The position numbers and the translations under genes were made by a program. From Leucobacter sp. OLIS6 (lineage in GTDB: Bacteria > Actinomycetota > Actinomycetes > Actinomycetales > Microbacteriaceae): a stretch of 64,000 nt of DNA. Shown here piece by piece: positions 1 through 64,000 of this stretch. A model generated the notes under the pieces. That model saw only the letters and a list, made by a program, of their open reading frames with translations. It was not told where the DNA came from and made no database searches. Within the stretch, counting starts at the first letter, position 1; every line of letters starts with the position of its first letter. The stretch lies in NCBI RefSeq assembly GCF_002752355.1, contig NZ_MRAV01000008.1, positions 124,001 to 188,000 on the forward strand, given 5' to 3'.

Positions 1-2
1 TG

Positions 3-458
3 TCGTTCACGCACTGGCCGAACCTGGCGGTCGCCGTGGCCGGCTCGCTCGCGGTGTTCTTCGTGCACCCGGGGATCACCCGGATCCGCTACTTCGAGGT
101 CGTGTTCGACGCCTTCGGCCTGGGCCTGTTCACCGCGAACGGCGCGGCGATCGCCTTCGCTTCGGGGCAGACCCCGCTCACGGCGATCCTCGTCGGCACC
201 ATCACCGCGATCGGCGGCGGCGTGATCCGCGATGTGCTGGTCAACACCGTGCCCGGAGTGCTCACGCGAGAGCTGTACGCGGTCTCCGCGATCCTGGGCG
301 CGGGGATCGCGGTCGGCGTCGTCGCGCTCGGCGGCAGCGAGACGCTCGCCACGGTGGTCGGTGGCGGGTGCGCGATCGTGCTGCGCCTCGCCTCGCGGAA
401 GCTGGGCTGGCACCTGCCGAAGCCCCGCCTGCGCGAGACGCCCGCGGACGGCGTCTGA
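3..458 (+). CDS. TRIC/UPF0126-family cation channel-like membrane protein (5' truncated)
   Basis: The gene enters from the left edge already in frame; about 151 residues are visible up to the TGA at 456-458. The product is a chain of hydrophobic, Gly/Ala-rich helices. It contains GGGVIRDVLV, followed by a VPGVL segment, which is the signature of the bacterial TRIC/UPF0126 (YicG-like) family of trimeric membrane channels thought to pass monovalent cations. Family members are about 200 residues with two related three-helix repeats, so only the N-terminal part is missing. The GTG at 36 is internal, since the frame stays open to the edge. It converges on the MFS gene; a weak 5-bp inverted repeat (GATGC 480-484, GCATC 492-496) lies in the gap. 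Confidence 0.85.
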   Translation, partial: SFTHWPNLAVAVAGSLAVFFVHPGITRIRYFEVVFDAFGLGLFTANGAAIAFASGQTPLTAILVGTITAIGGGVIRDVLVNTVPGVLTRELYAVSAILGAGIAVGVVALGGSETLATVVGGGCAIVLRLASRKLGWHLPKPRLRETPADGV

Positions 459-515
459 TCGAGGGCGCCCGGGTCGCCCGATGCGTTCGGTGCATCCAGG
501 GTCCGCGAGTCCGGA

Positions 516-1745
516 TCAGTGCGCCGATCGGCGCTCCGACTCGGGCGTGAGGAACCAGTTCGCGATGCCCGCGGCGAGCGCCAGTGCCGCGGCGACCAGC
601 GGCACCACGAGCGCAGCGGAGGTGCCCGCCTGCTCAGCGGCGGTGCCCGTGATCGCGGACGCCGCGGACTGGCCGACGACGATGCCCGATCCGAGCATCG
701 TCATCACGGTCGCCGAGCGACCCGCGGGGCTGCGCAGCGCACCGAGGCTGTACATGGTGACGAGCAGCGGCCCGATGCCGATGCCCATGAGCGCGAGGCT
801 GGCGAGCAGCCGGGGGATGTCGTGCGCGGTCTGCAGCAGCAGCGTGCCGGCGAGGATCATGGCCGCGCACACCGGCCAGCGCAGGCGCAGCGTGAAGCTC
901 GGGGGCAGCATGGCGATGGCGATCGCGAAGATCGCGGATCCCACACCCATGACGCCGTAGAGGATCCCGGCCTGCTCGACCGCGCCCCGATCCTTCATGA
1001 ACGAGGTGAGCCCGGTGAGCGTCGAACCGAAGAGCACGCCGACGGTCGCGATGCCGACGACCACGACGAGGAGGCGGGGCCGCCACAGCTCCGACACCGG
1101 TGCGAGGGTCGCCGCGCGCTCCTCGGCGGACTTGGCGGGCGCGCTCGTGCGGTGCAGAGCGAACAGGGTGATGAAGATCGCCGTGAGCACCGCCGCGCCG
1201 ATGACCGGTGCGCCAGCGCCGAACCAGGTGGCGAGGAGCCCGACGACGACCGGGCCGAAGACGAAGATCGCCTCATCGACCGCGGACTCGTAGGCCATTG
1301 TCGTGCTCATGACCCGGGGGCGGCGCTCGACCGGGAGCTCGCCGACCAGCGCGACGAGGCGCGAACGCGACATGGGCGAGGCCTGCGGCGCCGAGGCGCC
1401 GACGAGGAAGGCGCCGAAGAACATGACCCAGACGGGCAGGTCGCTGTAGGCGAGCCAGGCGAAGAGCAGCAGCGCGACGCTGTTGACGGCCCCGGCGATG
1501 AGCAGGGTGGGTCGCTGGCCGAAGCGGTCGGCGGCGGCGCCGATGAGCGGGCCGACGCAGGCCGTGCCGAGGCCGACCATCGCGGAGTTGATGCCGCCGA
1601 GCTCGACCGACCCGCGCGCCGCGACCACGAGGGTCAGTACGCCGATCACCATCATGGCGAAGGGGAGGCGCGCCACCATGGCGAGCGGGAAGTACCCGAT
1701 CCCTGCGAGGGAGACGAGGGTCGGGGACTGAGGCGATTTGTGCAT
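516..1745 (-). CDS. MFS transporter
   Basis: A 409-residue, almost wholly hydrophobic protein with about 12 predicted transmembrane helices. It has the major-facilitator loop after helix 2 (GAAADRFGQRP, residues about 68-78), matching the G-x3-D-R-x-G-R motif A. The profile suggests a drug or metabolite exporter, but the substrate cannot be read from the sequence. The ATG start at 1745 is preceded by TATACT with 9 bases between, so the mRNA leader would be only a few bases. The gene lies downstream of the terminator-like hairpin 1765-1806, which separates it from the thioredoxin-fold gene on the same strand. Confidence 0.85.
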   Translation of the reverse strand: MHKSPQSPTLVSLAGIGYFPLAMVARLPFAMMVIGVLTLVVAARGSVELGGINSAMVGLGTACVGPLIGAAADRFGQRPTLLIAGAVNSVALLLFAWLAYSDLPVWVMFFGAFLVGASAPQASPMSRSRLVALVGELPVERRPRVMSTTMAYESAVDEAIFVFGPVVVGLLATWFGAGAPVIGAAVLTAIFITLFALHRTSAPAKSAEERAATLAPVSELWRPRLLVVVVGIATVGVLFGSTLTGLTSFMKDRGAVEQAGILYGVMGVGSAIFAIAIAMLPPSFTLRLRWPVCAAMILAGTLLLQTAHDIPRLLASLALMGIGIGPLLVTMYSLGALRSPAGRSATVMTMLGSGIVVGQSAASAITGTAAEQAGTSAALVVPLVAAALALAAGIANWFLTPESERRSAH

Positions 1746-1754
1746 AGCCGACCG

Positions 1755-1760
1755 AGTATA
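1755..1760 (-). promoter_or_regulatory. -10 element of the MFS gene
   Basis: TATACT on the minus strand, 9 bases upstream of the ATG at 1745. It begins directly after the terminator-like hairpin that ends the upstream gene. Confidence 0.5.
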
Positions 1761-1764
1761 GCAG

Positions 1765-1806
1765 CGCGGTCCCGTCGTCCATCGGGCGATGGGCGACGGG
1801 ACCGCG
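1765..1806 (-). terminator. strong hairpin, probable terminator of the thioredoxin-fold gene
   Basis: A perfect 13-bp outer stem (CGCGGTCCCGTCG with its reverse complement at 1794-1806), one T/G apposition, then a 5-bp inner stem CCATC/GATGG closing a four-base loop. It starts 25 bases past the stop of the minus-strand gene ending at 1831. No T-run follows, as is common in GC-rich actinobacteria. Confidence 0.65.
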
Positions 1807-1830
1807 ACGGGTGCCCGGGGCGGGGGACGC

Positions 1831-3012
1831 CTACTGGGCGGGCAGCGCGATGCCCTGCTGCGTCAGGAACGCCCGGAATGCGGCGGCGTCGTTGGGGGCG
1901 CCCGTGAACGGGACGCCGTTCACGACGGCGAAGGGGGTTCCGGCCACCTGGAGCTGCGGATCCACCGCGTTCGGCACGTGCGTGGACAGCGTGTACTGGT
2001 TCATCGCCTGGGCGAACGGCACGAAGCGCTGGTCGGTGATGCAGGACTTGAGGGCGCTGCTCGCGCCGCCGGTCGCGCGCTCGACCTGGGCGATCAGCTG
2101 CTCGTCGGTGAGGCCGCCCGTGTTCTCGGGGGGCTGCACTTCGGCGGTCAGCAGCGACCGGTACAGCGGCCAGGCGCCCTTGGGATCCTCCTGCACCGTG
2201 CAGGCGAACGCGCCCGCCGCGCGCGACGAGTACTGGGTGCCCGCCGACACCTTGTCGAGGAAGGTCAGCGGGTGCACCTCGAGGGTCGCGGAGCCGCTCT
2301 GCACGACCTGCTGCAGCAGATCGGCGTTCGTCTCCTCGAAGATGCGGCAGACGGGGCAGCGGAAGTCGACGTAGAGCAGGACGTCCGCGGTCTTGCCGTC
2401 GCGCGCGACCTTCGAGGGGACCGGCGGCTCACCGGAACCGAGGGCGGGGGTCTCGGCCGGGACCAGATCCTTGCCGAACACGACGCCGCCGCTCTGCATG
2501 CCCTTCGGCCCGGATGCGTCCGCGCTCGGCGAGGCGCCTCCGGACCCGTCGTTCCCCTGGGATCCGCTGGACGACTCGGAACCGCCGGACCCCTGGACCA
2601 TCGCCTGCCCGACGCCCACGACGAGGGAAGCGCCGAAGAGCGCGATGCCGAGCACCATGGCGAGCGCACCGGTGATGATGCCGGAGAGGGAGAAGCCCTT
2701 CGGCTGCTTGCGCACGAGCGCGACGATGCCGAGCACGAGACCGGCGAGGCCGACGAGGATCGCGAGCCCCGAGACGGCGGCGGCCGGGAAGCCGCCGACC
2801 GCGGCGAGCACGACGATGGCGCCGAGGCCGAGCAGCAGCCCGAGCGAACCGAGCGCCAGCGCCGCAGTCGACAGTCCGCTCCTGCTCTGCGCCGCCGCAG
2901 CGTAGGGGTGCGGCGGCGGAACGGGGGCACCGGGCGGAACGGACGCGCCGGGCTGCGGCGCGGGAACGGGCGAGGGCTGCTCGTCGGGAGTCGGAGGCTG
3001 GGAATCGCTCAT
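1831..3012 (-). CDS. membrane-anchored DsbA-like thioredoxin-fold protein
   Basis: A 393-residue protein in three parts. Residues 1-40 are a Pro-rich cytosolic tail. Residues about 45-135 are hydrophobic helices resembling the DUF4190-type membrane unit. A Ser/Gly linker then leads to an extracytoplasmic thioredoxin-4/DsbA-like domain with the redox motif CPVC at residues 219-222 in the context YVDFRCPVC. The family acts in disulfide formation or repair of exported proteins. Unlike MdbA-type proteins with one signal anchor, this has several N-terminal helices. The start is back to back with rsmI (44-bp gap); minus-strand CAGAAT lies 7 bases before the ATG. Confidence 0.8.
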   Translation of the reverse strand: MSDSQPPTPDEQPSPVPAPQPGASVPPGAPVPPPHPYAAAAQSRSGLSTAALALGSLGLLLGLGAIVVLAAVGGFPAAAVSGLAILVGLAGLVLGIVALVRKQPKGFSLSGIITGALAMVLGIALFGASLVVGVGQAMVQGSGGSESSSGSQGNDGSGGASPSADASGPKGMQSGGVVFGKDLVPAETPALGSGEPPVPSKVARDGKTADVLLYVDFRCPVCRIFEETNADLLQQVVQSGSATLEVHPLTFLDKVSAGTQYSSRAAGAFACTVQEDPKGAWPLYRSLLTAEVQPPENTGGLTDEQLIAQVERATGGASSALKSCITDQRFVPFAQAMNQYTLSTHVPNAVDPQLQVAGTPFAVVNGVPFTGAPNDAAAFRAFLTQQGIALPAQ

Positions 3013-3044
3013 GGCGGCAATTCTGCCAGGCGGAGCTGCGCGCC

Positions 3045-3050
3045 TACGAT
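3045..3050 (+). promoter_or_regulatory. -10 element, rsmI (leaderless type)
   Basis: TACGAT ends exactly 6 bases before the ATG at 3057, so transcription would start at or next to the A of the start codon. No Shine-Dalgarno sequence lies in between. Confidence 0.55.
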
Positions 3051-3056
3051 TGACGC

Positions 3057-3878
3057 ATGCTCATCATCGCGGGGACCCCCATCGGCAACCTCGGGGACGC
3101 GTCGCAGCGCCTGCGCGACACCCTCGCTTCGGCCTCTGCGATCGCGGCGGAGGACACGCGGCATACCGGGCAGCTGCTGCGGCTGCTGGGCATCGAGACC
3201 CGCCCGGAGCTGATCGCCCTGCACGATCACAACGAGCGCGACCGGGCGGCCTCGCTCGTCGATCGAGCCGAGCACGAGGACATCGTGCTCGTGAGCGACG
3301 CGGGCATGCCGACCGTGTCGGATCCGGGCTTCCGCGTCGTGCAACTCGCTGCCGAGCGCGGGGTGCTGGTCACCTCGGTGCCCGGGCCGAGCGCGGTGCT
3401 CACCGCTCTCGCGCTCTCGGGCCTCCCGACCGACCGCTTCGCGTTCGAGGGATTCCTGCCCCGCAAATCGGGGGATCGCGCCCGCGCCCTCGCGGCCCTC
3501 GCGCCCGAGCGGCGCACCCTCGTGTTCTTCGAGGCGCCGAGCCGGATCGCGGACGCCCTCGGCGCCATGGCCGAGGCGTTCGGCCCCGAGCGGCCCGCGG
3601 CCGTCTGCCGCGAGCTGACCAAGCTCCACGAGGAGGTGCGGCGCGGCGGGCTCGCCGAGCTCGCGAGCTGGGCCGAGGACGGGGTGCGCGGCGAGATCGT
3701 CGTGGTCGTGGCCGGAGCCCCCGAGTCCGTCGCCTCGCCGGCCGACGCGCTGGCCGAGGTGCAGCGTCGCGTCGCGTCGGGCGACCGCCTCAAGGACGCG
3801 TCCCGCGAGGTCGCCGAGGCGACCGGGCTGTCGGCTCGCGAGCTCTACGCCGCCGCGCTCGCCGCACGGAGCGCCTGA
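3057..3878 (+). CDS. rsmI: 16S rRNA (cytidine(1402)-2'-O)-methyltransferase
   Basis: A 273-residue SAM-dependent tetrapyrrole-methylase-fold enzyme that 2'-O-methylates C1402 in the 16S rRNA decoding centre. Family motifs are all present: N-terminal GTPIGNLGD (residues 6-14), AEDTRHTG, VSDAGMPTVSDPG and VPGPSA for SAM binding, then the FEGFLPRK and FFEAPSRI segments. Length matches the usual 270-290. The ATG at 3057 begins the conserved LIIAGTPIGN start and has a -10 box 6 bases upstream. It is divergent from the thioredoxin-fold gene and converges on plsC with a gap of about 19 bases. Confidence 0.97.
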   Translation: MLIIAGTPIGNLGDASQRLRDTLASASAIAAEDTRHTGQLLRLLGIETRPELIALHDHNERDRAASLVDRAEHEDIVLVSDAGMPTVSDPGFRVVQLAAERGVLVTSVPGPSAVLTALALSGLPTDRFAFEGFLPRKSGDRARALAALAPERRTLVFFEAPSRIADALGAMAEAFGPERPAAVCRELTKLHEEVRRGGLAELASWAEDGVRGEIVVVVAGAPESVASPADALAEVQRRVASGDRLKDASREVAEATGLSARELYAAALAARSA

Positions 3879-3897
3879 ACCGTCAGAGCGTTCCCGG

Positions 3898-4581
3898 CTA
3901 CGCCCCGCGACCGCCGGCCGCGTAGTCGTCGGCGGCCTCCTGGCCGCTGAGCTCCCGGATCGCGGCCATGATCCGCTCGGTGGCCGCCCTGCGTGCCCGA
4001 CCGCCGGGCAGCGCGGCCAGATCGTCGAGCGGGATCGGCGTGCCGAACCGGAGTTCGACGCGCGGTGCGCGCCCGGTCGCGGGATCCCGCAGCGAGCGAT
4101 CGGTGCCGATGAGGCCGACGGGAACGACGGTCGCGCCCGTCTCGAGCGCCATCCAGGCCGCGCCTCCGCGCCCGCGGTAGAGCCGGCCGTCGCGCGAGCG
4201 GCTTCCCTCGGGGAACACCGCGAACACCCGGCCGGCCGCGAGCACGTCCCGTCCGGCGTCGAGCGCGGCCTGCGCGGCGGATCCGGCGGAGCGATGCACC
4301 GGGATCGCGCCGATCCCGCGGAAGAACCAGCCGCCGATGCGCGAGGAGAACAGCGACTCCTTCGCGAGGAACTGCACCTGGCGCGGTGCGAACGAGGGGA
4401 TCAGGATCGTGTCGAGGCCGCTGAGGTGGTTGCTCGCCAGCAGCACCGGACCCGCCGCGGGGACGTGCTCGCGGCCGGAGACCCGGGGGCGGAAGCGCAG
4501 GCGGAGGAGCGGGCGGAGCACGGCGCGGCCGATGAAGAAGACGGGCCCGGGGCGTGCGGAGTCTGCTGCGGGATCGGACAC
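3898..4581 (-). CDS. plsC: 1-acyl-sn-glycerol-3-phosphate acyltransferase family protein
   Basis: A 227-residue acyltransferase of the PlsC family, which makes phosphatidic acid from lysophosphatidic acid at the membrane. The catalytic HxxxxD motif is NHLSGLD (residues 51-57) and the glycerol-phosphate-binding motif is FPEGSRSRDG (residues about 123-132). A VPVGL segment follows further on. The GTG start at 4581 lies exactly 6 bases after minus-strand TAGGCT, a leaderless arrangement. Actinobacteria usually carry several paralogues, so the exact acyl acceptor (glycerol-phosphate or a mannoside) is not settled by sequence. Confidence 0.88.
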   Translation of the reverse strand: MSDPAADSARPGPVFFIGRAVLRPLLRLRFRPRVSGREHVPAAGPVLLASNHLSGLDTILIPSFAPRQVQFLAKESLFSSRIGGWFFRGIGAIPVHRSAGSAAQAALDAGRDVLAAGRVFAVFPEGSRSRDGRLYRGRGGAAWMALETGATVVPVGLIGTDRSLRDPATGRAPRVELRFGTPIPLDDLAALPGGRARRAATERIMAAIRELSGQEAADDYAAGGRGA

Positions 4582-4587
4582 GCCACG

Positions 4588-4593
4588 AGCCTA
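4588..4593 (-). promoter_or_regulatory. -10 element, plsC (leaderless type)
   Basis: Minus-strand TAGGCT with 6 bases to the GTG start at 4581; no ribosome-binding site between. Confidence 0.55.
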
Positions 4594-4739
4594 ATCGCAG
4601 GTGCGCCCCTCGGGCAGGGTGACCGATCCGGCCGGTCCGGGTGATCCTCGGACGGACCCTGGCACGACGCTCAGGCGGGGCCGGGGAAACTCCGGCATGA
4701 TGGAGGAAAACCGTGCCTCGACCGTAAGGATCCGTGTTC

Positions 4740-5732
4740 GTGAAGCGTCTGAGCCTCCTCATCCCCGCAGCCCTCGTACTGCCCCTGGCCCTCGCCGGCT
4801 GCACCGCTCAGGCGGCCCCCGGCATGCCGAAGGATTGCACGCCCGCGGGCGACGCCAGCAAGTCGGTCCAGGTCGAGGGCGACTTCGGCAAGACGCTGAA
4901 GCTCACTTCCAAGACCCCGCTCAAGGCCAAGGAGCTCGAGCGCTCGGTGCTGATCGAGGGCAAGGGCGACACCACGGCGAAGGACGGCGGCGTCTCCGCC
5001 GCGGTCACCCTGTTCAACGGCCGCACCGGCAAGGTCGTCCAGGCGATCCCCGAGACCCCGCTCATGAACGACGCGCAGCAGCTGCCGAACTGGGCGTACC
5101 AGGCGGTGCGCTGCTCGGTGAAGGGCCAGCGCGTCGCGATGGCGATGCCCGCGACCGACCTCGCGAACGGGCAGCCGGCCTCCTCGCTCGGGATCCCCGA
5201 CCTCAAGGACGGCGACTCGATCGTCGCGGTCATCGATGTCACCAAGCAGCAGCCGGGCACGCTCTCGGAGGGCAAGCTGCTCAAGAAGGCCGAGGGCACC
5301 GCGAAGAAGGCGCCCGAGGGCTTCCCGACCGTGAAGCTGGCCGAGAACGGTGAGCCGACGATCACGATCCCCAAGGGCGTGAAGGCGCCGACCACCCTCA
5401 AGACCGCGACGCTCATCGAGGGCAAGGGCGAGACCGTCAAGCCTGGCGACCGCGTCTACGTCAACTACCGCGGCGTGATCTGGAGCACGGGCAAGGAGTT
5501 CGACTCGAGCTGGAGCCGCGGCAAGCCCACCGACTTCCTCACCACCGGCGTGATCGGCGGATTCCAGAAGGCGCTCGAGGGCCAGAAGGTCGGTTCGCAG
5601 ATCATCTCGGTCGTCCCGGCCGCGAAGGACCAGGGCGGCTACGGCCCCGAGGCCCTGCAGCAGCAGGGGCACAAGGCGGACGACGTGATGGTCTTCGTGC
5701 TCGACATCCTCGGAACCGTCCACGAAGGATAA
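4740..5732 (+). CDS. FKBP-type peptidyl-prolyl isomerase lipoprotein
   Basis: An exported prolyl isomerase of 330 residues with a lipoprotein signal (hydrophobic stretch ending LALAGC, Cys about residue 20). The C-terminal domain (about residues 210-325) is a recognisable FKBP fold: [38 protein letters not shown] and the GGYG loop. The central region resembles a diverged FKBP-like domain without those motifs. A GTG also exists at 4734, but the ribosome site AAGGA (4726-4730) is 9 bases from the GTG at 4740 and only 3 from 4734, so I chose 4740. dxr follows 4 bases later. Confidence 0.9.
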
Positions 5733-5736
5733 TCCC

Positions 5737-6831
5737 GTGCGCCGCATCGTGATCCTCGGCTCGACCGGTTCGATCGGCGAGCAGGCGCTCGACGTGGTCC
5801 GCCGCAACCCCTCGCGATTCCAGGTCGTCGGCCTGGTCGCGGGGTCGCAGGCGGACCGCGTCCGCGCGCAGGCCGAGGAGTTCAACGTCGAGCACACCGG
5901 GCTCGGCGCCGACGAGGCGGTGCAGCTGATCCGCGAGGTGCCGGCGGACGTGGTGCTCAACGGCATCACCGGATCGGTCGGGCTCGGCCCGACCGTCGCC
6001 GCGCTCGAAGCGGGGCGCACGCTCGCCCTCGCCAACAAGGAATCCCTGATCGTCGGCGGCGATCTGGTGACGGGGCTCGCGGCACCCGGCCAGATCGTCC
6101 CGGTCGATTCCGAGCACTCGGCGATCGCGCAGGCGCTCCGATCGGGCTCCGAGCACGAGGTGCGACGGCTCGTGCTCACCGCGTCCGGCGGGCCGTTCCG
6201 CGGACGGAACCGTGAGTCGCTGCGCGACGTGACGCCGGCGGAGGCCCTGAACCACCCGACCTGGAACATGGGACGGGTGGTCACGACGAACTCGGCCACC
6301 CTGGTCAACAAGGGCCTCGAGGTGATCGAGGCGCACCTGCTCTTCGGCGTCTCGTACGGCGACATCGAGGTGGTGGTGCACCCGCAGTCGGTCGTGCACT
6401 CGATGGTCGAGTTCATCGACGGATCGACCATCGCGCAGGCCTCGCCGCCCGACATGCGCCTGCCGATCGCCCTCGGGCTCACCTGGCCGGCGCGCCTGGC
6501 CAACGTCGGGGCGCCGATCGACTGGACCCGCGCGACGAGCTGGGACTTCGAGCCGCTCGACGCCGAGGCGTTCCCGGCCGTCGACCTCGCCAAAGAGGTG
6601 GGGCGAGCGCGCCGCAGCTATCCCGCGGTCTACAACGCCGCCAACGAGGAGGCAGTGGATGCGTTCCACGACGGGCGCATCGGCTTCCTCGACATCGTCG
6701 ACACCGTGCGCGACGTGCTGGAGGCGCACGAGGCGCCCGCTCAGCTCACGCTCGACGCGCTGCCCGAGATCGAGCGCTGGGCGCGCGAGCGCGCACAGAT
6801 CGTCATCTCGGCGCGCGCGGGGCGGCGCTGA
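5737..6831 (+). CDS. dxr: 1-deoxy-D-xylulose-5-phosphate reductoisomerase
   Basis: The enzyme that commits carbon to the methylerythritol-phosphate isoprenoid pathway, converting DXP to MEP with NADPH and a divalent metal. 364 residues. The N terminus carries the NADPH-binding [22 protein letters not shown] supplies metal ligands, and ASGGPFRG and [12 protein letters not shown] form the substrate pocket. The GTG at 5737 follows the FKBP stop codon by 4 bases, and its ribosome site AAGG overlaps the upstream stop region, so the two genes are probably translated from one message. ispG of the same pathway lies 4 kb downstream. Confidence 0.97.
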
Positions 6832-6921
6832 TCCTGCGACTCCTCCGTCGCGCAGGATGACGGTTCGACTCCTCCGTCGCGCAGGATGACGGTGAGGGTT
6901 CTTCGTCGCGCAGGATGACGG
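6831..6921 (+). repeat. 29-bp tandem repeat with REP-like hairpin, three copies
   Basis: The core CGTCGCGCAGGATGACGG occurs at 6846-6863, 6875-6892 and 6904-6921, a constant period of 29. Copies 1 and 2 are identical over the whole unit; copy 3 differs in its left half (GTTCTT for GACTCCTC). At the left end ATCCTGCGAC (6831-6840) pairs with GTCG-CG-CAGGAT of copy 1, giving a bulged hairpin with a TCCTCC loop. The array fills the gap between the convergent dxr and TfoX-domain genes and may also serve as terminator. Confidence 0.85.
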
Positions 6922-6924
6922 CGG

Positions 6925-7272
6925 CTATCGCTTCGGCGCTCGGGGCTTCTTCGGCTTCGGTGCGGGGAGCGCGTCCGCGGTCACCCGGGTGAGCTCCTCG
7001 AGCCAGTCGCGATCCTCCCAGCGGTCGCCGCTGATCAGGTAGTACATCTTCGAACCGGGGTAGGCCTCGGATTCCTCGACGGGGCCGAAGCCCTCGAGCC
7101 AGGCTCGTCCCTCGGGCGTCGGCTTGATGAGCAGCTCGTCATCGCAGATGAAGGCGATCACCTTCTCGTCGCGGTAGAGCGCGTACTCGCCGAACATGGC
7201 CTTCGTGCGGAAGATCGGCGCGTGGCCGAGCTGATCCAAGAGGAACTCGATCGTTTCGGGCCTGGTGCTCAT
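6925..7272 (-). CDS. TfoX/Sxy N-terminal domain protein
   Basis: A 115-residue protein matching the TfoX N-terminal domain: a start like STRPETIEFLLDQLG, then TKAMFGEYALYRDEKVIAFICDDELLIKP, followed by a Lys/Pro/Arg-rich tail (KPKKPRAPKR). In gammaproteobacteria the domain belongs to a competence regulator; stand-alone actinobacterial copies have no established role. I chose the ATG at 7272, directly before the conserved domain. An upstream GTG would add 20 low-complexity residues. The stop lies only 3 bases from the third repeat copy. Confidence 0.8.
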   Translation of the reverse strand: MSTRPETIEFLLDQLGHAPIFRTKAMFGEYALYRDEKVIAFICDDELLIKPTPEGRAWLEGFGPVEESEAYPGSKMYYLISGDRWEDRDWLEELTRVTADALPAPKPKKPRAPKR

Positions 7273-7344
7273 GCTCGGAGTGTAGTCCCCGTGATTCGCA
7301 GCGGCCGCGGATCCTGGCCACAGCCCGGCCACAGCGCGTGGGCG

Positions 7345-7350
7345 GTACGC
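7345..7350 (+). promoter_or_regulatory. -10 element, rseP (leaderless type)
   Basis: TACGCT with 7 bases to the GTG at 7358 and no ribosome site between. Confidence 0.5.
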
Positions 7351-7357
7351 TGAACCG

Positions 7358-8728
7358 GTGTTCGATGTGCTGCTCTACGTGCTCGGGATCCTGATCATCC
7401 TCGTCGGGCTCGCCGTGTCCATCGGACTGCACGAGATCGGCCATCTGGTCCCCGCGAAGCTGTTCGGGGTCAAGGTCACGCAGTACATGATCGGCTTCGG
7501 GCGCACCATCTGGTCGCGTCGCAGGGGCGAGACCGAGTACGGCGTCAAGATGATCCCGCTCGGCGGCTACATCTCGATGACCGGCATGTTCCCGCCCGCC
7601 AAACCGGGTGAGGCCCCGCGGGAGTCGACCACCGGGTTCCTGAACTCCGTGGTCCAGGAGGGTGCGCCGCGTCGGGGCGTCGCCGGCATGGTCGACGAGG
7701 CGAGGCTCGCGAGCGCCGAGACCATCGAGGCCGGCGAGGACTCGCGGACCTTCTACCGGCTGCCGGCCTGGAAGCGCATCATCATCATGCTCGGCGGGCC
7801 GTTCATGAACCTCGTGCTCGCGTTCGTCTTCTTCGCGATCGTGCTGTGCGGATTCGGCGTGCCGCAGAACAGCACGACCCTCGGCTCGGTGAACGAATGC
7901 CTGAAATCCGCGTCGCAGAGCGGGGAGACCGCGTGCAGCGCGAACGACCCCGAGGCGCCCGCGGCCGCGGCCGGCCTGCGCCCCGGCGACGAGATCCTGT
8001 CGATCGACGGCACCGCGGTCCGCGACTGGAACGCGTTCCGCGACACGGTCAGCGCGTCGCCCGGCCGCACCCTCTCGATCGAGATCCGGCGCGACGGCGA
8101 GACGAGGCAGCTCTCGCTCACTCCCGTCACCAACACGCGCGTCGTGACCGACGCGAACGGTCAGACGGTCAAGAACTCCGACGGCTCGGCGAAGACCGAG
8201 CAGGTCGGCATGGTCGGCGCGACTCCGGCGTCGGAGCTCGTGCAGCAGTCGATCACCGAGGTGCCCGGCTTCGTCGGCGACAACGTCGGCCGCGTGGTCG
8301 GGGTCGTCGTCGGGCTTCCCCAGCGCATGGTCGACGTCTGGAACGCGGCCTTCGGTCCGGAGCAGCGGGATCCGAACGGTCCCATGAGCGTCGTCGGAGT
8401 CGGACGGCTCGCGGGCGAGATCGTGAGCACCGACGCACCGGTCGCGGCGAAGGCGCAGGTCATGTTCGGCCTGCTGGGATCGTTGAACGTCGCGCTGTTC
8501 GTGTTCAACCTGGTCCCGCTCATGCCGCTCGACGGCGGCCACGTCGCCGGCGCGATCTATGAGGCGATCAAGCGCGGCATCGCCCGCCTGCGCCGCAAGC
8601 CCGATCCGGGGCCCGTGGACACCGCCAAGATGGTCCCGATCACCTTCGGCGTCGTGATCATGCTCGGCGCGATGACCGTCCTGCTCGTCTACGCGGACCT
8701 GGTGAAGCCCATCTCGTTCTTCGGCTGA
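7358..8728 (+). CDS. rseP: RIP metalloprotease, site-2 protease family (M50)
   Basis: An intramembrane zinc protease of 456 residues that cuts anti-sigma factors and other membrane substrates. Helix 1 carries the zinc motif HEIGH (GLHEIGHLVPAKLFGVKV), and the second catalytic element NLVPLMPLDGG lies near the C terminus. Between them is one PDZ domain (about residues 205-255, AAGLRPGDEILSIDGTAVRDW). The insertion between helix 1 and the GGPFMN helix and the single PDZ domain fit actinobacterial Rip1-type proteins. dxr, rseP and ispG lie close together in many actinobacteria; here two envelope genes sit between rseP and ispG. Confidence 0.95.
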   Translation: MFDVLLYVLGILIILVGLAVSIGLHEIGHLVPAKLFGVKVTQYMIGFGRTIWSRRRGETEYGVKMIPLGGYISMTGMFPPAKPGEAPRESTTGFLNSVVQEGAPRRGVAGMVDEARLASAETIEAGEDSRTFYRLPAWKRIIIMLGGPFMNLVLAFVFFAIVLCGFGVPQNSTTLGSVNECLKSASQSGETACSANDPEAPAAAAGLRPGDEILSIDGTAVRDWNAFRDTVSASPGRTLSIEIRRDGETRQLSLTPVTNTRVVTDANGQTVKNSDGSAKTEQVGMVGATPASELVQQSITEVPGFVGDNVGRVVGVVVGLPQRMVDVWNAAFGPEQRDPNGPMSVVGVGRLAGEIVSTDAPVAAKAQVMFGLLGSLNVALFVFNLVPLMPLDGGHVAGAIYEAIKRGIARLRRKPDPGPVDTAKMVPITFGVVIMLGAMTVLLVYADLVKPISFFG

Positions 8729-8771
8729 GCGGAACGCCGGTCGCGCTCGGAGACGCCCAGGCGGTGCTCGG

Positions 8772-8777
8772 TAGTGT
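8772..8777 (+). promoter_or_regulatory. -10 element, CapA-family gene (leaderless type)
   Basis: TAGTGT with exactly 6 bases to the ATG at 8784. Confidence 0.5.
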
Positions 8778-8783
8778 GGTCGC

Positions 8784-10046
8784 ATGTCTGACGATCCGAC
8801 TCCGGTCGCACCGGCCCGTCGCCGGCCGGCCCGCCGTACCCGGCTCGCGATCACGCTGAGCGTCGTCGCGCTCCTGCTCATCGGCGGGGGAGCGGCCGCG
8901 GCCTTCGCGCTCATGCCGCACCCCGTCGAGTCGAAACCGAAAGCCTCCTCCTCCGCGACCCCGTCGCCGAGCGCCTCGTCGAAGCCCACCGCCACGGCCG
9001 TTCCGAAACCGATCTCGGTGATCGCGATGGGTGACATGCTGCCGCACGACTCGGTCAACCAGAACGCCAAGCAGGCCGACGGCACCTGGAACTACGGCCA
9101 GTTCTTCACCGGTATCAAGAAGGAGCTCGACGCCGCGGACGTCCGCTTCTGCAATCAGGAGGTGCCGAGCGCGGGCGTGGAGTTCGGGATCAGCGGCTAC
9201 CCGACGTTCAACGCGCCGACCGAGTTCGCGCGCGACCTGCGCAAGACCGTCGGCTGCGACCTCGTGAACACCGCGACGAACCACACCGCCGACAAGGGGG
9301 TCGAGGGGATCGCCGCGACCCGCAAGGCCTGGGACGCGCTGAAACCCGCCATCGTCGATGGCGCGAACCGCAGTGCGCAGGAGCAGCAGACCGTGCCGAT
9401 CTTCGAGAAGGACGGCGTGAAGATCGCCCTCGTCTCGTTCGCGGAGTACTCGAACGCGCCGATCGACGGCGTCTCCCTGAACCTCATGAGCAACGACGCA
9501 CTCGTGACGCAGCTGATGGCGCAGGCGCGGAAGCAGGCCGACGTGGTGATCGTCTCGGCGCACTGGGGCACCGAGGACTCGCACGAGGTGAACGATCAGC
9601 AGCGCGGATTCGCCCAGAAGGTCGCGAACCTCGGGGCCGACGTGGTGATCGGAACCGGGCCGCACGTGCTGCAGCCCGTTGCCTGGCTCGACCGCTCGGG
9701 CGGTGGACGAACCCTCGTCTGGTACTCGATCGGCAACATGCTGAACACCCAGATCGAGCTCGACCAGCGCACCGGACTGATCGCCGGCTTCGAACTGGCC
9801 CGTGCGAAGGCCGGGGGACCGGTCACCGTGCAGAACCCCACCGGAGTGCTCACCTACATGCACTACGACTGGACCGCGGACGACGAGGCGGCGAACCGCC
9901 TGGACGCGCGCAAGAACCTCTCGATCACGCCGCTCGCCGATTCCGCCGCGCTGCTGTCGCGCACCCGCTTCGGCGTGACCCCCGCGCAGCAGGCGGAGGC
10001 GTCCGCGAAGGTCCTCGGCCCCGAAGTGAAGCTGGAGTCCCGCTAG
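8784..10046 (+). CDS. CapA-family (poly-gamma-glutamate synthesis-like) protein
   Basis: A 420-residue exported or membrane-anchored protein: an Arg-rich N terminus, one hydrophobic helix (about residues 20-45), a Ser/Pro/Thr linker, then a CapA/PGA_cap domain of the calcineurin-like phosphoesterase type. Visible motifs are MGDMLPHD, DVRFCNQEVP, NTATNHTADKG, VSAHWGTED and GTGPHVLQP, matching the family's presumed metal and active-site segments. CapA takes part in anchoring or making poly-gamma-glutamate in Bacillus, but no pgsB or pgsC partner is here, so a role in envelope polymer handling is inference. The VanY-like gene follows after a single base. Confidence 0.85.
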   Translation: MSDDPTPVAPARRRPARRTRLAITLSVVALLLIGGGAAAAFALMPHPVESKPKASSSATPSPSASSKPTATAVPKPISVIAMGDMLPHDSVNQNAKQADGTWNYGQFFTGIKKELDAADVRFCNQEVPSAGVEFGISGYPTFNAPTEFARDLRKTVGCDLVNTATNHTADKGVEGIAATRKAWDALKPAIVDGANRSAQEQQTVPIFEKDGVKIALVSFAEYSNAPIDGVSLNLMSNDALVTQLMAQARKQADVVIVSAHWGTEDSHEVNDQQRGFAQKVANLGADVVIGTGPHVLQPVAWLDRSGGGRTLVWYSIGNMLNTQIELDQRTGLIAGFELARAKAGGPVTVQNPTGVLTYMHYDWTADDEAANRLDARKNLSITPLADSAALLSRTRFGVTPAQQAEASAKVLGPEVKLESR

Positions 10047-10047
10047 C

Positions 10048-10821
10048 GTGCGCGCGGTACGTGTCCTGTCCGCCGTCGCCGCCGGCGCGGTGCTCGCGAG
10101 CACCTTGCTCGCCTGCGCCCAGGAGCCCGAGCGTTCGGCGGCGAAGCCGAGCAGCGTCGCACCGACCGAGAGCTCGCCGTCGCCCTCGGCGAAGCCGACG
10201 ACGCCCGCCTTCGACCGAGCGGCGCACTCCATCGACGATCCGCAGTCGATCTGGGTCGTGAGCAACAAGCGACGGGCGCTGAAGCCCGTCGATTTCGCTC
10301 CGAACGACCTGGCGATGCCCGAGGGGGTCGAGAACGAGTTCGCGCAGCCGCTGCGGGCGCCCGCGGCCACCGCCGTGGTGCGGCTGATCCGGGGAGCCGA
10401 GCAGGCCGGGCTCAAAGTCCGGATCATCAGCGCCTACCGCGACTACGCGACCCAGGTGACGCTCTACGACCGATACGTCGAGCGTGACGGGAAGCAGCAG
10501 GCCGACACCTACTCGGCGCGCCCCGGGCACTCCGAGCACCAGACCGGCCTCGCGGTCGATCTCGACGACTTCGGGGACTGCTACCTGGCCGCCTGCTTCG
10601 GGCAGACGCCGTCGGGCACGTGGATCGCCGCGCACGCAGCGGAGTACGGCTTCGTGATCCGGTACCCCGAGGGCAAGCAGGGCATCACCGGATTCATGCC
10701 GGAGCCCTGGCACCTGCGCTACGTCGGTCCCGAGCTCGCCGCCGAGATGAAACGCACCGGGGTGGCGACGCTCGAGGAGTTCTTCGGGCTTCCGGCGGCT
10801 CCCGACTACGCGAAGCCGTAG
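10048..10821 (+). CDS. D-alanyl-D-alanine carboxypeptidase-like lipoprotein (M15B, VanY type)
   Basis: A 257-residue lipoprotein (signal ending STLLAC, Cys about residue 24) with a Ser/Pro linker and a zinc D,D-carboxypeptidase domain. The M15 zinc ligands are seen in [14 protein letters not shown] (H-x6-D) and EPWHLRYVG (E-x2-H), and the substrate-binding SAYRDYATQ segment precedes them. The enzyme should trim the terminal D-Ala from peptidoglycan stem peptides outside the membrane. GTG 10048 comes one base after the CapA stop, so the pair is almost certainly one transcript. It is not evidence for vancomycin resistance: no VanH/A/X genes are nearby. Confidence 0.9.
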
Positions 10822-10863
10822 CCCGGCGCCTCCGCAATCGAGGGCGCGCACAGTCCGCGCCGG

Positions 10864-10869
10864 TAGAAT
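10864..10869 (+). promoter_or_regulatory. -10 element, ispG (leaderless type)
   Basis: TAGAAT, close to the consensus TATAAT, with 7 bases to the GTG at 10877. Confidence 0.6.
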
Positions 10870-10876
10870 CCTGCTC

Positions 10877-12025
10877 GTGGCAGCAATCAACCTGGGCATG
10901 CCCTCGGTTCCCGAGGTCCTCTCCCCGCGACGCACATCCCGCCAGATCCGCGTGGGTTCCGTGATGGTGGGAGGCGACGCGCCGGTCTCGGTGCAGTCGA
11001 TGACCACCACGCCCACGACGGACATCAACGCGACGCTGCAGCAGATCGCCGAGCTCACGGCCGCAGGCTGCGACATCGTGCGCGTCGCCTGCCCGAGCCG
11101 CGACGACGCCGAGGCGCTGCCGATCATCGCGAAGAAGTCGCAGATCCCGGTGATCGCCGACATCCACTTCCAGCCGAACTACGTGTTCGCCGCGATCGAT
11201 GCGGGCTGCGCGGCGGTGCGCGTGAACCCCGGCAACATCCGCAAGTTCGACGATCAGGTCGGCGAGATCGCGCGGCGCGCGAAGGCCGCCGGCGTCTCGC
11301 TGCGCATCGGCGTCAACGCCGGATCCCTCGACCCCCGACTGCTGCAGAAGTACGGCAAGGCGACGCCCGAGGCGCTCGTCGAGAGCGCGGTCTGGGAGGC
11401 CTCGTTGTTCGAGGAGCACGACTTCCACGACTTCAAGATCTCGGTGAAGCACAACGACCCGATCGTGATGGTCAAGGCGTACCGCCAGCTCGCCGAGCGC
11501 GGCGATTGGCCGCTGCACCTCGGAGTCACCGAGGCGGGTCCCGCGTTCCAGGGCACGATCAAGAGCGCGACCGCGTTCGGGATCCTGCTCTCCGAGGGCA
11601 TCGGCGACACGATCCGCGTCTCGCTGTCGGCGCCCCCGGTCGAGGAGGTCAAGGTCGGCCTGCAGATCCTGCAGTCGCTGAACCTGCGCGAGCGGAAGCT
11701 CGAGATCGTCTCCTGCCCCTCGTGCGGTCGCGCCCAGGTGGACGTCTACACCCTGGCGGAAGAAGTCACGAAGGGGCTCGAGGGCATGAGCGTGCCGCTG
11801 CGCGTCGCCGTCATGGGCTGCGTCGTGAACGGCCCCGGCGAGGCTCGCGAAGCGGATCTCGGTGTCGCGTCCGGCAACGGCAAAGGCCAGATCTTCGTCA
11901 AGGGCGAGGTCATCAAGACCGTGCCCGAGCACGAGATCGTCGCGACCCTGATCGAGGAGGCCAACCGGATCGCGGCCGAGATGCCGAATGCCGAGTCGGG
12001 CGCCCCCGAGGTCGTCACGCTGTAG
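10877..12025 (+). CDS. ispG: 4-hydroxy-3-methylbut-2-en-1-yl diphosphate synthase (GcpE)
   Basis: The [4Fe-4S] enzyme that reductively opens MEcPP to HMBPP late in the methylerythritol-phosphate pathway; dxr upstream makes the pathway's second intermediate. 382 residues. The TIM-barrel part begins [12 protein letters not shown] and includes the conserved [11 protein letters not shown] and RVNPGNI. The cluster ligands are visible in SCPSCGR and [11 protein letters not shown] near the C terminus. The GTG at 10877 lies 7 bases after TAGAAT. It overlaps the convergent ribonuclease gene by 11 bases. Confidence 0.97.
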
Positions 12026-13484
12026 CGGCGAGCGGCTCCGCGTCGTCGGCCTCCCGGGCCGAGAGCGAGATCCTGCCCGTCGCGATGTCCGCGGCGGTCA
12101 CGCGCACCTCGATCCGGGACCCGGGCGTCGCGTCGGCGATCTCCGCGCTCGCGACGACGGGCGGATCGTCGAGCAGCAGGCGGGCCCGGCTCGGGCTCGC
12201 GTCCACCACCAGCGCGGTGCGCAGCTCGCCCAGGCTCGGCGCCAGCAGCGCCGCCTCGATGCGATCGAGTGCCGAGGCCTCGGCTCGCGAGGCGCGCTGG
12301 GCCGAAGCGCGCATCAGCTCCGGGAGCTCCGGGAGGCTCGCCCGCGCCCACTCCGGAACCGGGGTGCCGGCGCTGATCGCCGCGCATATCGTCAGGCCCC
12401 ACCGGTCGACGAGGCGACGCAGGGGAGCGGTCACGTGGGCGTACGGTGCGGCGATCGCCGCCTGCGACGGCTGCTCCGGCGCCGCACCGTCGAACGGCGT
12501 GTAGCCGGCGCCGCGGAACAGCGCCGAGGCTGCCTGCAGCAGGGGCACGGACTCCGGGGCCGCGCCGTCGATGCCGTGCAGGAACTCGCCGTACTCGATG
12601 TCGGGCGCCCACGGGTGGCCCAGCGCGGCGACCTGAGATCGGAAGCGGGCGATGGCCGCCTCGTCCGGTTTCGGCATGGTGCGCAGGATCCCGGTGCCTC
12701 CGGCGAGCATCAGTTCCGCGGCGGCCATGCCGGTGAGCAGCGACAGCTGGGCGTTCCAGTCCTCGACCGCGAGCACGCTCCGGCGTTCGATCCGATATCC
12801 GTCCGAGGGGTCCTTGACGACCTCCTCCTCGGGCATCGGCAGGCTCGCCCCGCCGCGCGCTCGTTCCTGCGCTGTGCGGAGCCCGCCCACCTCGCGCAGG
12901 AGCATCAGCTGCTCGTCGGCGCGTCCGTCGTCGACCTCCCGCTGGGCGCTCGCATAGTCGCGCTGCGCGCGGGAGCGGATGAGCGCCCGCTCCACGCGCG
13001 CGTCGGTCTGCGCGCCATCGGCGTCGAGCTCGATCGTCCAGACATAGGCGGGGCGCTCCTCGGCGGGGAGGAGCGATGCCCGCCCTTCGCTGAGCGAGCG
13101 AGGGTGCAGCGGGATCGAGCCGTCGGGGAGGTAGATCGTCTGCCCGCGGAGGCGCGCCTCGGTATCGAGGGCCCCGCCCGGCCGGACGAAGCCCGGCACG
13201 TCGGCGATCGCGTAGCGCACCGTGTACCCGCGGCGGGCTCTCGAGAGGTGGAAAGCCTGATCGAGGTCCTTCGATCCGAGGGGATCGAGCGTGCTGAAGG
13301 GGATGTCGCGCAGGTCGATGCGCGGCTCGTCGGGTCGGGTCGACGCCGCCTCGGCGAGCGCCTCGGGCGAGAACTCGCCGGGGAGCTCGAGCTCGTCGCG
13401 GAGCGCGGCGAGACTCTGCTCGAGCGCGGCGCGCTCGTCGGCGGCGTTGGGAATCCGGGGGAGTGAGATGTGCCGGCTGGGCAT
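12015..13484 (-). CDS. RNB-domain (RNase II/R family) ribonuclease
   Basis: A 489-residue exoribonuclease-like protein dominated by an RNB domain. The catalytic aspartates sit in [22 protein letters not shown] (residues about 54-75), and the domain ends in [15 protein letters not shown]-terminal cold-shock domains are missing, and the C-terminal ~70 residues could be a diverged S1/OB fold. This short form is common in actinobacteria and should degrade RNA 3' to 5'. The ATG at 13484 is exactly 6 bases after minus-strand TAGGCT. The 3' end overlaps ispG by 11 bases. Confidence 0.9.
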
Positions 13485-13490
13485 GGGGTC

Positions 13491-13496
13491 AGCCTA
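13491..13496 (-). promoter_or_regulatory. -10 element, RNB ribonuclease gene (leaderless type)
   Basis: Minus-strand TAGGCT with 6 bases to the ATG at 13484; identical hexamer and spacing to plsC and cutC. Confidence 0.55.
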
Positions 13497-13528
13497 GTCC
13501 TGTCGGATCCGCGCATGATTTGCGCATC

Positions 13529-13557
13529 TATACATTCGGTGTATACGCTCGGTGTAT
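13529..13557 (+). promoter_or_regulatory. probable PadR operator overlapping promoter and start codon
   Basis: A perfect palindrome TATACA-N5-TGTATA (13529-13545) is followed by a second imperfect one, ATAC-N7-GTAT (13543-13557). Together they give CGGTGTAT twice at a 13-base offset (13537, 13550). The -10 box TACGCT (13544-13549) lies within it and the ATG at 13556 falls in the last half-site, so a bound repressor would block polymerase. It is a local AT-rich island in GC-rich DNA. Confidence 0.65.
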
Positions 13558-14089
13558 GAGCGGAATGAATAGTTCGAACGCCCTGCTCGGCATCCTGGGG
13601 ACGGGGCCGGGCTACGGGTACGACCTGAAGCACGACTACGACCGGCTGTTCGGCGCCGAGAAGCCCCTCGCCTTCGGGCAGGTGTACGCGACCCTGGCGC
13701 GTCTGCTCAAGCACGGCCTGATCGAACTGCTCGGCGACGAGGCCGGCGGCGGCCCCGATCGCAAGCGCTACGAGATCACGCCCGCCGGCCGGGAGCGCAT
13801 CGCCGAGTGGCTCTTCGCCGTCGAGGTGCCCTCGGCCGCGCTCCAGAGCGACCTCTTCGCGAAGACGGTGATCGCGCTGCTCCTCGACGACGACGCCGAA
13901 CGCCTGCTCGACGCACAGCGCTCCGGCCACCTGGCGCGCATGCGCGACCTCACCAAGCGCAAGATCGGCTCCGACCTGCCGACCGTGCTGCTGTGCGACC
14001 ACGCGCTGTTCCACATCGAGGCCGATCTGCGCTGGATCGATCTCACCTCCGCGCGCCTCGGCGCGCTCCGCGAGGAGGTGCGCGCGTGA
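13556..14089 (+). CDS. PadR-family transcriptional regulator
   Basis: A 177-residue regulator. The N-terminal winged helix has the PadR pattern: LGILGTGPGYGYDLKHDYD, then GQVYATLARLLKHGLIE and RKRYEITPAGRERIAEWL. The C-terminal part is a helical dimerisation region. The start at 13556 is chosen because the domain begins there and TACGCT lies 6 bases upstream; an upstream ATG at 13463 would read back across the ribonuclease promoter. PadR proteins usually repress their own operon and respond to a small molecule, often a drug exported by the linked transporter. Confidence 0.92.
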   Translation: MSGMNSSNALLGILGTGPGYGYDLKHDYDRLFGAEKPLAFGQVYATLARLLKHGLIELLGDEAGGGPDRKRYEITPAGRERIAEWLFAVEVPSAALQSDLFAKTVIALLLDDDAERLLDAQRSGHLARMRDLTKRKIGSDLPTVLLCDHALFHIEADLRWIDLTSARLGALREEVRA

Positions 14090-14772
14090 GCTCGGCACCT
14101 CCCATTCTGCGGCTCCGCGGCGTGCGCAAGCGCTTCGGCCTCGACACGGCCCTCGACGGCGTCGATCTCGATGTGCGCGCGGGCGAGGTGCTCGCGATCA
14201 TGGGCCCCTCGGGGTCCGGGAAGTCGACGCTGCTGCACGTCCTGGCGGGCGTGTACGCACCCGATGAGGGATCCGCGCACTACCTCGACACGCTCGTGAG
14301 CGAGCTGGGGGAGGCCGACCGCGCCCGGCTCCGGCTCGAGGAGTTCGGCTTCGTCTTCCAGTTCGGACAGCTGCTGCCCGACCTCACCGCGCTCGACAAC
14401 GTGGCGCTTCCGCTGCTGATCGCCGGCCGCCCGCGTCGGCAGGCGGTGCGCCAGGCGAAGTCCTGGCTGGTGCAGCTCGGTCTCGCGGACCACGCGGGCA
14501 AGCGTCCCGGCGAACTGTCGGGCGGGCAGGCGCAGCGCGTCGCGATCGCGCGTGCGCTCGTGACCGCACCGCGCATCGTCTTCGCCGACGAGCCGACCGG
14601 CTCGCTCGACTCGCTCTCCGCCGAGCAGGTCATGGCGACCCTGCTCGAGCTCGCGAAGGGAACCGGCGCCACCGTGGTCATCGTCACCCACGATCCCCGC
14701 GTCGCCGCGTACGCGGACCGCGAGGTCGTCGTGCGCGACGGACGCATCTCGGGCGTCGGGATCCTCGCGTGA
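14086..14772 (+). CDS. ABC transporter ATP-binding protein (LolD/MacB type)
   Basis: A 228-residue ATPase. Walker A is GPSGSGKST (about residue 40), the Q-loop lies in FGFVFQFGQLLPDLTALDNV, the signature is [15 protein letters not shown], and Walker B/D-loop is IVFADEPTGSLDS, followed by the VTHD switch. The family partners FtsX-type permeases in export or lipoprotein and drug release. The GTG at 14086 overlaps the padR stop (GTGA), so translation is coupled. The downstream permease overlaps in the same way. Confidence 0.95.
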   Translation: MSSAPPILRLRGVRKRFGLDTALDGVDLDVRAGEVLAIMGPSGSGKSTLLHVLAGVYAPDEGSAHYLDTLVSELGEADRARLRLEEFGFVFQFGQLLPDLTALDNVALPLLIAGRPRRQAVRQAKSWLVQLGLADHAGKRPGELSGGQAQRVAIARALVTAPRIVFADEPTGSLDSLSAEQVMATLLELAKGTGATVVIVTHDPRVAAYADREVVVRDGRISGVGILA

Positions 14773-17009
14773 ACGCGTTCCGCCTCGGCTGGCTGTTCGC
14801 CCGCACCGAGCGGTCGGGGCGGGGCCGGCTCGCCGGCGTCGCCGTGGGGGTCGCCGTCGGCGTCGCGCTCATGCTCCTCGTGGTGGCGGCCTACAACGGG
14901 CTCAACAGCCGCAACGAGCGCTCGACCTGGACCTACCTGTCGGGCGAGCACGCGAACGCCGAGCGGACCGAGCCGCTTGGCCCCGATGAGGCCGTCGCGC
15001 TCACGAGCGGCCGGGTGGGGGCGGCGCCCGAGCCGTTCCGGGGCGCCGGGATCACCCGCCTCGACGTGGCGACGTCGCCCGACACCGCGCTGCGGATCCC
15101 GGGCGTCGAACGGATCCCGCGACCGGGGGAGTACCTGGCATCGCCGGCGCTCGAACGGCTGATCGCCGAGAACCCCGCCGACCAGTTGGGGGACCGGTAC
15201 GGGAACCCGATCGGCACCATCGACGACTCGGGGCTCGCGAGCCCCGACGCGCTCGTCGCGGTCGTCGGCGCCGACGTCGATCAGGTGAAGAACCGGCTCG
15301 GGGCGACGCTCGTGCACGGCTTCGGTACGTTCACCTTCCCGAGCCAGGGCTACGAACTGGTCACGCTCGCGGGCGGGTTCGCCGTGATCTTCCCGGTCGG
15401 CGTGCTCATCGTGATCCTCACGAGGCTCGGGCAGGCCGCGCGCTCCGAGCGGATCTCGACGATCCGCCTCATCGGGGCGCGCCCGAGCCAGGTCGCGGGC
15501 GCGACGGCGGTCGAGACGGGGCTCCCGAGCCTCGTCGGAGCGATCCTCGGTGTCGGCCTGTTCTGGGCACTGCGCCCGATCGCCGCGATGGTGCCCGTCG
15601 AGGGGATGCGTTTCTACTCCGACGACCTCGCCGTCTCCGGCGCGGTTCAGTCGGGCGTCGCCCTCGGCGTGGCCGTCATCACCTGCGCGATCGCCTACGT
15701 GACCGCACTGCGAACCGGATTCGGTCCGCTCGGCGCCAGCCGCGAGCGGCAGGAGCGTCGCCCGCGGATCCTCTCGCTGCTCCCGCTGGTGCTCGGCGGT
15801 GCGGTGATCGCCGGAACCACGGTGCTGACCATCTCGGGGGTGCCGATCCCGTATACCGGCGAGCTGCTCGTCGCGGGATTCGTCCTGATGACCACGGGAC
15901 TGCTGTTCGCCGGTCCGTACCTGACCGGGCTCGTGAGCCGCGCGGGTGCGCGGGGCAGCGGGCGACCGTCGGTGCTGCTCGCCATGAACCGGATCACCCG
16001 TCACCCCCGCGCGACCTTCCGCGCCGTCGGCGGCATGGCGCTGGCCCTCTTCGTCGTGACCACCTTCGTCGTCGGGGCGACGACGGAGCGCGAGGCGGAG
16101 TTCGCGGTCGCCCCGCCGGCGGAGCTCCTGAGCCCGAACGTGCTCGTCGCCTCCGTCGCGCCGGGGGAGCCGGACACCGATTCGCGCCTCGAACGCGGTC
16201 TCGCGCAGATCGCGCGGACGCCGGGTGTGAACGCCGCGTTCGTGGGGCGCTCCTTCGAGGGCATCACCGGAGAGGGGACCGAGCAGATCTCGGGCCTCGT
16301 GATCCCGGCCGACGGCGCCCGCGCGATCGGACTCGACCCCGAACCCGGAGCCGAGTTCATCGCGATCGAGGATCCGGGCGGGTACTTCGGCAACTTCGAG
16401 GTGACCGGCGAGCCCGCGCGCATCTCGACCGTCTCTGCGGCGGACGCGATGGCGATGAACCCCATGCAGGTGCTCATCGGGACCGACGGCTCCGCAGCCG
16501 CGCTCGACCGGGCCCGTACCGCCGTGGTCGAATCCGACCTCCCGCTGCAGGCGGGGCCGACGACGCGCGCCGAGGACGCCGGCATCGGCATCGGAGCGGC
16601 GAGCTGGGCCGCGAGGTACTCGATCCTCGCGGGGATCGGCGTGCTCATCGCCGCCGCCATCTCGGCGATCTCGCTCGCGATCTCGACGGCCGCCGGGATC
16701 ATCGATCGGCGGCGCGTACTCGGTCTGCTCCGGCTGAGCGGTGCGCCCGCCCGACTCGTCAGACGCATGATCGTGATCGAGACGGCCGTGCCGCTGCTCG
16801 CGGTCATCGTGCCGAGCATCGGGCTCGGGTGGCTGTCGGCGTGGGGACTCGTGACCGGGCTTTCGGAGGGGCGGCGCACGGTCTCCGTTCCGGATCCCGA
16901 GGCGTTCGGTGTGCTCGGCGTGTGCCTGCTGCTCGTCGGTCTCGCGGTCGCGGTCGCGTTCGCGGCCTCGCGGCCGGGGCGCGGTGCGGCGGCGACCAGG
17001 TTCGAATAG
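14769..17009 (+). CDS. FtsX-like ABC transporter permease
   Basis: A 746-residue permease with the MacB/FtsX layout. There is an N-terminal helix (residues about 18-40), an extracytoplasmic domain, then a three-helix FtsX core (about residues 200-320). Further helices and a second extracytoplasmic domain precede a C-terminal FtsX core (about 615-735). This duplicated form is typical of actinobacterial exporters paired with one LolD-like ATPase. The GTG at 14769 overlaps the ATPase stop. Cargo is unknown; the PadR control suggests a toxic compound or envelope stress. The gene ends 13 bases before a strong hairpin shared with the convergent racemase. Confidence 0.92.
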   Translation: MNAFRLGWLFARTERSGRGRLAGVAVGVAVGVALMLLVVAAYNGLNSRNERSTWTYLSGEHANAERTEPLGPDEAVALTSGRVGAAPEPFRGAGITRLDVATSPDTALRIPGVERIPRPGEYLASPALERLIAENPADQLGDRYGNPIGTIDDSGLASPDALVAVVGADVDQVKNRLGATLVHGFGTFTFPSQGYELVTLAGGFAVIFPVGVLIVILTRLGQAARSERISTIRLIGARPSQVAGATAVETGLPSLVGAILGVGLFWALRPIAAMVPVEGMRFYSDDLAVSGAVQSGVALGVAVITCAIAYVTALRTGFGPLGASRERQERRPRILSLLPLVLGGAVIAGTTVLTISGVPIPYTGELLVAGFVLMTTGLLFAGPYLTGLVSRAGARGSGRPSVLLAMNRITRHPRATFRAVGGMALALFVVTTFVVGATTEREAEFAVAPPAELLSPNVLVASVAPGEPDTDSRLERGLAQIARTPGVNAAFVGRSFEGITGEGTEQISGLVIPADGARAIGLDPEPGAEFIAIEDPGGYFGNFEVTGEPARISTVSAADAMAMNPMQVLIGTDGSAAALDRARTAVVESDLPLQAGPTTRAEDAGIGIGAASWAARYSILAGIGVLIAAAISAISLAISTAAGIIDRRRVLGLLRLSGAPARLVRRMIVIETAVPLLAVIVPSIGLGWLSAWGLVTGLSEGRRTVSVPDPEAFGVLGVCLLLVGLAVAVAFAASRPGRGAAATRFE

Positions 17010-17021
17010 GTGCGCGGGTCT

Positions 17022-17051
17022 CCCCGTCACCGCCCGGCGGAGGTGACGGGG
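17022..17051. terminator. bidirectional hairpin between convergent permease and racemase genes
   Basis: A perfect 10-bp stem CCCCGTCACC/GGTGACGGGG around a 10-base loop. It begins 13 bases after the permease stop and includes the stop and last codons of the racemase gene. Confidence 0.65.
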
Positions 17052-17770
17052 AGCACCAGCGCCGAGCGGACGCAGGCTCGAGCCAGCGCAGCCGTCGGAT
17101 CGACGATCTGAGGGCCTGCATCGATCCGCTCGCTCAGGATCGGCAGCTCGGTGCAGGCGGTGACGACCCGCGTCGCCCCGCTCCGCGCGAGCGCTTCGAG
17201 TACCGGCGACAGCAGCTCGACTCCGCGTTCGATCTCGCCCGCTTTCACCGCGGTGATTGCGGCGATGACCGCGTGCTGCTCCGCGTCCCGCGGATGGAGG
17301 ACCGCGACACCGTTGCCGATGAGTCGGTCCGTGTAGATCCCGCTCGCCATCGTCGCCGCGGTTCCGAGCACCGCGACCGCGCCGCGGGGCGGCTCGGCGC
17401 CGCTCCCGGCGGTCAGGATCTCGTCCACCGTCGAACCGATCATGTCGAGAACGGGTATTCCCGCCCGCCGTCGCACGGCGCCGAGGAACAGGTGCGCCGT
17501 GTTGCAGGGCACGGCGATGAAGTCCGCCCCGGACTCCTCGAGGAGGCGGGCGCCCGCGATCAGACCGCGCACCGGGCTCGGCCCTCCGCGGAGGAACGCT
17601 TCTGCCCGGTCCGGGATCGAGGGATCCGACCAGATGAGCGTGCGGAGGTGATCCTGATCCCGGTGCGCGGGCGTCGCCTCGACGAGCTTGCGATAGAAGT
17701 CCGCGGTGGCGGCGGGGCCCATGCCGCCGAGTACGCCGACGACGGGTGCGGAGGATCCCATGACCGTCAT
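17027..17770 (-). CDS. aspartate/glutamate racemase family protein
   Basis: A 247-residue cofactor-independent racemase. The N-terminal catalytic cysteine motif is seen as PCNTAH and the C-terminal one as CTELP. The fold start GVLGGMGPAATADFYRK and the SDPSIPDR segment match aspartate racemase (YgeA/RacX) rather than MurI. It should interconvert L- and D-forms of an acidic or broad-range amino acid. I prefer ATG 17770, because GGAGG lies 9 bases upstream; a GTG at 17788 would add six residues. It stands alone between the ABC exporter and the amidase cluster. Confidence 0.88.
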   Translation of the reverse strand: MTVMGSSAPVVGVLGGMGPAATADFYRKLVEATPAHRDQDHLRTLIWSDPSIPDRAEAFLRGGPSPVRGLIAGARLLEESGADFIAVPCNTAHLFLGAVRRRAGIPVLDMIGSTVDEILTAGSGAEPPRGAVAVLGTAATMASGIYTDRLIGNGVAVLHPRDAEQHAVIAAITAVKAGEIERGVELLSPVLEALARSGATRVVTACTELPILSERIDAGPQIVDPTAALARACVRSALVLPVTSAGR

Positions 17771-17978
17771 TCCCGTCTCCCTCCGCACCTCGCCACCGGC
17801 TCCGCGCCGGCCTCTTCACGCTAGATCCGTGCGGCGTTCCAGCGCATCCCCGCGGGCACGCGGGTCATCGATGCTGAGCCGCAGCAACGGTGAGCCTCGC
17901 AGCGCGCCGTGCCGCGGGGGGCGCTGCTAGCGTGAGCCGCGCGCCGGGAACGGATGCGGATCGGAACGAGGGGGAGCG

Positions 17979-19226
17979 ATGGAACGACCGACCACGGCGG
18001 GTGATGACGGGATCGTGATCCTCGCGCTCCGCGAGGACGAGCGACTCGCCGGCAGTGCGCGCCGGGGCGCGCTGCGCGGCCTGCGTCTCGCGGTGAAGGA
18101 CAACATCGATATCGCGGGCGTCACGACGACTCAGGGCTCACGGTTCGCGGGAGAGGTCGCCTCCGCGACCGCGCCCGTGGTCACGGCGCTCGAGCAGCGT
18201 GGTGCGACCACTGTCGCGAAGGTCAACCTGCACGAGTTCGCCTACGGCACGACGAGTGCGAACCCCTGGTTCGGTGCAGTGCCCAATCCGGCGCGGCCCG
18301 ACCGGATCCCCGGCGGATCCTCCGGAGGCAGCGCTGCTGCGCTCGCCGCGGGCATCGCCGACCTCGCGCTCGGCACCGACACGGCGGGATCCATTCGCAT
18401 GCCCGCCGCGTGCGTCGGGGTCGTCGGCCTCCGACCGCGTACCGGAAGCCTCGATCGCTCGGGAGTGCGCCCCCTCTGCCCGAGCTTCGACGCGGTCGGG
18501 CCGCTCGCTCGCACCGTCGCCGACGTCGTGCTCGCGTGGGACGCCCTGGTCGACGGAGCGCCCGGACCTGCCGCGGTCGTCCGCGACAGGAGCCGAAACG
18601 GGGCGCACCTCGGCGGGGACGCCTCGCAGGGTCCGCGGATCGGACTGATCGGGTTCGACCTCGACCCCGCGACCGGCATGGCGCACGCGCTGGACCGGGG
18701 CACTGGGTCGGACGGGCTCGGGTCGGCGCTCGGGAAGATCGGCGCGCGCACCGATCCGGACCCCGGCATTGACTGCGCCGGGCTCGACCGCGTGCTGGAG
18801 GACTTCTGGCCCGCCTTCCGCTTCGAAGCATCGCGCACGCACGCCCGGTGGTTCCCCGCGCGTGCCGCGGAGTACGACCCGAGCGTGGCGCGCAAGCTCG
18901 CCGGCGCAGCCGGCGTGGAGACCGCGGTGCACGCGGCATCGCTCGCCGCCCTCGTGCGGAGGCGCAGCGCGCTGCTCGCCGACTGGGACGCGAACGGCAT
19001 CGATGCCGTGCTCACCCCGACGCTCGGCTGCCCGGTGCCTCCCGTCGGGAGCGACGAGTTCGCCGTGCAGGACGCCCTCGGCCGCTTCGCGGCGCCGTGG
19101 TCGGCGCTCGACCTGCCCGCCCTCGCCATCGGCGGAGTGCAGATCGTCGCCCGCACCGAGGCCGATGCGCTCGCCCTCGGTCTGCGGCTCGAAGCCGAAG
19201 GGCTCGTCGCGCGGCCGGCTCCCTGA
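17979..19226 (+). CDS. amidase (amidase-signature family)
   Basis: A 415-residue hydrolase of the Ser-cisSer-Lys class. The catalytic Lys is in LAVKDNIDI (residues about 31-39), and the Gly/Ser signature GGSSGGSAAALAAG carries cis-Ser; the nucleophile Ser follows in DTAGSIRMPA. Length and the PWFGAVPNP segment fit the broad amidase/AtzF-like group, not the GatA subunit, as no gatB or gatC is here. It should release ammonia or an amine from an amide. Start: ATG after GAGGGGGAG. It converges with 4 bases of gap on the LysR gene, whose other side drives an amidohydrolase and amino-acid importer operon. Confidence 0.9.
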   Translation: MERPTTAGDDGIVILALREDERLAGSARRGALRGLRLAVKDNIDIAGVTTTQGSRFAGEVASATAPVVTALEQRGATTVAKVNLHEFAYGTTSANPWFGAVPNPARPDRIPGGSSGGSAAALAAGIADLALGTDTAGSIRMPAACVGVVGLRPRTGSLDRSGVRPLCPSFDAVGPLARTVADVVLAWDALVDGAPGPAAVVRDRSRNGAHLGGDASQGPRIGLIGFDLDPATGMAHALDRGTGSDGLGSALGKIGARTDPDPGIDCAGLDRVLEDFWPAFRFEASRTHARWFPARAAEYDPSVARKLAGAAGVETAVHAASLAALVRRRSALLADWDANGIDAVLTPTLGCPVPPVGSDEFAVQDALGRFAAPWSALDLPALAIGGVQIVARTEADALALGLRLEAEGLVARPAP

Positions 19227-19246
19227 GGCGCTAGCGCGCGAGCGCC
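19227..19246. terminator. short hairpin between convergent amidase and LysR genes
   Basis: GGCGCT (19227-19232) and AGCGCC (19241-19246) form a 6-bp stem with an 8-base loop. It starts right after the amidase stop and contains the LysR stop. Confidence 0.4.
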
Positions 19247-20142
19247 CGTTCGAATGCGCGCCGCAGGGCATCGATCGCGGCGCCGGTGGCCGCGCGCGGC
19301 GCTGCCGGCGAGACCAGCGCGTGCAGGCTGCGGGAGAAGTGCAGGCCGACCGCGTCGACGGCGACCGCGGTCGGCGGCGCGGCGTTCGCGACGGTCTCGG
19401 GGACGAGCGCCGCCGCGGATCCCGAGGCGACGAGGTCGACGAAGACGTCGAAGTCGTCGGCGTAGGCGAGCGGGCGCGGGAGGATCCCAGCGGTGCGGAA
19501 TGCGTCGGCCATGACGGTCGCGTCGCTCGAACCCGGGTGGTGCAGCGCCCAGGGCAGGCCGGAGAGCGTGTCGGCCTGCAGCGCGCCGTCGCGGTGCAGG
19601 TCCCACTCGCGGGGCAGCAGCAGTCGGTAGCGTTCGACGCCGAGGTCGACCTCGGTGAGCGTCGCGGGCCAGGCGAGCCCGGTGCTCGAGCAGCGGTAGA
19701 CCACGGTGAGATCCGGGGTGTCGCCGTCGGCCAGCGCCCGGATCGCTGCCGAGGGGTCGTGGACCGAGAAGCGCACCCGGGTGCCCGTCTCGGCGAGACG
19801 CGGGTCGTGCAGGATCTCGGGCGCGACGACGCGGGCGAGGCTCGCGTAGAGCGCGATCGTGAGCTCGTCGACGTTCGCCTCGTGCGCGCTGCGCGCCGCC
19901 TGCAGCACCGCATCGAGGTCCGCGAACACCGGGGCCGCCCGGCGCGCCATGGCGAGCGCGGCCTCGGTGGGGCGCGTGCTGCGCGCGGTCCGTTCGAACA
20001 GGGGGAGCCCCGCCGCAGCCTCGAGCGCCGCCATCTGCTGCGACACCGCCGACGCCGTGTAGCCGAGACGGTTGGCGGCCCCGGCGAAGGACCCGTGGCC
20101 GATCACCTCGACCAGGGTCCGCAGATGAACCGGATTGAGCAT
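19231..20142 (-). CDS. LysR-family transcriptional regulator
   Basis: A 303-residue regulator. The N-terminal HTH (residues 1-60) reads LRTLVEVIGHGSFAGAANRLGYTASAVSQQMAALE, the LysR pattern. The rest is the periplasmic-binding-like effector domain. The ATG at 20142 has AAGGAG at good spacing. It is divergent from the amidohydrolase/ABC operon with a 120-base gap holding a palindrome, the usual layout of a LysR protein that activates its neighbour. The inducer is unknown; the linked genes suggest an amide or N-acyl amino acid. Confidence 0.93.
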   Translation of the reverse strand: MLNPVHLRTLVEVIGHGSFAGAANRLGYTASAVSQQMAALEAAAGLPLFERTARSTRPTEAALAMARRAAPVFADLDAVLQAARSAHEANVDELTIALYASLARVVAPEILHDPRLAETGTRVRFSVHDPSAAIRALADGDTPDLTVVYRCSSTGLAWPATLTEVDLGVERYRLLLPREWDLHRDGALQADTLSGLPWALHHPGSSDATVMADAFRTAGILPRPLAYADDFDVFVDLVASGSAAALVPETVANAAPPTAVAVDAVGLHFSRSLHALVSPAAPRAATGAAIDALRRAFERALAR

Positions 20143-20200
20143 CAGCGCTCCTTATTGTCAGCGTGTCGGATTGCGGCGGCCGGGGGGATTGGCCGCGGCA

Positions 20201-20219
20201 AACAATGGACTCTATTGTT
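20201..20219. promoter_or_regulatory. probable LysR operator
   Basis: AACAAT-N7-ATTGTT, perfect 6-base arms with a T-N11-A core, in the LysR/amidohydrolase divergent gap. A further ATTGT half-site lies at 20154-20158, next to the LysR ribosome site. Confidence 0.55.
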
Positions 20220-20262
20220 GCTTGCATTGGCATCGACGCCAAGAGGTGAGGGAGGAACGCTG

Positions 20263-21852
20263 ATGGTCAAGCGCCTGTTGACGCATCCGAGGATCCTGAC
20301 CGACACCGGTCGCCCGCTCGACGGGGTCGACGCGATCCTCGTCGACGACGGGCGCATCGCGGCGCTCGGGTCCCGGCACGACCTGCGAGCGGCGCATCCG
20401 GGGGTCCCCGAACTCGCACTGCCCGGTGCGGTGCTCGTTCCCGGTTTCCACGATGCGCACATCCACTCAGGCAACGTCGCCCGCGGACTCGCTTCCTTCG
20501 ACCTGCGCGCGGCGGATACCCTTCAGGACGCGCTCGACGTGCTCCGAGCGCACCTCGACGCGCACCCGGGCGACGGCTGGGTGACGGGCGGACGCTGGGA
20601 CAGCAACCGATGGCCGACCGGGGTTCCCACCCGTCACGACCTCGATGCGGTGTGCGCGGACCGCCCGCTCGCGCTGCCGAGCCTCGACGGGCACTCCATC
20701 TGGCTCAACACCCTCGCGCTCGAGCTCGCCGGCATCGACCGGTCGACCCCCGACCCGGTCGGCGGAGACATCGCCCGCGAATCCGACGGCGCGACCCCCG
20801 CCGGGGTGCTCCGTGAGACCGCCGTCGACCCCGTCCGCGAACTGTCCGAGCGCGAGCAGGACGCGGCGCTGCCCGAACTGCTGCTGCGGGCGCAGGCGCA
20901 CCTGCACTCCCTCGGCCTGACCCGCCTCACCGATCTCGACGAGCAGCCCACCCGGGAGGCGTTCGAGGCTCTGCGCGCCGACGATCGGCTCCGCATCCGC
21001 GTGCACAAGGGCACCCCGATGCCCGACCTCGAGCGAGCGATCGCCGAGGGGCGGCGTACGGGCGCCGGCGACCGGTGGATCACCGAGGGGCCCGTGAAGC
21101 TGTTCTCCGACGGCGCGCTCGGCTCCCACAGCGCCCACATGCACGCCGACTTCGCCGACGATCCGGGCAACCGGGGCATCGAGGTGATGACGGTCGAGCA
21201 GATCGCCGATCACGTCGCGCGCGCGAACGCCGCGGGCCTCGCCGTCGCCACCCACGCCATCGGCGACGAGGCCAACCGGCGCGTGCTCGACGCGTACGAG
21301 CGGAACGTCGCGCTGACTCGGGAGCGCGGCCTCCGCAACCGCATCGAGCACGCGCAGCACCTGATCCACGAGGATCTGCGGCGCTTCGCCCCACTCGGCG
21401 TCGTCGCCTCGCTGCAGCCCTTGCACTGCACCACCGACTTCGAACTCGCCGGACGCCGCATCGGCGAGCGCCGACTCGCCAACTACGCCTGGCGGTCCTT
21501 CCTCGACAGCGGCGCGATCCTGGCATTCGGGTCCGATGCCCCGATCGAACCGGCGGACGTGCTTGCCGGGATCCGAGCAGCGGTCACGCGGCAACGCGCT
21601 GACGGCGCACCGGCGGGCGGTTTCGAGCCCGAGGAGCGGCTGACCGCGGGCGAAGCGCTCGCCGCCTACACCTCGGGCGCCGCGCTCGCCGCCGGCCTCG
21701 AGGGCAGCGCGGGGCGGGTCGCCATCGGCTGCGACGCCGACTTCGTCGCGCTCGGTGCCGATCCCACGACCGTCGACCCCGCGGAGATCGCGGGGATCGC
21801 CATCGCCGGCACGATCGTCGACGGCGAGGTCGTGTTCGCGCCCGGCGGGTGA
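20263..21852 (+). CDS. YtcJ-like metal-dependent amidohydrolase
   Basis: A 529-residue amidohydrolase-superfamily protein. The N-terminal metal motif HxH is in GFHDAHIHSGN, later ligands in THAIGDEANRRVLD and RIEHAQHL, and the catalytic Asp in FGSDAPIEP. These match the YtcJ/exoenzyme-regulatory (AepA) group, which hydrolyses amides, ureas or N-acyl bonds. The reading frame is open far upstream, but the ATG at 20263 has GGGAGGA 6 bases before it and begins the conserved domain. It is first in an operon with an amino-acid importer and a P1 peptidase. Confidence 0.88.
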   Translation: MVKRLLTHPRILTDTGRPLDGVDAILVDDGRIAALGSRHDLRAAHPGVPELALPGAVLVPGFHDAHIHSGNVARGLASFDLRAADTLQDALDVLRAHLDAHPGDGWVTGGRWDSNRWPTGVPTRHDLDAVCADRPLALPSLDGHSIWLNTLALELAGIDRSTPDPVGGDIARESDGATPAGVLRETAVDPVRELSEREQDAALPELLLRAQAHLHSLGLTRLTDLDEQPTREAFEALRADDRLRIRVHKGTPMPDLERAIAEGRRTGAGDRWITEGPVKLFSDGALGSHSAHMHADFADDPGNRGIEVMTVEQIADHVARANAAGLAVATHAIGDEANRRVLDAYERNVALTRERGLRNRIEHAQHLIHEDLRRFAPLGVVASLQPLHCTTDFELAGRRIGERRLANYAWRSFLDSGAILAFGSDAPIEPADVLAGIRAAVTRQRADGAPAGGFEPEERLTAGEALAAYTSGAALAAGLEGSAGRVAIGCDADFVALGADPTTVDPAEIAGIAIAGTIVDGEVVFAPGG

Positions 21853-21938
21853 GCCGGGACCCCGAGACCCGGCCCCGCGACCGCGAGGCCGTCAGCCCAC
21901 CGCGCCCGGCACCCGCCGGGCCCATCGAAGGAGTCGCA

Positions 21939-22922
21939 ATGACGCAACGCCCGACCACCATCCGAATCGCCTCGGGGATCATCGCCGCCGGCGCCCTGCT
22001 CGTCGGTCTCACCGCCTGCGGCGGCCAGAGCCTCTCCGACGTCAAGAAATCCGAGAACGCGGCTGCAGGGGGCACCTACTCGAACGACGGCGCCCTGCCG
22101 GCGCCGTCGGAGGAGAAGGCCAAGGACGTCATCGAGCGGATCGAGGTGGACCAGGCGCTCGCGAAGCAGGTGCCCGACAAGATCCGGAAGAGCGGACTGC
22201 GGGTCACGACCTCGGTCGGGTACCCGCCCATGGAGGAGTGGGCGACGAACGGCACCGACATCATCGGGGTCGACCCCGCGCTCGCGAACGCGATCTCCCG
22301 CAAGCTCGGGCTGAAGATGACGATCCAGGATCAGGAGTTCAACTCCATGATCCCCGGCCTCATCTCCGGCCGCTACGACCTGCTGCTCTCCTCGATGACG
22401 GACAACGCGGAGCGCCGCGAGACGACCACCTTCGTCGACTACGTGAAGGCCGGCAACGCGTTCCTCGTCGCCACCGGCAACCCGTCCAGGGTCGCGGTCC
22501 CCGCCGACCTGTGCGGCAAGACCGTCGCGGTCGTCGAAGGAGGCTCCTCGGCGCTCCTCGCGGAGCAGTTCTCGAAGGACTGCGCTGCGAAGAGCAAGCC
22601 CGCCTACGACGTGCTGAAGCTCGCGGGCGACAGCGAGGCGAACCTCGCCGTGCAGAGCGGCCGAGCGGTCGCCACGATCACCGACTACCCGGTCGCCGTC
22701 GCGCACGCGGCCGATCCGGCCTCGAAGTCGGAGGCGGTGCGCATCGACGGCGACGAGAGCATCTGGGGGATCGGTGTCGATAACTCGAACGCGGAGTTCG
22801 CGAAGGTGGTGCAGGGTGCCGTGCAGTCCCTGATGGACGACGGCAGCTACGAGAAGCTCCTCGACGCCTGGGGCGTCGGCGAGATGGCGCTCTCGAAGGC
22901 GACCATCAACGGCGGGGCCTGA
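21939..22922 (+). CDS. polar amino-acid ABC transporter substrate-binding lipoprotein (SBP family 3)
   Basis: A 327-residue lipoprotein. The signal peptide ends in LTACGG (lipobox Cys about residue 27). The mature part has family-3 binding-protein features: [28 protein letters not shown], then [18 protein letters not shown] with the conserved Arg that holds the alpha-carboxylate, and [13 protein letters not shown]. The ATG at 21939 has GAAGGAG 6 bases upstream, which rules out the GTG at 21849. An unusually long leader of about 60 residues precedes the binding domain. The gene follows the amidohydrolase by 86 bases and feeds the permease downstream. Confidence 0.93.
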
Positions 22923-22948
22923 GCGGCAACGCCGAGGGGAGGAACATC

Positions 22949-23923
22949 GTGTCCGCAGCATCCGGGGTCCGAACGGCCCCCATCGTCTCCACCGACGGCA
23001 CCCGTATCGAGATCGCCCGGCAGTGGCATCCGAAGCGCTGGATCGTCGGCGCCTTCGCTCTCGCGTTCGTCGCCTGGGCGGTCTCCATCGTCGTCTTCAA
23101 CGAGAACATCCGCTGGAACCGCGTCTGGGAGTACCTGTTCTCCGCTCGGATCCTCGAGGGGGTCTGGGTCACCATCTGGGTGAGCATCGTCGCGACGATC
23201 CTCGGTCTCGTGCTCGGCGTGATCCTCGCGGTGATGAAGCTCTCTCAGAATCCGGTCCTGCGCTGGATCGCCGAGGGTTACATCTGGTTCTTCCGCGGGA
23301 CCCCGGTGCTGGTGCAGCTGATCTTCTGGTTCAACCTCGCCTTCCTGCTGCCGTACATCACGCTGCAGATCCCGTTCACCGACATCGGCATGCGGTGGGA
23401 CACCAACGCAGTGATCTCGGGGTCGGTCGCGGCACTGCTCGGCCTCGGCCTGAACCTCGCCGCGTACTTCGCGGAGACCGTGCGGGCCGGGATCCAGGCC
23501 GTCGACCGGGGGCAGACCGAAGCCGCGCTCGCGGGCGGCCTGACGCGTGCGCAGACGATGCGGCTCATCGTGCTGCCGCAGGCGCTGCGGATCATCATCC
23601 CGCCGACGGGCAACGAGTTCATCTCGATGCTCAAGACGACCTCGCTCATCGTCGTCGTGGCAGGCAACGACCTCATGACCCGCGCCAGCCAGGTCTACAA
23701 GCAGAACAACCTGATCATCGAACTGCTGATCGTCGCGAGCCTCTGGTACATGCTCATGACCGCCGTCGCCACGTTCCTGCAGTCCCGGCTCGAGAAGCGG
23801 TTCGGCCAGGATCGCGTGCGGCTCGTGCGCGGCGAGACCTTCAGCCAGCAGATCGTCCGCGTCGCGACCGGCGCGATCCGCGTGCCGCGCCGCGGCGACG
23901 TCAAGGAAGGAGCGGGCGCATGA
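22949..23923 (+). CDS. amino-acid ABC transporter permease (HisM/GlnP type)
   Basis: A 324-residue inner-membrane permease. After a roughly 30-residue polar N terminus come helices carrying the HisMQ domain. The ATPase-contact EAA loop is seen as [28 protein letters not shown] single permease implies a homodimer. GTG 22949 is preceded by GAGGGGAGGAA. The stop overlaps the ATPase start (ATGA). Confidence 0.93.
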
Positions 23924-24684
23924 GCGACGCACTCGTCCACGCGAGCGGCGTGGTCAAATCGTTCGGTGATCACCGGGTGCTCACCGGGGTCGACTTCGCG
24001 GTCAGGCCCGGCGAGGTCAGCTGCATCATCGGGCCGTCGGGGTCCGGCAAGTCGACGTTCCTCCGCACCATCAACGGGCTCGAGACCGTCGACGACGGCA
24101 GTCTCGTGGTCGACGGCGAGCAGGTCGGGTTCCGGCTGCAGGGCGGGCGCTACCACCCCTGGACGGGGGCCGAGTGGGCGCGGTTCCGTTCCCGCATCGG
24201 CATGGTGTTCCAGCGTTTCAACCTCTACGGCCACATGGACGCCACCGAGAACGTCGCGGCCAGCCTGATCCACGTCAAGCGGATGCCCCGTCGCGAAGCC
24301 ACCGAGCGCGCGCTCGAGGAGCTCGCGCGGGTCGGCCTCGCCGAGCACACGCACAAGCGGCCGCACCAGCTCTCGGGCGGCCAGCAGCAGCGCGTCGCGA
24401 TCGCGCGCGCACTCGCGATGGATCCCGACCTCATGCTGTTCGACGAACCGACGAGCGCACTCGATCCCGAACTCGTCGACGAGGTGCTCGAGACGATGCG
24501 CGGACTCGCCGAGCGCGGCATGACGATGATCGTCGTCACGCACGAGATCGGCTTCGCGCGCGAAGTCGGGGACACCCTCTCGTTCTTCGATCGCGGTCGC
24601 GTGCTCGAATCGGGCACCCCCGAGGAGGTGCTCTCGGGCAGCGGGTCGGAGCGCACGCGGGCGTTCGTGGACCGGGTCCGGTGA
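23920..24684 (+). CDS. amino-acid ABC transporter ATP-binding protein (GlnQ type)
   Basis: A 254-residue ATPase with Walker [11 protein letters not shown]-loop [17 protein letters not shown], signature [15 protein letters not shown] and Walker [17 protein letters not shown], then VTHEIGFA. These are the hallmarks of the polar amino-acid uptake group. Residues about 55-85 contain a longer loop than in GlnQ ([15 protein letters not shown]). The start overlaps the permease stop by 4 bases and its own stop overlaps the next start (GTGA), so all are translationally coupled. Confidence 0.95.
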
Positions 24685-25727
24685 GCGCGCAGGCGCGACC
24701 CCGCGCGCAGGACCTCGGGATCCCCTCCGGGTCGTTCCCGCGGGGCGAGTGGAACGCCATCACCGACGTCCCGGGGGTGCGGGTCGGGCACACGACCGTG
24801 CAGGACGACCGGCTGAGCACGGGCGTCACGGCGATCGTGCCCGACGCGCTCGGCGCCGACCGGCGCTGGCTGCCCGCCGGGCTCTCGGTCGGCAACGGCT
24901 ACGGGAAGCTCATCGGCGCGACGCAGCTCGTCGAGCTCGGCGCGATCGAGACGCCGATCCTGCTCACGAGCACGCTCTCGGCATTCCGCGTCGCCGACGC
25001 GCTCGTCGGGTACCTGCTCGAGCAGCCCTGGCACGCGGGCACGACCACCCTGAACCCGATCGTGGGCGAGACGAACGACGGATTCCTCTCGGACATCCGG
25101 AGCCGTCCGGTCGGCGACGCGCAGGCACGCGCGGCGCTCGACGCCGCGGCCGGCGGGGAGGTCGCCGAGGGCGGCGTCGGGGCCGGCACCGGCACCGTCG
25201 CGCTCGGGTACAAGGGCGGGATCGGGACCGCCTCGCGTCTCGTCGAGATCGACGGGCGCGCCTGCACCGTCGGGGCGATCGTGCAGAGCAACTACACCGG
25301 CACCATGCGGCTCGCCGGCGTCGCGCTGCCCGCCGACGAACTGCTCGACGCCGAGCCGGCGGAGACGATCGGCAACTCGTGCATGATCGTCGTCGCAACC
25401 GACGCCCCGCTCGACGGGCGCCAGCTCGGACGCGTCGCGAACCGGGCCGTCTTCGCGCTGCGCGGCACCGGATCCGACTTCGCGCAGGGGAGCGGCGACT
25501 ACGCGATCGCGTTCTCCGTCGGAGAAGGACCCGCCCCCGACGACGAGGCGCTGTCGCCCGTCTTCCTCGCGACCATGGAAGCGGTCGAGGAAGCGCTCGT
25601 CAACTCGGTGCTGCGAGCCGAGACCCGGGTCGGGTTCGAGGGGCGCACCGCCCGGGCGATCCCGATCGACCGGGTGCGGGAGCGCTTGCTGCGCGCCGGA
25701 GCGGTCGCGGCTCCGGTCGCTCCCTAG
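24681..25727 (+). CDS. P1-family (DmpA-type) aminopeptidase
   Basis: A 348-residue Ntn-type peptidase that self-cleaves to form its nucleophile. The conserved N-terminal [14 protein letters not shown], the [22 protein letters not shown] segment and the cleavage region [17 protein letters not shown], with the expected nucleophilic Ser in GNS, are all present. Members release N-terminal D- or L-residues or act on beta-aminoacyl amides. GTG 24681 overlaps the ATPase stop. Its place at the end of an amino-acid importer operon suggests the imported compound is a short peptide or aminoacyl amide. Its own stop is used as part of the next gene's -10 box. Confidence 0.92.
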
Positions 25728-25730
25728 ACT
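25725..25730 (+). promoter_or_regulatory. -10 element of the LOG-family gene, overlapping the upstream stop codon
   Basis: TAGACT includes the TAG stop of the P1 peptidase gene (25725-25727) and ends 6 bases before the GTG at 25737. Confidence 0.5.
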
Positions 25731-25736
25731 GAGGCC

Positions 25737-26795
25737 GTGAGCGAGAAAGACGACCCCAGGATCACCGAAGCCCTCGACGCGGCGATGGAGGCGGCCGGCG
25801 TGCGCGAGCAGCGCGCGCTGGTCCGTCGGATCCTGCGGGCCGGCGTCGGGCTGGGCGCGGACGGGACCGAGCGGCTCGATCTCAAGATCACGGCCGCGGC
25901 GGTGGAGGAGATGCGGGCGGCATTCCGCCTCTTCGCGCCGTTCGTCGGGACCTCGAAGGTCACGATCTTCGGGTCCGCGCGCACTCAGGTGCAGGATCCC
26001 CTCTGGCTCGGTGCGGAGGCCGTCGCGCACGGGCTCGCCGAGCAGGGGTGGATGGTCGTCACCGGTGCCGGCCCCGGGATCATGGAGGCCGCGGCGACCG
26101 GTGCGGGCCCGGAACACTCGCTCGGCGTCTCGATCCGGCTGCCCTTCGAGGAGCAGCCGAACGACCTGGTCACTCTCGACGGGCACCACGTGTCGATGAA
26201 GTACTTCTTCACCCGCAAGCTGATGCTCGTGAAGGAGTCGCTCGGCTTCGTCTGCCTGCCCGGCGGGTTCGGCACGATGGACGAGACCTTCGAGCTGCTG
26301 ACCCTGCAGCAGACCGGCAAGATGGTGCCGGTGCCGATCGTGCTGCTCGATCGGCGGGGCGGCACGTTCTGGCGCGGACTGGAGCGCTTCGTCACCGAGG
26401 AGCTCGCGGGGTCGGGCATGATCGCTGCGGGGGATCTCGACCGCGTGCTCATCACCGAGTCGCCGGAGGAGGCGATCGCCGAGATCACCGGCTTCTGGCG
26501 GAACTACCACTCGCTCCGCTGGGTCGGTCCGGAGCTCGTGCTGCGATTGCGAGCCGAGCCGAGCGACGCCGAGATCGCGGAGCTGAACGAGCGCTTCGGC
26601 GAGATGTGCCTGTCGGGCGGCTTCGCGCGCACGGTGCCCCTCGCCGACGAGCGCGACGAACCCGAGACCGCCGAGCTGCCGCGGATCGTCTTCACCCCGC
26701 AGCGGCGTGCCGTCGGTGAGCTGCACCGCCTGATCCGGGCGCTCAACCGTCTCGCGTCGGCCCCGGACGAGGCGACGGTGCCCGATCCGGTCTGA
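25737..26795 (+). CDS. LOG-family protein (cytokinin-phosphoribohydrolase-like)
   Basis: A 352-residue protein with the LOG/MoCo-carrier Rossmann domain. It shows VTGAGPGIMEAAATGA, then MKYFFTRKLMLVKES and the active-site motif PGGFGTMDETFE. LOG enzymes split ribose-5-phosphate from nucleotide monophosphates. Canonical LOGs are about 190-210 residues; here about 60 extra residues precede the domain and about 100 follow, as in the longer actinobacterial group whose role is not established. Start GTG 25737 is supported by the 6-base -10 spacing. It converges across a 320-base gap on the UvrA-like gene. Confidence 0.88.
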   Translation: MSEKDDPRITEALDAAMEAAGVREQRALVRRILRAGVGLGADGTERLDLKITAAAVEEMRAAFRLFAPFVGTSKVTIFGSARTQVQDPLWLGAEAVAHGLAEQGWMVVTGAGPGIMEAAATGAGPEHSLGVSIRLPFEEQPNDLVTLDGHHVSMKYFFTRKLMLVKESLGFVCLPGGFGTMDETFELLTLQQTGKMVPVPIVLLDRRGGTFWRGLERFVTEELAGSGMIAAGDLDRVLITESPEEAIAEITGFWRNYHSLRWVGPELVLRLRAEPSDAEIAELNERFGEMCLSGGFARTVPLADERDEPETAELPRIVFTPQRRAVGELHRLIRALNRLASAPDEATVPDPV

Positions 26796-26874
26796 GCAGG
26801 CTCCCGTGACGACCGGGTTCGCGTGCTCGTGGGTTCGCGTGCCCGGACGGCGTCCCGCCTGCGGGTCGCCGTCG

Positions 26875-26950
26875 GACTGAGATTCGTGTTCCGACTGAGA
26901 TGCGGGCGGCATTTCTCAGTCCGAGCGAGGATCTCAGTCTGAGGAGAAAT
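26875..26950. repeat. paired direct and inverted GACTGAGA array, period 18
   Basis: GACTGAGA occurs at 26875-26882 and 26893-26900, and its reverse complement TCTCAGTC at 26914-26921 and 26932-26939; each pair is 18 bases apart. The 9-base versions pair exactly: GACTGAGAT (26893) with ATCTCAGTC (26931), and GGACTGAGA (26874) with TCTCAGTCC (26914). A further arm pair ATTTCTC (26911-26917)/GAGAAAT (26944-26950) overlaps. The folds are mutually exclusive or knotted. Confidence 0.8.
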
Positions 26951-27045
26951 CCGGGAATACGTCAGGGGCTCGCGACCCCGCCCACGCTCCGTCCACAGGC
27001 GTCCTCGGCCACGGGCCGGTCAGTAGGACAACAGCCAGCACTCCC

Positions 27046-27077
27046 GCAGGATCGCGGCCCAGCAGGATCGCGGCCCA
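27046..27077. repeat. perfect 16-bp tandem duplication
   Basis: GCAGGATCGCGGCCCA at 27046-27061 is repeated without change at 27062-27077, about 40 bases from the end of the UvrA-like gene. Confidence 0.85.
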
Positions 27078-27115
27078 GGGGACCCGGTTGCCTGTGAAGC
27101 TCTCGGCCCGTAGAC

Positions 27116-29500
<2,385 letters not shown>

Positions 29501-29506
29501 GCCGAA

Positions 29507-29512
29507 AGAGTA
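29507..29512 (-). promoter_or_regulatory. -10 element, UvrA-like gene (leaderless type)
   Basis: Minus-strand TACTCT with exactly 6 bases to the ATG at 29500. Confidence 0.5.
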
Positions 29513-29563
29513 GCGTGCGCCTCCGACATCGGGCTTCTCGATTCCTGATCGGGTGCTCGGGCG

Positions 29564-30001
29564 TCACCCGATCAGCGTTGCGAGCCTCCGGACGGCGAAC
29601 TCATAGCCCTGGATCCCGGCTCCCGCGATCACGAACGCGGCGATCGGCGAGACGAAGGAATGGTGACGGAACTCCTCGCGCGCGTGCACGTTGGAGAGGT
29701 GCACCTCGGCGACGGGGAGCGCGACGGCCGAGAGCGCATCGCGGATCGCCACGGAGGTGTGCGTGTACGCGGCCGGGTTGATGACGATCGCGGCGCAGTC
29801 CCCGCGAGCCGACTGGATCGCGTCGACGAGCTCGCCCTCGTGGTTGCTCTGCACGGCCCGCACTTCGAGGCCGAGCTCCGCTCCGACGGACGAGACGAGC
29901 GCCTCGATGCCGGCCAGGGTGTCGTGCCCGTAGACCTCGGGTTCGCGGGTGCCGAGCAGATTCAGGTTCGGCCCGTTCACCAGCAGGATCCGCTTCGACA
30001 T
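29564..30001 (-). CDS. aroQ: type II 3-dehydroquinate dehydratase
   Basis: A 145-residue dodecameric shikimate-pathway enzyme that dehydrates 3-dehydroquinate. The N-terminal [16 protein letters not shown] carries the catalytic Tyr and active-site Arg; [16 protein letters not shown] supplies the Asn; [15 protein letters not shown] completes the site. The ATG at 30001 begins the conserved start and has GGAG about 6 bases upstream; the longer frame to 30286 is antisense to trmB. No other aro genes are adjacent. It is divergent from trmB. Confidence 0.96.
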
Positions 30002-30097
30002 GCTCGCTCCGTCTCGGGAGCCGTTCCGATGCCGCTCGATCGCGGGCCGTGCTCCTGCCCCCATCGTATCGTCGCGGTCGCTCGGCGCCCGCTGCGC

Positions 30098-30103
30098 TAC
30101 CGT
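30098..30103 (+). promoter_or_regulatory. -10 element, trmB (leaderless type)
   Basis: TACCGT with exactly 6 bases to the GTG at 30110. Confidence 0.5.
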
Positions 30104-30109
30104 TGTCGG

Positions 30110-30874
30110 GTGAGCGAGACCCCGAACGAGACCCCGCAGCAGCCCCTCCCGGCGAAGAGCTTCGACCCGCGGACCTTCCGAGAGAAGCCGGTCTCCTTCG
30201 TGCGTCGCGGCCGGATGACCCCGTCGCAGGAGCGCGCATGGGACGAGCTCGGCCCGCGGTTCCTGGTCGATCTGCCCCGCGATCACGCCGTGACGAGCAT
30301 CGCGAAGGACGCGATTCTCGATCCCTCGGCGGTCTACGGGCGCACGGCGCCGCTGACGGTCGAGGTCGGTTCAGGACAGGGGCACGCCATCGTGCACGCG
30401 GCGTCCGAGCATCGGGATCGCGACTATCTCGCGATCGAGGTGTTCCAGGCCGGTCTCGCACGCACGATGATCCGGGCCGAGTGGGCCGACACGACGAACC
30501 TGAAGCTGGTCGAGGCGAACGCCCCCGAGGTGCTGGAGCACGCCCTGCCCGCGGGCTCGGTCGACGAGATCTGGGTGTTCTTCCCGGACCCGTGGCACAA
30601 GGCTCGGCACAACAAGCGCCGCCTGATCTCCGAGGACTTCATGCGGATCGCAGCGCGGGCGCTGCGCCCCGGCGGCGTGCTGCGCCTCGCCACCGATTGG
30701 GAGGACTACGCCGAGCAGATGCGCGAGGTCGGCGACGCCGCCTCCGCCGCCTTCGAGCGCGCGTTCGACGGCGACTGGGCCCCTCGTTTCGACGGGCGGG
30801 TGCTCACCGCGTTCGAGCAGAAGGGGATCGACAAGGGGCGCGAGATCCGCGACCTCGCCTACCGCCTGCGCTGA
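30110..30874 (+). CDS. trmB: tRNA (guanine-N7-)-methyltransferase
   Basis: A 254-residue SAM-dependent enzyme that methylates G46 in the tRNA variable loop. The SAM motif is [16 protein letters not shown]. The TrmB hallmark [17 protein letters not shown] sits mid-protein, and a C-terminal [21 protein letters not shown] closes it (Thr and Glu conserved in the family). The GTG at 30110 lies 6 bases after TACCGT. A ~50-residue N-terminal extension before the catalytic core is usual in actinobacteria. The 3' end overlaps the convergent ogt gene by 16 bases. Confidence 0.96.
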
Positions 30875-31428
30875 GCGCCCGCGGCCGAGGGTGCCGGAGC
30901 TCCCTCGTGCTGCAGCAGCCGCCGTTTGAGATCCGCTCCGAACAGGTAGCCGCCGACCCCGCCGTCCCGACGGAGGATCCGGTGGCAGGGGACGATGAGC
31001 CCGATCAGGTTGGTGGCGCAGGCCGATGCGGCCGCGCGCACGGCGTCCGGCCGTCCCGCGCGTTCGGCGAGCCCGGTGTACGTGACGTGCTCTCCGGCGC
31101 GCACCCGACGCAGCGCGCGTCGGACGCCGCCGCGGAACTCCGTTTCGGGCTGGGAGACGCGGATCCCGTCGATCGCATCGAGTCGGCCTGCCGCATAGGC
31201 GCGCAGGGCCCCGGCGATCGGATGCTCGTCGTCGGGCCGGTCGTCGAGCCCGCGGAGGGACAGCTCGGGTGCGCTCGCCGAGAGCCGTTCCCGGAGGAGG
31301 CGGTGGCCAGGGTCGAACTCGGTATCGAAACCGCCGGCGCGGACGACGCCGTCCTCAGGGGCCCAGATCGCGCGGAACGGGCTTCCGGCGATCACGACGG
31401 TGGTGTGGGCGAGCGGTGCTGCGGTCAT
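30859..31428 (-). CDS. ogt: methylated-DNA-protein-cysteine methyltransferase
   Basis: A 189-residue suicide enzyme that takes the methyl group from O6-methylguanine. The acceptor Cys is in the invariant IVPCHRIL (residues about 149-156), followed by GGVGGYLFG; the DNA-binding helix RAGEHVTYTGLAERAGRPDAVRAAASACATN is cited here only by its ends, RAGEHVTY and SACATN. ATG 31428 overlaps the Ada-AlkA stop (ATGA), making it the last of three coupled genes. It overlaps trmB by 16 bases at the 3' end. Confidence 0.95.
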   Translation of the reverse strand: MTAAPLAHTTVVIAGSPFRAIWAPEDGVVRAGGFDTEFDPGHRLLRERLSASAPELSLRGLDDRPDDEHPIAGALRAYAAGRLDAIDGIRVSQPETEFRGGVRRALRRVRAGEHVTYTGLAERAGRPDAVRAAASACATNLIGLIVPCHRILRRDGGVGGYLFGADLKRRLLQHEGAPAPSAAGAQRRR

Positions 31429-32996
31429 GACGGGTCCTTCCGGGTCGGGGTCGCGGTCGATTCGAGGAAGTCGGCCCAGAGCAGCTGCGCGGCGTACCCG
31501 CGGAACGGTCGCCAGCCCTCGGCGCGCCGCACCGCCTCGCGCGCCGTCCCGACTCCGAGCGATCGGTGCAGGATCAGGTCGCCGGCGGGGTAGGCGTCCG
31601 GATCCCCGAGCCCCCGCAGCGCGATCAGCTCCGCCGTCCAGGGGCCGATGCCGCGGAGCTCGAGCAGGCGGGACCGTGCCTCGGCGCGATCGGCGCCCGG
31701 ACCCAGGTCGAGGCCGTCCGCGATCGCGGCGGCGAGCGTCCGGAGGGTCTCCGCCCGACTGCGCATGATCCCGAGCGCGGCGCGCAGCTCCTCGAGCGGA
31801 GTGTCGGCGATCCGCGCGGGATCCGGTGCGCCGAGGAACCCGTCGGCTCGGGCGAGCGGCCGATCGTCCGGCCTCGCGAAGGCGGCGGCGAGCCGCCCCT
31901 GCACCGTCCGGGCCGCGGCGAGCGAGACCTGCTGGCCGAGCACCACGCCGAGCGCGAACTCGGCGGGGGTGCGGGCGCCGGGCGAGCGGAGCCCCGGCCG
32001 GGCCGCGATCAGGGGCGCGAGCAGCGGGTCCTCGCGGAACGCGTCGCCCAGCAGGCCGGGGTCTGCGTCGAGGTCGAGCAGGCGGCGCAGGTTCTCGATC
32101 GCCGGGAGGGTGTCGGCGAGGGAGGGCAGTTCGAGCCCGACCGGGACCGCGACGGAGCCTGCGCCGACGGCGGCGACCCTGCCCCAGTCGATGCGGGCGA
32201 CGGCCGTGCCGCCGGGCGCGTCGATCGCGTGGCGCGTCGGTTCCGACGGATCTGTCGGGACCTCGTCGCGCCCGGGCACCGCGTGCGCGGCGAGGTACGC
32301 ACGCACCTGGGCCGCCGCGAACGGCGCTCGCGTGCGGAGCCTGAGCGCGAGCGCGGGACGCTCGTCGGAGGTCGCCGTGCCGGACCCCCGGGCAGTCGGT
32401 GTACGAGCGGAGTCCCGGACGAGCGACGACGGCGCGACGCCGAACTCCTCGCGCATGGTGTCCCCGAACTGGCGGACGCTGCCGAATCCTGCGGCGAACG
32501 CGATGTCGGCGAGCGGCAGATCGGTCTGTTCGATGAGGGCGCGCGCCGCGTGCGCCCGCCGGGTGCGGGCGAGCTGCAGCGGACCCGCACCGATCTCCTC
32601 GACGAGGATCCTGCGGAGGTGCCGCTCGCTCACGGCGAGCTCGGAGGCGAGCCCGGGCACTCCGGCCTCGTCGATGGCGCCGTCCCGGATCCGGCGGACG
32701 GCCCGGGCCGCGAGGTCTCCCCGGGCGTTCCAGTCGGGGGAACCCGGGATCGTGTCGGGGCGGCACCGCTTGCACGCGCGGAACCCCGCGGCCACGCAGG
32801 CGGCGGCGCTGGGGAAGAACCGGCAGTTCTCGGGCTTCGGCTTACGCGCCGGGCAGGAGGGTCGGCAGTAGATGCCGGTGCTGGTCACGCCGAGGTAGAG
32901 CCTGCCGTCCCAGCGCGCGTCGCGCCCGGAGATCGCGCGATAGCTCGCGGCGAAGTCGAGGCCCTGGGCGGGGTGGGATGGGGCGTCGCTCGTCAT
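31425..32996 (-). CDS. Ada-AlkA fusion: methyl-phosphotriester sensor, AraC HTH and 3-methyladenine glycosylase
   Basis: A 523-residue three-domain protein. Residues 1-75 are the Ada zinc domain with four Cys (GIYCRPSCPAR and FRACKRCRPD), one of which accepts methyl from DNA phosphotriesters. Residues about 85-185 are an AraC-type double HTH (LASELAVSERHLRRILVEEI; FAAGFGSVRQFGDTMREEFG). The rest is AlkA: an N-terminal fold, then helix-hairpin-helix LRGIGPWTAELIALRG and the catalytic Asp in YPAGDLIL. It should both sense methylation and excise alkylated bases. Start and stop overlap its neighbours by ATGA, so synthesis is coupled to the membrane protein and Ogt. Confidence 0.94.
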   Translation of the reverse strand: MTSDAPSHPAQGLDFAASYRAISGRDARWDGRLYLGVTSTGIYCRPSCPARKPKPENCRFFPSAAACVAAGFRACKRCRPDTIPGSPDWNARGDLAARAVRRIRDGAIDEAGVPGLASELAVSERHLRRILVEEIGAGPLQLARTRRAHAARALIEQTDLPLADIAFAAGFGSVRQFGDTMREEFGVAPSSLVRDSARTPTARGSGTATSDERPALALRLRTRAPFAAAQVRAYLAAHAVPGRDEVPTDPSEPTRHAIDAPGGTAVARIDWGRVAAVGAGSVAVPVGLELPSLADTLPAIENLRRLLDLDADPGLLGDAFREDPLLAPLIAARPGLRSPGARTPAEFALGVVLGQQVSLAAARTVQGRLAAAFARPDDRPLARADGFLGAPDPARIADTPLEELRAALGIMRSRAETLRTLAAAIADGLDLGPGADRAEARSRLLELRGIGPWTAELIALRGLGDPDAYPAGDLILHRSLGVGTAREAVRRAEGWRPFRGYAAQLLWADFLESTATPTRKDPS

Positions 32997-34375
32997 TCCT
33001 CCATTGTGGTGGCGGCAGGGGCTCTCGACACGCGGTTTTCGGACATCTCGGTGGAGGACGGACGATCGCCCGGCTGCCGCAGCAGCTCGACCACCAGGGC
33101 CGTCGCCAGGACGGCGACCAGGGTCCACACCACGCCGGCGAACGACGCGGGCCGGCTCAGGAACACGAGGAGCACGCCCAGCGCCGCGACGAGGGACAGG
33201 ATCGCGGGGCGCAGCCGCTCGATCGCCCGGCCGAAGCCGCGGGGATCGAGCCCGGCCCGGTCGCGCGCCGCCCGCAGCGCACCGAACCCCGCGGCGCCCG
33301 CCGCGCGCGCGGCGACCGCGATGCGGGATCCACCGGCGATCCACGCGCCCGCCGCGATGCAGATCGCGAGCGCCACCAGTGCCAGGAGCGAGGACCGCAT
33401 GACGAGGGTGAGCTGCTCGAACAGCGCATCGGCCGTGGCCGCGGGCATGATCGAGGGGCTCACGGACCCGATGAAGAACTGCCGGCCGATGCCGAGGCCC
33501 GACGCGAGCAGCAGCAGCGACGCTGCGAGTGCGGATCCGGCCCACGCGATGGCGCGCAGCCGGCCCCGTGCCACGAGCACGCCGAGGGCGAGCAGGCCCA
33601 GCGAGAGCCAGGGGAGCCAGGTGCCCGCCGCGGTGGCGAGCTGGTAGACGGTGCGGACGAGCACGAGGGAGTCGGAGGCCGCGAGCGGGATGCTGCGGTG
33701 GACCTCGGGAATGGCCGAAGCGAATCCGAAGCCCTGCTGCTGGAGCGAGCGCTTGACCTCGGCGACGACCGAGTCGAGCTGCAGCGAGAGCGTACCGTCG
33801 TCGCCGAGCCGGACGGCGCTCGACGGGTCGTCCTGGATCACCGCGATGGCCCGGCTGTGGGTCTCGCGGAGCGCGGTCGACCACACCCTGGCGAACTCGG
33901 GCGAGCGCACGACGCGGTCGACCGCCGTGGAGATGAGCGATTCGACTCCTGCGACCGCGGGCGCCGTGAGCAGCGGGAGCGCAGCCTTGGCCTGGGGCGG
34001 CAGATCGAGCTGTTCGATTCCGCCGAGCAGGTCGCCGACGAGCCCCTTCACGTCGACGTGCTGCGCGATCGCCTGCTCGGCCTGCGCCGAGATGTAGTCC
34101 TGCACCGCCGGACGGGTGACGACGGGGGCGAAGGTCTCGACGAAGCGATCCGTATCGACGAGCTCGGCGCGCGCCCAGCTGCCGATGACGGCGACGGGGG
34201 CGAGGAGTGCGCCGATCGCGATGAGCGCGATCACCCCGGCTGCGCGCAGTCGACCCCGCTTCGGGCCGACGCGGCCGGCCCCGCCGCTGCTCCCAGCGGC
34301 CTCGAGCTCGCGGTTGCGGGTCTCGAGCTCGGCGATGCGCTCGCGCAGGGCATCCGCTTCGCGGGATTCGTTCAT
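32993..34375 (-). CDS. multi-pass membrane protein with large extracytoplasmic loop, function unknown
   Basis: A 460-residue protein. Residues 1-35 form a charged short coiled coil (ADALRERIAELETRNRELEAA). One helix (about 45-65) leads to an outside domain of about 170 residues rich in VxTPAVQDYI-like helices. Then come about six helices: 235-255, 260-280, 325-350 and 385-430, roughly. No enzymatic motif is visible. I chose ATG 34375 because AAGGA lies 7 bases upstream; the frame continues to 34456 without support. Its stop overlaps the Ada-AlkA start, so it leads the repair operon. Similar actinobacterial proteins are annotated only as hypothetical. Confidence 0.8.
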   Translation of the reverse strand: MNESREADALRERIAELETRNRELEAAGSSGGAGRVGPKRGRLRAAGVIALIAIGALLAPVAVIGSWARAELVDTDRFVETFAPVVTRPAVQDYISAQAEQAIAQHVDVKGLVGDLLGGIEQLDLPPQAKAALPLLTAPAVAGVESLISTAVDRVVRSPEFARVWSTALRETHSRAIAVIQDDPSSAVRLGDDGTLSLQLDSVVAEVKRSLQQQGFGFASAIPEVHRSIPLAASDSLVLVRTVYQLATAAGTWLPWLSLGLLALGVLVARGRLRAIAWAGSALAASLLLLASGLGIGRQFFIGSVSPSIMPAATADALFEQLTLVMRSSLLALVALAICIAAGAWIAGGSRIAVAARAAGAAGFGALRAARDRAGLDPRGFGRAIERLRPAILSLVAALGVLLVFLSRPASFAGVVWTLVAVLATALVVELLRQPGDRPSSTEMSENRVSRAPAATTMEE

Positions 34376-34508
34376 CGGTGATCCTTCCCAGGGGGCGGCG
34401 CACACCGCACGGGTCCATACTGGCAGCGTGCAGCGGTCGTCGGGGCGACGAGTCACCCGGAAGGCACCCGCGGGTGCCCCGGGACCGGGGGCCTCCGGTC
34501 AGACCTTC

Positions 34509-34514
34509 TAGGCT
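34509..34514 (+). promoter_or_regulatory. -10 element, cutC (leaderless type)
   Basis: TAGGCT with exactly 6 bases to the ATG at 34521. Confidence 0.55.
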
Positions 34515-34520
34515 GGGCAG

Positions 34521-35273
34521 ATGAACACAGCAGCGGAGACGCCGGCACCGGGTCGGCTGGCGGTCGAGATCGTCGCGCAGGACCTCGACGGCGTGCGGAT
34601 CGCCCTCGCCGAGGGCGCGGACCGCGTGGAGCTCTGCACCGCGCTCGTGACGGGCGGCCTGACGCCGAGCGCCGCGCTGATCGAATCGGCGGCGGAGCTC
34701 GCGCGCGACGCCGGACGCGAGGGCTTCGTGCACGTCCTGATCCGCTCCCGTCCGGGCGACTTCGTCTACAGCGCTGAGGAGCTCGGACTCATGCGTCGGG
34801 ATGCCGCCCACGCGGTCCGTCTCGGTGCGTCCGGCGCGGTCGTCGGCGCGCTCGACCGGTCGGGCGAGATCGATCTCCCGGCCGTCGCGGCCTTCCGCGA
34901 CGCGGCCGGTGCGGCCGAGGTCACCTTCCATCGCGCGCTCGACCTCAGCACCGACCCGGTAGCCGCGCTGGCGGCGCTCGCCGAGCTCGGCGTCGCGCGC
35001 GTGCTGACCTCGGGCGGCGCCGCGCGCGTCTCGGAGGGCATGTCCGTGCTGCGGGCGCTCGCCGCCGCGGGAACCGGTGTGCAGATCATGGCCGGTGGGG
35101 GAGCGACGCCGGGCGACGCCGCTGCGTTGCGCGCCGCCGGAGCGGACGCGCTGCACCTGTCCGCTCGACGCACCCTGACCGGCGGGCCGACCGGGCCGGG
35201 CGGCGGCGATTCGTCCTACGACGCGACCGACGCGGGGATCGTGCGGGCCGCGGTCGCCGCGGCGCGCGCCTGA
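34521..35273 (+). CDS. cutC: CutC-family copper homeostasis-like protein
   Basis: A 250-residue TIM-barrel protein. Family segments are VEIVAQDLDGVRIALAEGADRVELC, then GGLTPSAALIE, IRSRPGDFVY, VTFHRALDL and VLTSGGAA. The family is named for copper handling in E. coli, but a direct copper role is doubtful; no copper ATPase or sensor is nearby, so I treat the function as unknown. The ATG is 6 bases after TAGGCT. It converges on the YdeI-like gene and both stops lie inside one palindrome. Confidence 0.93.
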   Translation: MNTAAETPAPGRLAVEIVAQDLDGVRIALAEGADRVELCTALVTGGLTPSAALIESAAELARDAGREGFVHVLIRSRPGDFVYSAEELGLMRRDAAHAVRLGASGAVVGALDRSGEIDLPAVAAFRDAAGAAEVTFHRALDLSTDPVAALAALAELGVARVLTSGGAARVSEGMSVLRALAAAGTGVQIMAGGGATPGDAAALRAAGADALHLSARRTLTGGPTGPGGGDSSYDATDAGIVRAAVAAARA

Positions 35274-35286
35274 TCCTGGATCAGGC
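35268..35286. terminator. palindrome containing both stop codons of cutC and the YdeI-like gene
   Basis: GCCTGATCC-T-GGATCAGGC, perfect 9-base arms. TGA at 35271-35273 ends cutC and the complementary TCA at 35281-35283 ends the opposite gene. Confidence 0.55.
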
Positions 35287-35727
35287 CTCGGCCCGCAACC
35301 GCTCGACGATCGCGAGGATCCGGCGCTCGCGCGTCTCCTCACGCTTCGCATCGGCGACCGCGCGGGCGTCCTCCTTGCGCGCGGTGAAGGACTGCGCTTC
35401 GAATCGGGCGCGCACGAGGGGATCCGCGTCGAGCGCCGCCGCGAGCTCCGCGGGGATCTCGACCTCGCGCGGCGCCTCGTCGAGCTCGATGCGCGCCTCG
35501 ATCTCGTCGCCGATCTCGACGCCGAGCGCCGCGCGATTCGCCTTCGAGATGCCGATGAGGTTCTGCCCGCCCATCACGCCGAGGCGGAGACGGACGGAGG
35601 CGGTTCCGATGGTGACGCGCACGGCGGCGCGTTTGCCGCCGCCGAGCTCGGCGACCTGCGCGTCGCTGAGCACGATGGCGGTCGCGGGACCGTGCGGGTC
35701 GAGGACGGTGCGGACGGTGAGGGTCAT
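35281..35727 (-). CDS. YdeI/OmpD-associated-like protein (DUF1905 plus YdeI domain)
   Basis: A 148-residue protein. The first 95 residues fit DUF1905, a small beta-barrel (AIVLSDAQVAELGGGKRAAV, then GGQNLIGISKANRAALGVEIGD). The rest is the helical YdeI-type tail (FTARKEDARAVADAKREETR) typical of bacteriocin-protection/YdeI proteins. No enzymatic role is established. Minus-strand CATACT lies 6 bases before the ATG. It converges on cutC with a shared palindrome. Confidence 0.82.
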   Translation of the reverse strand: MTLTVRTVLDPHGPATAIVLSDAQVAELGGGKRAAVRVTIGTASVRLRLGVMGGQNLIGISKANRAALGVEIGDEIEARIELDEAPREVEIPAELAAALDADPLVRARFEAQSFTARKEDARAVADAKREETRERRILAIVERLRAEA

Positions 35728-35772
35728 CGCTTCAGTATGCCCCTCGGTCGGGCTCCGCGGGAGCGCGCCCGG

Positions 35773-38508
35773 TCATCCGGCGGCCTCCTCATCATCCCAG
35801 CGGGTCGCATCGAGCGCTTCGGCCACGGCCTCCCGAGATCCGGCGCCGAGCTTCATGAGGATCCGCGCGACGTGGGTCTCGACCGTGCGCCGGGAGTTCT
35901 GCAGCCGTTTCGCGATCTGGGCGTTGCTGTAGCCGAGGGAGACGAGCTCCGCGACGTGCTGCTCGCGCACCGTGAGCGCGGGGTGTCTGGGGGTGGGAAC
36001 GAACATGCCGCGCCGGGCGAGGCGTCGCGCGGTGTCTCCCGCGTTCTCCCGCCCGGGGGCGCGCAGCTGGTCGATGTGCTGCGCCAGCAGGGGAGCGATG
36101 GGGGCGGCGAGGGAGGAACCGAGTTCCCGGGCCCGAGCGAGCTGCTCGGGTGGCAGCGGCGGTCCACCGCAGAGCTGGATCGCGTGCAGAGCCCGGAGCT
36201 CCATGAGTCCGAATCCGTACTCCCGAGCTCGCTGCGCGATCGCCTCGGCCTCTCCGCGCTCGGTACCGTCGGGGGCCCAGAGCCGCGCGAGCAGGAGATG
36301 GTATCGGCTCGGGACGTCGAGCAGCCGGCTCGTCCCCGTCGTCCACCCGGCGATGCTGGCACGGGTGACCCTCGCACCGGCGAGGTCTCCGCTCGCCGTC
36401 TGAGCGAGGGCGAGCGAGGCGAGCAGCAGTCCCTCCGAGCCGGTACCGGTGAAGTCGTCCAGCTCCGAGCACGCGATCGCCAGGCACTCGGACGCTCGCG
36501 TCCAATCGCCCTGCATGAGCGCCAGCAGGCCCCGTCCGGATGAGACGACCGTCTCTCGGAGTCGCGGACCGCCGGCACCCCGGGCGATCGCCTGCTCCAT
36601 CACCCCGTAGATGAACGCGGCTTCGCGACTGTGCCCGGCGAACACGTCGACGAGGCACCAGACTCCGATGATCTCGCCGGCGGCGAGCGGATAGTCGGCT
36701 GCGACCTGCACGGCGAAGCGGAGCTGCTGCCGAGCGATCTGCCGCGCCTGCCGGGTCTCGCCCCGCTGGCCGTGCAGCAGGATCGAGGTCGGGGCGAACG
36801 GGAGGAACCCCGGGGTGCCCTGCGTGGCTTCGGAGAGACGCCGTTCGAGTTCGGTGGCGGCGACCATCTCACCGCCGTAGCAGAGCGCGATGCCGCGCTG
36901 CGCCTCGACACGGATCCCGGCGGTCGTCGCCGCTGCTGGCGGGCCCGCGGCGCCGAGCCGATCCGCCCAGTCGAGCGCGGCCACCGCGTCCTCCCAGCGC
37001 CCGACCATCAGCACCGCCGCGTCGGCGAAAGCGATTGCGAGGTCCGCGGCCAGGCCCGTGCGTTCGGCGCTCGCCGGCATGGTCTCGATGAGGGCCCGTG
37101 CGGCGGCCTCGTCGGCGGCCACGGCCTCGGGATCGCCGAGGTACCGGAACGCCTCGAGCCGGTTGACGAGCGCGGCGATCCGGAGCGACGGGTCGAGTCC
37201 GGGGCGCCGGAGCAGCGCGGAGGCGATGCGCACCCGGAACCCGTGGTCGACGAGCGGGCGAGCGAATCGGAACGCCGGCTCGAGGAGTTCGAGCGGGACC
37301 TCGCGATCGCCGTGCAGACCCCAGTCGACGACCGTCAGCAGGTCTTCAGTGGGGATCGTCCCTCCGCCGGTGGTGCGTTCGAGGTCCTCCGCGATGAGCG
37401 GCTCGACGGCCCGATCGTAGAGCTCGCGGTACTGCTGCCTGATACGGACCCGGTTGAGCATCGTCTCCGCCGTCTCGCCGTAGATCGGATGGGCGAGCTC
37501 CAGCACGGGTCTGCCGTCGGTCCGGTAGACGATCCGAACCACCTCTTTCTCCAGCAGTCGTTCGAGGGCGTCGGGCGAGATCGAGTCGTCGAGCAGGTGG
37601 AGCGGTGCCGGGGAGCAGAGCGCCGTCGTCTCGAACGCCGTCCGTTCGTCGGCCGGGAGCCGGGCGATCTCGGCGCGCAGGACGTCGTGCAGGGAGGTGC
37701 CGGGCGGGAGCGAGCCGGGCCAGACCCGCAGACCGTGCCGGTCCTCGAATGCTCCGGACCGGTCGAGCGCGCCGATGAGTTCGGCGAGGAACAGCGGGTT
37801 CCCTCCGGTCGACTGGTGCAGACGGTGGATCGTGTCGGGAGCGAAGGGCTTTCCGGGGAGCATCGCGGCAGAGAACTCCGCGGTCTCCGGCTGCGTCAGC
37901 TCGGGAACCTCGATCCGCCGCAGCTCTCCATCGCGCCAGGCTCGGGCGAGCAGGGCGGAGGGGCCCGGGACGCTGCGGCAGGTGAGGAGGACGCGGACAT
38001 CGGGGAGCGCCAGCAGCAGATCGGTGACGGCCTCGCTCATCGGGTCGAGCTGGGGCGTGTCGTCGATCAGGACGATGAGCGGAATCCCCTTCGCGCCTCC
38101 CGTGCAGGCGCGGACGAGCGACCGCGCGACCTCTTCGGGAGAGTCGCCCGCCGGCCCGCGGAGCGCGCGCAGCGCGGGCGCGAAGACGGCGAGCGGCGTG
38201 CGCTGCGTCGCGGTCGTGGCCGCGAATCGAGCGATGCGGGTGTTCGGACGGGCCTCGAGGAAGCCGAGCGTCGCTTCTCTCGCGAGGCGGGTCTTCCCGG
38301 AACCCGCAGCGCCCACCATGATCGCGCTCGCGCCGTCGGGTTCGAGCGCGCCCCGAGCTTCGGCCAGTAACGCGCTCCGTCCCCAGAACGGTGCCGAGTG
38401 CGGCGAGGCCGGAACGAAAGCGGGGTCCGCGGAGGATCCGATCTCACGCCCGACCTCGTTCTCCGACACCATCCCGCACCACCCGCCTGAGGACCCGGTG
38501 AGCGGCAC
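35773..38508 (-). CDS. large LuxR-type (LAL) ATPase transcriptional regulator
   Basis: A 911-residue regulator. An AAA/NACHT-like ATPase opens it, with Walker A VGAAGSGKTRL (about residues 64-74) and Walker B LIVLIDDTPQLD. A long helical middle resembles tetratricopeptide-like repeats. The C-terminal LuxR HTH is LTVREQHVAELVSLGYSNAQIAKRLQNS, then RRTVETHVARILMKLG. LAL proteins sense a ligand through the middle domain and hydrolyse ATP to activate promoters. The GTG start at 38508 is uncertain: ATG 38472 would drop 12 residues. Targets are unknown; the surface-protein gene just upstream on the same strand is a candidate. Confidence 0.92.
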   Translation of the reverse strand: MPLTGSSGGWCGMVSENEVGREIGSSADPAFVPASPHSAPFWGRSALLAEARGALEPDGASAIMVGAAGSGKTRLAREATLGFLEARPNTRIARFAATTATQRTPLAVFAPALRALRGPAGDSPEEVARSLVRACTGGAKGIPLIVLIDDTPQLDPMSEAVTDLLLALPDVRVLLTCRSVPGPSALLARAWRDGELRRIEVPELTQPETAEFSAAMLPGKPFAPDTIHRLHQSTGGNPLFLAELIGALDRSGAFEDRHGLRVWPGSLPPGTSLHDVLRAEIARLPADERTAFETTALCSPAPLHLLDDSISPDALERLLEKEVVRIVYRTDGRPVLELAHPIYGETAETMLNRVRIRQQYRELYDRAVEPLIAEDLERTTGGGTIPTEDLLTVVDWGLHGDREVPLELLEPAFRFARPLVDHGFRVRIASALLRRPGLDPSLRIAALVNRLEAFRYLGDPEAVAADEAAARALIETMPASAERTGLAADLAIAFADAAVLMVGRWEDAVAALDWADRLGAAGPPAAATTAGIRVEAQRGIALCYGGEMVAATELERRLSEATQGTPGFLPFAPTSILLHGQRGETRQARQIARQQLRFAVQVAADYPLAAGEIIGVWCLVDVFAGHSREAAFIYGVMEQAIARGAGGPRLRETVVSSGRGLLALMQGDWTRASECLAIACSELDDFTGTGSEGLLLASLALAQTASGDLAGARVTRASIAGWTTGTSRLLDVPSRYHLLLARLWAPDGTERGEAEAIAQRAREYGFGLMELRALHAIQLCGGPPLPPEQLARARELGSSLAAPIAPLLAQHIDQLRAPGRENAGDTARRLARRGMFVPTPRHPALTVREQHVAELVSLGYSNAQIAKRLQNSRRTVETHVARILMKLGAGSREAVAEALDATRWDDEEAAG

Positions 38509-38551
38509 TGCCCGTGGATCGACGGCTCAATGGTACGTCCGAAACATGACA

Positions 38552-38563
38552 ATTCATGTGAAT
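38552..38563. promoter_or_regulatory. palindrome in AT-rich gap upstream of the LAL regulator
   Basis: ATTCA-TG-TGAAT lies within an AT-rich patch 44 bases upstream of the regulator start. It may be an operator; no clear promoter hexamers could be assigned. Confidence 0.3.
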
Positions 38564-38613
38564 CGTTGAGTAGCCATGACCCCCGTTCGGCGAGCAAGGA
38601 TCCGCAGATCCGG

Positions 38614-40479
38614 TCACCTCGGTCGGCGACGCCCCCGTGCAGTCGCTGCCAGCAGGGCGAGACCGCCGAGCAGGACGGTCACCGCTCCCGCCAGCGCAGC
38701 GGTGGGCGCCGGCGCCCCGGTCGTCGCGAGGCCGCCGCGGTGCGTGCCGCCGTCGGCCGCCGTCGCTTCGGCCGCCCCGCCGGCGCCGGTGCTCCCGTGC
38801 GAACCGTCGCTCCCGCTCCCTGCAGGACCGCCGTCGCTGCCGGCGGACGCGCTCGCCGCCGCATCGGCCGTGGAAGAGGCGCTCGAGTCCGACCCCGCGG
38901 TGACGGTGAGCTCGGCCGGATCCGAGACCGCGGCGCCGAAGGGGTTCTCGAAGACGGCGCGGAAGAGCGTTCCGGAATCCGCGGTGCCGAAGTCCGCCTC
39001 GAAGACGGTGCCGGTCGCTCCCGGGACCACGGCCCAGTTCGCGCCATCGTCGGAACTGCGCTCCCAGCGCACCGAGAGCGGGGCGGAGCCCGTCGCGGAG
39101 GCCTCGAAGACGGCGCGGCCACCCGCACGGATGCTGCGGTCCTCCGGGTGCGCGACCACGCTCGGCGCCATGCCGCGAACGGTGAGGACGGCCGCTCGGG
39201 TGGTCCAGCTCGCCGCACCCGCGGTGAACACGGCCCGGAACTGCGCGCCGGTATCGGCGAGCTCCGCGCGGGGCAGCGTGTAGCTCGCGGCGGAGGCCTC
39301 GGCGATCGGGGCCCACGGCGCGGACTCGCCGCTGCGCCGTTCCCACCGCACCCCGTCGGCGGCGATCCCCGAGATCCCGGCGGTGAAGGTGGCATCATCG
39401 CCCTCCGTGACGACGACGCCCTGGGGGTTCGTCACCCGCACGGCCGGCTCGATCCGGGTCAGTCGGCTGCCGATCGCCGAGGTGGTGTACACCGCGTGGG
39501 TCCTCGGGTTCGCGGCGATGAAGAACGCGCCGTCGACGCCGTCGACCCGTTGCGCGAGCTCGCCCGTGCTGCGGTCGAGCACTCCTACGGTGCCGGTGAA
39601 GGGCGCGGTGATGAACATCGCGCCGAGCCCGGGGTCCTCGTCCTGGAAGTAGGTGTTCGCGAGCGGGATCGAGGCCGAGGCGACACCGGTGCCCGTGTCG
39701 AGCACGGTCGCGGCGGCCTCGCCCTGGAGCGCGATCACCGCGCGGTTCCCGGAGGACGTGAGCGCGATCTTGTGCGGGAACCGTCCCGTGGGCCAGAGCG
39801 CGCGGCTCCCGCCGGTACGCGTGTCGATCGCCTGCACCGCGCCCGCGTTGTATCCGGCCGCGTACACGGTTCCTCCGTCCGCGGAGACGGTGAGGCTGTC
39901 GACCCAGGACGGGGAGCCGAGCGTCGGGAGCTCCACCGGAGCGGTCGGGACGCTCAGATCGAAGACCCGGATGCCTCCCGGACTCGCGAAGCTCGAGACG
40001 TACAGCCGCGAGCCGTCCGGGGAGATCGCGAGCCCGGCCGGCGAGATGCCGGCGGGCAGCACCGTCGGCGTGCCGGTCGCGCCCGGGGCCATCACCGCGA
40101 TCGAGCCCGGCGCGTTGTTGCCGCCGTAGAGCGTGACGTAGACGACTCCGCTCGGACCGACGAGCACCTGATACGGCTGCTGCGGCAGGTCGACCGTGCG
40201 CAGAGTGTCGAGGCTCGCGCCGTCGATGACCCGGAGCAGGCCGGCCGAGCGGGACGCGACGTAGACGAGGTCGCGGTCGGGGTCGACCGCGATGCCCTCG
40301 TTCGCCCGGCCGATGTCCGCGGACCCGGTGACCTCGTACTGCGGCGGAGGCGTCGGAGCGGCGGCCGCGGCGTTCGCCGCGGCCGGGTTCGCCGCGAGCG
40401 GCGCTGCGATGAACGCGGCGACGAGTGCCAGCACGGCGGCTCGCGTGCGGGCGCGACGGAGGAGGGGAGTCCGGGGCAT
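38614..40479 (-). CDS. cell-wall-anchored beta-propeller protein with Ig-like domains and LAxTG sorting signal
   Basis: A 621-residue exported protein. Signal peptide residues 1-35; then a YVTN/SMP-30-like beta-propeller with repeats such as IAVDPDRDLVYVASRS, LAISPDGSRLYVSSF and LTVSADGGTVYAAGY (about 45-355). Two Ig-like modules follow (about 360-445 and 448-535), each with a VRWERxS motif. A Ser/Gly/Ala linker leads to LATTG, a hydrophobic helix and RGRRRPR tail. LAxTG is the class E sortase motif of high-GC actinobacteria, so the protein should be linked to peptidoglycan. ATG 40479 has AAGGAT upstream. Ligand unknown; adhesion or sensing is a guess. Confidence 0.9.
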   Translation of the reverse strand: MPRTPLLRRARTRAAVLALVAAFIAAPLAANPAAANAAAAAPTPPPQYEVTGSADIGRANEGIAVDPDRDLVYVASRSAGLLRVIDGASLDTLRTVDLPQQPYQVLVGPSGVVYVTLYGGNNAPGSIAVMAPGATGTPTVLPAGISPAGLAISPDGSRLYVSSFASPGGIRVFDLSVPTAPVELPTLGSPSWVDSLTVSADGGTVYAAGYNAGAVQAIDTRTGGSRALWPTGRFPHKIALTSSGNRAVIALQGEAAATVLDTGTGVASASIPLANTYFQDEDPGLGAMFITAPFTGTVGVLDRSTGELAQRVDGVDGAFFIAANPRTHAVYTTSAIGSRLTRIEPAVRVTNPQGVVVTEGDDATFTAGISGIAADGVRWERRSGESAPWAPIAEASAASYTLPRAELADTGAQFRAVFTAGAASWTTRAAVLTVRGMAPSVVAHPEDRSIRAGGRAVFEASATGSAPLSVRWERSSDDGANWAVVPGATGTVFEADFGTADSGTLFRAVFENPFGAAVSDPAELTVTAGSDSSASSTADAAASASAGSDGGPAGSGSDGSHGSTGAGGAAEATAADGGTHRGGLATTGAPAPTAALAGAVTVLLGGLALLAATARGRRRPR

Positions 40480-40554
40480 GGTGGGATCCTTCGGAGAGCG
40501 ACGGTGGGCGATCGGGCTCGATCCGAACCGGCAACCGCCGGAAGACGATAACAG

Positions 40555-40583
40555 GCCCGGCCGGGATCCATTCCCGGCCGGGC
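40555..40583 (-). terminator. 12-bp GC hairpin, probable terminator of the isochorismatase gene
   Basis: GCCCGGCCGGGA (40555-40566) and TCCCGGCCGGGC (40572-40583) form a perfect stem around TCCAT. It lies about 50 bases past the minus-strand gene ending at 40634. Confidence 0.6.
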
Positions 40584-40634
40584 GTGCCGGAAGCCCCGTT
40601 CCCGGCCGGGCGTGCCGGAAGCCCCGTTCCCGGC
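40571..40634. repeat. 28-bp tandem repeat, two full copies and a partial third
   Basis: The unit beginning TTCCCGGCCGGGCGTGCCGG is at 40571-40598 and again, identical, at 40599-40626. A third copy starts at 40627 and breaks off after TTCCCGGC, at the stop codon of the isochorismatase-like gene. Confidence 0.85.
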
Positions 40635-41227
40635 TAGCGGAGGTCGCCCGCGCTCGGCACCACGACCGCGTAGAGGTCGCCGATCGTCGCGAGCGCCGAA
40701 CGGTGGAGCTGTTCCGCGGGCACGTCGCCGTACGGTGTCGGCAGCGATCGGGTCGCGGTCGCGTCCGCGACCACCGTCGGGCTGTTGCCGCGCAGGAACG
40801 CGCCCTCGGCGGTGAACGTGACGCACATGTGGGTCATGAACCCCGCGATGACGACCTCCTCGTGGCCCGCGGCATCGATCAGGTCGCCGAGCTCCGTACC
40901 GACGAAGGCGTTCGGCGCGTGCTTCACGACGATGGGTTCGCCGTCGACGGGCGAGACGGCGGGGTGGATCGCGCCGATCTCGCTGCGGATGTCGTACGGG
41001 GTGCCCGGCCCGTCGTCGTGCACGACGTGGATCACCGTGGCACCGGCGGCGCGGGCCCGCGCCAGCAGATCCGCAGCAGCCTCGAGCGCCGGCGCCCAGC
41101 CCTCGAGCTCCATCGCTCCGGTCGTGTAGGTGTTCTGGAAGTCGATGAGGACCAGGGTGGCGTCGGCGAGCGATGCGGGTTTCTGGGGGAGTCCGCTGAG
41201 CGAGCGGAGGGTGGCGGAGGCGGTCAT
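40634..41227 (-). CDS. isochorismatase-family cysteine hydrolase
   Basis: A 197-residue hydrolase of the isochorismatase-like fold. The catalytic triad is visible: Asp in LVLIDFQNTYT (about residue 29), Lys in VVKHAPNAF (about residue 101), and nucleophilic Cys in GFMTHMCVTFT. Sequence type fits nicotinamidase/ureidoacrylate-type or generic cysteine hydrolases; no siderophore genes nearby support true isochorismate cleavage. The ATG has AAAGG 7 bases upstream. It is divergent from a GlxA-type regulator, a pairing that suggests the regulator controls it. Confidence 0.88.
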   Translation of the reverse strand: MTASATLRSLSGLPQKPASLADATLVLIDFQNTYTTGAMELEGWAPALEAAADLLARARAAGATVIHVVHDDGPGTPYDIRSEIGAIHPAVSPVDGEPIVVKHAPNAFVGTELGDLIDAAGHEEVVIAGFMTHMCVTFTAEGAFLRGNSPTVVADATATRSLPTPYGDVPAEQLHRSALATIGDLYAVVVPSAGDLR

Positions 41228-41282
41228 GGTCGGCCTTTCGTCGGGATCGTGGGTGCTGCGGTCCAGTATCCGTGAGCTGAAA

Positions 41283-41288
41283 TAGCAT
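41283..41288 (+). promoter_or_regulatory. -10 element, GlxA-type regulator (leaderless type)
   Basis: TAGCAT with exactly 6 bases to the GTG at 41295, which supports that start over the ATG at 41346. Confidence 0.5.
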
Positions 41289-41294
41289 GAACAG

Positions 41295-42308
41295 GTGAAA
41301 TCGGGTCACTTCGCGTGCGAAGCGGCCGAGCCTCCGAGGAGTCCCATGCCCGCACCATCGGTCGCCGTCGTCGCCTTCGATGGCATCAGCCCCTTCCACC
41401 TCTCGGTGCCCTCGCTCGTGCTCGGGCCCGAGAACCCTCCCGGCGAGGCGGAGCCCTGGCCGATCGAGATATGCGCGGAACGCCCCGGCCCGCTGCGGAC
41501 CTCCGCCGGGTACGAGATCCTCGTCCCGCGCGGACTCGAAGCGACGGAGACCGCCGACATCGTCATCGTTCCCTGGTGGGGCGATCCCGCGACGCCCGCG
41601 CCTGCTCCGGTCGTGTCCGCGATCCGCGCAGCGCACCGGCGCGGTGCCACGATCGTGGGCCTGTGCCTCGGCGTGTTCCCGGTCGCCGACGCCGGAGTCC
41701 TCGACGGCGAGGACGCGACCACGCACTGGAAGTGGGTCGAGACCTTCCGGCGACGATTCCCCGAGGTGCGGCTGGATCCGGCTGCGCTCTACGTCGATGC
41801 GGGCGCCGTGCTGACCGGTGCGGGCGCCAGCGCGGGGATCGACACCTGCCTCCACCTGCTCGCCTCGCGGGTCGGGCAGAGCGCCGCGAACCGGGTCGCG
41901 CGCCGCATCGTCGCATCGCCGCACCGTCGAGGCGGGCAGGCGCAGTTCATCGAGCAGCCCGCGGTATCGGAATCGGACGACCCGGTGGGGCGCGCCTGCG
42001 AGTGGGCGCTCGCGCATCTCGACGGTCCGCTCCCGATCGACGAGCTCGCGGCACGCGCGCACCTGAGCCGGAGTACGTTCACCCGGGCCTTCCGCCGCCG
42101 GACCGGCAGCTCGGTCGCCCGATGGGTGACTCGGCAGCGGGTGTCGCGGGCGCGCGAGCTCCTCGAGCGCACCGATCTCGCCGTCGAGGCGATCGCCGAT
42201 GCCTGCGGGTTCAGCGGGGCCGCGATCCTGCGCGAGCATTTCCGTGCCGAGCTCGGTACGACTCCTGCGAGCTACCGCGAGGCGTTCCGTGCGGGCGCGC
42301 TGAGCTGA
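41295..42308 (+). CDS. GlxA-type AraC regulator with DJ-1/PfpI-like domain
   Basis: A 337-residue regulator. Residues about 22-195 form a DJ-1/PfpI-like fold starting VAVVAFDGISPFHLSVPS, with GATIVGLCLGVFPVADAG at the nucleophile-elbow position and Cys present. Residues about 230-325 are the AraC double HTH (IDELAARAHLSRSTFTRAFR; AIADACGFSGAAILREHF). Such GlxA proteins sense small metabolites and activate nearby catabolic genes. GTG 41295 is supported by promoter spacing; ATG 41346 would begin nearer the domain. Divergent by 67 bases from the isochorismatase-like gene. Confidence 0.92.
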   Translation: MKSGHFACEAAEPPRSPMPAPSVAVVAFDGISPFHLSVPSLVLGPENPPGEAEPWPIEICAERPGPLRTSAGYEILVPRGLEATETADIVIVPWWGDPATPAPAPVVSAIRAAHRRGATIVGLCLGVFPVADAGVLDGEDATTHWKWVETFRRRFPEVRLDPAALYVDAGAVLTGAGASAGIDTCLHLLASRVGQSAANRVARRIVASPHRRGGQAQFIEQPAVSESDDPVGRACEWALAHLDGPLPIDELAARAHLSRSTFTRAFRRRTGSSVARWVTRQRVSRARELLERTDLAVEAIADACGFSGAAILREHFRAELGTTPASYREAFRAGALS

Positions 42309-42337
42309 GTCTTCAGGGATCGCCGCGGGTGCGCACG

Positions 42338-42379
42338 AAAAAGCCGGGCCGGTCCGCATTTCTGCGAACCGACCCGGCT
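42338..42379 (-). terminator. rho-independent terminator of tRNA-Arg
   Basis: Read on the minus strand: a 12-bp stem AGCCGGGTCGGT/ACCGGCCCGGCT (one G-U), a further U-G and a 4-bp CGCA/TGCG stem closing a GAAA tetraloop, then TTTTT (42342-42338). It lies 10 bases after the tRNA 3' end. Confidence 0.9.
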
Positions 42380-42388
42380 GATGTCTCG

Positions 42389-42461
42389 TGCCCCCGGAGA
42401 GATTCGAACTCCCGACCTACGGTACCGGAAACCGGCGCTCTATCCCCTGAGCTACGGAGGC
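42389..42461 (-). tRNA. tRNA-Arg(CCG)
   Basis: A 73-base tRNA on the minus strand. Acceptor arms GCCTCCG and CGGGGGC pair over 7 bases with one T-G. The D stem is GCTC/GAGC, the T arm GGGAG-TTCGAAT-CTCTC. The anticodon loop TTCCGGT gives anticodon CCG, reading the Arg codon CGG. The first anticodon-stem pair (27-43) is a C-T mismatch. CCA is not encoded. A clear terminator follows. It is divergent from argS by 73 bases. Confidence 0.95.
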
Positions 42462-42470
42462 GACTCCGCA

Positions 42471-42476
42471 AGCCTA
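42471..42476 (-). promoter_or_regulatory. -10 element of tRNA-Arg
   Basis: Minus-strand TAGGCT ends 9 bases before the tRNA 5' end. No convincing -35 hexamer is seen. Confidence 0.45.
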
Positions 42477-42520
42477 GCGCACTTCTCGGGGCCCGCGCGC
42501 GCCGGTCGTCCGACGGCCGG

Positions 42521-42526
42521 TAGGAT
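42521..42526 (+). promoter_or_regulatory. -10 element, argS
   Basis: TAGGAT with 8 bases to the GTG at 42535 and 2 to the alternative GTG at 42529, so 42535 is the likely start with a leader of at most about two bases. Confidence 0.5.
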
Positions 42527-42534
42527 CGGTGCTT

Positions 42535-44205
42535 GTGACGCCACAGGAACTTGCCACCGCCATCGCCCGGATCCTCACCGACCTCATCGCCGCGCGCGGC
42601 GTGGAGGTCCCGGTGACCGACGCGGACACGCAGGTGGAGCGACCGAAGAGCCGAGAGCACGGCGACTGGGCGTCGAACGCCGCGATGAAGTTCGCGAAGC
42701 GCATCGGCACCAACCCGCGCGAGCTCGCGACCGAGATCGCGCAGCGCATCGCCGAGATCGACGGCGTGGCCGCTGCCGACATCGCGGGCCCCGGCTTCAT
42801 CAACATCACCCTCGACGCCGCGAGCGCCGGCGAGACCGCGCGCCGGGTCGTCGAGCAGGGGGAGGCCTACGGGCGCGGCGACGCGCTCGCCGGGCAGAAG
42901 ATCAACCTCGAGTTCGTGAGCGCGAACCCGACCGGACCGCTGCACCTCGGGCACACCCGCTGGGCGGCGCTCGGCGACTCGATCTCGCGCGTGCTCCGCG
43001 CCGCGGGCGCCGAGGTCACGAACGAGTACTACATCAACGACGCCGGCGCGCAGATGAACAAGTTCGGTCGCTCCGTGCTGGCCGCCGCACTCGGCGAACC
43101 CGCACCGGAAGACGCCTATCCGGGCGCCTACATCCAGTCGCTCGGTGCGCACGTGCTCGCCCAGCAGCCCGATCTCGCCGAGATCGCCGCGCAGGATCGC
43201 GACCGCGCGCTCGAGCTCGCGCAGGAGATCGGCTACCAGCAGCAGCTCGCCGAGATCAAGGAATCGCTCGAGCGGTTCAACGTGCACTTCGACGTGTTCT
43301 TCTCGGAGCGCTCGCTGCACGCGCCGGGCGAGAACGGCGAGAAGAGCCCCATCGACGCGGCGGTCGACCGCCTGCGCGAGCAGGGTCACGTCTTCGAGGC
43401 GGACGACGCGATCTGGGTGCGCACGACCGACTTCGGCGACGACAAGGATCGCGTGTTCACCCGCGGCAACGGGATCTACACCTATTTCGCGGCCGACGCG
43501 GCCTACTACCTGACGAAGAAGGATCGCGGCTTCGGCGAGAAGATCTACCTGCTCGGCGCGGACCACCACGGCTACATCGGCCGTCTGACGGCGATCGCCG
43601 GCGCTGCCGGCGACGACATCGAGACCGACATCACCGTGCTCATCGGCCAGCTCGTCAACCTGAACGGCGCCCGCCTGTCGAAGCGCGCCGGCAACATCGT
43701 CGAGCTCGACGATCTGCTCGAGTGGCTCGGCTCCGATGCGCTGCGCTACTGGCTCGCCCGCTACCCGGCGGACTCCCCGCTCGCGCTCGACGGCGAGAAG
43801 CTGCGCAGCCGGACGAACGACAACCCGGTCTTCTACGTGCAGTACGCGCACGCCCGCACCTGCGCGGTCGACCGCAACGCGGCCGCCGCGGGCATCGACC
43901 GCAGCGCCTTCGCGCCCGAGCTGCTCACGCACCAGACCGAGACCGAACTGCTCGGCAAGCTGCAGGAGTATCCCGGGATCGTGGCAGGCGCCGCAGAGCT
44001 GCGCGAGCCGCACCGCATCGCGCGCTACCTCGAGGAGCTCGCCGCCGCGTTCCACCGCTGGTACGACAACTGCCGCGTGATCCCGCTGGGCGACGCCCCG
44101 GTGGAGGACCTGCACCGCACCCGCCTGTGGCTGAACGACGCCGCGGGGCAGGTGCTGCGCAACGGGCTCGACCTGATCGGCGTCTCGGCGCCCGAGCGCC
44201 TCTGA
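42535..44205 (+). CDS. argS: arginyl-tRNA synthetase
   Basis: A class I synthetase of 556 residues that charges tRNA-Arg. The N-terminal Add1 domain contains the conserved EHGDWASNAAMKFAKRIG. The HIGH motif appears as HLGHTRWAALGDSI in the context NPTGPLHLGHTR. LGADHHGYIGRL lies in the catalytic core. The family's second motif is diverged, LSKRAGNIV, near residue 385. The C-terminal helical DALR domain (YVQYAHARTC onward) binds the anticodon. It is back to back with a tRNA-Arg gene. In many actinobacteria lysA follows argS closely; here about 18 kb intervenes. Confidence 0.97.
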   Translation: MTPQELATAIARILTDLIAARGVEVPVTDADTQVERPKSREHGDWASNAAMKFAKRIGTNPRELATEIAQRIAEIDGVAAADIAGPGFINITLDAASAGETARRVVEQGEAYGRGDALAGQKINLEFVSANPTGPLHLGHTRWAALGDSISRVLRAAGAEVTNEYYINDAGAQMNKFGRSVLAAALGEPAPEDAYPGAYIQSLGAHVLAQQPDLAEIAAQDRDRALELAQEIGYQQQLAEIKESLERFNVHFDVFFSERSLHAPGENGEKSPIDAAVDRLREQGHVFEADDAIWVRTTDFGDDKDRVFTRGNGIYTYFAADAAYYLTKKDRGFGEKIYLLGADHHGYIGRLTAIAGAAGDDIETDITVLIGQLVNLNGARLSKRAGNIVELDDLLEWLGSDALRYWLARYPADSPLALDGEKLRSRTNDNPVFYVQYAHARTCAVDRNAAAAGIDRSAFAPELLTHQTETELLGKLQEYPGIVAGAAELREPHRIARYLEELAAAFHRWYDNCRVIPLGDAPVEDLHRTRLWLNDAAGQVLRNGLDLIGVSAPERL

Positions 44206-44218
44206 TGGGCCCGGCACG

Positions 44219-44995
44219 ATGACGGAGCAGCGGGAGCGCCGACCGCGCTGGTGGCTGAGGATCCTCTGGATCGTCGTCATCCTCGCGGTGCTCGCGGGCG
44301 CGGGCGAGATCGCGCTGCGCGCGATCCTGCCCGGGATGATCTCGACCGCGGTGCGCCAGCCGCTCGAGCTGTCGAGCGATCACCCGGTCGACGTGCGGCT
44401 CGACGGTTCGGTGCTGCTGCACACGATCACGGGCAAGCTGGGCGACGTCACCGTCACCGTGCCGGACGCCCCGCTCGTCGAGGGCCTCCAGGGCGACCTC
44501 ACGGTGCACGCGGATTCGGCACCGTTCAGCCTCATCTCCGGCTCCGGAGAAGTGCGGGGCGCTACGGCGTCGATCACGGTGCCCAAGGACAAGATCGACC
44601 AGACCATCTCGCTGCTCACGAGGGGCATCGCGCAGACGGGGACGGTGCGCGAGGGCGCGATCGACGTCGGCCGCAGCATGGAGATCTTCGGGCAGAAGGT
44701 ATCGCTCTCGGCGACGCTGAAGCTCGGGGTCGAGCAGGGCGATGTGAAGATCACTCCCGAGGGTGTCAAGGCCGCCGGATTCGACCTCACGGCGAAGCAG
44801 ATCGACTCGTTCGGCGGACCCGCCGTGCGGGCGCTGACCCAGCCGCAGACGGTCTGCGTGCGCGACCAGTTGCCGCGGGGGATCGAGCTCACCGGCATCC
44901 AGCTGTCGTCGACGGGGGCGGTGCGCGTCGACGCGAAGATCTCACCGACTCTCGTCAGCGATCCGAAGCAGCGCGAGAAGGGCAGCTGCGGCTGA
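44219..44995 (+). CDS. LmeA-like DUF2993 protein
   Basis: A 258-residue protein with one N-terminal helix (about residues 13-33) and an exported DUF2993 region of alternating beta strands, starting ISTAVRQPLELSSDHPVDVRLDG and ending RDQLPRGIELTGIQLSSTG. The mycobacterial relative LmeA binds phosphoinositide lipids during lipomannan synthesis; here only the domain match supports this. Two Cys (CVRDQ and the C-terminal SCG) could pair. No good ribosome site precedes ATG 44219, 13 bases after argS, so reinitiation is likely. Confidence 0.85.
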   Translation: MTEQRERRPRWWLRILWIVVILAVLAGAGEIALRAILPGMISTAVRQPLELSSDHPVDVRLDGSVLLHTITGKLGDVTVTVPDAPLVEGLQGDLTVHADSAPFSLISGSGEVRGATASITVPKDKIDQTISLLTRGIAQTGTVREGAIDVGRSMEIFGQKVSLSATLKLGVEQGDVKITPEGVKAAGFDLTAKQIDSFGGPAVRALTQPQTVCVRDQLPRGIELTGIQLSSTGAVRVDAKISPTLVSDPKQREKGSCG

Positions 44996-45007
44996 CCCGA
45001 GGTCCGC

Positions 45008-46444
45008 TCAGCGGTCGAGCGCGCGCAGCGCGATCCAGGCGGTCGCGCGATCGTCGGCGTGCTCCATCGAGAGTCCGGTCAGCTCCTCGACCCGGCGCAG
45101 GCGCGAGACGAGGGTCTGCCGGTGGATCCCCAGCAGCTCCGCGCTCGCCCGGTGCCTGCCGTTCTCGGCGAGGAACACTCGCAGCGTCTCGGTGAGCGCG
45201 CCGTGCGCTCCGCTCGCATCACGCAGGGGATCGAGCGCACGGGCGAGTTCCGCCCGCGGTTCGGCGGCGAGGGAGCCGAGCACCAGCTCCACCGAGGCGA
45301 GCCGGGCGTAGTGCACGACCGTGCGCGATTCGTCGAGCGCGGTGTCGAGCGCCTGGCCCGCCTGCGCGGCGCCGCGGGCGAGCGCGTCGGCGGGGGACGG
45401 GGTCCCGAGGCCGAGGTGCAGGCGCTGACCCGAGACCGGGGTGAGCTCGTCGACCCGCTTCGCGAGCTCGTCGACGAGGTCGTCGCGCACGAAGCCGAGC
45501 ACGCGGCCCTGCGATGCGGCGAACACGTGCTCGGCCCCGAGCTCGTCGAACCATCGGCGCAGCAGGCGTTCGGCGTCGATCGTGCGGGTGCGGGCACCGA
45601 GCGCGAAGGCGGTGAGGCTGCGGTCATGCACGCCCCAGCGGCGCAGCAGTTCGAGCGCGGGCGCGCCGCCGTCGAGGATCGTGCGCATGAGCGATTCGCG
45701 GCCGAGGTGCTCGGTGACCGAGGGATCGTGGGAGCGGAGCAGGAGGTCGAAGAGGGCCGCGGCGAGCGAGGCGAGGTCGCGCGAGCGGCTGACCGTTCCC
45801 GAGCGGGTCGAGATCACGAGGTACCCGGCGAGGTCCCGATCCGAGCCGACCTGGTGCAGCTGCAGGCCCTCGTGCCGCACTCGGACGGGGCGACCGAGCG
45901 CGACCGCGGTCGCGTCGGAGACGTGCAGGCGGCCCGCGCCGGCGCTCGTGATCAGCTGGCCCTGCGCGTCGAGCAGCACGGCCCAGCCGTCGATGCGGTG
46001 CGCGAGCTCGGCGATCGCCGCGGTCGCGCCTCCTCGCCGGGCCGCCTGGGTGAGCACCTTCATGCCGGCGGCCACGAGCCGGTCCGACGCGGCGAGATCG
46101 TCGGCGAGCAGGGCCGTGAGCGTCGCGTGCAGGGCGACGCCGCCGAGCGCGCAGCCCAGGATCGCGGTGGTGCCGTGCGCGGCGAGCCGTTCGCGCAGGG
46201 CCGGGTCGTCGGCATCGGTCACGAGGACGGCCCGCGAGAGGGCATCGGCCTCCGTGCCGCCGGCGTCCAGGCGTTCGAGGAGCGCCGCCGCGTCGCCCGT
46301 CACGAGCGTCGCGTAGGCGGGATGTCCGACCACGACGACCTCGTCGAACCGCGCGACCCCGTCGACCGGGGTGCGCTCGGACAAGCGCTGCGGGACGCAG
46401 CTGCCGGCGACCGCGCGGGCGACGGCTGACAGGGTGAGCGGCAC
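45008..46444 (-). CDS. PucR-family transcriptional regulator
   Basis: A 478-residue regulator. The N-terminal PucR-like domain (about 1-130) contains PVDGVARFDEVVVVGHP, a GGDEF-like GAF region follows, and the C-terminal HTH_30 is TLRVFLAENGRHRASAELLGIHRQTLVSRLRRVEEL, quoted here by its ends TLRVFLAEN and RVEEL. The family controls purine, amine or amino-acid breakdown and often activates divergent genes. The GTG at 46444 is exactly 6 bases after minus-strand TACATT, fixing the start. Divergent from the alcohol dehydrogenase and permease genes, it is their likely regulator. Confidence 0.92.
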   Translation of the reverse strand: MPLTLSAVARAVAGSCVPQRLSERTPVDGVARFDEVVVVGHPAYATLVTGDAAALLERLDAGGTEADALSRAVLVTDADDPALRERLAAHGTTAILGCALGGVALHATLTALLADDLAASDRLVAAGMKVLTQAARRGGATAAIAELAHRIDGWAVLLDAQGQLITSAGAGRLHVSDATAVALGRPVRVRHEGLQLHQVGSDRDLAGYLVISTRSGTVSRSRDLASLAAALFDLLLRSHDPSVTEHLGRESLMRTILDGGAPALELLRRWGVHDRSLTAFALGARTRTIDAERLLRRWFDELGAEHVFAASQGRVLGFVRDDLVDELAKRVDELTPVSGQRLHLGLGTPSPADALARGAAQAGQALDTALDESRTVVHYARLASVELVLGSLAAEPRAELARALDPLRDASGAHGALTETLRVFLAENGRHRASAELLGIHRQTLVSRLRRVEELTGLSMEHADDRATAWIALRALDR

Positions 46445-46450
46445 ACGTCG

Positions 46451-46456
46451 AATGTA
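46451..46456 (-). promoter_or_regulatory. -10 element, PucR regulator (leaderless type)
   Basis: Minus-strand TACATT with exactly 6 bases to the GTG at 46444. Confidence 0.5.
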
Positions 46457-46522
46457 CCAAACGCCTGGTCCTCGATCCAGAAATCATCATTCGGCGCAGT
46501 GACACGGCTCTCGAACCCTCCG

Positions 46523-46528
46523 TAGCAT
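46523..46528 (+). promoter_or_regulatory. -10 element of the alcohol dehydrogenase operon
   Basis: TAGCAT with GTGACA (46499-46504) 18 bases upstream as -35. The leader would be about 70 bases and ends in GAAGGAG before ATG 46604. Confidence 0.5.
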
Positions 46529-46603
46529 CTCCTCAGTCGCCCGTCCGGCTCCGGCCGCGACAGCGAGACAGACCCAGTGCAGCCGCCGACGAAGGAGTGC
46601 AAG

Positions 46604-47707
46604 ATGCAGGCCGTGGTGTTCCGAGATACCGATACCCGCGTGGAAGTGGTCGATGCCGACCTGGCCGCGCCGAAGGCGGGGGAGGTGCGCGTGAAGATCG
46701 CCGCAGCGGGCGTCTGCCACTCCGACCTGCACGTGAAGCGCGGCGAGTGGGACGCCCCCGCTCCCATGGTGATGGGGCACGAGGGCTCCGGTGTCGTGAC
46801 CGAGCTCGGCGAGGGCGTCACCTCGCTCGCGGTCGGCGACCACGTGGTGCTCAGCTGGGTGCCGCCGTGCGGCGAGTGCCGCTACTGCCTGCAGGGCCAC
46901 GAGGCGCGCTGCCAGAAGGTCGTCGAGGTCAACAACGCGCACGGTTCGCTGTTCGACGGGACCTCGCGCCTGAGCAACGCCGAGACCGGCGAGCCGCTGC
47001 ACCACTACCTGAGCGTGTCCTCGTTCGCGGAGGAGGTCGTGGTCCCCGTCTCGGGCGCGATCAAGGTGCGCGACGACGCGCCGCTCGACGTCATCGCCGT
47101 GGTCGGCTGCGCCGTGGCCACGGGCGTCGGCGCCGTGCTCAACACGGCCGCCGTCGAGCCCGGATCCACGGTCGCGGTGATCGGCTGCGGCGGTGTCGGC
47201 CTCAACGTGGTCCAGGGCGCGAAGCTCGCCGGGGCCGAGCGCATCATCGCGATCGACGTCGTGCCCGAGAAGACCGCCATGGCGCTGCAGTTCGGCGCGA
47301 CCGACCGCATCGACGCCTCGCAGCGCGACGCCGTCGAGCAGCTCTTCGAACTCGTGCCCGACGGCGTCGACTACGCCTTCGACGCGATCGGCCGCACCTC
47401 CACCACCGAGCAGTCGATCCGCATGCTCGGGCTCGGCGGCGCCGCCGTGATCGTCGGCCTGCCCCCGACCGGCGCCAAGGCCTCGTTCGAGCCGCTCGTG
47501 CTCGCGGAGGCCGACCAGCGGATCCTCGGGTCGAACTACGGATCGGTGCGCCCCTCGATCGACATCCCCGCCCTGGTCGACCGCTACATGGACGGGCAGC
47601 TGAAGCTCGATCCGCTCATCTCGGGCCGACGCCCGCTCGCCGAGGCCGCCGAGGCGCTCGACGATCTGGAGGCCGGCGGCGTGCTGCGCACCCTGCTGAT
47701 CCCCTGA
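46604..47707 (+). CDS. zinc-dependent alcohol dehydrogenase
   Basis: A 367-residue medium-chain dehydrogenase. Catalytic zinc ligands are in AGVCHSDLH and MGHEGSGVV; the structural zinc is held by four Cys in CGECRYCLQGHEARC. The NAD(P) fold has VIGCGGVGLNVVQGAK. It resembles the class III/NDMA-type alcohol dehydrogenases of actinobacteria. ATG 46604 is preceded by GAAGGAG at 7 bases; the upstream frame is not needed. The APC permease follows 41 bases later, so the enzyme probably handles an aldehyde or alcohol from an imported amine or amino acid. Confidence 0.93.
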   Translation: MQAVVFRDTDTRVEVVDADLAAPKAGEVRVKIAAAGVCHSDLHVKRGEWDAPAPMVMGHEGSGVVTELGEGVTSLAVGDHVVLSWVPPCGECRYCLQGHEARCQKVVEVNNAHGSLFDGTSRLSNAETGEPLHHYLSVSSFAEEVVVPVSGAIKVRDDAPLDVIAVVGCAVATGVGAVLNTAAVEPGSTVAVIGCGGVGLNVVQGAKLAGAERIIAIDVVPEKTAMALQFGATDRIDASQRDAVEQLFELVPDGVDYAFDAIGRTSTTEQSIRMLGLGGAAVIVGLPPTGAKASFEPLVLAEADQRILGSNYGSVRPSIDIPALVDRYMDGQLKLDPLISGRRPLAEAAEALDDLEAGGVLRTLLIP

Positions 47708-47748
47708 TCCCCGCGTCACCGAAGCCACTCGAAGGAGAGTCCACCACC

Positions 47749-49176
47749 ATGTCCACCACCACCTCCCAGCAGCCGGTCGACGCCGGCCTGCGCCACGGAG
47801 TGATGTCGGGGCCCGAGCTCGCCGCTCAGGCCATCGCCAACATCGCCCCGAGCGCGGTGATCGCGTTCACCGCCGCCTCGATCTTCATCGGGGCCGGGAA
47901 CGGCACGATGCTGTCGTTCCTGCTCGCCACCATCGTGATCGTCTGCGTCGGCTACTGCGTCGCCGTCTTCGCGAAGAAGAACGCCTCGGCGGGGTCCCTC
48001 TACACCTACGTCGCGAAGGGCCTCGGCCCGACCGGCGCCTACACCGCCGGCGTCGCGCTGATCATCGGCTGCTGGGGCATAGCGGCCGGCTCGCTCGGCG
48101 GTGCCGTCTCGTACATGTCCGATCTGCTCCGCCTGCTGGGCGTCCCGGCTTCGGGCGTCGTCTGGCTCGTGGTGCTCGCGATCGTGATCGGCGGCCTCGC
48201 CACCTTCTTCACGATCCGCGGCATCCGCATCTCGGCGCGCGTCTCGCTCGTGCTCGAGCTCGTGTCGGTCGCGATCATCCTGATCCTGCTCATCACGGCG
48301 CTCGTCGTGCTCGGTCCCGACGCCTGGGACCCCGCCCAGTTCAGCTTCGAGGGCGTTCCCTTCCAGGGCGTCGCGGCCGGCATGGTGCTCGGCATCCTCG
48401 GCTTCGTCGGCTTCTCGTCGGCCGACGCGCTGGGGCGCGAGGCGAAGAATCCCTACACCGCGATCCCGCGCGCGATCATGTGGAGCGCGGTCGTGGTCGG
48501 CGTGCTCTACGTGTTCGCCGCGTACACGCAGATCGCCGTCCTCGGCGACGACCTCGCCACCGCGGCGAGCCCGCTGCAGGCCATCTCCGAGAAGATCGGG
48601 ATGCCCGGCTGGTTCACCCCGCTGCTCACCTTCGGCGTCGCGGCCTCGTTCTTCGCCGTGGTCGTCGCCCCGCTCAACGTGGTCGGCCGCATCGTCTATG
48701 TGATGGGCAAGGAGGGCGTGGTGCCCGAGCGCTTCGGTCGCACCCACGACACGCACCTCACCCCGCACCGCGTGCTGCTCATCGCGGGCCCCGCCGCGAT
48801 CGTGCTCGACGTGATCCTGCTCGCCTGCGGCGTGCAGCCGATGGACATCACCGTGTGGGTCGACACCTACGGCACCTACGGGTACATGGTCGCGTACGCG
48901 CTCGTCGCGATCGCCTGCGTCGCCTACGTGCGCCGCGAGCGGATGCGCAGCGCACTCGTCACGCTGTGCGCGGCGATCGCCGTGATCGCCATGGTCTACG
49001 TGTTCCTCGCGAACGTGTTCCCCGTGCCCGCGTTCCCGCTCAACGTGATCCCGTACATCTTCCTCGTGACGATGATCGCGGCGCTCGCCTGGTTCCTCCG
49101 CCTGCGGAAGCGGGATCCGCAGGTGCTCGACCGCATCGGCAACACCGAGACCGACATGCTGGAGGGTGTGGGCTGA
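47749..49176 (+). CDS. APC-family amino acid/amine permease
   Basis: A 475-residue membrane protein of about 12 helices. The N-terminal GPELAAQAIANIAPSAVIAFTAASI contains the unwound first helix of the APC fold, and a later segment GFVGFSSADALGREAKNPYTAIPRAI is the conserved cytosolic loop, quoted only in part: ADALGREAKNP. ATG 47749 has GAAGGAGA 10 bases upstream. Its stop is one base from the convergent SIS gene. Substrate unknown, but the dehydrogenase partner and PucR regulator point to an amine or ethanolamine-like compound. Confidence 0.92.
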   Translation: MSTTTSQQPVDAGLRHGVMSGPELAAQAIANIAPSAVIAFTAASIFIGAGNGTMLSFLLATIVIVCVGYCVAVFAKKNASAGSLYTYVAKGLGPTGAYTAGVALIIGCWGIAAGSLGGAVSYMSDLLRLLGVPASGVVWLVVLAIVIGGLATFFTIRGIRISARVSLVLELVSVAIILILLITALVVLGPDAWDPAQFSFEGVPFQGVAAGMVLGILGFVGFSSADALGREAKNPYTAIPRAIMWSAVVVGVLYVFAAYTQIAVLGDDLATAASPLQAISEKIGMPGWFTPLLTFGVAASFFAVVVAPLNVVGRIVYVMGKEGVVPERFGRTHDTHLTPHRVLLIAGPAAIVLDVILLACGVQPMDITVWVDTYGTYGYMVAYALVAIACVAYVRRERMRSALVTLCAAIAVIAMVYVFLANVFPVPAFPLNVIPYIFLVTMIAALAWFLRLRKRDPQVLDRIGNTETDMLEGVG

Positions 49177-49177
49177 G

Positions 49178-49843
49178 TCAGACCACGCTGCCGCCGAGGC
49201 GCGGATCCGCGACCCGTCCGTCCCAGCGCTGCTCGGGGGCGTACAGGTCGAGGACCGCGCCGAGGCGTTCCCGCTCCTGGGCGCGCCGCGCGGCTCCCTT
49301 GGAACTCGCGGCCGCCAGGTCGACGAGCAGACGGATCGCGAGCAGGATGCCCGACGAGGTATCGCCGAGCTCCCGGTCCTCGGTATCGACGACCACCTGT
49401 TCGGCGGCGAAGGCGCTGAGCGGCGAGTCGGAGCTGTCCGTCAGCAGCACGACGGTCCCTCCGGCTGCGACGTACTGCCGCGCGATCTCGACCGTGTCCC
49501 GCCGGTAGGGGCGCGTGCACACCGCGATGAGCGCGTCTCCCGTGCGCACATCGGACAGCAGATCGAGCGCCTCCAGGCTGGGCGGAGCCGCCAGCATCAC
49601 CTGGCTGAAGCTCGCGCCGAGCGCGCTCGCGAGCTTCGCCGCGTAGCCCTGCGAGGCGCCCCGTCCGAGCACGAAGCGCCGACGACTGCCTGCGATGAGC
49701 GCGGAGGCCCGCTCGAACGAGGGATCGGATTCGAAGGCCTCGACCGCGCGCTCGAGCGCCGCGCGCTCCGCCTGCAGGATCCGCGACTTCAGCGCGGAGG
49801 ACCGGCGCCTGGGCTGCGGTGCGTGCTCAGCGGGCTTCGGCAT
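49178..49843 (-). CDS. SIS-domain protein of the MurR/RpiR type lacking the HTH
   Basis: A 221-residue sugar-isomerase fold. VLGRGASQGYAAKLASALG, the ligand-binding loop, and AVCTRPYRRDTVEIARQY with VLLTDSSDSPLS match the sensor half of RpiR/MurR regulators. Those bind phosphosugars such as MurNAc-6-phosphate. The 75-residue HTH normally in front is absent: only about 45 residues precede the SIS domain and the frame closes at 49873. GAGGAGG lies before ATG 49843, inside the serine-hydrolase gene (17-base overlap). It may modulate another protein or act as an isomerase. Confidence 0.85.
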   Translation of the reverse strand: MPKPAEHAPQPRRRSSALKSRILQAERAALERAVEAFESDPSFERASALIAGSRRRFVLGRGASQGYAAKLASALGASFSQVMLAAPPSLEALDLLSDVRTGDALIAVCTRPYRRDTVEIARQYVAAGGTVVLLTDSSDSPLSAFAAEQVVVDTEDRELGDTSSGILLAIRLLVDLAAASSKGAARRAQERERLGAVLDLYAPEQRWDGRVADPRLGGSVV

Positions 49844-51293
49844 GGTCCTCCTCACGGCCCGCGGGCCTCGCATCGAATCGCTGGATCAGCGGCGGATCCG
49901 TCGGTGTCAGTTCCAGCACGAATTCGCACTGCCGATCGCGCCCGATCATACGCCAGCGGGCGCTCGCCGCGGTCGGGTGGCGGATCCCCTCGGGGGCGAG
50001 GCGCGCCTCGGAGCCGAGCTCGTCGCGCACCCGGAGGAGCGCGGCGCGGCGATCGCCGATCGGCAGATCGAGGGCGACGCACGGAGCGAAGGCGTCCCGT
50101 TCCGCGTTCGACCAGCGCGCGTCGTCGTCTGGTCGTTCGGCGAGGAGCCGGGTCAGCGTTACGGCGGCCTCGGTCTCGGCCCACGGCCGCGGGCTCGGAT
50201 CGGGGAGCTGCGCCGCCGAGCGGGAGAAGGCCTCGCCGGTCGGCTCCCAGGCTCCCGAGTAGCCGCCGTTCTCGAGGCCGCACACGATGACCTCGCGATC
50301 GAGCCCCCAGCGCAAGTGCGCCGAGAAGCCGGGGTACCCGCCGGAGTGCGAGACGACGCGGCCGAGCTCGGGCGTAAGCTCGACGAATAGGCCGTAGCCG
50401 TAGCCGACGACGGCGGTCGACGGGGCGGACGGCTCGGGCGGGAGCGTCCGGTGCAGCTGCTGCATCTCGCGGCGGCTCGCGGCGGCGAGAACGCGATCGT
50501 CGTCGGGGCGCGAGAACGCGCTCGCCAGCCAGGCGGCCCAGTCGAGCAGATCGGCGGTCGACGCGAAGATCCCGCCGATGGCCGAGAAGGCGCCCGGCCC
50601 GGTCAGCGGCTGCGGCTCCCACCCGGCGGCCCGCCGCGCATGACCGGTCGCGAACGGCCTGCCCGCCGGCACGGTGAAGCGCACTCCCGTGAGACCCAGC
50701 GGGTCGAGCAGCTCGGCCTCGACCTGCTGCGGCAGCGGCCGTCCGTCGAGACGCTCCAGGATCCGGCCGAGCATCGCCCACCCGAGGTTCGCGTACTCGA
50801 AGCCGGTGCCCGGCTCGCGCACGAGCCGGATCCCCGTGGCGAGCAGCTCGTCGAACTCCGGCGGCGGCATGGATTCGAGCCGGTCGGCCCAGGCGTCGTC
50901 GGTGGGCAGGCCCGCCGACATGGTGAGGAGCATGCGCGGGGTGATCCGCGCGCCGGGTCCGGCCGGGCGGAACACCGCATCGGGCAGCAGATCGACGACC
51001 GGGCGATCGAGATCGAGCGCGCCGGCATCGCGCAGCTGCAGCGCACGAGCCGCGGTGAACGACTTGGTGACCGAGGCGATGCGGAAGACCGTGCCGGCGT
51101 CGGGAGGGAGCCCGTCTCCGCGGTCGCCGGACCCGGCGAACGCGTTCCGGGCGCCGACGCGAGCCGCGAGCGCGATCGCCGGCGTCGAGCCGGATCGGAC
51201 GCGGGAGGCCGCGAGCTCGGCGATCAGGTCGTCGGGGTCCGCCGCGCCGGTTCCGGCGCCGGAGTGCTCGTGGAGCGTCAGGGCATCAGACAC
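49827..51293 (-). CDS. class C beta-lactamase-like serine hydrolase
   Basis: A 488-residue hydrolase of the PBP-like fold. The nucleophile motif SVTK is in RIASVTKSFTAARALQLRDAG, the second motif YANLGWAMLG supplies Y-x-N, and GYGYGLFVEL plus SHSGGYPG stands for the third. The C-terminal 100 residues are an extra domain. There is no signal peptide, so it acts in the cytosol, which argues against penicillin resistance and for a D-amino-peptidase or esterase. GTG 51293 overlaps the M20 gene; alternative starts are not better supported. Confidence 0.88.
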   Translation of the reverse strand: MSDALTLHEHSGAGTGAADPDDLIAELAASRVRSGSTPAIALAARVGARNAFAGSGDRGDGLPPDAGTVFRIASVTKSFTAARALQLRDAGALDLDRPVVDLLPDAVFRPAGPGARITPRMLLTMSAGLPTDDAWADRLESMPPPEFDELLATGIRLVREPGTGFEYANLGWAMLGRILERLDGRPLPQQVEAELLDPLGLTGVRFTVPAGRPFATGHARRAAGWEPQPLTGPGAFSAIGGIFASTADLLDWAAWLASAFSRPDDDRVLAAASRREMQQLHRTLPPEPSAPSTAVVGYGYGLFVELTPELGRVVSHSGGYPGFSAHLRWGLDREVIVCGLENGGYSGAWEPTGEAFSRSAAQLPDPSPRPWAETEAAVTLTRLLAERPDDDARWSNAERDAFAPCVALDLPIGDRRAALLRVRDELGSEARLAPEGIRHPTAASARWRMIGRDRQCEFVLELTPTDPPLIQRFDARPAGREEDHAEAR

Positions 51294-52620
51294 GGGTCAG
51301 GAACTCCTCGAGGATCCGCTGCCCGCCGTCGATCGAGGCGACCGGTGTGCGCTCGTCGGCACCGTGCGTGCCCGCGGGTCTGCGCCCCTCGGGATCCGCG
51401 GTGAGCGGCGCGAAGCCGTACCCCGCGATGCCGAGCGCGGCGAACGCCTTCGCATCGGTCCCGCCGCCCATGCAGACGGGAGGCACGACCGCGTCGGGGT
51501 CGTGGGCGATGATCGCGTCGCGCATCGCATCGAACCAGGGCGACGGATGCGGGGCGCTGACGGGGGACTGCCGATCGACGAACTCCCAGTCGATGCCGTC
51601 GCCGATGAGTCCGCGCAGCGTCTCGACGGCCTCGTCCTCCGTGCCGGGCAGACAGCGCACGTCGACCAGGGCCTCGGCGTTGCCGGGGATCACGTTCACG
51701 GTCATGCCGGCGTTCATGACCGTCGTGGTCGCGGTGCAGCGGATCGTCGCGGCGGCGACGTCTCCGGCCGGGCCCAGCCGATCGATCGCGGCGAGCACGC
51801 CGGCCTCGGTCTCGAGCTCGGGCTCGTTGCCGAGCGCTCGGTCGATCGTCTCGATGTAGCCGCGAACGGTGTCGGTGAGCCGAAGCGGCCACTCGTGGGT
51901 GTTGATGCGGTGGCACGCCGCGATCAGGCGCTCGAGCGCGTGCCCGGGGTGCGGGCGCGACGCGTGCCCGGGGTCGCCGCTCGCGCGCAGCCGCAGGTGC
52001 AGGGTGCCGCGTTCGCCCGTCGCGATGGGGTAGCAGCGCACGGTGCGGCCGTCGGAGGCGACGAGCTCCGTCGCGTCGCCGCCGGACTCGCCGATCGCGA
52101 ACCGGACCCCCGAGAACAGTTCGGGCCGGTTCCGCACGAGCCAGAGCGCGCCGTGCTCGCCGCCCGATTCCTCATCCGCGACGAACAGCACCACGATGTC
52201 GCGCCGCGGGCGGGTGCCGGTCCTCGCCCAGTTCAGCAGCGTCGCGAGGGTCATCGCGACCATGTCCTTCATATCGGTCGCGCCACGGCCCCACACGTAG
52301 CCGTCGGAGATGCGGCCGGCGAAGGCGGGCACGGTCCACTGCGAGGGCTCGACGGGCACCACGTCGGTGTGGGCGTGCACGAGCATCGCGGGGAGCGTGG
52401 GGTCGGTGCCCGGCACGCGGAGCACCACCGAGGCTCGCGCGGGCGAGGGCCCGACCAGCTGCGGCGCGTAGCCCGCCCGTTCGAGCGAGGCCAGGATCCA
52501 CGCCGCGAGGTCGGCTTCGCCCGCGCTGCGGCCTTCTCCGTAGTTGGACGTGTCGAAGCGGATCAACCGGGCGCACAGCTCGGCGGCGCTCATCTTCGAG
52601 GCGGTTTCCGGTCTGGACAT
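51286..52620 (-). CDS. M20-family metallopeptidase
   Basis: A 444-residue zinc peptidase. The metal ligand sets are HAHTDVVPV, GRGATDMKD and DEESGGEHGALW; the lid domain carries GDPGHASRPHPG. The set and length match the M20/ArgE-DapE group acting on dipeptides or N-acyl amino acids, near the M20 proteins described as carboxypeptidases or dipeptidases. ATG 52620 has AGGAG 5 bases upstream; the longer frame has no ribosome site. It leads a three-gene operon with the serine hydrolase and SIS protein, divergent from the dipeptide importer. Confidence 0.92.
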   Translation of the reverse strand: MSRPETASKMSAAELCARLIRFDTSNYGEGRSAGEADLAAWILASLERAGYAPQLVGPSPARASVVLRVPGTDPTLPAMLVHAHTDVVPVEPSQWTVPAFAGRISDGYVWGRGATDMKDMVAMTLATLLNWARTGTRPRRDIVVLFVADEESGGEHGALWLVRNRPELFSGVRFAIGESGGDATELVASDGRTVRCYPIATGERGTLHLRLRASGDPGHASRPHPGHALERLIAACHRINTHEWPLRLTDTVRGYIETIDRALGNEPELETEAGVLAAIDRLGPAGDVAAATIRCTATTTVMNAGMTVNVIPGNAEALVDVRCLPGTEDEAVETLRGLIGDGIDWEFVDRQSPVSAPHPSPWFDAMRDAIIAHDPDAVVPPVCMGGGTDAKAFAALGIAGYGFAPLTADPEGRRPAGTHGADERTPVASIDGGQRILEEFLTRV

Positions 52621-52883
52621 CTTGCTCCTGCTCTGGCTCACGGAGGTCCGGCCTCCATTGTTTCCGACGCGGGGCGATCCGCGCACCGGGCGCAGCGCAA
52701 TCCGTACCGAAAATGCATCTTGCGATTCCTATCATTCACGGATAGCTTGACGGTGGCAAGTGCGAAACGGAGTGAGTTTCGGCTTGATTCTGCGGATCAA
52801 TGAGGATCTGACCTTGTTCGAACCGCAATAGATCCGATGCCAGTTCTCACATTTGAGAAACGTAAACACGAAGGAGTGGTTCG
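52621..52883. promoter_or_regulatory. AT-rich divergent promoter region between M20 gene and peptide ABC operon
   Basis: No gene in this 263-base gap. It holds GGAGG-N5-CCTCC (52642-52656), TTGACG (52747-52752), TTGAT-N7-ATCAA (52784-52800), and the importer's ribosome site GAAGGAG. The right half is markedly AT-rich compared with its surroundings, so both promoters and any operator should be here. I could not assign the hexamers with confidence. Confidence 0.5.
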
Positions 52884-54731
52884 ATGCGGGCACAACGGGA
52901 GCAGAAGACGCGGCCGACGGTCGCCTGGCGGAGGCGCGCGCTCGCCCTGACAGGAGCCTGCGCGCTCGCCCTCGGCGGAGTGGCCGCGGGCACGGGAGCC
53001 GCCCAAGCGGGGGCCGCGGCGAAGCCCCCGGTCATCCGGGTCGCGCTGCTGGGCGACGTCGACACCCTCAACCCGTTCCTCTCGGTGCTCTGGACGAGCC
53101 TCGAGATCATGCGGCTGCAGTACGAGCCGCTGGTCGAATGGAGCGCCGACGACAACACCGAGGCGCCGGGCATGGCCGAGAAGTGGGAGTCGAGCGCCGA
53201 CGCCACCGAGTGGACCTTCCACCTGCCGAAGGACGCGAAGTGGTCGGACGGGCAGCCGATCGTCGCGGACGACGTCGTCTGGACCGTGCAGGCGATCCAG
53301 AAGAACAATGCGCTCAAGATGGCGAACGGATCGCTCGTCGAGAACATCGCGTCGATCGAGGCGCCCGATGCCACGACCGTCGTGATGCGCATGCGCTCTC
53401 CGCAGGCGGCGAACCCGGGTACCGATCTGCCGATCGTCCCGAAGCACGTCTGGTCGAAGGTCTCCGACCCCGCGGGCTTCGCCAACGACAAGGACGTCGT
53501 CGGCTCGGGGCCGTTCACGGTCTCCGCGTCGTCGAAGACCAACGGGGTCGAGATGATCCCGAACCCGCACTACCGCCGCGGCGAGGCGAAGTCGGGCGGC
53601 GTCGCGTGGGTGCCGTACAAGAACTCGGACGCCGCGGTGCAGGCGCTCAAGACCGGCGAGATCGACATGATGAGCGACCTCACCGTCGCCCAGTTCGACG
53701 CGCTCAAGGGCGCCTCGGGCATCACCACGGTCTCGGGCGCGGGGCGCGGCTACTCCTCGATCGCGATCAACCCCGGTGCGAAGGACATCGACGGCAAGCC
53801 TCTCGGTGACGGCAACCCGGTGCTGCATGATCCCGTGGTGCGCCAGGCCATCGTGCGGGGGATCGACAACGAGACGCTGCGCAAGAAGGTGTTCCAGGGG
53901 CACGGGTCCCCGGGTTCGGGCGAAGTGCCCCCGATCTATCCGAAGTACCACTGGGACGTCGCCCCCGAGAAGCTGCCGCTGGCCTTCGACCAGGCGGAGG
54001 CCAACCGCATGCTCGACGAGGCCGGGTACCGGAAGGGGGCCGACGGCATCCGGCTCGACAAGACCGGCAAGCCGATCAAGCTCCGGCTGATGGGGGACGC
54101 CTCGAGCGCGAGCCACCAGCAGGTCGCCGACTTCCTGAAGCCCTGGATGAAGGACATCGGCATCGACATCGCGACCACCATGCTCTCGGCCGCGCAGGTC
54201 AACGACGAGTCGGTGATGGGGCGCTACGACCTGTACTTCACCGGGTGGACGATGGGGCCGGACCCCGATTTCATGATGTCGCTCAACACCTGCAAGTCGC
54301 GACCGAACGCCGACGGGTCGGGTGCGACGAGCGAGTCGAACTGGTGCTCGCCCGAGTTCGACGCCCTCTACGCGAAGCAGCACTCGGAGCTCGACCCCTC
54401 CAAGCGCGCCGCGATGGTGATCGAACTGCAGCAGATGATCTACGGGGCCGCTGTCAACAACGTCATGTACTACGGCGACGCGTTCCAGGCGTACCGCTCG
54501 GACCGTTTCACCGGTATCCAGAAGCAGCCGGCGAGGACGGGCGTGATCCTGGCGCAGAACGGCCCGTGGGGGCTGTACTCGGCGACTCCGGTGTCGGCCG
54601 ACGCGGGCGATGGAGCGGGTTCCGGCGGCGGAGCCGTCTGGTGGATCGTCGGCGGGGCGGTCGTGGTCCTCGCCGCGGGCGGCTTCCTCGTGCTGCGCCG
54701 ACGCTCGACGACCACGGACGATCGGGAGTAG
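52884..54731 (+). CDS. dipeptide/oligopeptide ABC transporter substrate-binding protein with C-terminal membrane anchor
   Basis: A 615-residue family-5 binding protein. The N terminus is a Sec signal (Arg-rich, hydrophobic residues about 17-35, AQAGAAA cleavage region); there is a Cys in it, but the lipobox residues do not fit. The body has VALLGDVDTLNPFLS, then KWSDGQPIVADDVVWT and SGPFTV segments typical of peptide binders. The C terminus has a Gly linker, one helix (about 580-603: VWWIVGGAVVVLAAGGFLV) and RRRS, so it is anchored from behind instead of by lipid. ATG 52884 has GAAGGAG 7 bases upstream. Confidence 0.93.
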   Translation: MRAQREQKTRPTVAWRRRALALTGACALALGGVAAGTGAAQAGAAAKPPVIRVALLGDVDTLNPFLSVLWTSLEIMRLQYEPLVEWSADDNTEAPGMAEKWESSADATEWTFHLPKDAKWSDGQPIVADDVVWTVQAIQKNNALKMANGSLVENIASIEAPDATTVVMRMRSPQAANPGTDLPIVPKHVWSKVSDPAGFANDKDVVGSGPFTVSASSKTNGVEMIPNPHYRRGEAKSGGVAWVPYKNSDAAVQALKTGEIDMMSDLTVAQFDALKGASGITTVSGAGRGYSSIAINPGAKDIDGKPLGDGNPVLHDPVVRQAIVRGIDNETLRKKVFQGHGSPGSGEVPPIYPKYHWDVAPEKLPLAFDQAEANRMLDEAGYRKGADGIRLDKTGKPIKLRLMGDASSASHQQVADFLKPWMKDIGIDIATTMLSAAQVNDESVMGRYDLYFTGWTMGPDPDFMMSLNTCKSRPNADGSGATSESNWCSPEFDALYAKQHSELDPSKRAAMVIELQQMIYGAAVNNVMYYGDAFQAYRSDRFTGIQKQPARTGVILAQNGPWGLYSATPVSADAGDGAGSGGGAVWWIVGGAVVVLAAGGFLVLRRRSTTTDDRE

Positions 54732-54735
54732 GACC

Positions 54736-55797
54736 ATGACCGACGTCGTCCTGACCGGCGGGGCCCGCACGGGCCCCGCCGGGGAACCCGCGCCCGCGCC
54801 GGACATCGATGAGCCGCACCGCGGCGGCAGCTGGCTGCGCTTCGCCGCGATGAAGGCCGGGGGAGCCCTGGTCTCGCTCGTGATGGTCGTGGTGCTCGGC
54901 TTCTTCGCGTTCCGGATCCTGCCCGGCGATCCCGTCCGCTCGCTCGCTCGCGGCCGCCGGGTCAGCCCCGAACAGCTCGATGCGATGCGCATCGAGATGG
55001 GACTCGACCAGCCGCTCATGGCGCAGTTCTGGCGCTACCTGACCGACCTCTTCCGGGGGGACCTCGGATACTCGTACACCTACAACCAGCCCGTCTCCGA
55101 GCTCATCGGGGAGCGTCTGCTGCCGACGCTGCTGCTCACCGGTACCGCGTTCGCGATCTCGGTGCTGCTCGGGCTGTGGCTCGGGCAGCGCGCCGCCTGG
55201 CGGCGCGGCTCGTTCTTCGACCGGGCGCAGACGGGCACCGCGCTGACCCTCTGGTCGGTGCCGACCTTCTGGCTCGGGCTCCTGCTGCTGCTCGTCTTCG
55301 CGGGTACGCTGCACTGGTTCCCGACGGGCGGCATGGTCTCGGTCGGATCCGGCGCGACGGGCCTCGCACTGGTGCTCGACGTCGCGCACCACATGGTGCT
55401 CCCCGTGCTCACGCTCGCCGCGGTGGTCTACGCGCAGTACCTGCTGGTGATGCGCACCTCGCTGCTCGAGGAGATGACCTCGGACTACCTCGTGACCGCC
55501 CGGGCCAAGGGGCTCAACGAGGACGGGGTGCGCCGGCGCCACGCGGTGCCGAACGCCCTGCTGCCGACCGTGACCCTCATCTTCCTCGCGCTCGGCGGGC
55601 TGATCGGCGGCGCGGTGACGGTCGAGGCCGTCTACTCGTGGCCCGGCCTCGGATACCTGACCTTCCAGGCGCTCCGCGCGCCGGACTTCCCCGTTCTGCA
55701 GGGCACCTTCGTGGTCTTCTCCGCGATCGTCATCCTGATGAACTTCATCGCCGACCTGCTGTACCGGTCGCTCGACCCGAGGCTGCGCACCGCATGA
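54736..55797 (+). CDS. peptide ABC transporter permease (DppB type)
   Basis: A 353-residue permease. After about 35 residues of N-terminal tail come six helices. The first extracytoplasmic loop has GDPVRSLARGRRVSPEQLDAMR, quoted in part, and the EAA loop is TARAKGLNEDGVRRRHAVPNALLP, quoted in part as ARAKGLNEDGV. The ATG follows the binding-protein stop by four bases and overlaps the next start. With DppC it forms the pore for imported di- or oligopeptides. Confidence 0.94.
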   Translation: MTDVVLTGGARTGPAGEPAPAPDIDEPHRGGSWLRFAAMKAGGALVSLVMVVVLGFFAFRILPGDPVRSLARGRRVSPEQLDAMRIEMGLDQPLMAQFWRYLTDLFRGDLGYSYTYNQPVSELIGERLLPTLLLTGTAFAISVLLGLWLGQRAAWRRGSFFDRAQTGTALTLWSVPTFWLGLLLLLVFAGTLHWFPTGGMVSVGSGATGLALVLDVAHHMVLPVLTLAAVVYAQYLLVMRTSLLEEMTSDYLVTARAKGLNEDGVRRRHAVPNALLPTVTLIFLALGGLIGGAVTVEAVYSWPGLGYLTFQALRAPDFPVLQGTFVVFSAIVILMNFIADLLYRSLDPRLRTA

Positions 55798-56711
55798 CCG
55801 CATCACCACGGCTCTCCACGCCGCTCACCGCCCGCGGCGTCGCCGCATCCCGCAGGCGCGCCCGCGCCGCCGAGGTCTGGCGCGAGTTCCGCGCCCAGCG
55901 CTCAGGCCTCTTCGGGCTCGTCGTCCTGATCGTCGTGATCGCGTTCGCGCTCGCGGCACCGCTGCTGTTCCCCGCCGAGACGCTCGACGTCACCCGGATC
56001 TCGACCGCGCCGAACCAGCCGCCCACCTGGGCGCTGCCGCTCGGCACCGACCCGCTCGGCCGCAGCGTGCTCGCCCTGCTCGTCTGGGGCGCTCGCGCCT
56101 CGCTCCTCGTCGGCTTCGCTGCGACCCTCGTCTCGATGGTCATCGGCACGGCGATGGGCATGGCCGCCGGGCACTTCGGCGGCGCGACCCAGGCGGTCCT
56201 CATGCGCGTGATCGACTTCTTCCTGGTCGTGCCCTCGCTCGTGCTCGCGATCGTGCTGTCGAGCGTGCTCGGGCCGGGCGTCGTCACGATCATCGTCGCG
56301 ATCGGCGTCACCTCGTGGGCGGCCACCTCCCGGCTCGTGCGCGCGCAGACCCTCACCGTCGAGTCGCGCGGCTACATCGAGCGGGCCTGGGCGCTCGGCG
56401 CCGGCGACGGGCACGTGCTCCGCCGGCACGTGCTGCCCGCCGTGCTGCCGCTCGTGCTCGCGAACACGACCCTCACGGTCGGTTCGGCGATCATCTCGGA
56501 GTCGACGCTGTCGTTCCTGGGTCTCGGCGATCCCAGCACGATCTCGTGGGGCTCCATGCTCAAGCTCTCGCTCGACACCGGGGCCGCGACCGGCGGCTAC
56601 TGGTGGTACGTGCTGCCGCCCGGCATCGCGATCGCCGTCGTGGTGCTCGCCTTCACACTGGTCGGCCGCGCGTTCGAGTCCGTGATCAATCCCACCCTGC
56701 GAGGTCGATGA
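55794..56711 (+). CDS. peptide ABC transporter permease (DppC type)
   Basis: A 305-residue permease with a long polar N terminus (about 40 residues), then the six-helix DppC core. LGTDPLGRSVLALLVWGARASL is the conserved segment before helix 2, quoted in part; the EAA loop is ERAWALGAGDGHVLRRHVLP. The C-terminal SVINPTLRGR ending is typical of the family. ATGA overlap with DppB upstream, and ATGATG overlap with the ATPase gene. Confidence 0.94.
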   Translation: MTASPRLSTPLTARGVAASRRRARAAEVWREFRAQRSGLFGLVVLIVVIAFALAAPLLFPAETLDVTRISTAPNQPPTWALPLGTDPLGRSVLALLVWGARASLLVGFAATLVSMVIGTAMGMAAGHFGGATQAVLMRVIDFFLVVPSLVLAIVLSSVLGPGVVTIIVAIGVTSWAATSRLVRAQTLTVESRGYIERAWALGAGDGHVLRRHVLPAVLPLVLANTTLTVGSAIISESTLSFLGLGDPSTISWGSMLKLSLDTGAATGGYWWYVLPPGIAIAVVVLAFTLVGRAFESVINPTLRGR

Positions 56712-58516
56712 TGCCCCAGCTCGTATTCGAAGACGTCCGGATCAGCTACACGACCCACGACGACCGCGGCGGTCGCGGCACGGTGGAGGCCGTGCGCGGC
56801 GTGAGCCTCGTGCTCGAGCCCGGATCCACCGTCGGCCTCGCCGGGGAGTCCGGCTGCGGCAAGTCGACGCTCGCCATGAGCGTCCTGCGCCTGCTGCCGG
56901 CCAACGCCCGCATCGAGGGGCGCATCCTGATCGGCGACGAGTCCGTCGCCGACATGCGCTGGGGCCGACTGCGCGCGGTGCGCTGGACCGAGGCGGCGAT
57001 CGTGTTCCAGGGAGCGATGCACTCGCTCAACCCCGTGCAGCGCGTCGGCGACCAGATCGGCGAGGCGCTGCGGTTGCACGCGAGCGGCGACCGCGCCGCG
57101 TACCGCGACGCCGACCGCCGGCGCGCTCGCGTCGCCGAGCTGCTCGGCCAGGTGGACCTGTCCGCGGCGAAGGCCGCGTCGTACCCGCACGAGCTCTCGG
57201 GCGGGCAGAAGCAGCGCGTCATGATCGCGATGGCGCTCGCCTGCGAACCCGAGATCGTCATCGCCGACGAGCCCACGACGGCGCTCGACGTGATCGTGCA
57301 GGACCAGATCCTGCAGCTGCTGCGCCGCATGGTGCGCGAGCGCGGGCTCTCGCTCCTCATGATCAGCCACGACCTCTCGGTGCTCGCGTCGACCTGCGAA
57401 CGCATCGCGGTGATGCAGCACGGCGAGATCGTGGAGGAGGGGCCCTCGGCCGAGGTGATGGCGAATCCCCGGCACCCGCACACGCGGGCGCTCGCCGCCG
57501 CGTTCCCCACCATCGGCGACTGGTCGTCGCGGCTCTCCCTGCCCGGCTTCACCGCGCCGGACGCGCCCGGGCCCGGCGGCCCCGGATCCCGTCCCCGACC
57601 GCAGCCCAGCGGTGCCTTGGCGACGCCGACCCGCGTGCTGCCGCTCGAGGACGCCGTGATCGCGGCCCGCGGGCTGAACGTGGTGTTCGGTCGCGGCGCG
57701 CGGGCCCACACCGCGGTGCGGGACGTCGACCTCACTTGCCGCCCGGGCGAGATCATCGCCCTCGTCGGCCAGTCGGGTTCGGGCAAGACCACGCTCGCCC
57801 GCACCGTGCTCGGGCTGCAGCACCCCAGCTCGGGCGAGCTGCTCTATCGAGGTGATCCGCTGCCGACCCGTCGCCGCGATCTGAAGGAGTACCGCAGGCG
57901 GGTGCAGTTCGTGCTGCAGGATCCGTCGGCCGCGCTGAACCCCAAGCAGACGGTCTACGAAGCGGTCGCCGAAGGGCCCCGGTTGCACCGCATGCCGGGA
58001 GACGAGCGGGAGCTCGTCGCCCGCGCGCTGGCGGACGCGGAGCTCACTCCTCCCGAGCGGTACCTCGAAGCGATCCCGCAGGAGCTCTCGGGCGGCCAGC
58101 GGCAGCGCGTCGTGATCGCCGGCGCCCTCGCGCTCGGCCCGGAATTCCTGGTCGCCGACGAACCGGTCGCGAGCCTCGACGCCTCGGTGCGGGCGGGCGT
58201 GCTCGCGCTCATGCTCCGGCTGCGCTGCGAGCTGGGACTGGGCGCACTGGTGATCACGCACGACCTCGGCCTGGCCTGGAACATCGCCGACCGCGTCGCG
58301 GTCATGTACCGCGGCGAGATCGTCGAGCACGGCACCGTCGAGCAGGTGCTGCTCGATCCGCAGCACGAGTACACGCGTCGGCTGCTCTCGGTGGTGCCGT
58401 CCCGGCAGCTGCGCGAGACCGAGGACCCGGATCCGGACCGGGTCGGCACCGCACCGGCCGACACCGAACCCGCCGACACCGAACGACCGAAGGAGACCGC
58501 ACGTGCAGACCGCTGA
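56708..58516 (+). CDS. fused dipeptide ABC transporter ATP-binding protein (DppD-DppF type)
   Basis: A 602-residue protein carrying two complete ABC ATPases. The first has Walker A GESGCGKST, signature LSGGQKQRVMIAMAL and Walker B IVIADEPTTALD; the second has GQSGSGKTT, LSGGQRQRVVIAGAL and FLVADEPVASLD. A Pro/Gly-rich linker (about residues 280-310) joins them. Such fusions replace separate DppD and DppF subunits in many actinobacteria. Two in-frame ATGs (56708, 56711) overlap the permease stop. It overlaps the S66 gene by 14 bases at the 3' end. Confidence 0.94.
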   Translation: MMPQLVFEDVRISYTTHDDRGGRGTVEAVRGVSLVLEPGSTVGLAGESGCGKSTLAMSVLRLLPANARIEGRILIGDESVADMRWGRLRAVRWTEAAIVFQGAMHSLNPVQRVGDQIGEALRLHASGDRAAYRDADRRRARVAELLGQVDLSAAKAASYPHELSGGQKQRVMIAMALACEPEIVIADEPTTALDVIVQDQILQLLRRMVRERGLSLLMISHDLSVLASTCERIAVMQHGEIVEEGPSAEVMANPRHPHTRALAAAFPTIGDWSSRLSLPGFTAPDAPGPGGPGSRPRPQPSGALATPTRVLPLEDAVIAARGLNVVFGRGARAHTAVRDVDLTCRPGEIIALVGQSGSGKTTLARTVLGLQHPSSGELLYRGDPLPTRRRDLKEYRRRVQFVLQDPSAALNPKQTVYEAVAEGPRLHRMPGDERELVARALADAELTPPERYLEAIPQELSGGQRQRVVIAGALALGPEFLVADEPVASLDASVRAGVLALMLRLRCELGLGALVITHDLGLAWNIADRVAVMYRGEIVEHGTVEQVLLDPQHEYTRRLLSVVPSRQLRETEDPDPDRVGTAPADTEPADTERPKETARADR

Positions 58517-59447
58517 GACCGCTGAGACGGCCGCACCGCTCGAACCGCTGCGTCCGGGAGACCGGGTCGGGCTCGTCTCGCCCTCGAGCGCGGTGCCCAA
58601 GCGGCGCCTGCGCGAGGCCGTGGCCCTGCTCGAGAGCTGGGGCCTCGTGCCCGTCGTCGGCGAGCACGCCCTCGATAAGCACCCGCGCGCGGGCAGCTAT
58701 CTCGCGGGCGAGGACCGCGACCGGGCCGAGGACCTGCGCCGGGCGTGGACCGACGACTCGCTCGCCGCCGTGTTCTGCATGCGCGGCGGCTACGGCGCCG
58801 CGCGCGTGCTCGACCTGCTCGACCCCGAGGAACTGCGTGCGGCGCGGCCCAAGCTGCTGATCGGGTCCTCCGACATCACCGCGCTGCACGAGTACTGGGA
58901 GCACGAGATCGGCACGCCGACCCTGTTCGCCCCGATGCTCGCGACCGGCGACCTGATGGACGATCCTGGCAACGTCGCCGCGCTGAAGCGGGCGCTGTTC
59001 ACCCCGACCCGGGGCCGCGTGCTGACCGCTCCGGGCGCGGATCCCATCGTTCCGGGCACCGCCGAGGGGCGGCTCGCGGGCGGCAATCTCAGCCTGCTCG
59101 TCATGACCGCCGGGGCGCACCCCGCCGACCGGGTGCGTGCCGACGGGCGGATCGTGCTGCTCGAGGACGTCACCGAGGATCCCTACCGGATCGACGGGTT
59201 CCTGCTCACGCTCCTGCGCTCCGGGTACTTCGAAGGCGCCCGTGGGATCGCGCTCGGCACCTGGGTGAAGTGCGGGCCGCTGCCCGAGATCCGAGCGATC
59301 GCGGAGGAGATGCTCGCGCCGCTCGGGATCCCGCTGCTCTGGGGGCTGCCGTTCGGGCACGGCTTCGGAGTGGACTGCGTGCCGCTCGGCCTGCGGGGGC
59401 GACTCGTCGCCGAGGGCGCGAACCCGAGGATCGACGTTGTTGAGTGA
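58503..59447 (+). CDS. S66-family LD-carboxypeptidase (LdcA/MccF-like)
   Basis: A 314-residue cytosolic serine peptidase with no signal peptide. The catalytic Ser lies in LLIGSSDITALH (residues about 118-129), and the Glu/His pair is expected in EDVTEDPYRIDGF and LPFGHG. FCMRGGYGAARVLDLLD is the family's oxyanion-region segment. LdcA removes the terminal D-Ala from tetrapeptides in peptidoglycan recycling; the related MccF breaks microcin C-like toxins. GTG 58503 overlaps the ATPase gene, so it belongs to the importer operon. The imported substrate should have an LD bond. Confidence 0.93.
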   Translation: MQTAETAETAAPLEPLRPGDRVGLVSPSSAVPKRRLREAVALLESWGLVPVVGEHALDKHPRAGSYLAGEDRDRAEDLRRAWTDDSLAAVFCMRGGYGAARVLDLLDPEELRAARPKLLIGSSDITALHEYWEHEIGTPTLFAPMLATGDLMDDPGNVAALKRALFTPTRGRVLTAPGADPIVPGTAEGRLAGGNLSLLVMTAGAHPADRVRADGRIVLLEDVTEDPYRIDGFLLTLLRSGYFEGARGIALGTWVKCGPLPEIRAIAEEMLAPLGIPLLWGLPFGHGFGVDCVPLGLRGRLVAEGANPRIDVVE

Positions 59448-60618
59448 GCGGCCGGACTCCGGCGTGCACGGACCCTACTCGGACGGGGTGCCGGTGCTGA
59501 GCTGGTGCGGCATCGGGGCCGACGGCCGGGCGTTCGGGCGCGGCGTCGATCACCCCTTCGACGGCGGAGCCCGGGGGAGACCGGGCGAGACGCTCACCGC
59601 TCGGGCGTTGGCCTCGGGACTCGGAAGCGGGGCCGAGCCGAGCGACGGGGGCGACGGCGGGGTGCGCTTCCACGCATCCCGCGCCGTCGTCGATGGTCAG
59701 GAGCTCCGGCTTGCGGTGATCGCCCGCGCGTTCTCGGCCGCGGACGCCGTCGAGGCCGCGCGGGCGATCTCGGATGCGCTGTTCGGATCGCCGGTCGGCG
59801 CCGAACCGGGCGAACCCGCGGTCACCTTCCGCGCGCTGGACGCCGACGGCGGGATCCTCGCCGAGCGCGGTCCCGAGCTCGTCCGCTACGCGGCGAGCAC
59901 GATCAAGCTCGGCGTCGCCGTGGCGGCGCTGCTCGCGGCGGATCGCGGCGAGCTGGACCTCTCCGAGACCGTCGTGAGCCGGCACCGGTTCCCGAGCGCG
60001 ATCCCCGGAGCGGGGGACTTCGGGTTCACCCCCGATGAAATCGATGCCGGGTTCCCGGCCGACGGCGCTCCGGTCACCCTGGGCGAATGCCTCGCCCGCA
60101 TGATCGAGGTCTCGTCGAACGAGGGGACCAACCTGCTGGTCCGACGGCTCGGGCTCCCCGCGGTGGCCGAGGCGTTCGCCGTGACGGGCGCCCGCACCGC
60201 CCGCATGACCCGGCTCATCGGCGACTACGCCGCCCGCGATGCCGGGGAGACCCACGAGGCGAGCGCGTCGGACCTCGCCGCAGTGATGCGGGCGATCGTC
60301 GCGGGCGATGCACTGTCGGCGGAGTCCGCCGCCCTCCTGGCGGCGCACCTCGCGCGGCAGCGCTTCCCGGTCATCGCCGACGGGCTGGACGAGTGCGACG
60401 ACTGGGGATCGAAGAGCGGCTGGGTGACCGGGATCCGGCACGACGTCGCCTGGTTCCGGCACCGTGGCCAGCAGCGCCCGAGCGTGCTGGCCGTCTGCAC
60501 CGCGGGTCTCGAGACCTCGGCGGCGCTCGAGACCATCCGCGCGGTCGGATCCGCGGTGGAGCACCGCATCCTCCGCGCATCGCGGGACGCCGGAACCCTG
60601 CTCGGCAGCGGTCGCTGA
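59437..60618 (+). CDS. class A beta-lactamase-like serine hydrolase with N-terminal extension
   Basis: A 393-residue protein. The penicillin-binding fold begins only after about 130 residues: S-x-x-K is STIK (residues 154-157), the second motif SSNEGTN stands for S-D-N, and the KTG motif is KSG in DWGSKSGWVTG. The first ~130 residues have no clear family. No signal peptide is visible, so a classic beta-lactamase is unlikely. Start is uncertain: TTG 59437 or 59440 with GAGGA at 6-9 bases, or GTG 59464. It overlaps the S66 stop by 11 bases and should be cotranslated. Confidence 0.85.
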   Translation: MLSERPDSGVHGPYSDGVPVLSWCGIGADGRAFGRGVDHPFDGGARGRPGETLTARALASGLGSGAEPSDGGDGGVRFHASRAVVDGQELRLAVIARAFSAADAVEAARAISDALFGSPVGAEPGEPAVTFRALDADGGILAERGPELVRYAASTIKLGVAVAALLAADRGELDLSETVVSRHRFPSAIPGAGDFGFTPDEIDAGFPADGAPVTLGECLARMIEVSSNEGTNLLVRRLGLPAVAEAFAVTGARTARMTRLIGDYAARDAGETHEASASDLAAVMRAIVAGDALSAESAALLAAHLARQRFPVIADGLDECDDWGSKSGWVTGIRHDVAWFRHRGQQRPSVLAVCTAGLETSAALETIRAVGSAVEHRILRASRDAGTLLGSGR

Positions 60619-60673
60619 TCCGGGCGCCGCCCACCGACACGACATCGCACACGAAACGGAGAACACGAGAAAC

Positions 60674-61942
60674 ATGCAGCAGACCCAGCACGCGGTGGTC
60701 GTCGGCGGGGGCCTGATCGGCCTCTGCACGGCGCACGCACTGCTCCGCGACGGGCATCGGGTGACCATCGTCGAACGCGACCGCCTGGGAGCCGGCGCGG
60801 CCACGGGCAACGCGGGGGAGCTGACCCCGCAGCAGGTCGCGCCCCTGGCCTCGCCGAACACCGCCCGAGACGTCGTCGCCGGGGTGCTGACCCGATCCTC
60901 CTATCTGTCGATCGCGATCCCCAGGCTGCCCGCGCTCGCGGGGTTCGGGCTGGGGTTCCTCCGCGCGTCCGGGCGGAAGCGCGCCGCGCGGGGCGCCGAG
61001 GCGCTCGCGCAGTTCTCGCGGGCGATCCTGCCCTCGCTGCACCGGCTCGGCGCGGACGGCGTCGATCTCTCGGGCGGCGGCAGCGGATACCTCATGACCT
61101 GCGCGGACGGCGGCGAACTGATCGCGGCGCACGGGAAGTACCGCATCCGCGCCGAGCGCGGCTGGGGCGTCGCACCCGGTCCGATCCTGCGGGGTGGAGC
61201 GCTGCGCGAGCGGGAGCCGGCTCTCGCGCCCGGCACCGAAGCGGGGTTCCTGCTGCCCGAGGAGTTCTCGCTCGATCCGGTGACCTTCGTGGCGAGCCTC
61301 GCCGCGCACGTGATCGAGGCCGGTGCCGAGGTCCGGTCCGGGCTCGAGGCCCGCCGGCTCGGCGACGGCGCCGAGATCGTCTGCGTCGACCGCGAGGGCA
61401 CCGAGACCCGCGTCTCGGGCGACCGGGTCGTGATCGCAGCGGGCGCCTGGACCACGCCGATCCTGCGCCGATCCGGGATCCGGTCGGCGAGCATCGTCTC
61501 GGGCAAGGGCTACAGCTACACCGTGCCGGTCGCACGGATGCCCGCGACGCTCGTGCACTCGATCGACCGGCACTGCGTCGCGATCCCCATGCACGACCGG
61601 CTCCGCATCGTCGGCATGATGGAGTTCGACGGGCATCCGGAACGGTTGCACCGCGACCGCCTGGACGTGCTCACGCGAGCCGCCCGCGGCCTGATCGCGG
61701 GCGCCGACTGGGAGCACCGGACCGACGAATGGGTCGGGGCCAGACCCATGACCGCGGACGGCATGCCGCTGCTCGGCGCGGTGCCCGACCGGCCCGAGGT
61801 CATCGTGGCCGCGGGGCACAACATGCACGGGCTCTCGCTCGGTCCGGTCACGGGCGAGGTCGTCGCCGACCTCGTGGCCGGACGCGAGCCGACCGCGGAC
61901 GGTGCGCCCCTCGACCTCGCGCCGTTCCGCGTTCGACGCTGA
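60674..61942 (+). CDS. FAD-dependent D-amino-acid dehydrogenase-like oxidoreductase
   Basis: A 422-residue flavoprotein of the DadA/DAO group. The FAD motif is VVVGGGLIGLCTAHAL (residues 8-23), followed by ERDRLGAGAATGNAGELTP. The C-terminal second contact is GHNMHGLSLGPVTGEV. DadA oxidises D-amino acids, mainly D-Ala, to keto acids. Its place as the last gene of the importer and peptidase operon means D-amino acids released upstream can be burned here. ATG 60674 has only weak GAGA upstream. It ends 62 bases before the lysA promoter. Confidence 0.9.
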   Translation: MQQTQHAVVVGGGLIGLCTAHALLRDGHRVTIVERDRLGAGAATGNAGELTPQQVAPLASPNTARDVVAGVLTRSSYLSIAIPRLPALAGFGLGFLRASGRKRAARGAEALAQFSRAILPSLHRLGADGVDLSGGGSGYLMTCADGGELIAAHGKYRIRAERGWGVAPGPILRGGALREREPALAPGTEAGFLLPEEFSLDPVTFVASLAAHVIEAGAEVRSGLEARRLGDGAEIVCVDREGTETRVSGDRVVIAAGAWTTPILRRSGIRSASIVSGKGYSYTVPVARMPATLVHSIDRHCVAIPMHDRLRIVGMMEFDGHPERLHRDRLDVLTRAARGLIAGADWEHRTDEWVGARPMTADGMPLLGAVPDRPEVIVAAGHNMHGLSLGPVTGEVVADLVAGREPTADGAPLDLAPFRVRR

Positions 61943-61978
61943 TCGCGTCACATGCCGCCACACCCCGGCGCGGCCCGC

Positions 61979-61984
61979 TAGGCT
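61979..61984 (+). promoter_or_regulatory. -10 element of the lysA leader
   Basis: TAGGCT, the hexamer used by plsC, cutC and the RNB gene, but here 135 bases before the lysA ATG. The expected start near 61991 would give a leader of about 129 bases, unlike most promoters in the window. Confidence 0.55.
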
Positions 61985-62004
61985 GGACGAGTTCGTTCTG
62001 AGAG

Positions 62005-62073
62005 ATGCTCTCCGTTCGCACGGCTTCAGGGGCCAATCCGGGTCCGCTCGCCACCACCAGAAGACGCTGGTGA
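62005..62073 (+). CDS. candidate lysA leader peptide with terminal Arg run
   Basis: A 22-codon frame, ATG 62005 to TGA 62071, in the lysA leader. It ends TTRRRW, with codons AGA AGA CGC TGG TGA; AGA is rare in this genome. The three Arg codons lie in the loop of hairpin 62046-62079 and the stop is in its 3' arm. Its own ribosome site is weak (GAGAG directly before ATG). It stops 46 bases before lysA. Whether it is translated is unknown. Confidence 0.4.
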   Translation: MLSVRTASGANPGPLATTRRRW

Positions 62074-62079
62074 GCGAGC
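62046..62079 (+). promoter_or_regulatory. hairpin in the lysA leader
   Basis: GCTCGC pairs with GCGAGC (62046-62051, 62074-62079), and CACCAG with CTGGTG (62055-62060, 62067-62072); internal loop CAC/A, and apical loop AAGACG. No T-run follows, so it would act on translation or a Rho site rather than as an intrinsic terminator. Confidence 0.5.
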
Positions 62080-62119
62080 GCCGACGAGCACCATCCAGAT
62101 CCACCCCCAGGAGCGAACG

Positions 62120-63553
62120 ATGACCGATGCGATGCGATCGGACGACCTGAACGCCATCGACCAGCGCGTGTTCCCGCCCGCCGCCCGGCGCGGCAGCGAG
62201 TGCGGCCAGCTCAAGCTCGGCGGCATCCGCGCCACCGAGCTCGTTGAGCGCTTCGGCTCGCCGCTCTACGTGGTGGACGAGGACGCCGCCCGCGCCCGAG
62301 CGCGCGAGATCCGAGGGGCGCTGCAGCGCGAGTTCGCCCGGATCGGCACCGAGGCCACCGTCTACTACGCGGGCAAGGCGTTCCTCTGCGTCGAGGTCGC
62401 CCGCTGGATGAGCGAAGAGGGCCTCAACATCGACGTCGCCAGCGGCGGCGAGCTCGCCGTCGCGCTCGCGGCCGGAGTCGACCCCGCGCGCATCGGGTTC
62501 CACGGCAACAACAAGTCGGAACACGAGATCGCGCGCGCGGTCGCGGCCGGCGTCGGCACGCTGATCCTCGACTCGGTGCAGGAGATCGCCCGGGTCTCCG
62601 CCGCGGCGACCGAGGCCGGGATCCGCCAGCGGGTCCGCCTGCGCGTCAACAGCGGCGTGCACGCCTCCACCCACGATTTCCTCGCGACCTCGCACGAGGA
62701 CCAGAAGTTCGGGCTGCCGCTCGATCGCGCGGTCGAGGTCGTCGCCCTCATCGCGGCTGAACCGGCCCTCGACTTCGCCGGACTGCACTGCCACATCGGA
62801 TCCCAGATCTTCGCCACCGACGGGTTCCGCGAATCGGCCCGCCGCCTCGTCGGCGTCTACGGTGCGCTGGCCGAGGTGCTCGGCGCCCCCGTGCCCGAGC
62901 TGAACCTCGGCGGTGGCTTCGGCATCGCCTACACCCCGGCCCAGGCCGAGGAGGAGCCCGAGGTCGCGGCGATCGCGCGCGAGCTCGCCGACATCGTCGC
63001 CGCGAGCTGCGCCGAGGCGGGGATCCCGATCCCCAGGGTCGCGTTCGAGCCCGGGCGCAGTGTGATCGGTCAGGCCGGCGTGACGCTCTACACGGTCGGC
63101 ACGACCAAGCCGGTTTCTCTGCGCGGCAGCGACGCCGACGCGGATCCGGCCGATCTCGGGCACGCCGAGCGGCTCTACGTCAGCGTCGACGGCGGCATGA
63201 GCGACAACGCGAGGCCCGCGCTCTACGGCGCCGACTACCACGTGCGCCTCGCCAATCGGCGGAGCGAGGCGGGGGCCGCGCTCGTGCGCGTCGTGGGCAA
63301 GCACTGCGAGTCCGGCGACATCGTCGTGCAGCGCGACCTGCTGCCGGGCGATGTGGCCCCGGGCGACCTGCTCGCGGTCGCCGCGACCGGCGCCTACTGC
63401 TGGTCGCTGTCGAGCAACTACAACTACGTGCCCAGGCCACCCGTGGTCGCGGTGCGCGAAGGCGATGCCCGCACGATCGTGCGCGGCGAGACGGAGGACG
63501 AGCTGCTCGCGCGAAGCGTGTTCGAGCCGCTCCCGAACGGAGGAAGCAAGTGA
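62120..63553 (+). CDS. lysA: diaminopimelate decarboxylase
   Basis: A 477-residue PLP enzyme, fold type III, which makes L-lysine from meso-DAP. The PLP Lys is K86 in VYYAGKAFLC; HCHIGSQIF and the phosphate-binding GGGFGIAYTP follow, and EPGRSVIGQAGVTLYTVG is the substrate side. ATG 62120 has AGGAG at 6 bases. About 45 residues before the barrel are normal for actinobacteria. hom overlaps its stop (GTGA), giving the usual lysA-hom order. Confidence 0.97.
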   Translation: MTDAMRSDDLNAIDQRVFPPAARRGSECGQLKLGGIRATELVERFGSPLYVVDEDAARARAREIRGALQREFARIGTEATVYYAGKAFLCVEVARWMSEEGLNIDVASGGELAVALAAGVDPARIGFHGNNKSEHEIARAVAAGVGTLILDSVQEIARVSAAATEAGIRQRVRLRVNSGVHASTHDFLATSHEDQKFGLPLDRAVEVVALIAAEPALDFAGLHCHIGSQIFATDGFRESARRLVGVYGALAEVLGAPVPELNLGGGFGIAYTPAQAEEEPEVAAIARELADIVAASCAEAGIPIPRVAFEPGRSVIGQAGVTLYTVGTTKPVSLRGSDADADPADLGHAERLYVSVDGGMSDNARPALYGADYHVRLANRRSEAGAALVRVVGKHCESGDIVVQRDLLPGDVAPGDLLAVAATGAYCWSLSSNYNYVPRPPVVAVREGDARTIVRGETEDELLARSVFEPLPNGGSK

Positions 63554-64000
63554 ACGGATACCGCGATCTCCGCGTCGCACTGCTGGGCTGCGGCTCGGTC
63601 GGGGCGCAGGTGGCCAGGCTGATCCTCGAACAGGGCGACGAGCTCGCCGCTCGGGTCGGGGCACGCCTGCAGCTCGCCGGCATCGCCGTGCGCAGCCTCG
63701 ATGCCAAGCGCGACGTCGAGCTGCCGCAGGAGCTCTTCACCACGGACGCGGAGCAGCTCGTGCTCGGCGCCGACGTGGTGGTCGAGCTCATGGGCGGCGT
63801 CGAGCCCGCGCGCACGCTGATCCTGCAGGCGCTCGAGGCCGGGGCCGACGTGGTCACGGCGAACAAGGCGCTCATCGCGGCGCACGGCCCCGAGCTGGCG
63901 GACGCCGCCGAACAGGTCGGCGCGCAGCTCTCCTACGAGGCCGCCGTCGCCGGCGCGATCCCGATCATCCGCCCGCTGCGCGAGAGTCTCGCCGGCGATC
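63550..64000 (+). CDS. hom: homoserine dehydrogenase (3' truncated)
   Basis: Only the first 150 residues lie in the window; the frame is open at the right edge. The NAD(P) fold starts VALLGCGSVGAQVARLI, followed by the central VVVELMGGVEPARTLILQALEAG and the TANKALIA substrate segment, then AVAGAIPIIRPLRESLAGD. GTG 63550 overlaps the lysA stop. The enzyme reduces aspartate semialdehyde to homoserine, the branch point to Thr and Met, and thr genes may follow beyond the edge. Confidence 0.96.
   Translation, partial: MNGYRDLRVALLGCGSVGAQVARLILEQGDELAARVGARLQLAGIAVRSLDAKRDVELPQELFTTDAEQLVLGADVVVELMGGVEPARTLILQALEAGADVVTANKALIAAHGPELADAAEQVGAQLSYEAAVAGAIPIIRPLRESLAGD

Follow-up and report, generated by a model that had tools for sequence, protein, structure and literature searches.

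A conserved 31-nucleotide hairpin in the leader of lysA in Microbacteriaceae, a candidate cis-acting regulatory RNA

The window, by which we mean the whole stretch of 64,000 nucleotides from Leucobacter sp. OLIS6 that was analysed, carries at its 3′ end the gene lysA, encoding diaminopimelate decarboxylase (62120–63553, forward strand; NCBIfam TIGR01048, 419 bits against a cut-off of 297.9). It is followed on the same strand by hom, encoding homoserine dehydrogenase (63550–64000), whose start overlaps the lysA stop and which is cut by the end of the window; its product is 89% identical to the Hom query from genome G036, which NCBIfam names homoserine dehydrogenase. In the genome as a whole the order is lysA, hom, a thrB-like frame and a Rho-like frame, of which the last two were named by eye and from their resemblance to locus L163. 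A ribosome-binding site, AGGAG, is seen in the sequence just before lysA (62109–62113, forward strand), and the leader begins behind a −10-like box, TAGGCT (61979–61984, forward strand), from which transcription would start near 61991. The pattern TANNNT stands at the matching place in most rows of an alignment of Leucobacter leaders (A3, 37 of 41 distinct leaders, with L002, L104, L108, and L160 excluded), and a consensus scan of 61850–62250 returned neither a sigma-70 promoter nor a terminator-like site. The frame 5′ of the leader (60671–61942) resembles a D-amino-acid dehydrogenase-like oxidoreductase, at a score below the family cut-off, and many relatives have argS in this place.

Several features, all on the forward strand, can be mapped within this leader. 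The most 5′ is a hairpin of the Leucobacter type, GAGAG-AUG-CUCUC (62000–62012), recovered from alignment A3 with RNAalifold, in which the pair 29-39 shows a double-sided change in 17 of the 37 sequences and is broken in 7, and the pair 27-41 shows a double-sided change in 3. Downstream lies the feature that is central to this article, a 31-nt core with the consensus GGCUUCAGGGRCCAANCCGGGUYCGCUCGCC, present in the window at 62022–62052 as the hairpin GGC-UUC-AG-GGGCC-AAUCCG-GGUCC-G-CU-C-GCC, which was identified by two covariance models and by folding. Its covarying stem (62030–62034 with 62041–62045) encloses the loop AAUCCG (62035–62040). The 3′ strand of the core, GCUCGCC (62046–62052), is referred to here as the switching strand, as it can pair within the core hairpin and, alternatively, with a downstream partner, two states that would exclude one another, judging from their overlap; the downstream pairing in the window is an alternative hairpin between GCUCGC (62046–62051) and GCGAGC (62074–62079). 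Folded as a whole, the leader is ordinary (z of −1.65, with 14 of 200 shuffles folding at least as well).

The same region also holds an open frame of 22 codons, from an ATG at 62005 to a TGA at 62073, that ends AGA AGA CGC TGG TGA, and the earlier note had proposed that it encodes an arginine-sensing leader peptide, on which a ribosome stalled at AGA AGA would reshape the hairpin. Much of what that proposal described is borne out: the frame, its arginine-rich ending, and the hairpin are present, the hairpin being recovered by folding as well, AGA is indeed rare (one of 112 arginine codons in three window genes), and an arginine-rich end (at least three arginines in the last five codons) arises in only 0.7% of shuffles, in a test chosen after the feature had been seen. 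Of 2000 base shuffles, 31.8% produce a closed frame of at least 15 codons. The start was rightly called weak, as the ATG sits in the loop of the GAGAG-AUG-CUCUC hairpin with no well-placed ribosome site 5′ of it. Among 139 distinct leaders, AGAAGA follows the core in two, one of which is the window’s own type, and neither the frame nor its start is conserved. Start-initiated frames cross the core in 28 of the 139 leaders (7 of 43 from Leucobacter and 21 of 96 others), in all three reading frames, and the window’s frame is the commonest of these (17 of 28); the residues that it has in common, ASGxxPGxLA, are explained by conservation of the RNA itself. Start codons (ATG, GTG, or TTG) inside the core are found in two of the 139 leaders, and in 34 leaders a −10-like box stands so near the core that the mRNA would probably start there, which would leave no room for a leader peptide; in Leucobacter room is available, yet no frame is conserved. 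On the strength of this comparison, the attenuator was discarded as a very improbable explanation and the window frame is judged to be due to chance. When relatives are compared, a refuting test that the earlier note itself had proposed, the base of the hairpin is kept (in 30 of 41 Leucobacter leaders) and the frame is not, and of the earlier reading a conserved, structured lysA leader stands while arginine stalling falls. The 31-nt core, which that note did not mention, overlaps both the frame and the hairpin and is by far the stronger feature.

The distribution of the core was determined with two covariance models. The first (R1, 33 positions) matches 204 of 398 Microbacteriaceae genomes, in 54 of 85 genera, at E ≤ 0.01, and the second (R2, built from 31 distinct cores) matches 195 of the 398, in 49 of 85 genera, at E ≤ 1e-6, a count that includes one probable chance match, in G366 at a locus opposite argS (L205). 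The matches in L304–L309 were likewise treated as chance, and so was that in L165, which falls in a response-regulator-like coding sequence. Among the genome rows listed, more than one match was found in G293, G327, and G334, and a matching genome nearly always has a single site (E ≤ 1e-6). A DNA search with the window leader found matches in 34 of 37 genomes of the same genus, its own included, with G007 and G024 matching only weakly and elsewhere; several of these matches consist of an identical block near 62012–62055, and not of the arginine codons. The block precedes lysA also in Leifsonia, Diaminobutyricibacter, Cryobacterium, Agromyces, Amnibacterium, and further relatives. Among the matches listed, copies before lysA or hom score 41.5–60.5 bits, and those beyond the Microbacteriaceae reach at most 26 bits (297 genomes of the order and 296 of the phylum). 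Divergent copies in distant relatives could be hidden in this background, because a divergent copy within the family, before lysA of G216, itself scores only 21.7 bits.

Loci that lack the core are equally part of this picture. With filters off, the highest score at ten lysA loci of nine Leucobacter genomes is 12.2 bits. Six of the nine (L113, L115, L123, L140, L147, and L156) have a −10-like box nearly at the lysA start codon, and the lysA mRNA is probably leaderless in these; in the remaining three a leader is present that does not contain the core. Since the element is missing from roughly half of the family genomes sampled, and from several of Leucobacter, it is dispensable, though conserved within its clades. 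The lysA leaders of Microbacterium and of relatives similar to it (L013, L014, L021, L023, L024, and L029) have no hairpin and share instead the motif CGATTGGT, situated a few bases 5′ of the lysA start codon at the expected ribosome-binding site.

The fold of the core was derived from an alignment of 31 of 32 distinct sequences (A2), from which the L241 type was excluded for an insertion; the shortened upstream core of G009 was not among the 32. RNAalifold returns a single hairpin, consisting of a closing helix GGC:GCC, an internal loop UUC/C, a helix AG:CU, a bulged G, a 5-bp stem, and a hexaloop AANCCG, in which column 16 takes all four bases and CCG is invariant. In the 5-bp stem 154 of 155 cells are paired, and three of the five pairs are double-changed (GC/GU/AU, AU/GU/GC, and CG/UG/UA). 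The number of double-changed cells is 14 compared with 4.4 in shuffles, none of 500 shuffles reaching 14, though these shuffles ignore relatedness. When the stem partner is shifted by −1, 80.6% of cells still pair and no double change is seen; a shift of +1 leaves 50.3% paired, with nine double-changed cells. Other measures are unexceptional: the count of double-changed pairs (3 versus 2.1) is reached by 155 of 500 shuffles, and that of further pair types by 241 of 500. In the closing helix the only variation is by one-sided wobble, and the first alignment, of 22 core sequences (A1), gave no clear excess of covariation. Support for the stem from covariation thus appears good, but it falls short of formal proof because the shuffles leave relatedness uncorrected.

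The position of the element relative to putative promoters varies between groups. Distances between TANNNT and the core peak at 6–8 nt, and near 35–38 nt in Leucobacter. A TANNNT box ends 6–8 nt 5′ of the core in 34 of 139 distinct leaders (mean of 2.9 and maximum of 9 in 200 shuffles), none of them from Leucobacter, in which the box lies near 35–38 nt upstream. Judging from this spacing, the mRNA of those 34 leaders probably starts at the hairpin.

Pairing of the switching strand outside the core likewise takes different forms. For this comparison 131 leaders were divided into 86 of the non-Leucobacter type and 45 of the Leucobacter type by locus identifiers and upstream signature, a division in which a few may be misplaced. 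The sequence G[UC]GAG, an unusual ribosome site to which the switching strand is complementary, occurs before the start codon in 58 of the 86 and in 3 of the 45. Between the ribosome site and the switching strand, predicted pairing averages 0.263, compared with 0.075 when spacers are shuffled (n = 84, two of the 86 being left out for short spacers; Wilcoxon p = 2.7e-4). It exceeds the leader’s own control in only 44 of the 84, and a helix reaches p < 0.05 in 22 of the 124 leaders tested among the 131, so the presumed translational step is not uniform. Of the 139 leaders, 24 have CUCAC directly 3′ of the core, and GUGAGG occurs downstream in 22 of these; in L289, L273, and L182 the letters have changed and complementarity is kept. 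Leucobacter leaders instead have a 6-bp partner of GCUCGC 10–55 nt downstream, in 30 of 41 distinct leaders compared with 13.6% of base shuffles, and in the alignment of 37 this GCUCGC/GCGAGC pairing persists via one-sided wobbles. The apical part of the alternative hairpin, where the arginine codons lie, is variable in Leucobacter, and the hairpin leaves the ribosome site uncovered. Sequestration of the Leucobacter ribosome site by GUUCGUUC or CGUUCGC, which occurs in the window fold, was considered and rejected, the partner being missing in several relatives.

The genes that follow the element were tabulated for the 84 distinct copies whose downstream sequence extends 1,950 nt or more. Seventy-nine precede lysA-hom, four precede hom alone, and one, the upstream copy of G009, precedes neither; hom thus lies downstream in the same orientation in 83 of the 84. 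The 79 lysA-hom copies are not independent evidence for a connection with hom, because lysA is followed by hom also in 19 of 19 named Microbacteriaceae loci in which no clear element is seen (L008 among them has a divergent copy). Independent evidence comes from two exceptional lineages. In G036 the end of lysA is followed by inverted repeats and then by a fresh −10-like box and an element before hom. The genus g66 has three extra hom copies, spread over two genomes, each with an element and each preceded by a 35-codon frame resembling the start of lysA, whose TGA overlaps the hom ATG in all three (L292, L293, and L294, near 1003–1180). This layout of the paralogues suggests selection for regulated, coupled initiation. 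In one of the three, G334:C1, the Hom match is in two pieces and the gene may be broken, the copy in two pieces being the one behind L293; beside another, G334:C3, lies a protein like homoserine/threonine-efflux proteins, cut by the end of the locus and below the family cut-off.

The element has some features in common with characterised leader RNAs and differs from each of them. Small translational riboswitches of the preQ1-I type, of about 31–34 nt, are able to sequester a ribosome-binding site; the core is of similar size, but it has no match in Rfam and occurs in a different gene context. Iron-responsive elements are short protein-binding hairpins near the 5′ end of mRNAs, with a hexaloop and a bulge, and the core is a hairpin of similar outline, but bacterial, with a different loop, and not known to bind a protein. 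The trp, thr, and his leaders are ribosome-mediated attenuators of amino-acid biosynthesis operons that employ alternative hairpins, and so, it appears, does the lysA leader, although it has neither a conserved peptide nor a terminator-like site (61850–62250), the latter being dispensable for attenuators that act on translation. The lysine riboswitch is described as a leader RNA before lysine-pathway genes that include lysA (PMC5584792). The leader studied here likewise stands ahead of such genes, but the lysine riboswitch model RF00168 has 182 positions compared with the 31 nt of the core and gives no match in the window leader, as the earlier note had anticipated, nor in any of 120 family genomes searched with stricter filters, under which the control was detected in 4 of 14 known genomes. 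No family in Rfam 15 matched the window leader or ten loci at the gathering threshold, or the leader at E up to 10, and the two matches in the scan of the window are chance matches outside the leader. No published description of the element was found in the open-access literature searched, an absence that carries little weight in a search of open papers; judged by Rfam 15 and this literature, the element is probably undescribed.

Taken together, these observations are best explained if the lysA leader is a cis-acting regulatory RNA that controls translation of lysA-hom-thrB through a strand switch, a reading to which we assign a probability of roughly 0.6. The compact 31-nt hairpin, apparently at the mRNA 5′ end in many relatives, would use its 3′ strand GCUCGCC either to close itself or to pair with a partner downstream, which in many genera would include the ribosome-binding site (GUGAGG) and in Leucobacter would be GCGAGC. 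A signal binding the conserved loop, bulge, and internal loop could shift the balance between these states and with it the level of lysA translation, which hom and thrB would follow through coupling. Our first guess for the signal is an amino acid of the aspartate family (threonine/homoserine or lysine), and our second an enzyme encoded by the operon that binds its own mRNA. In its more specific form, as a very small riboswitch class that senses an aspartate-family amino acid and releases or occludes the lysA ribosome-binding site of the Microbacteriaceae lysA-hom-thrB operon, the proposal is put forward only tentatively. The size of 31 nt counts against a metabolite sensor, for which it is small.

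Other explanations share part of this evidence. The hairpin might be bound at its hexaloop and bulge by an operon enzyme or another RNA-binding protein that blocks or permits translation, much as iron-responsive elements or autoregulating enzymes do, a possibility that we hold in minor but real regard. Such a putative protein would suit a single hairpin of small size whose hexaloop, bulge, and internal loop are conserved, that mostly occurs once in a genome, next to the operon it would control, and that has hom 3′ of 83 of 84 copies; against it, the elements of G036 and g66 do not stand directly before a gene for LysA. If the element instead served as a constitutive 5′ stabiliser or translation enhancer that responds to no signal, its frequent position at the inferred mRNA 5′ end and the lack of any matching RNA family would be accounted for; this is unlikely, as the invariant loop, bulge, and internal loop exceed the needs of a stabilising stem and one strand is common to alternative pairings. 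That the core is a DNA operator, a transcription-factor site just 3′ of the promoter, is in our view quite improbable. Strong conservation close to a −10-like box, seen in 34 of the 139 leaders, speaks for it, but the compensatory double changes and kept G-U/U-G wobbles argue for RNA rather than a DNA operator, the spacing to the box differs between groups, and the site is nearly always single in a genome (E ≤ 1e-6).

If the element is functional, about half of the genomes sampled from a large family of actinobacteria carry a regulatory RNA that is so far unlisted. It stands where the synthesis of lysine, threonine, and methionine branches, in a family in which none of 120 genomes gave a lysine riboswitch. 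Its occurrence before hom without lysA in two lineages is a hint toward threonine/homoserine, and either outcome, a new small aptamer for an amino acid or an enzyme reading the mRNA that encodes it, would, if true, be of general interest.

An unusual arrangement is seen in G009, where two copies of the element lie about 4.4 kb apart (L164, 3024–3089 and 7438–7475) between an oxidoreductase gene and lysA. They flank frames resembling a regulator, an alcohol dehydrogenase, and an APC transporter, all named by eye, as if the segment had been inserted at the element or had duplicated it. The oxidoreductase-like frame upstream is similar to the one that precedes the element in the window.
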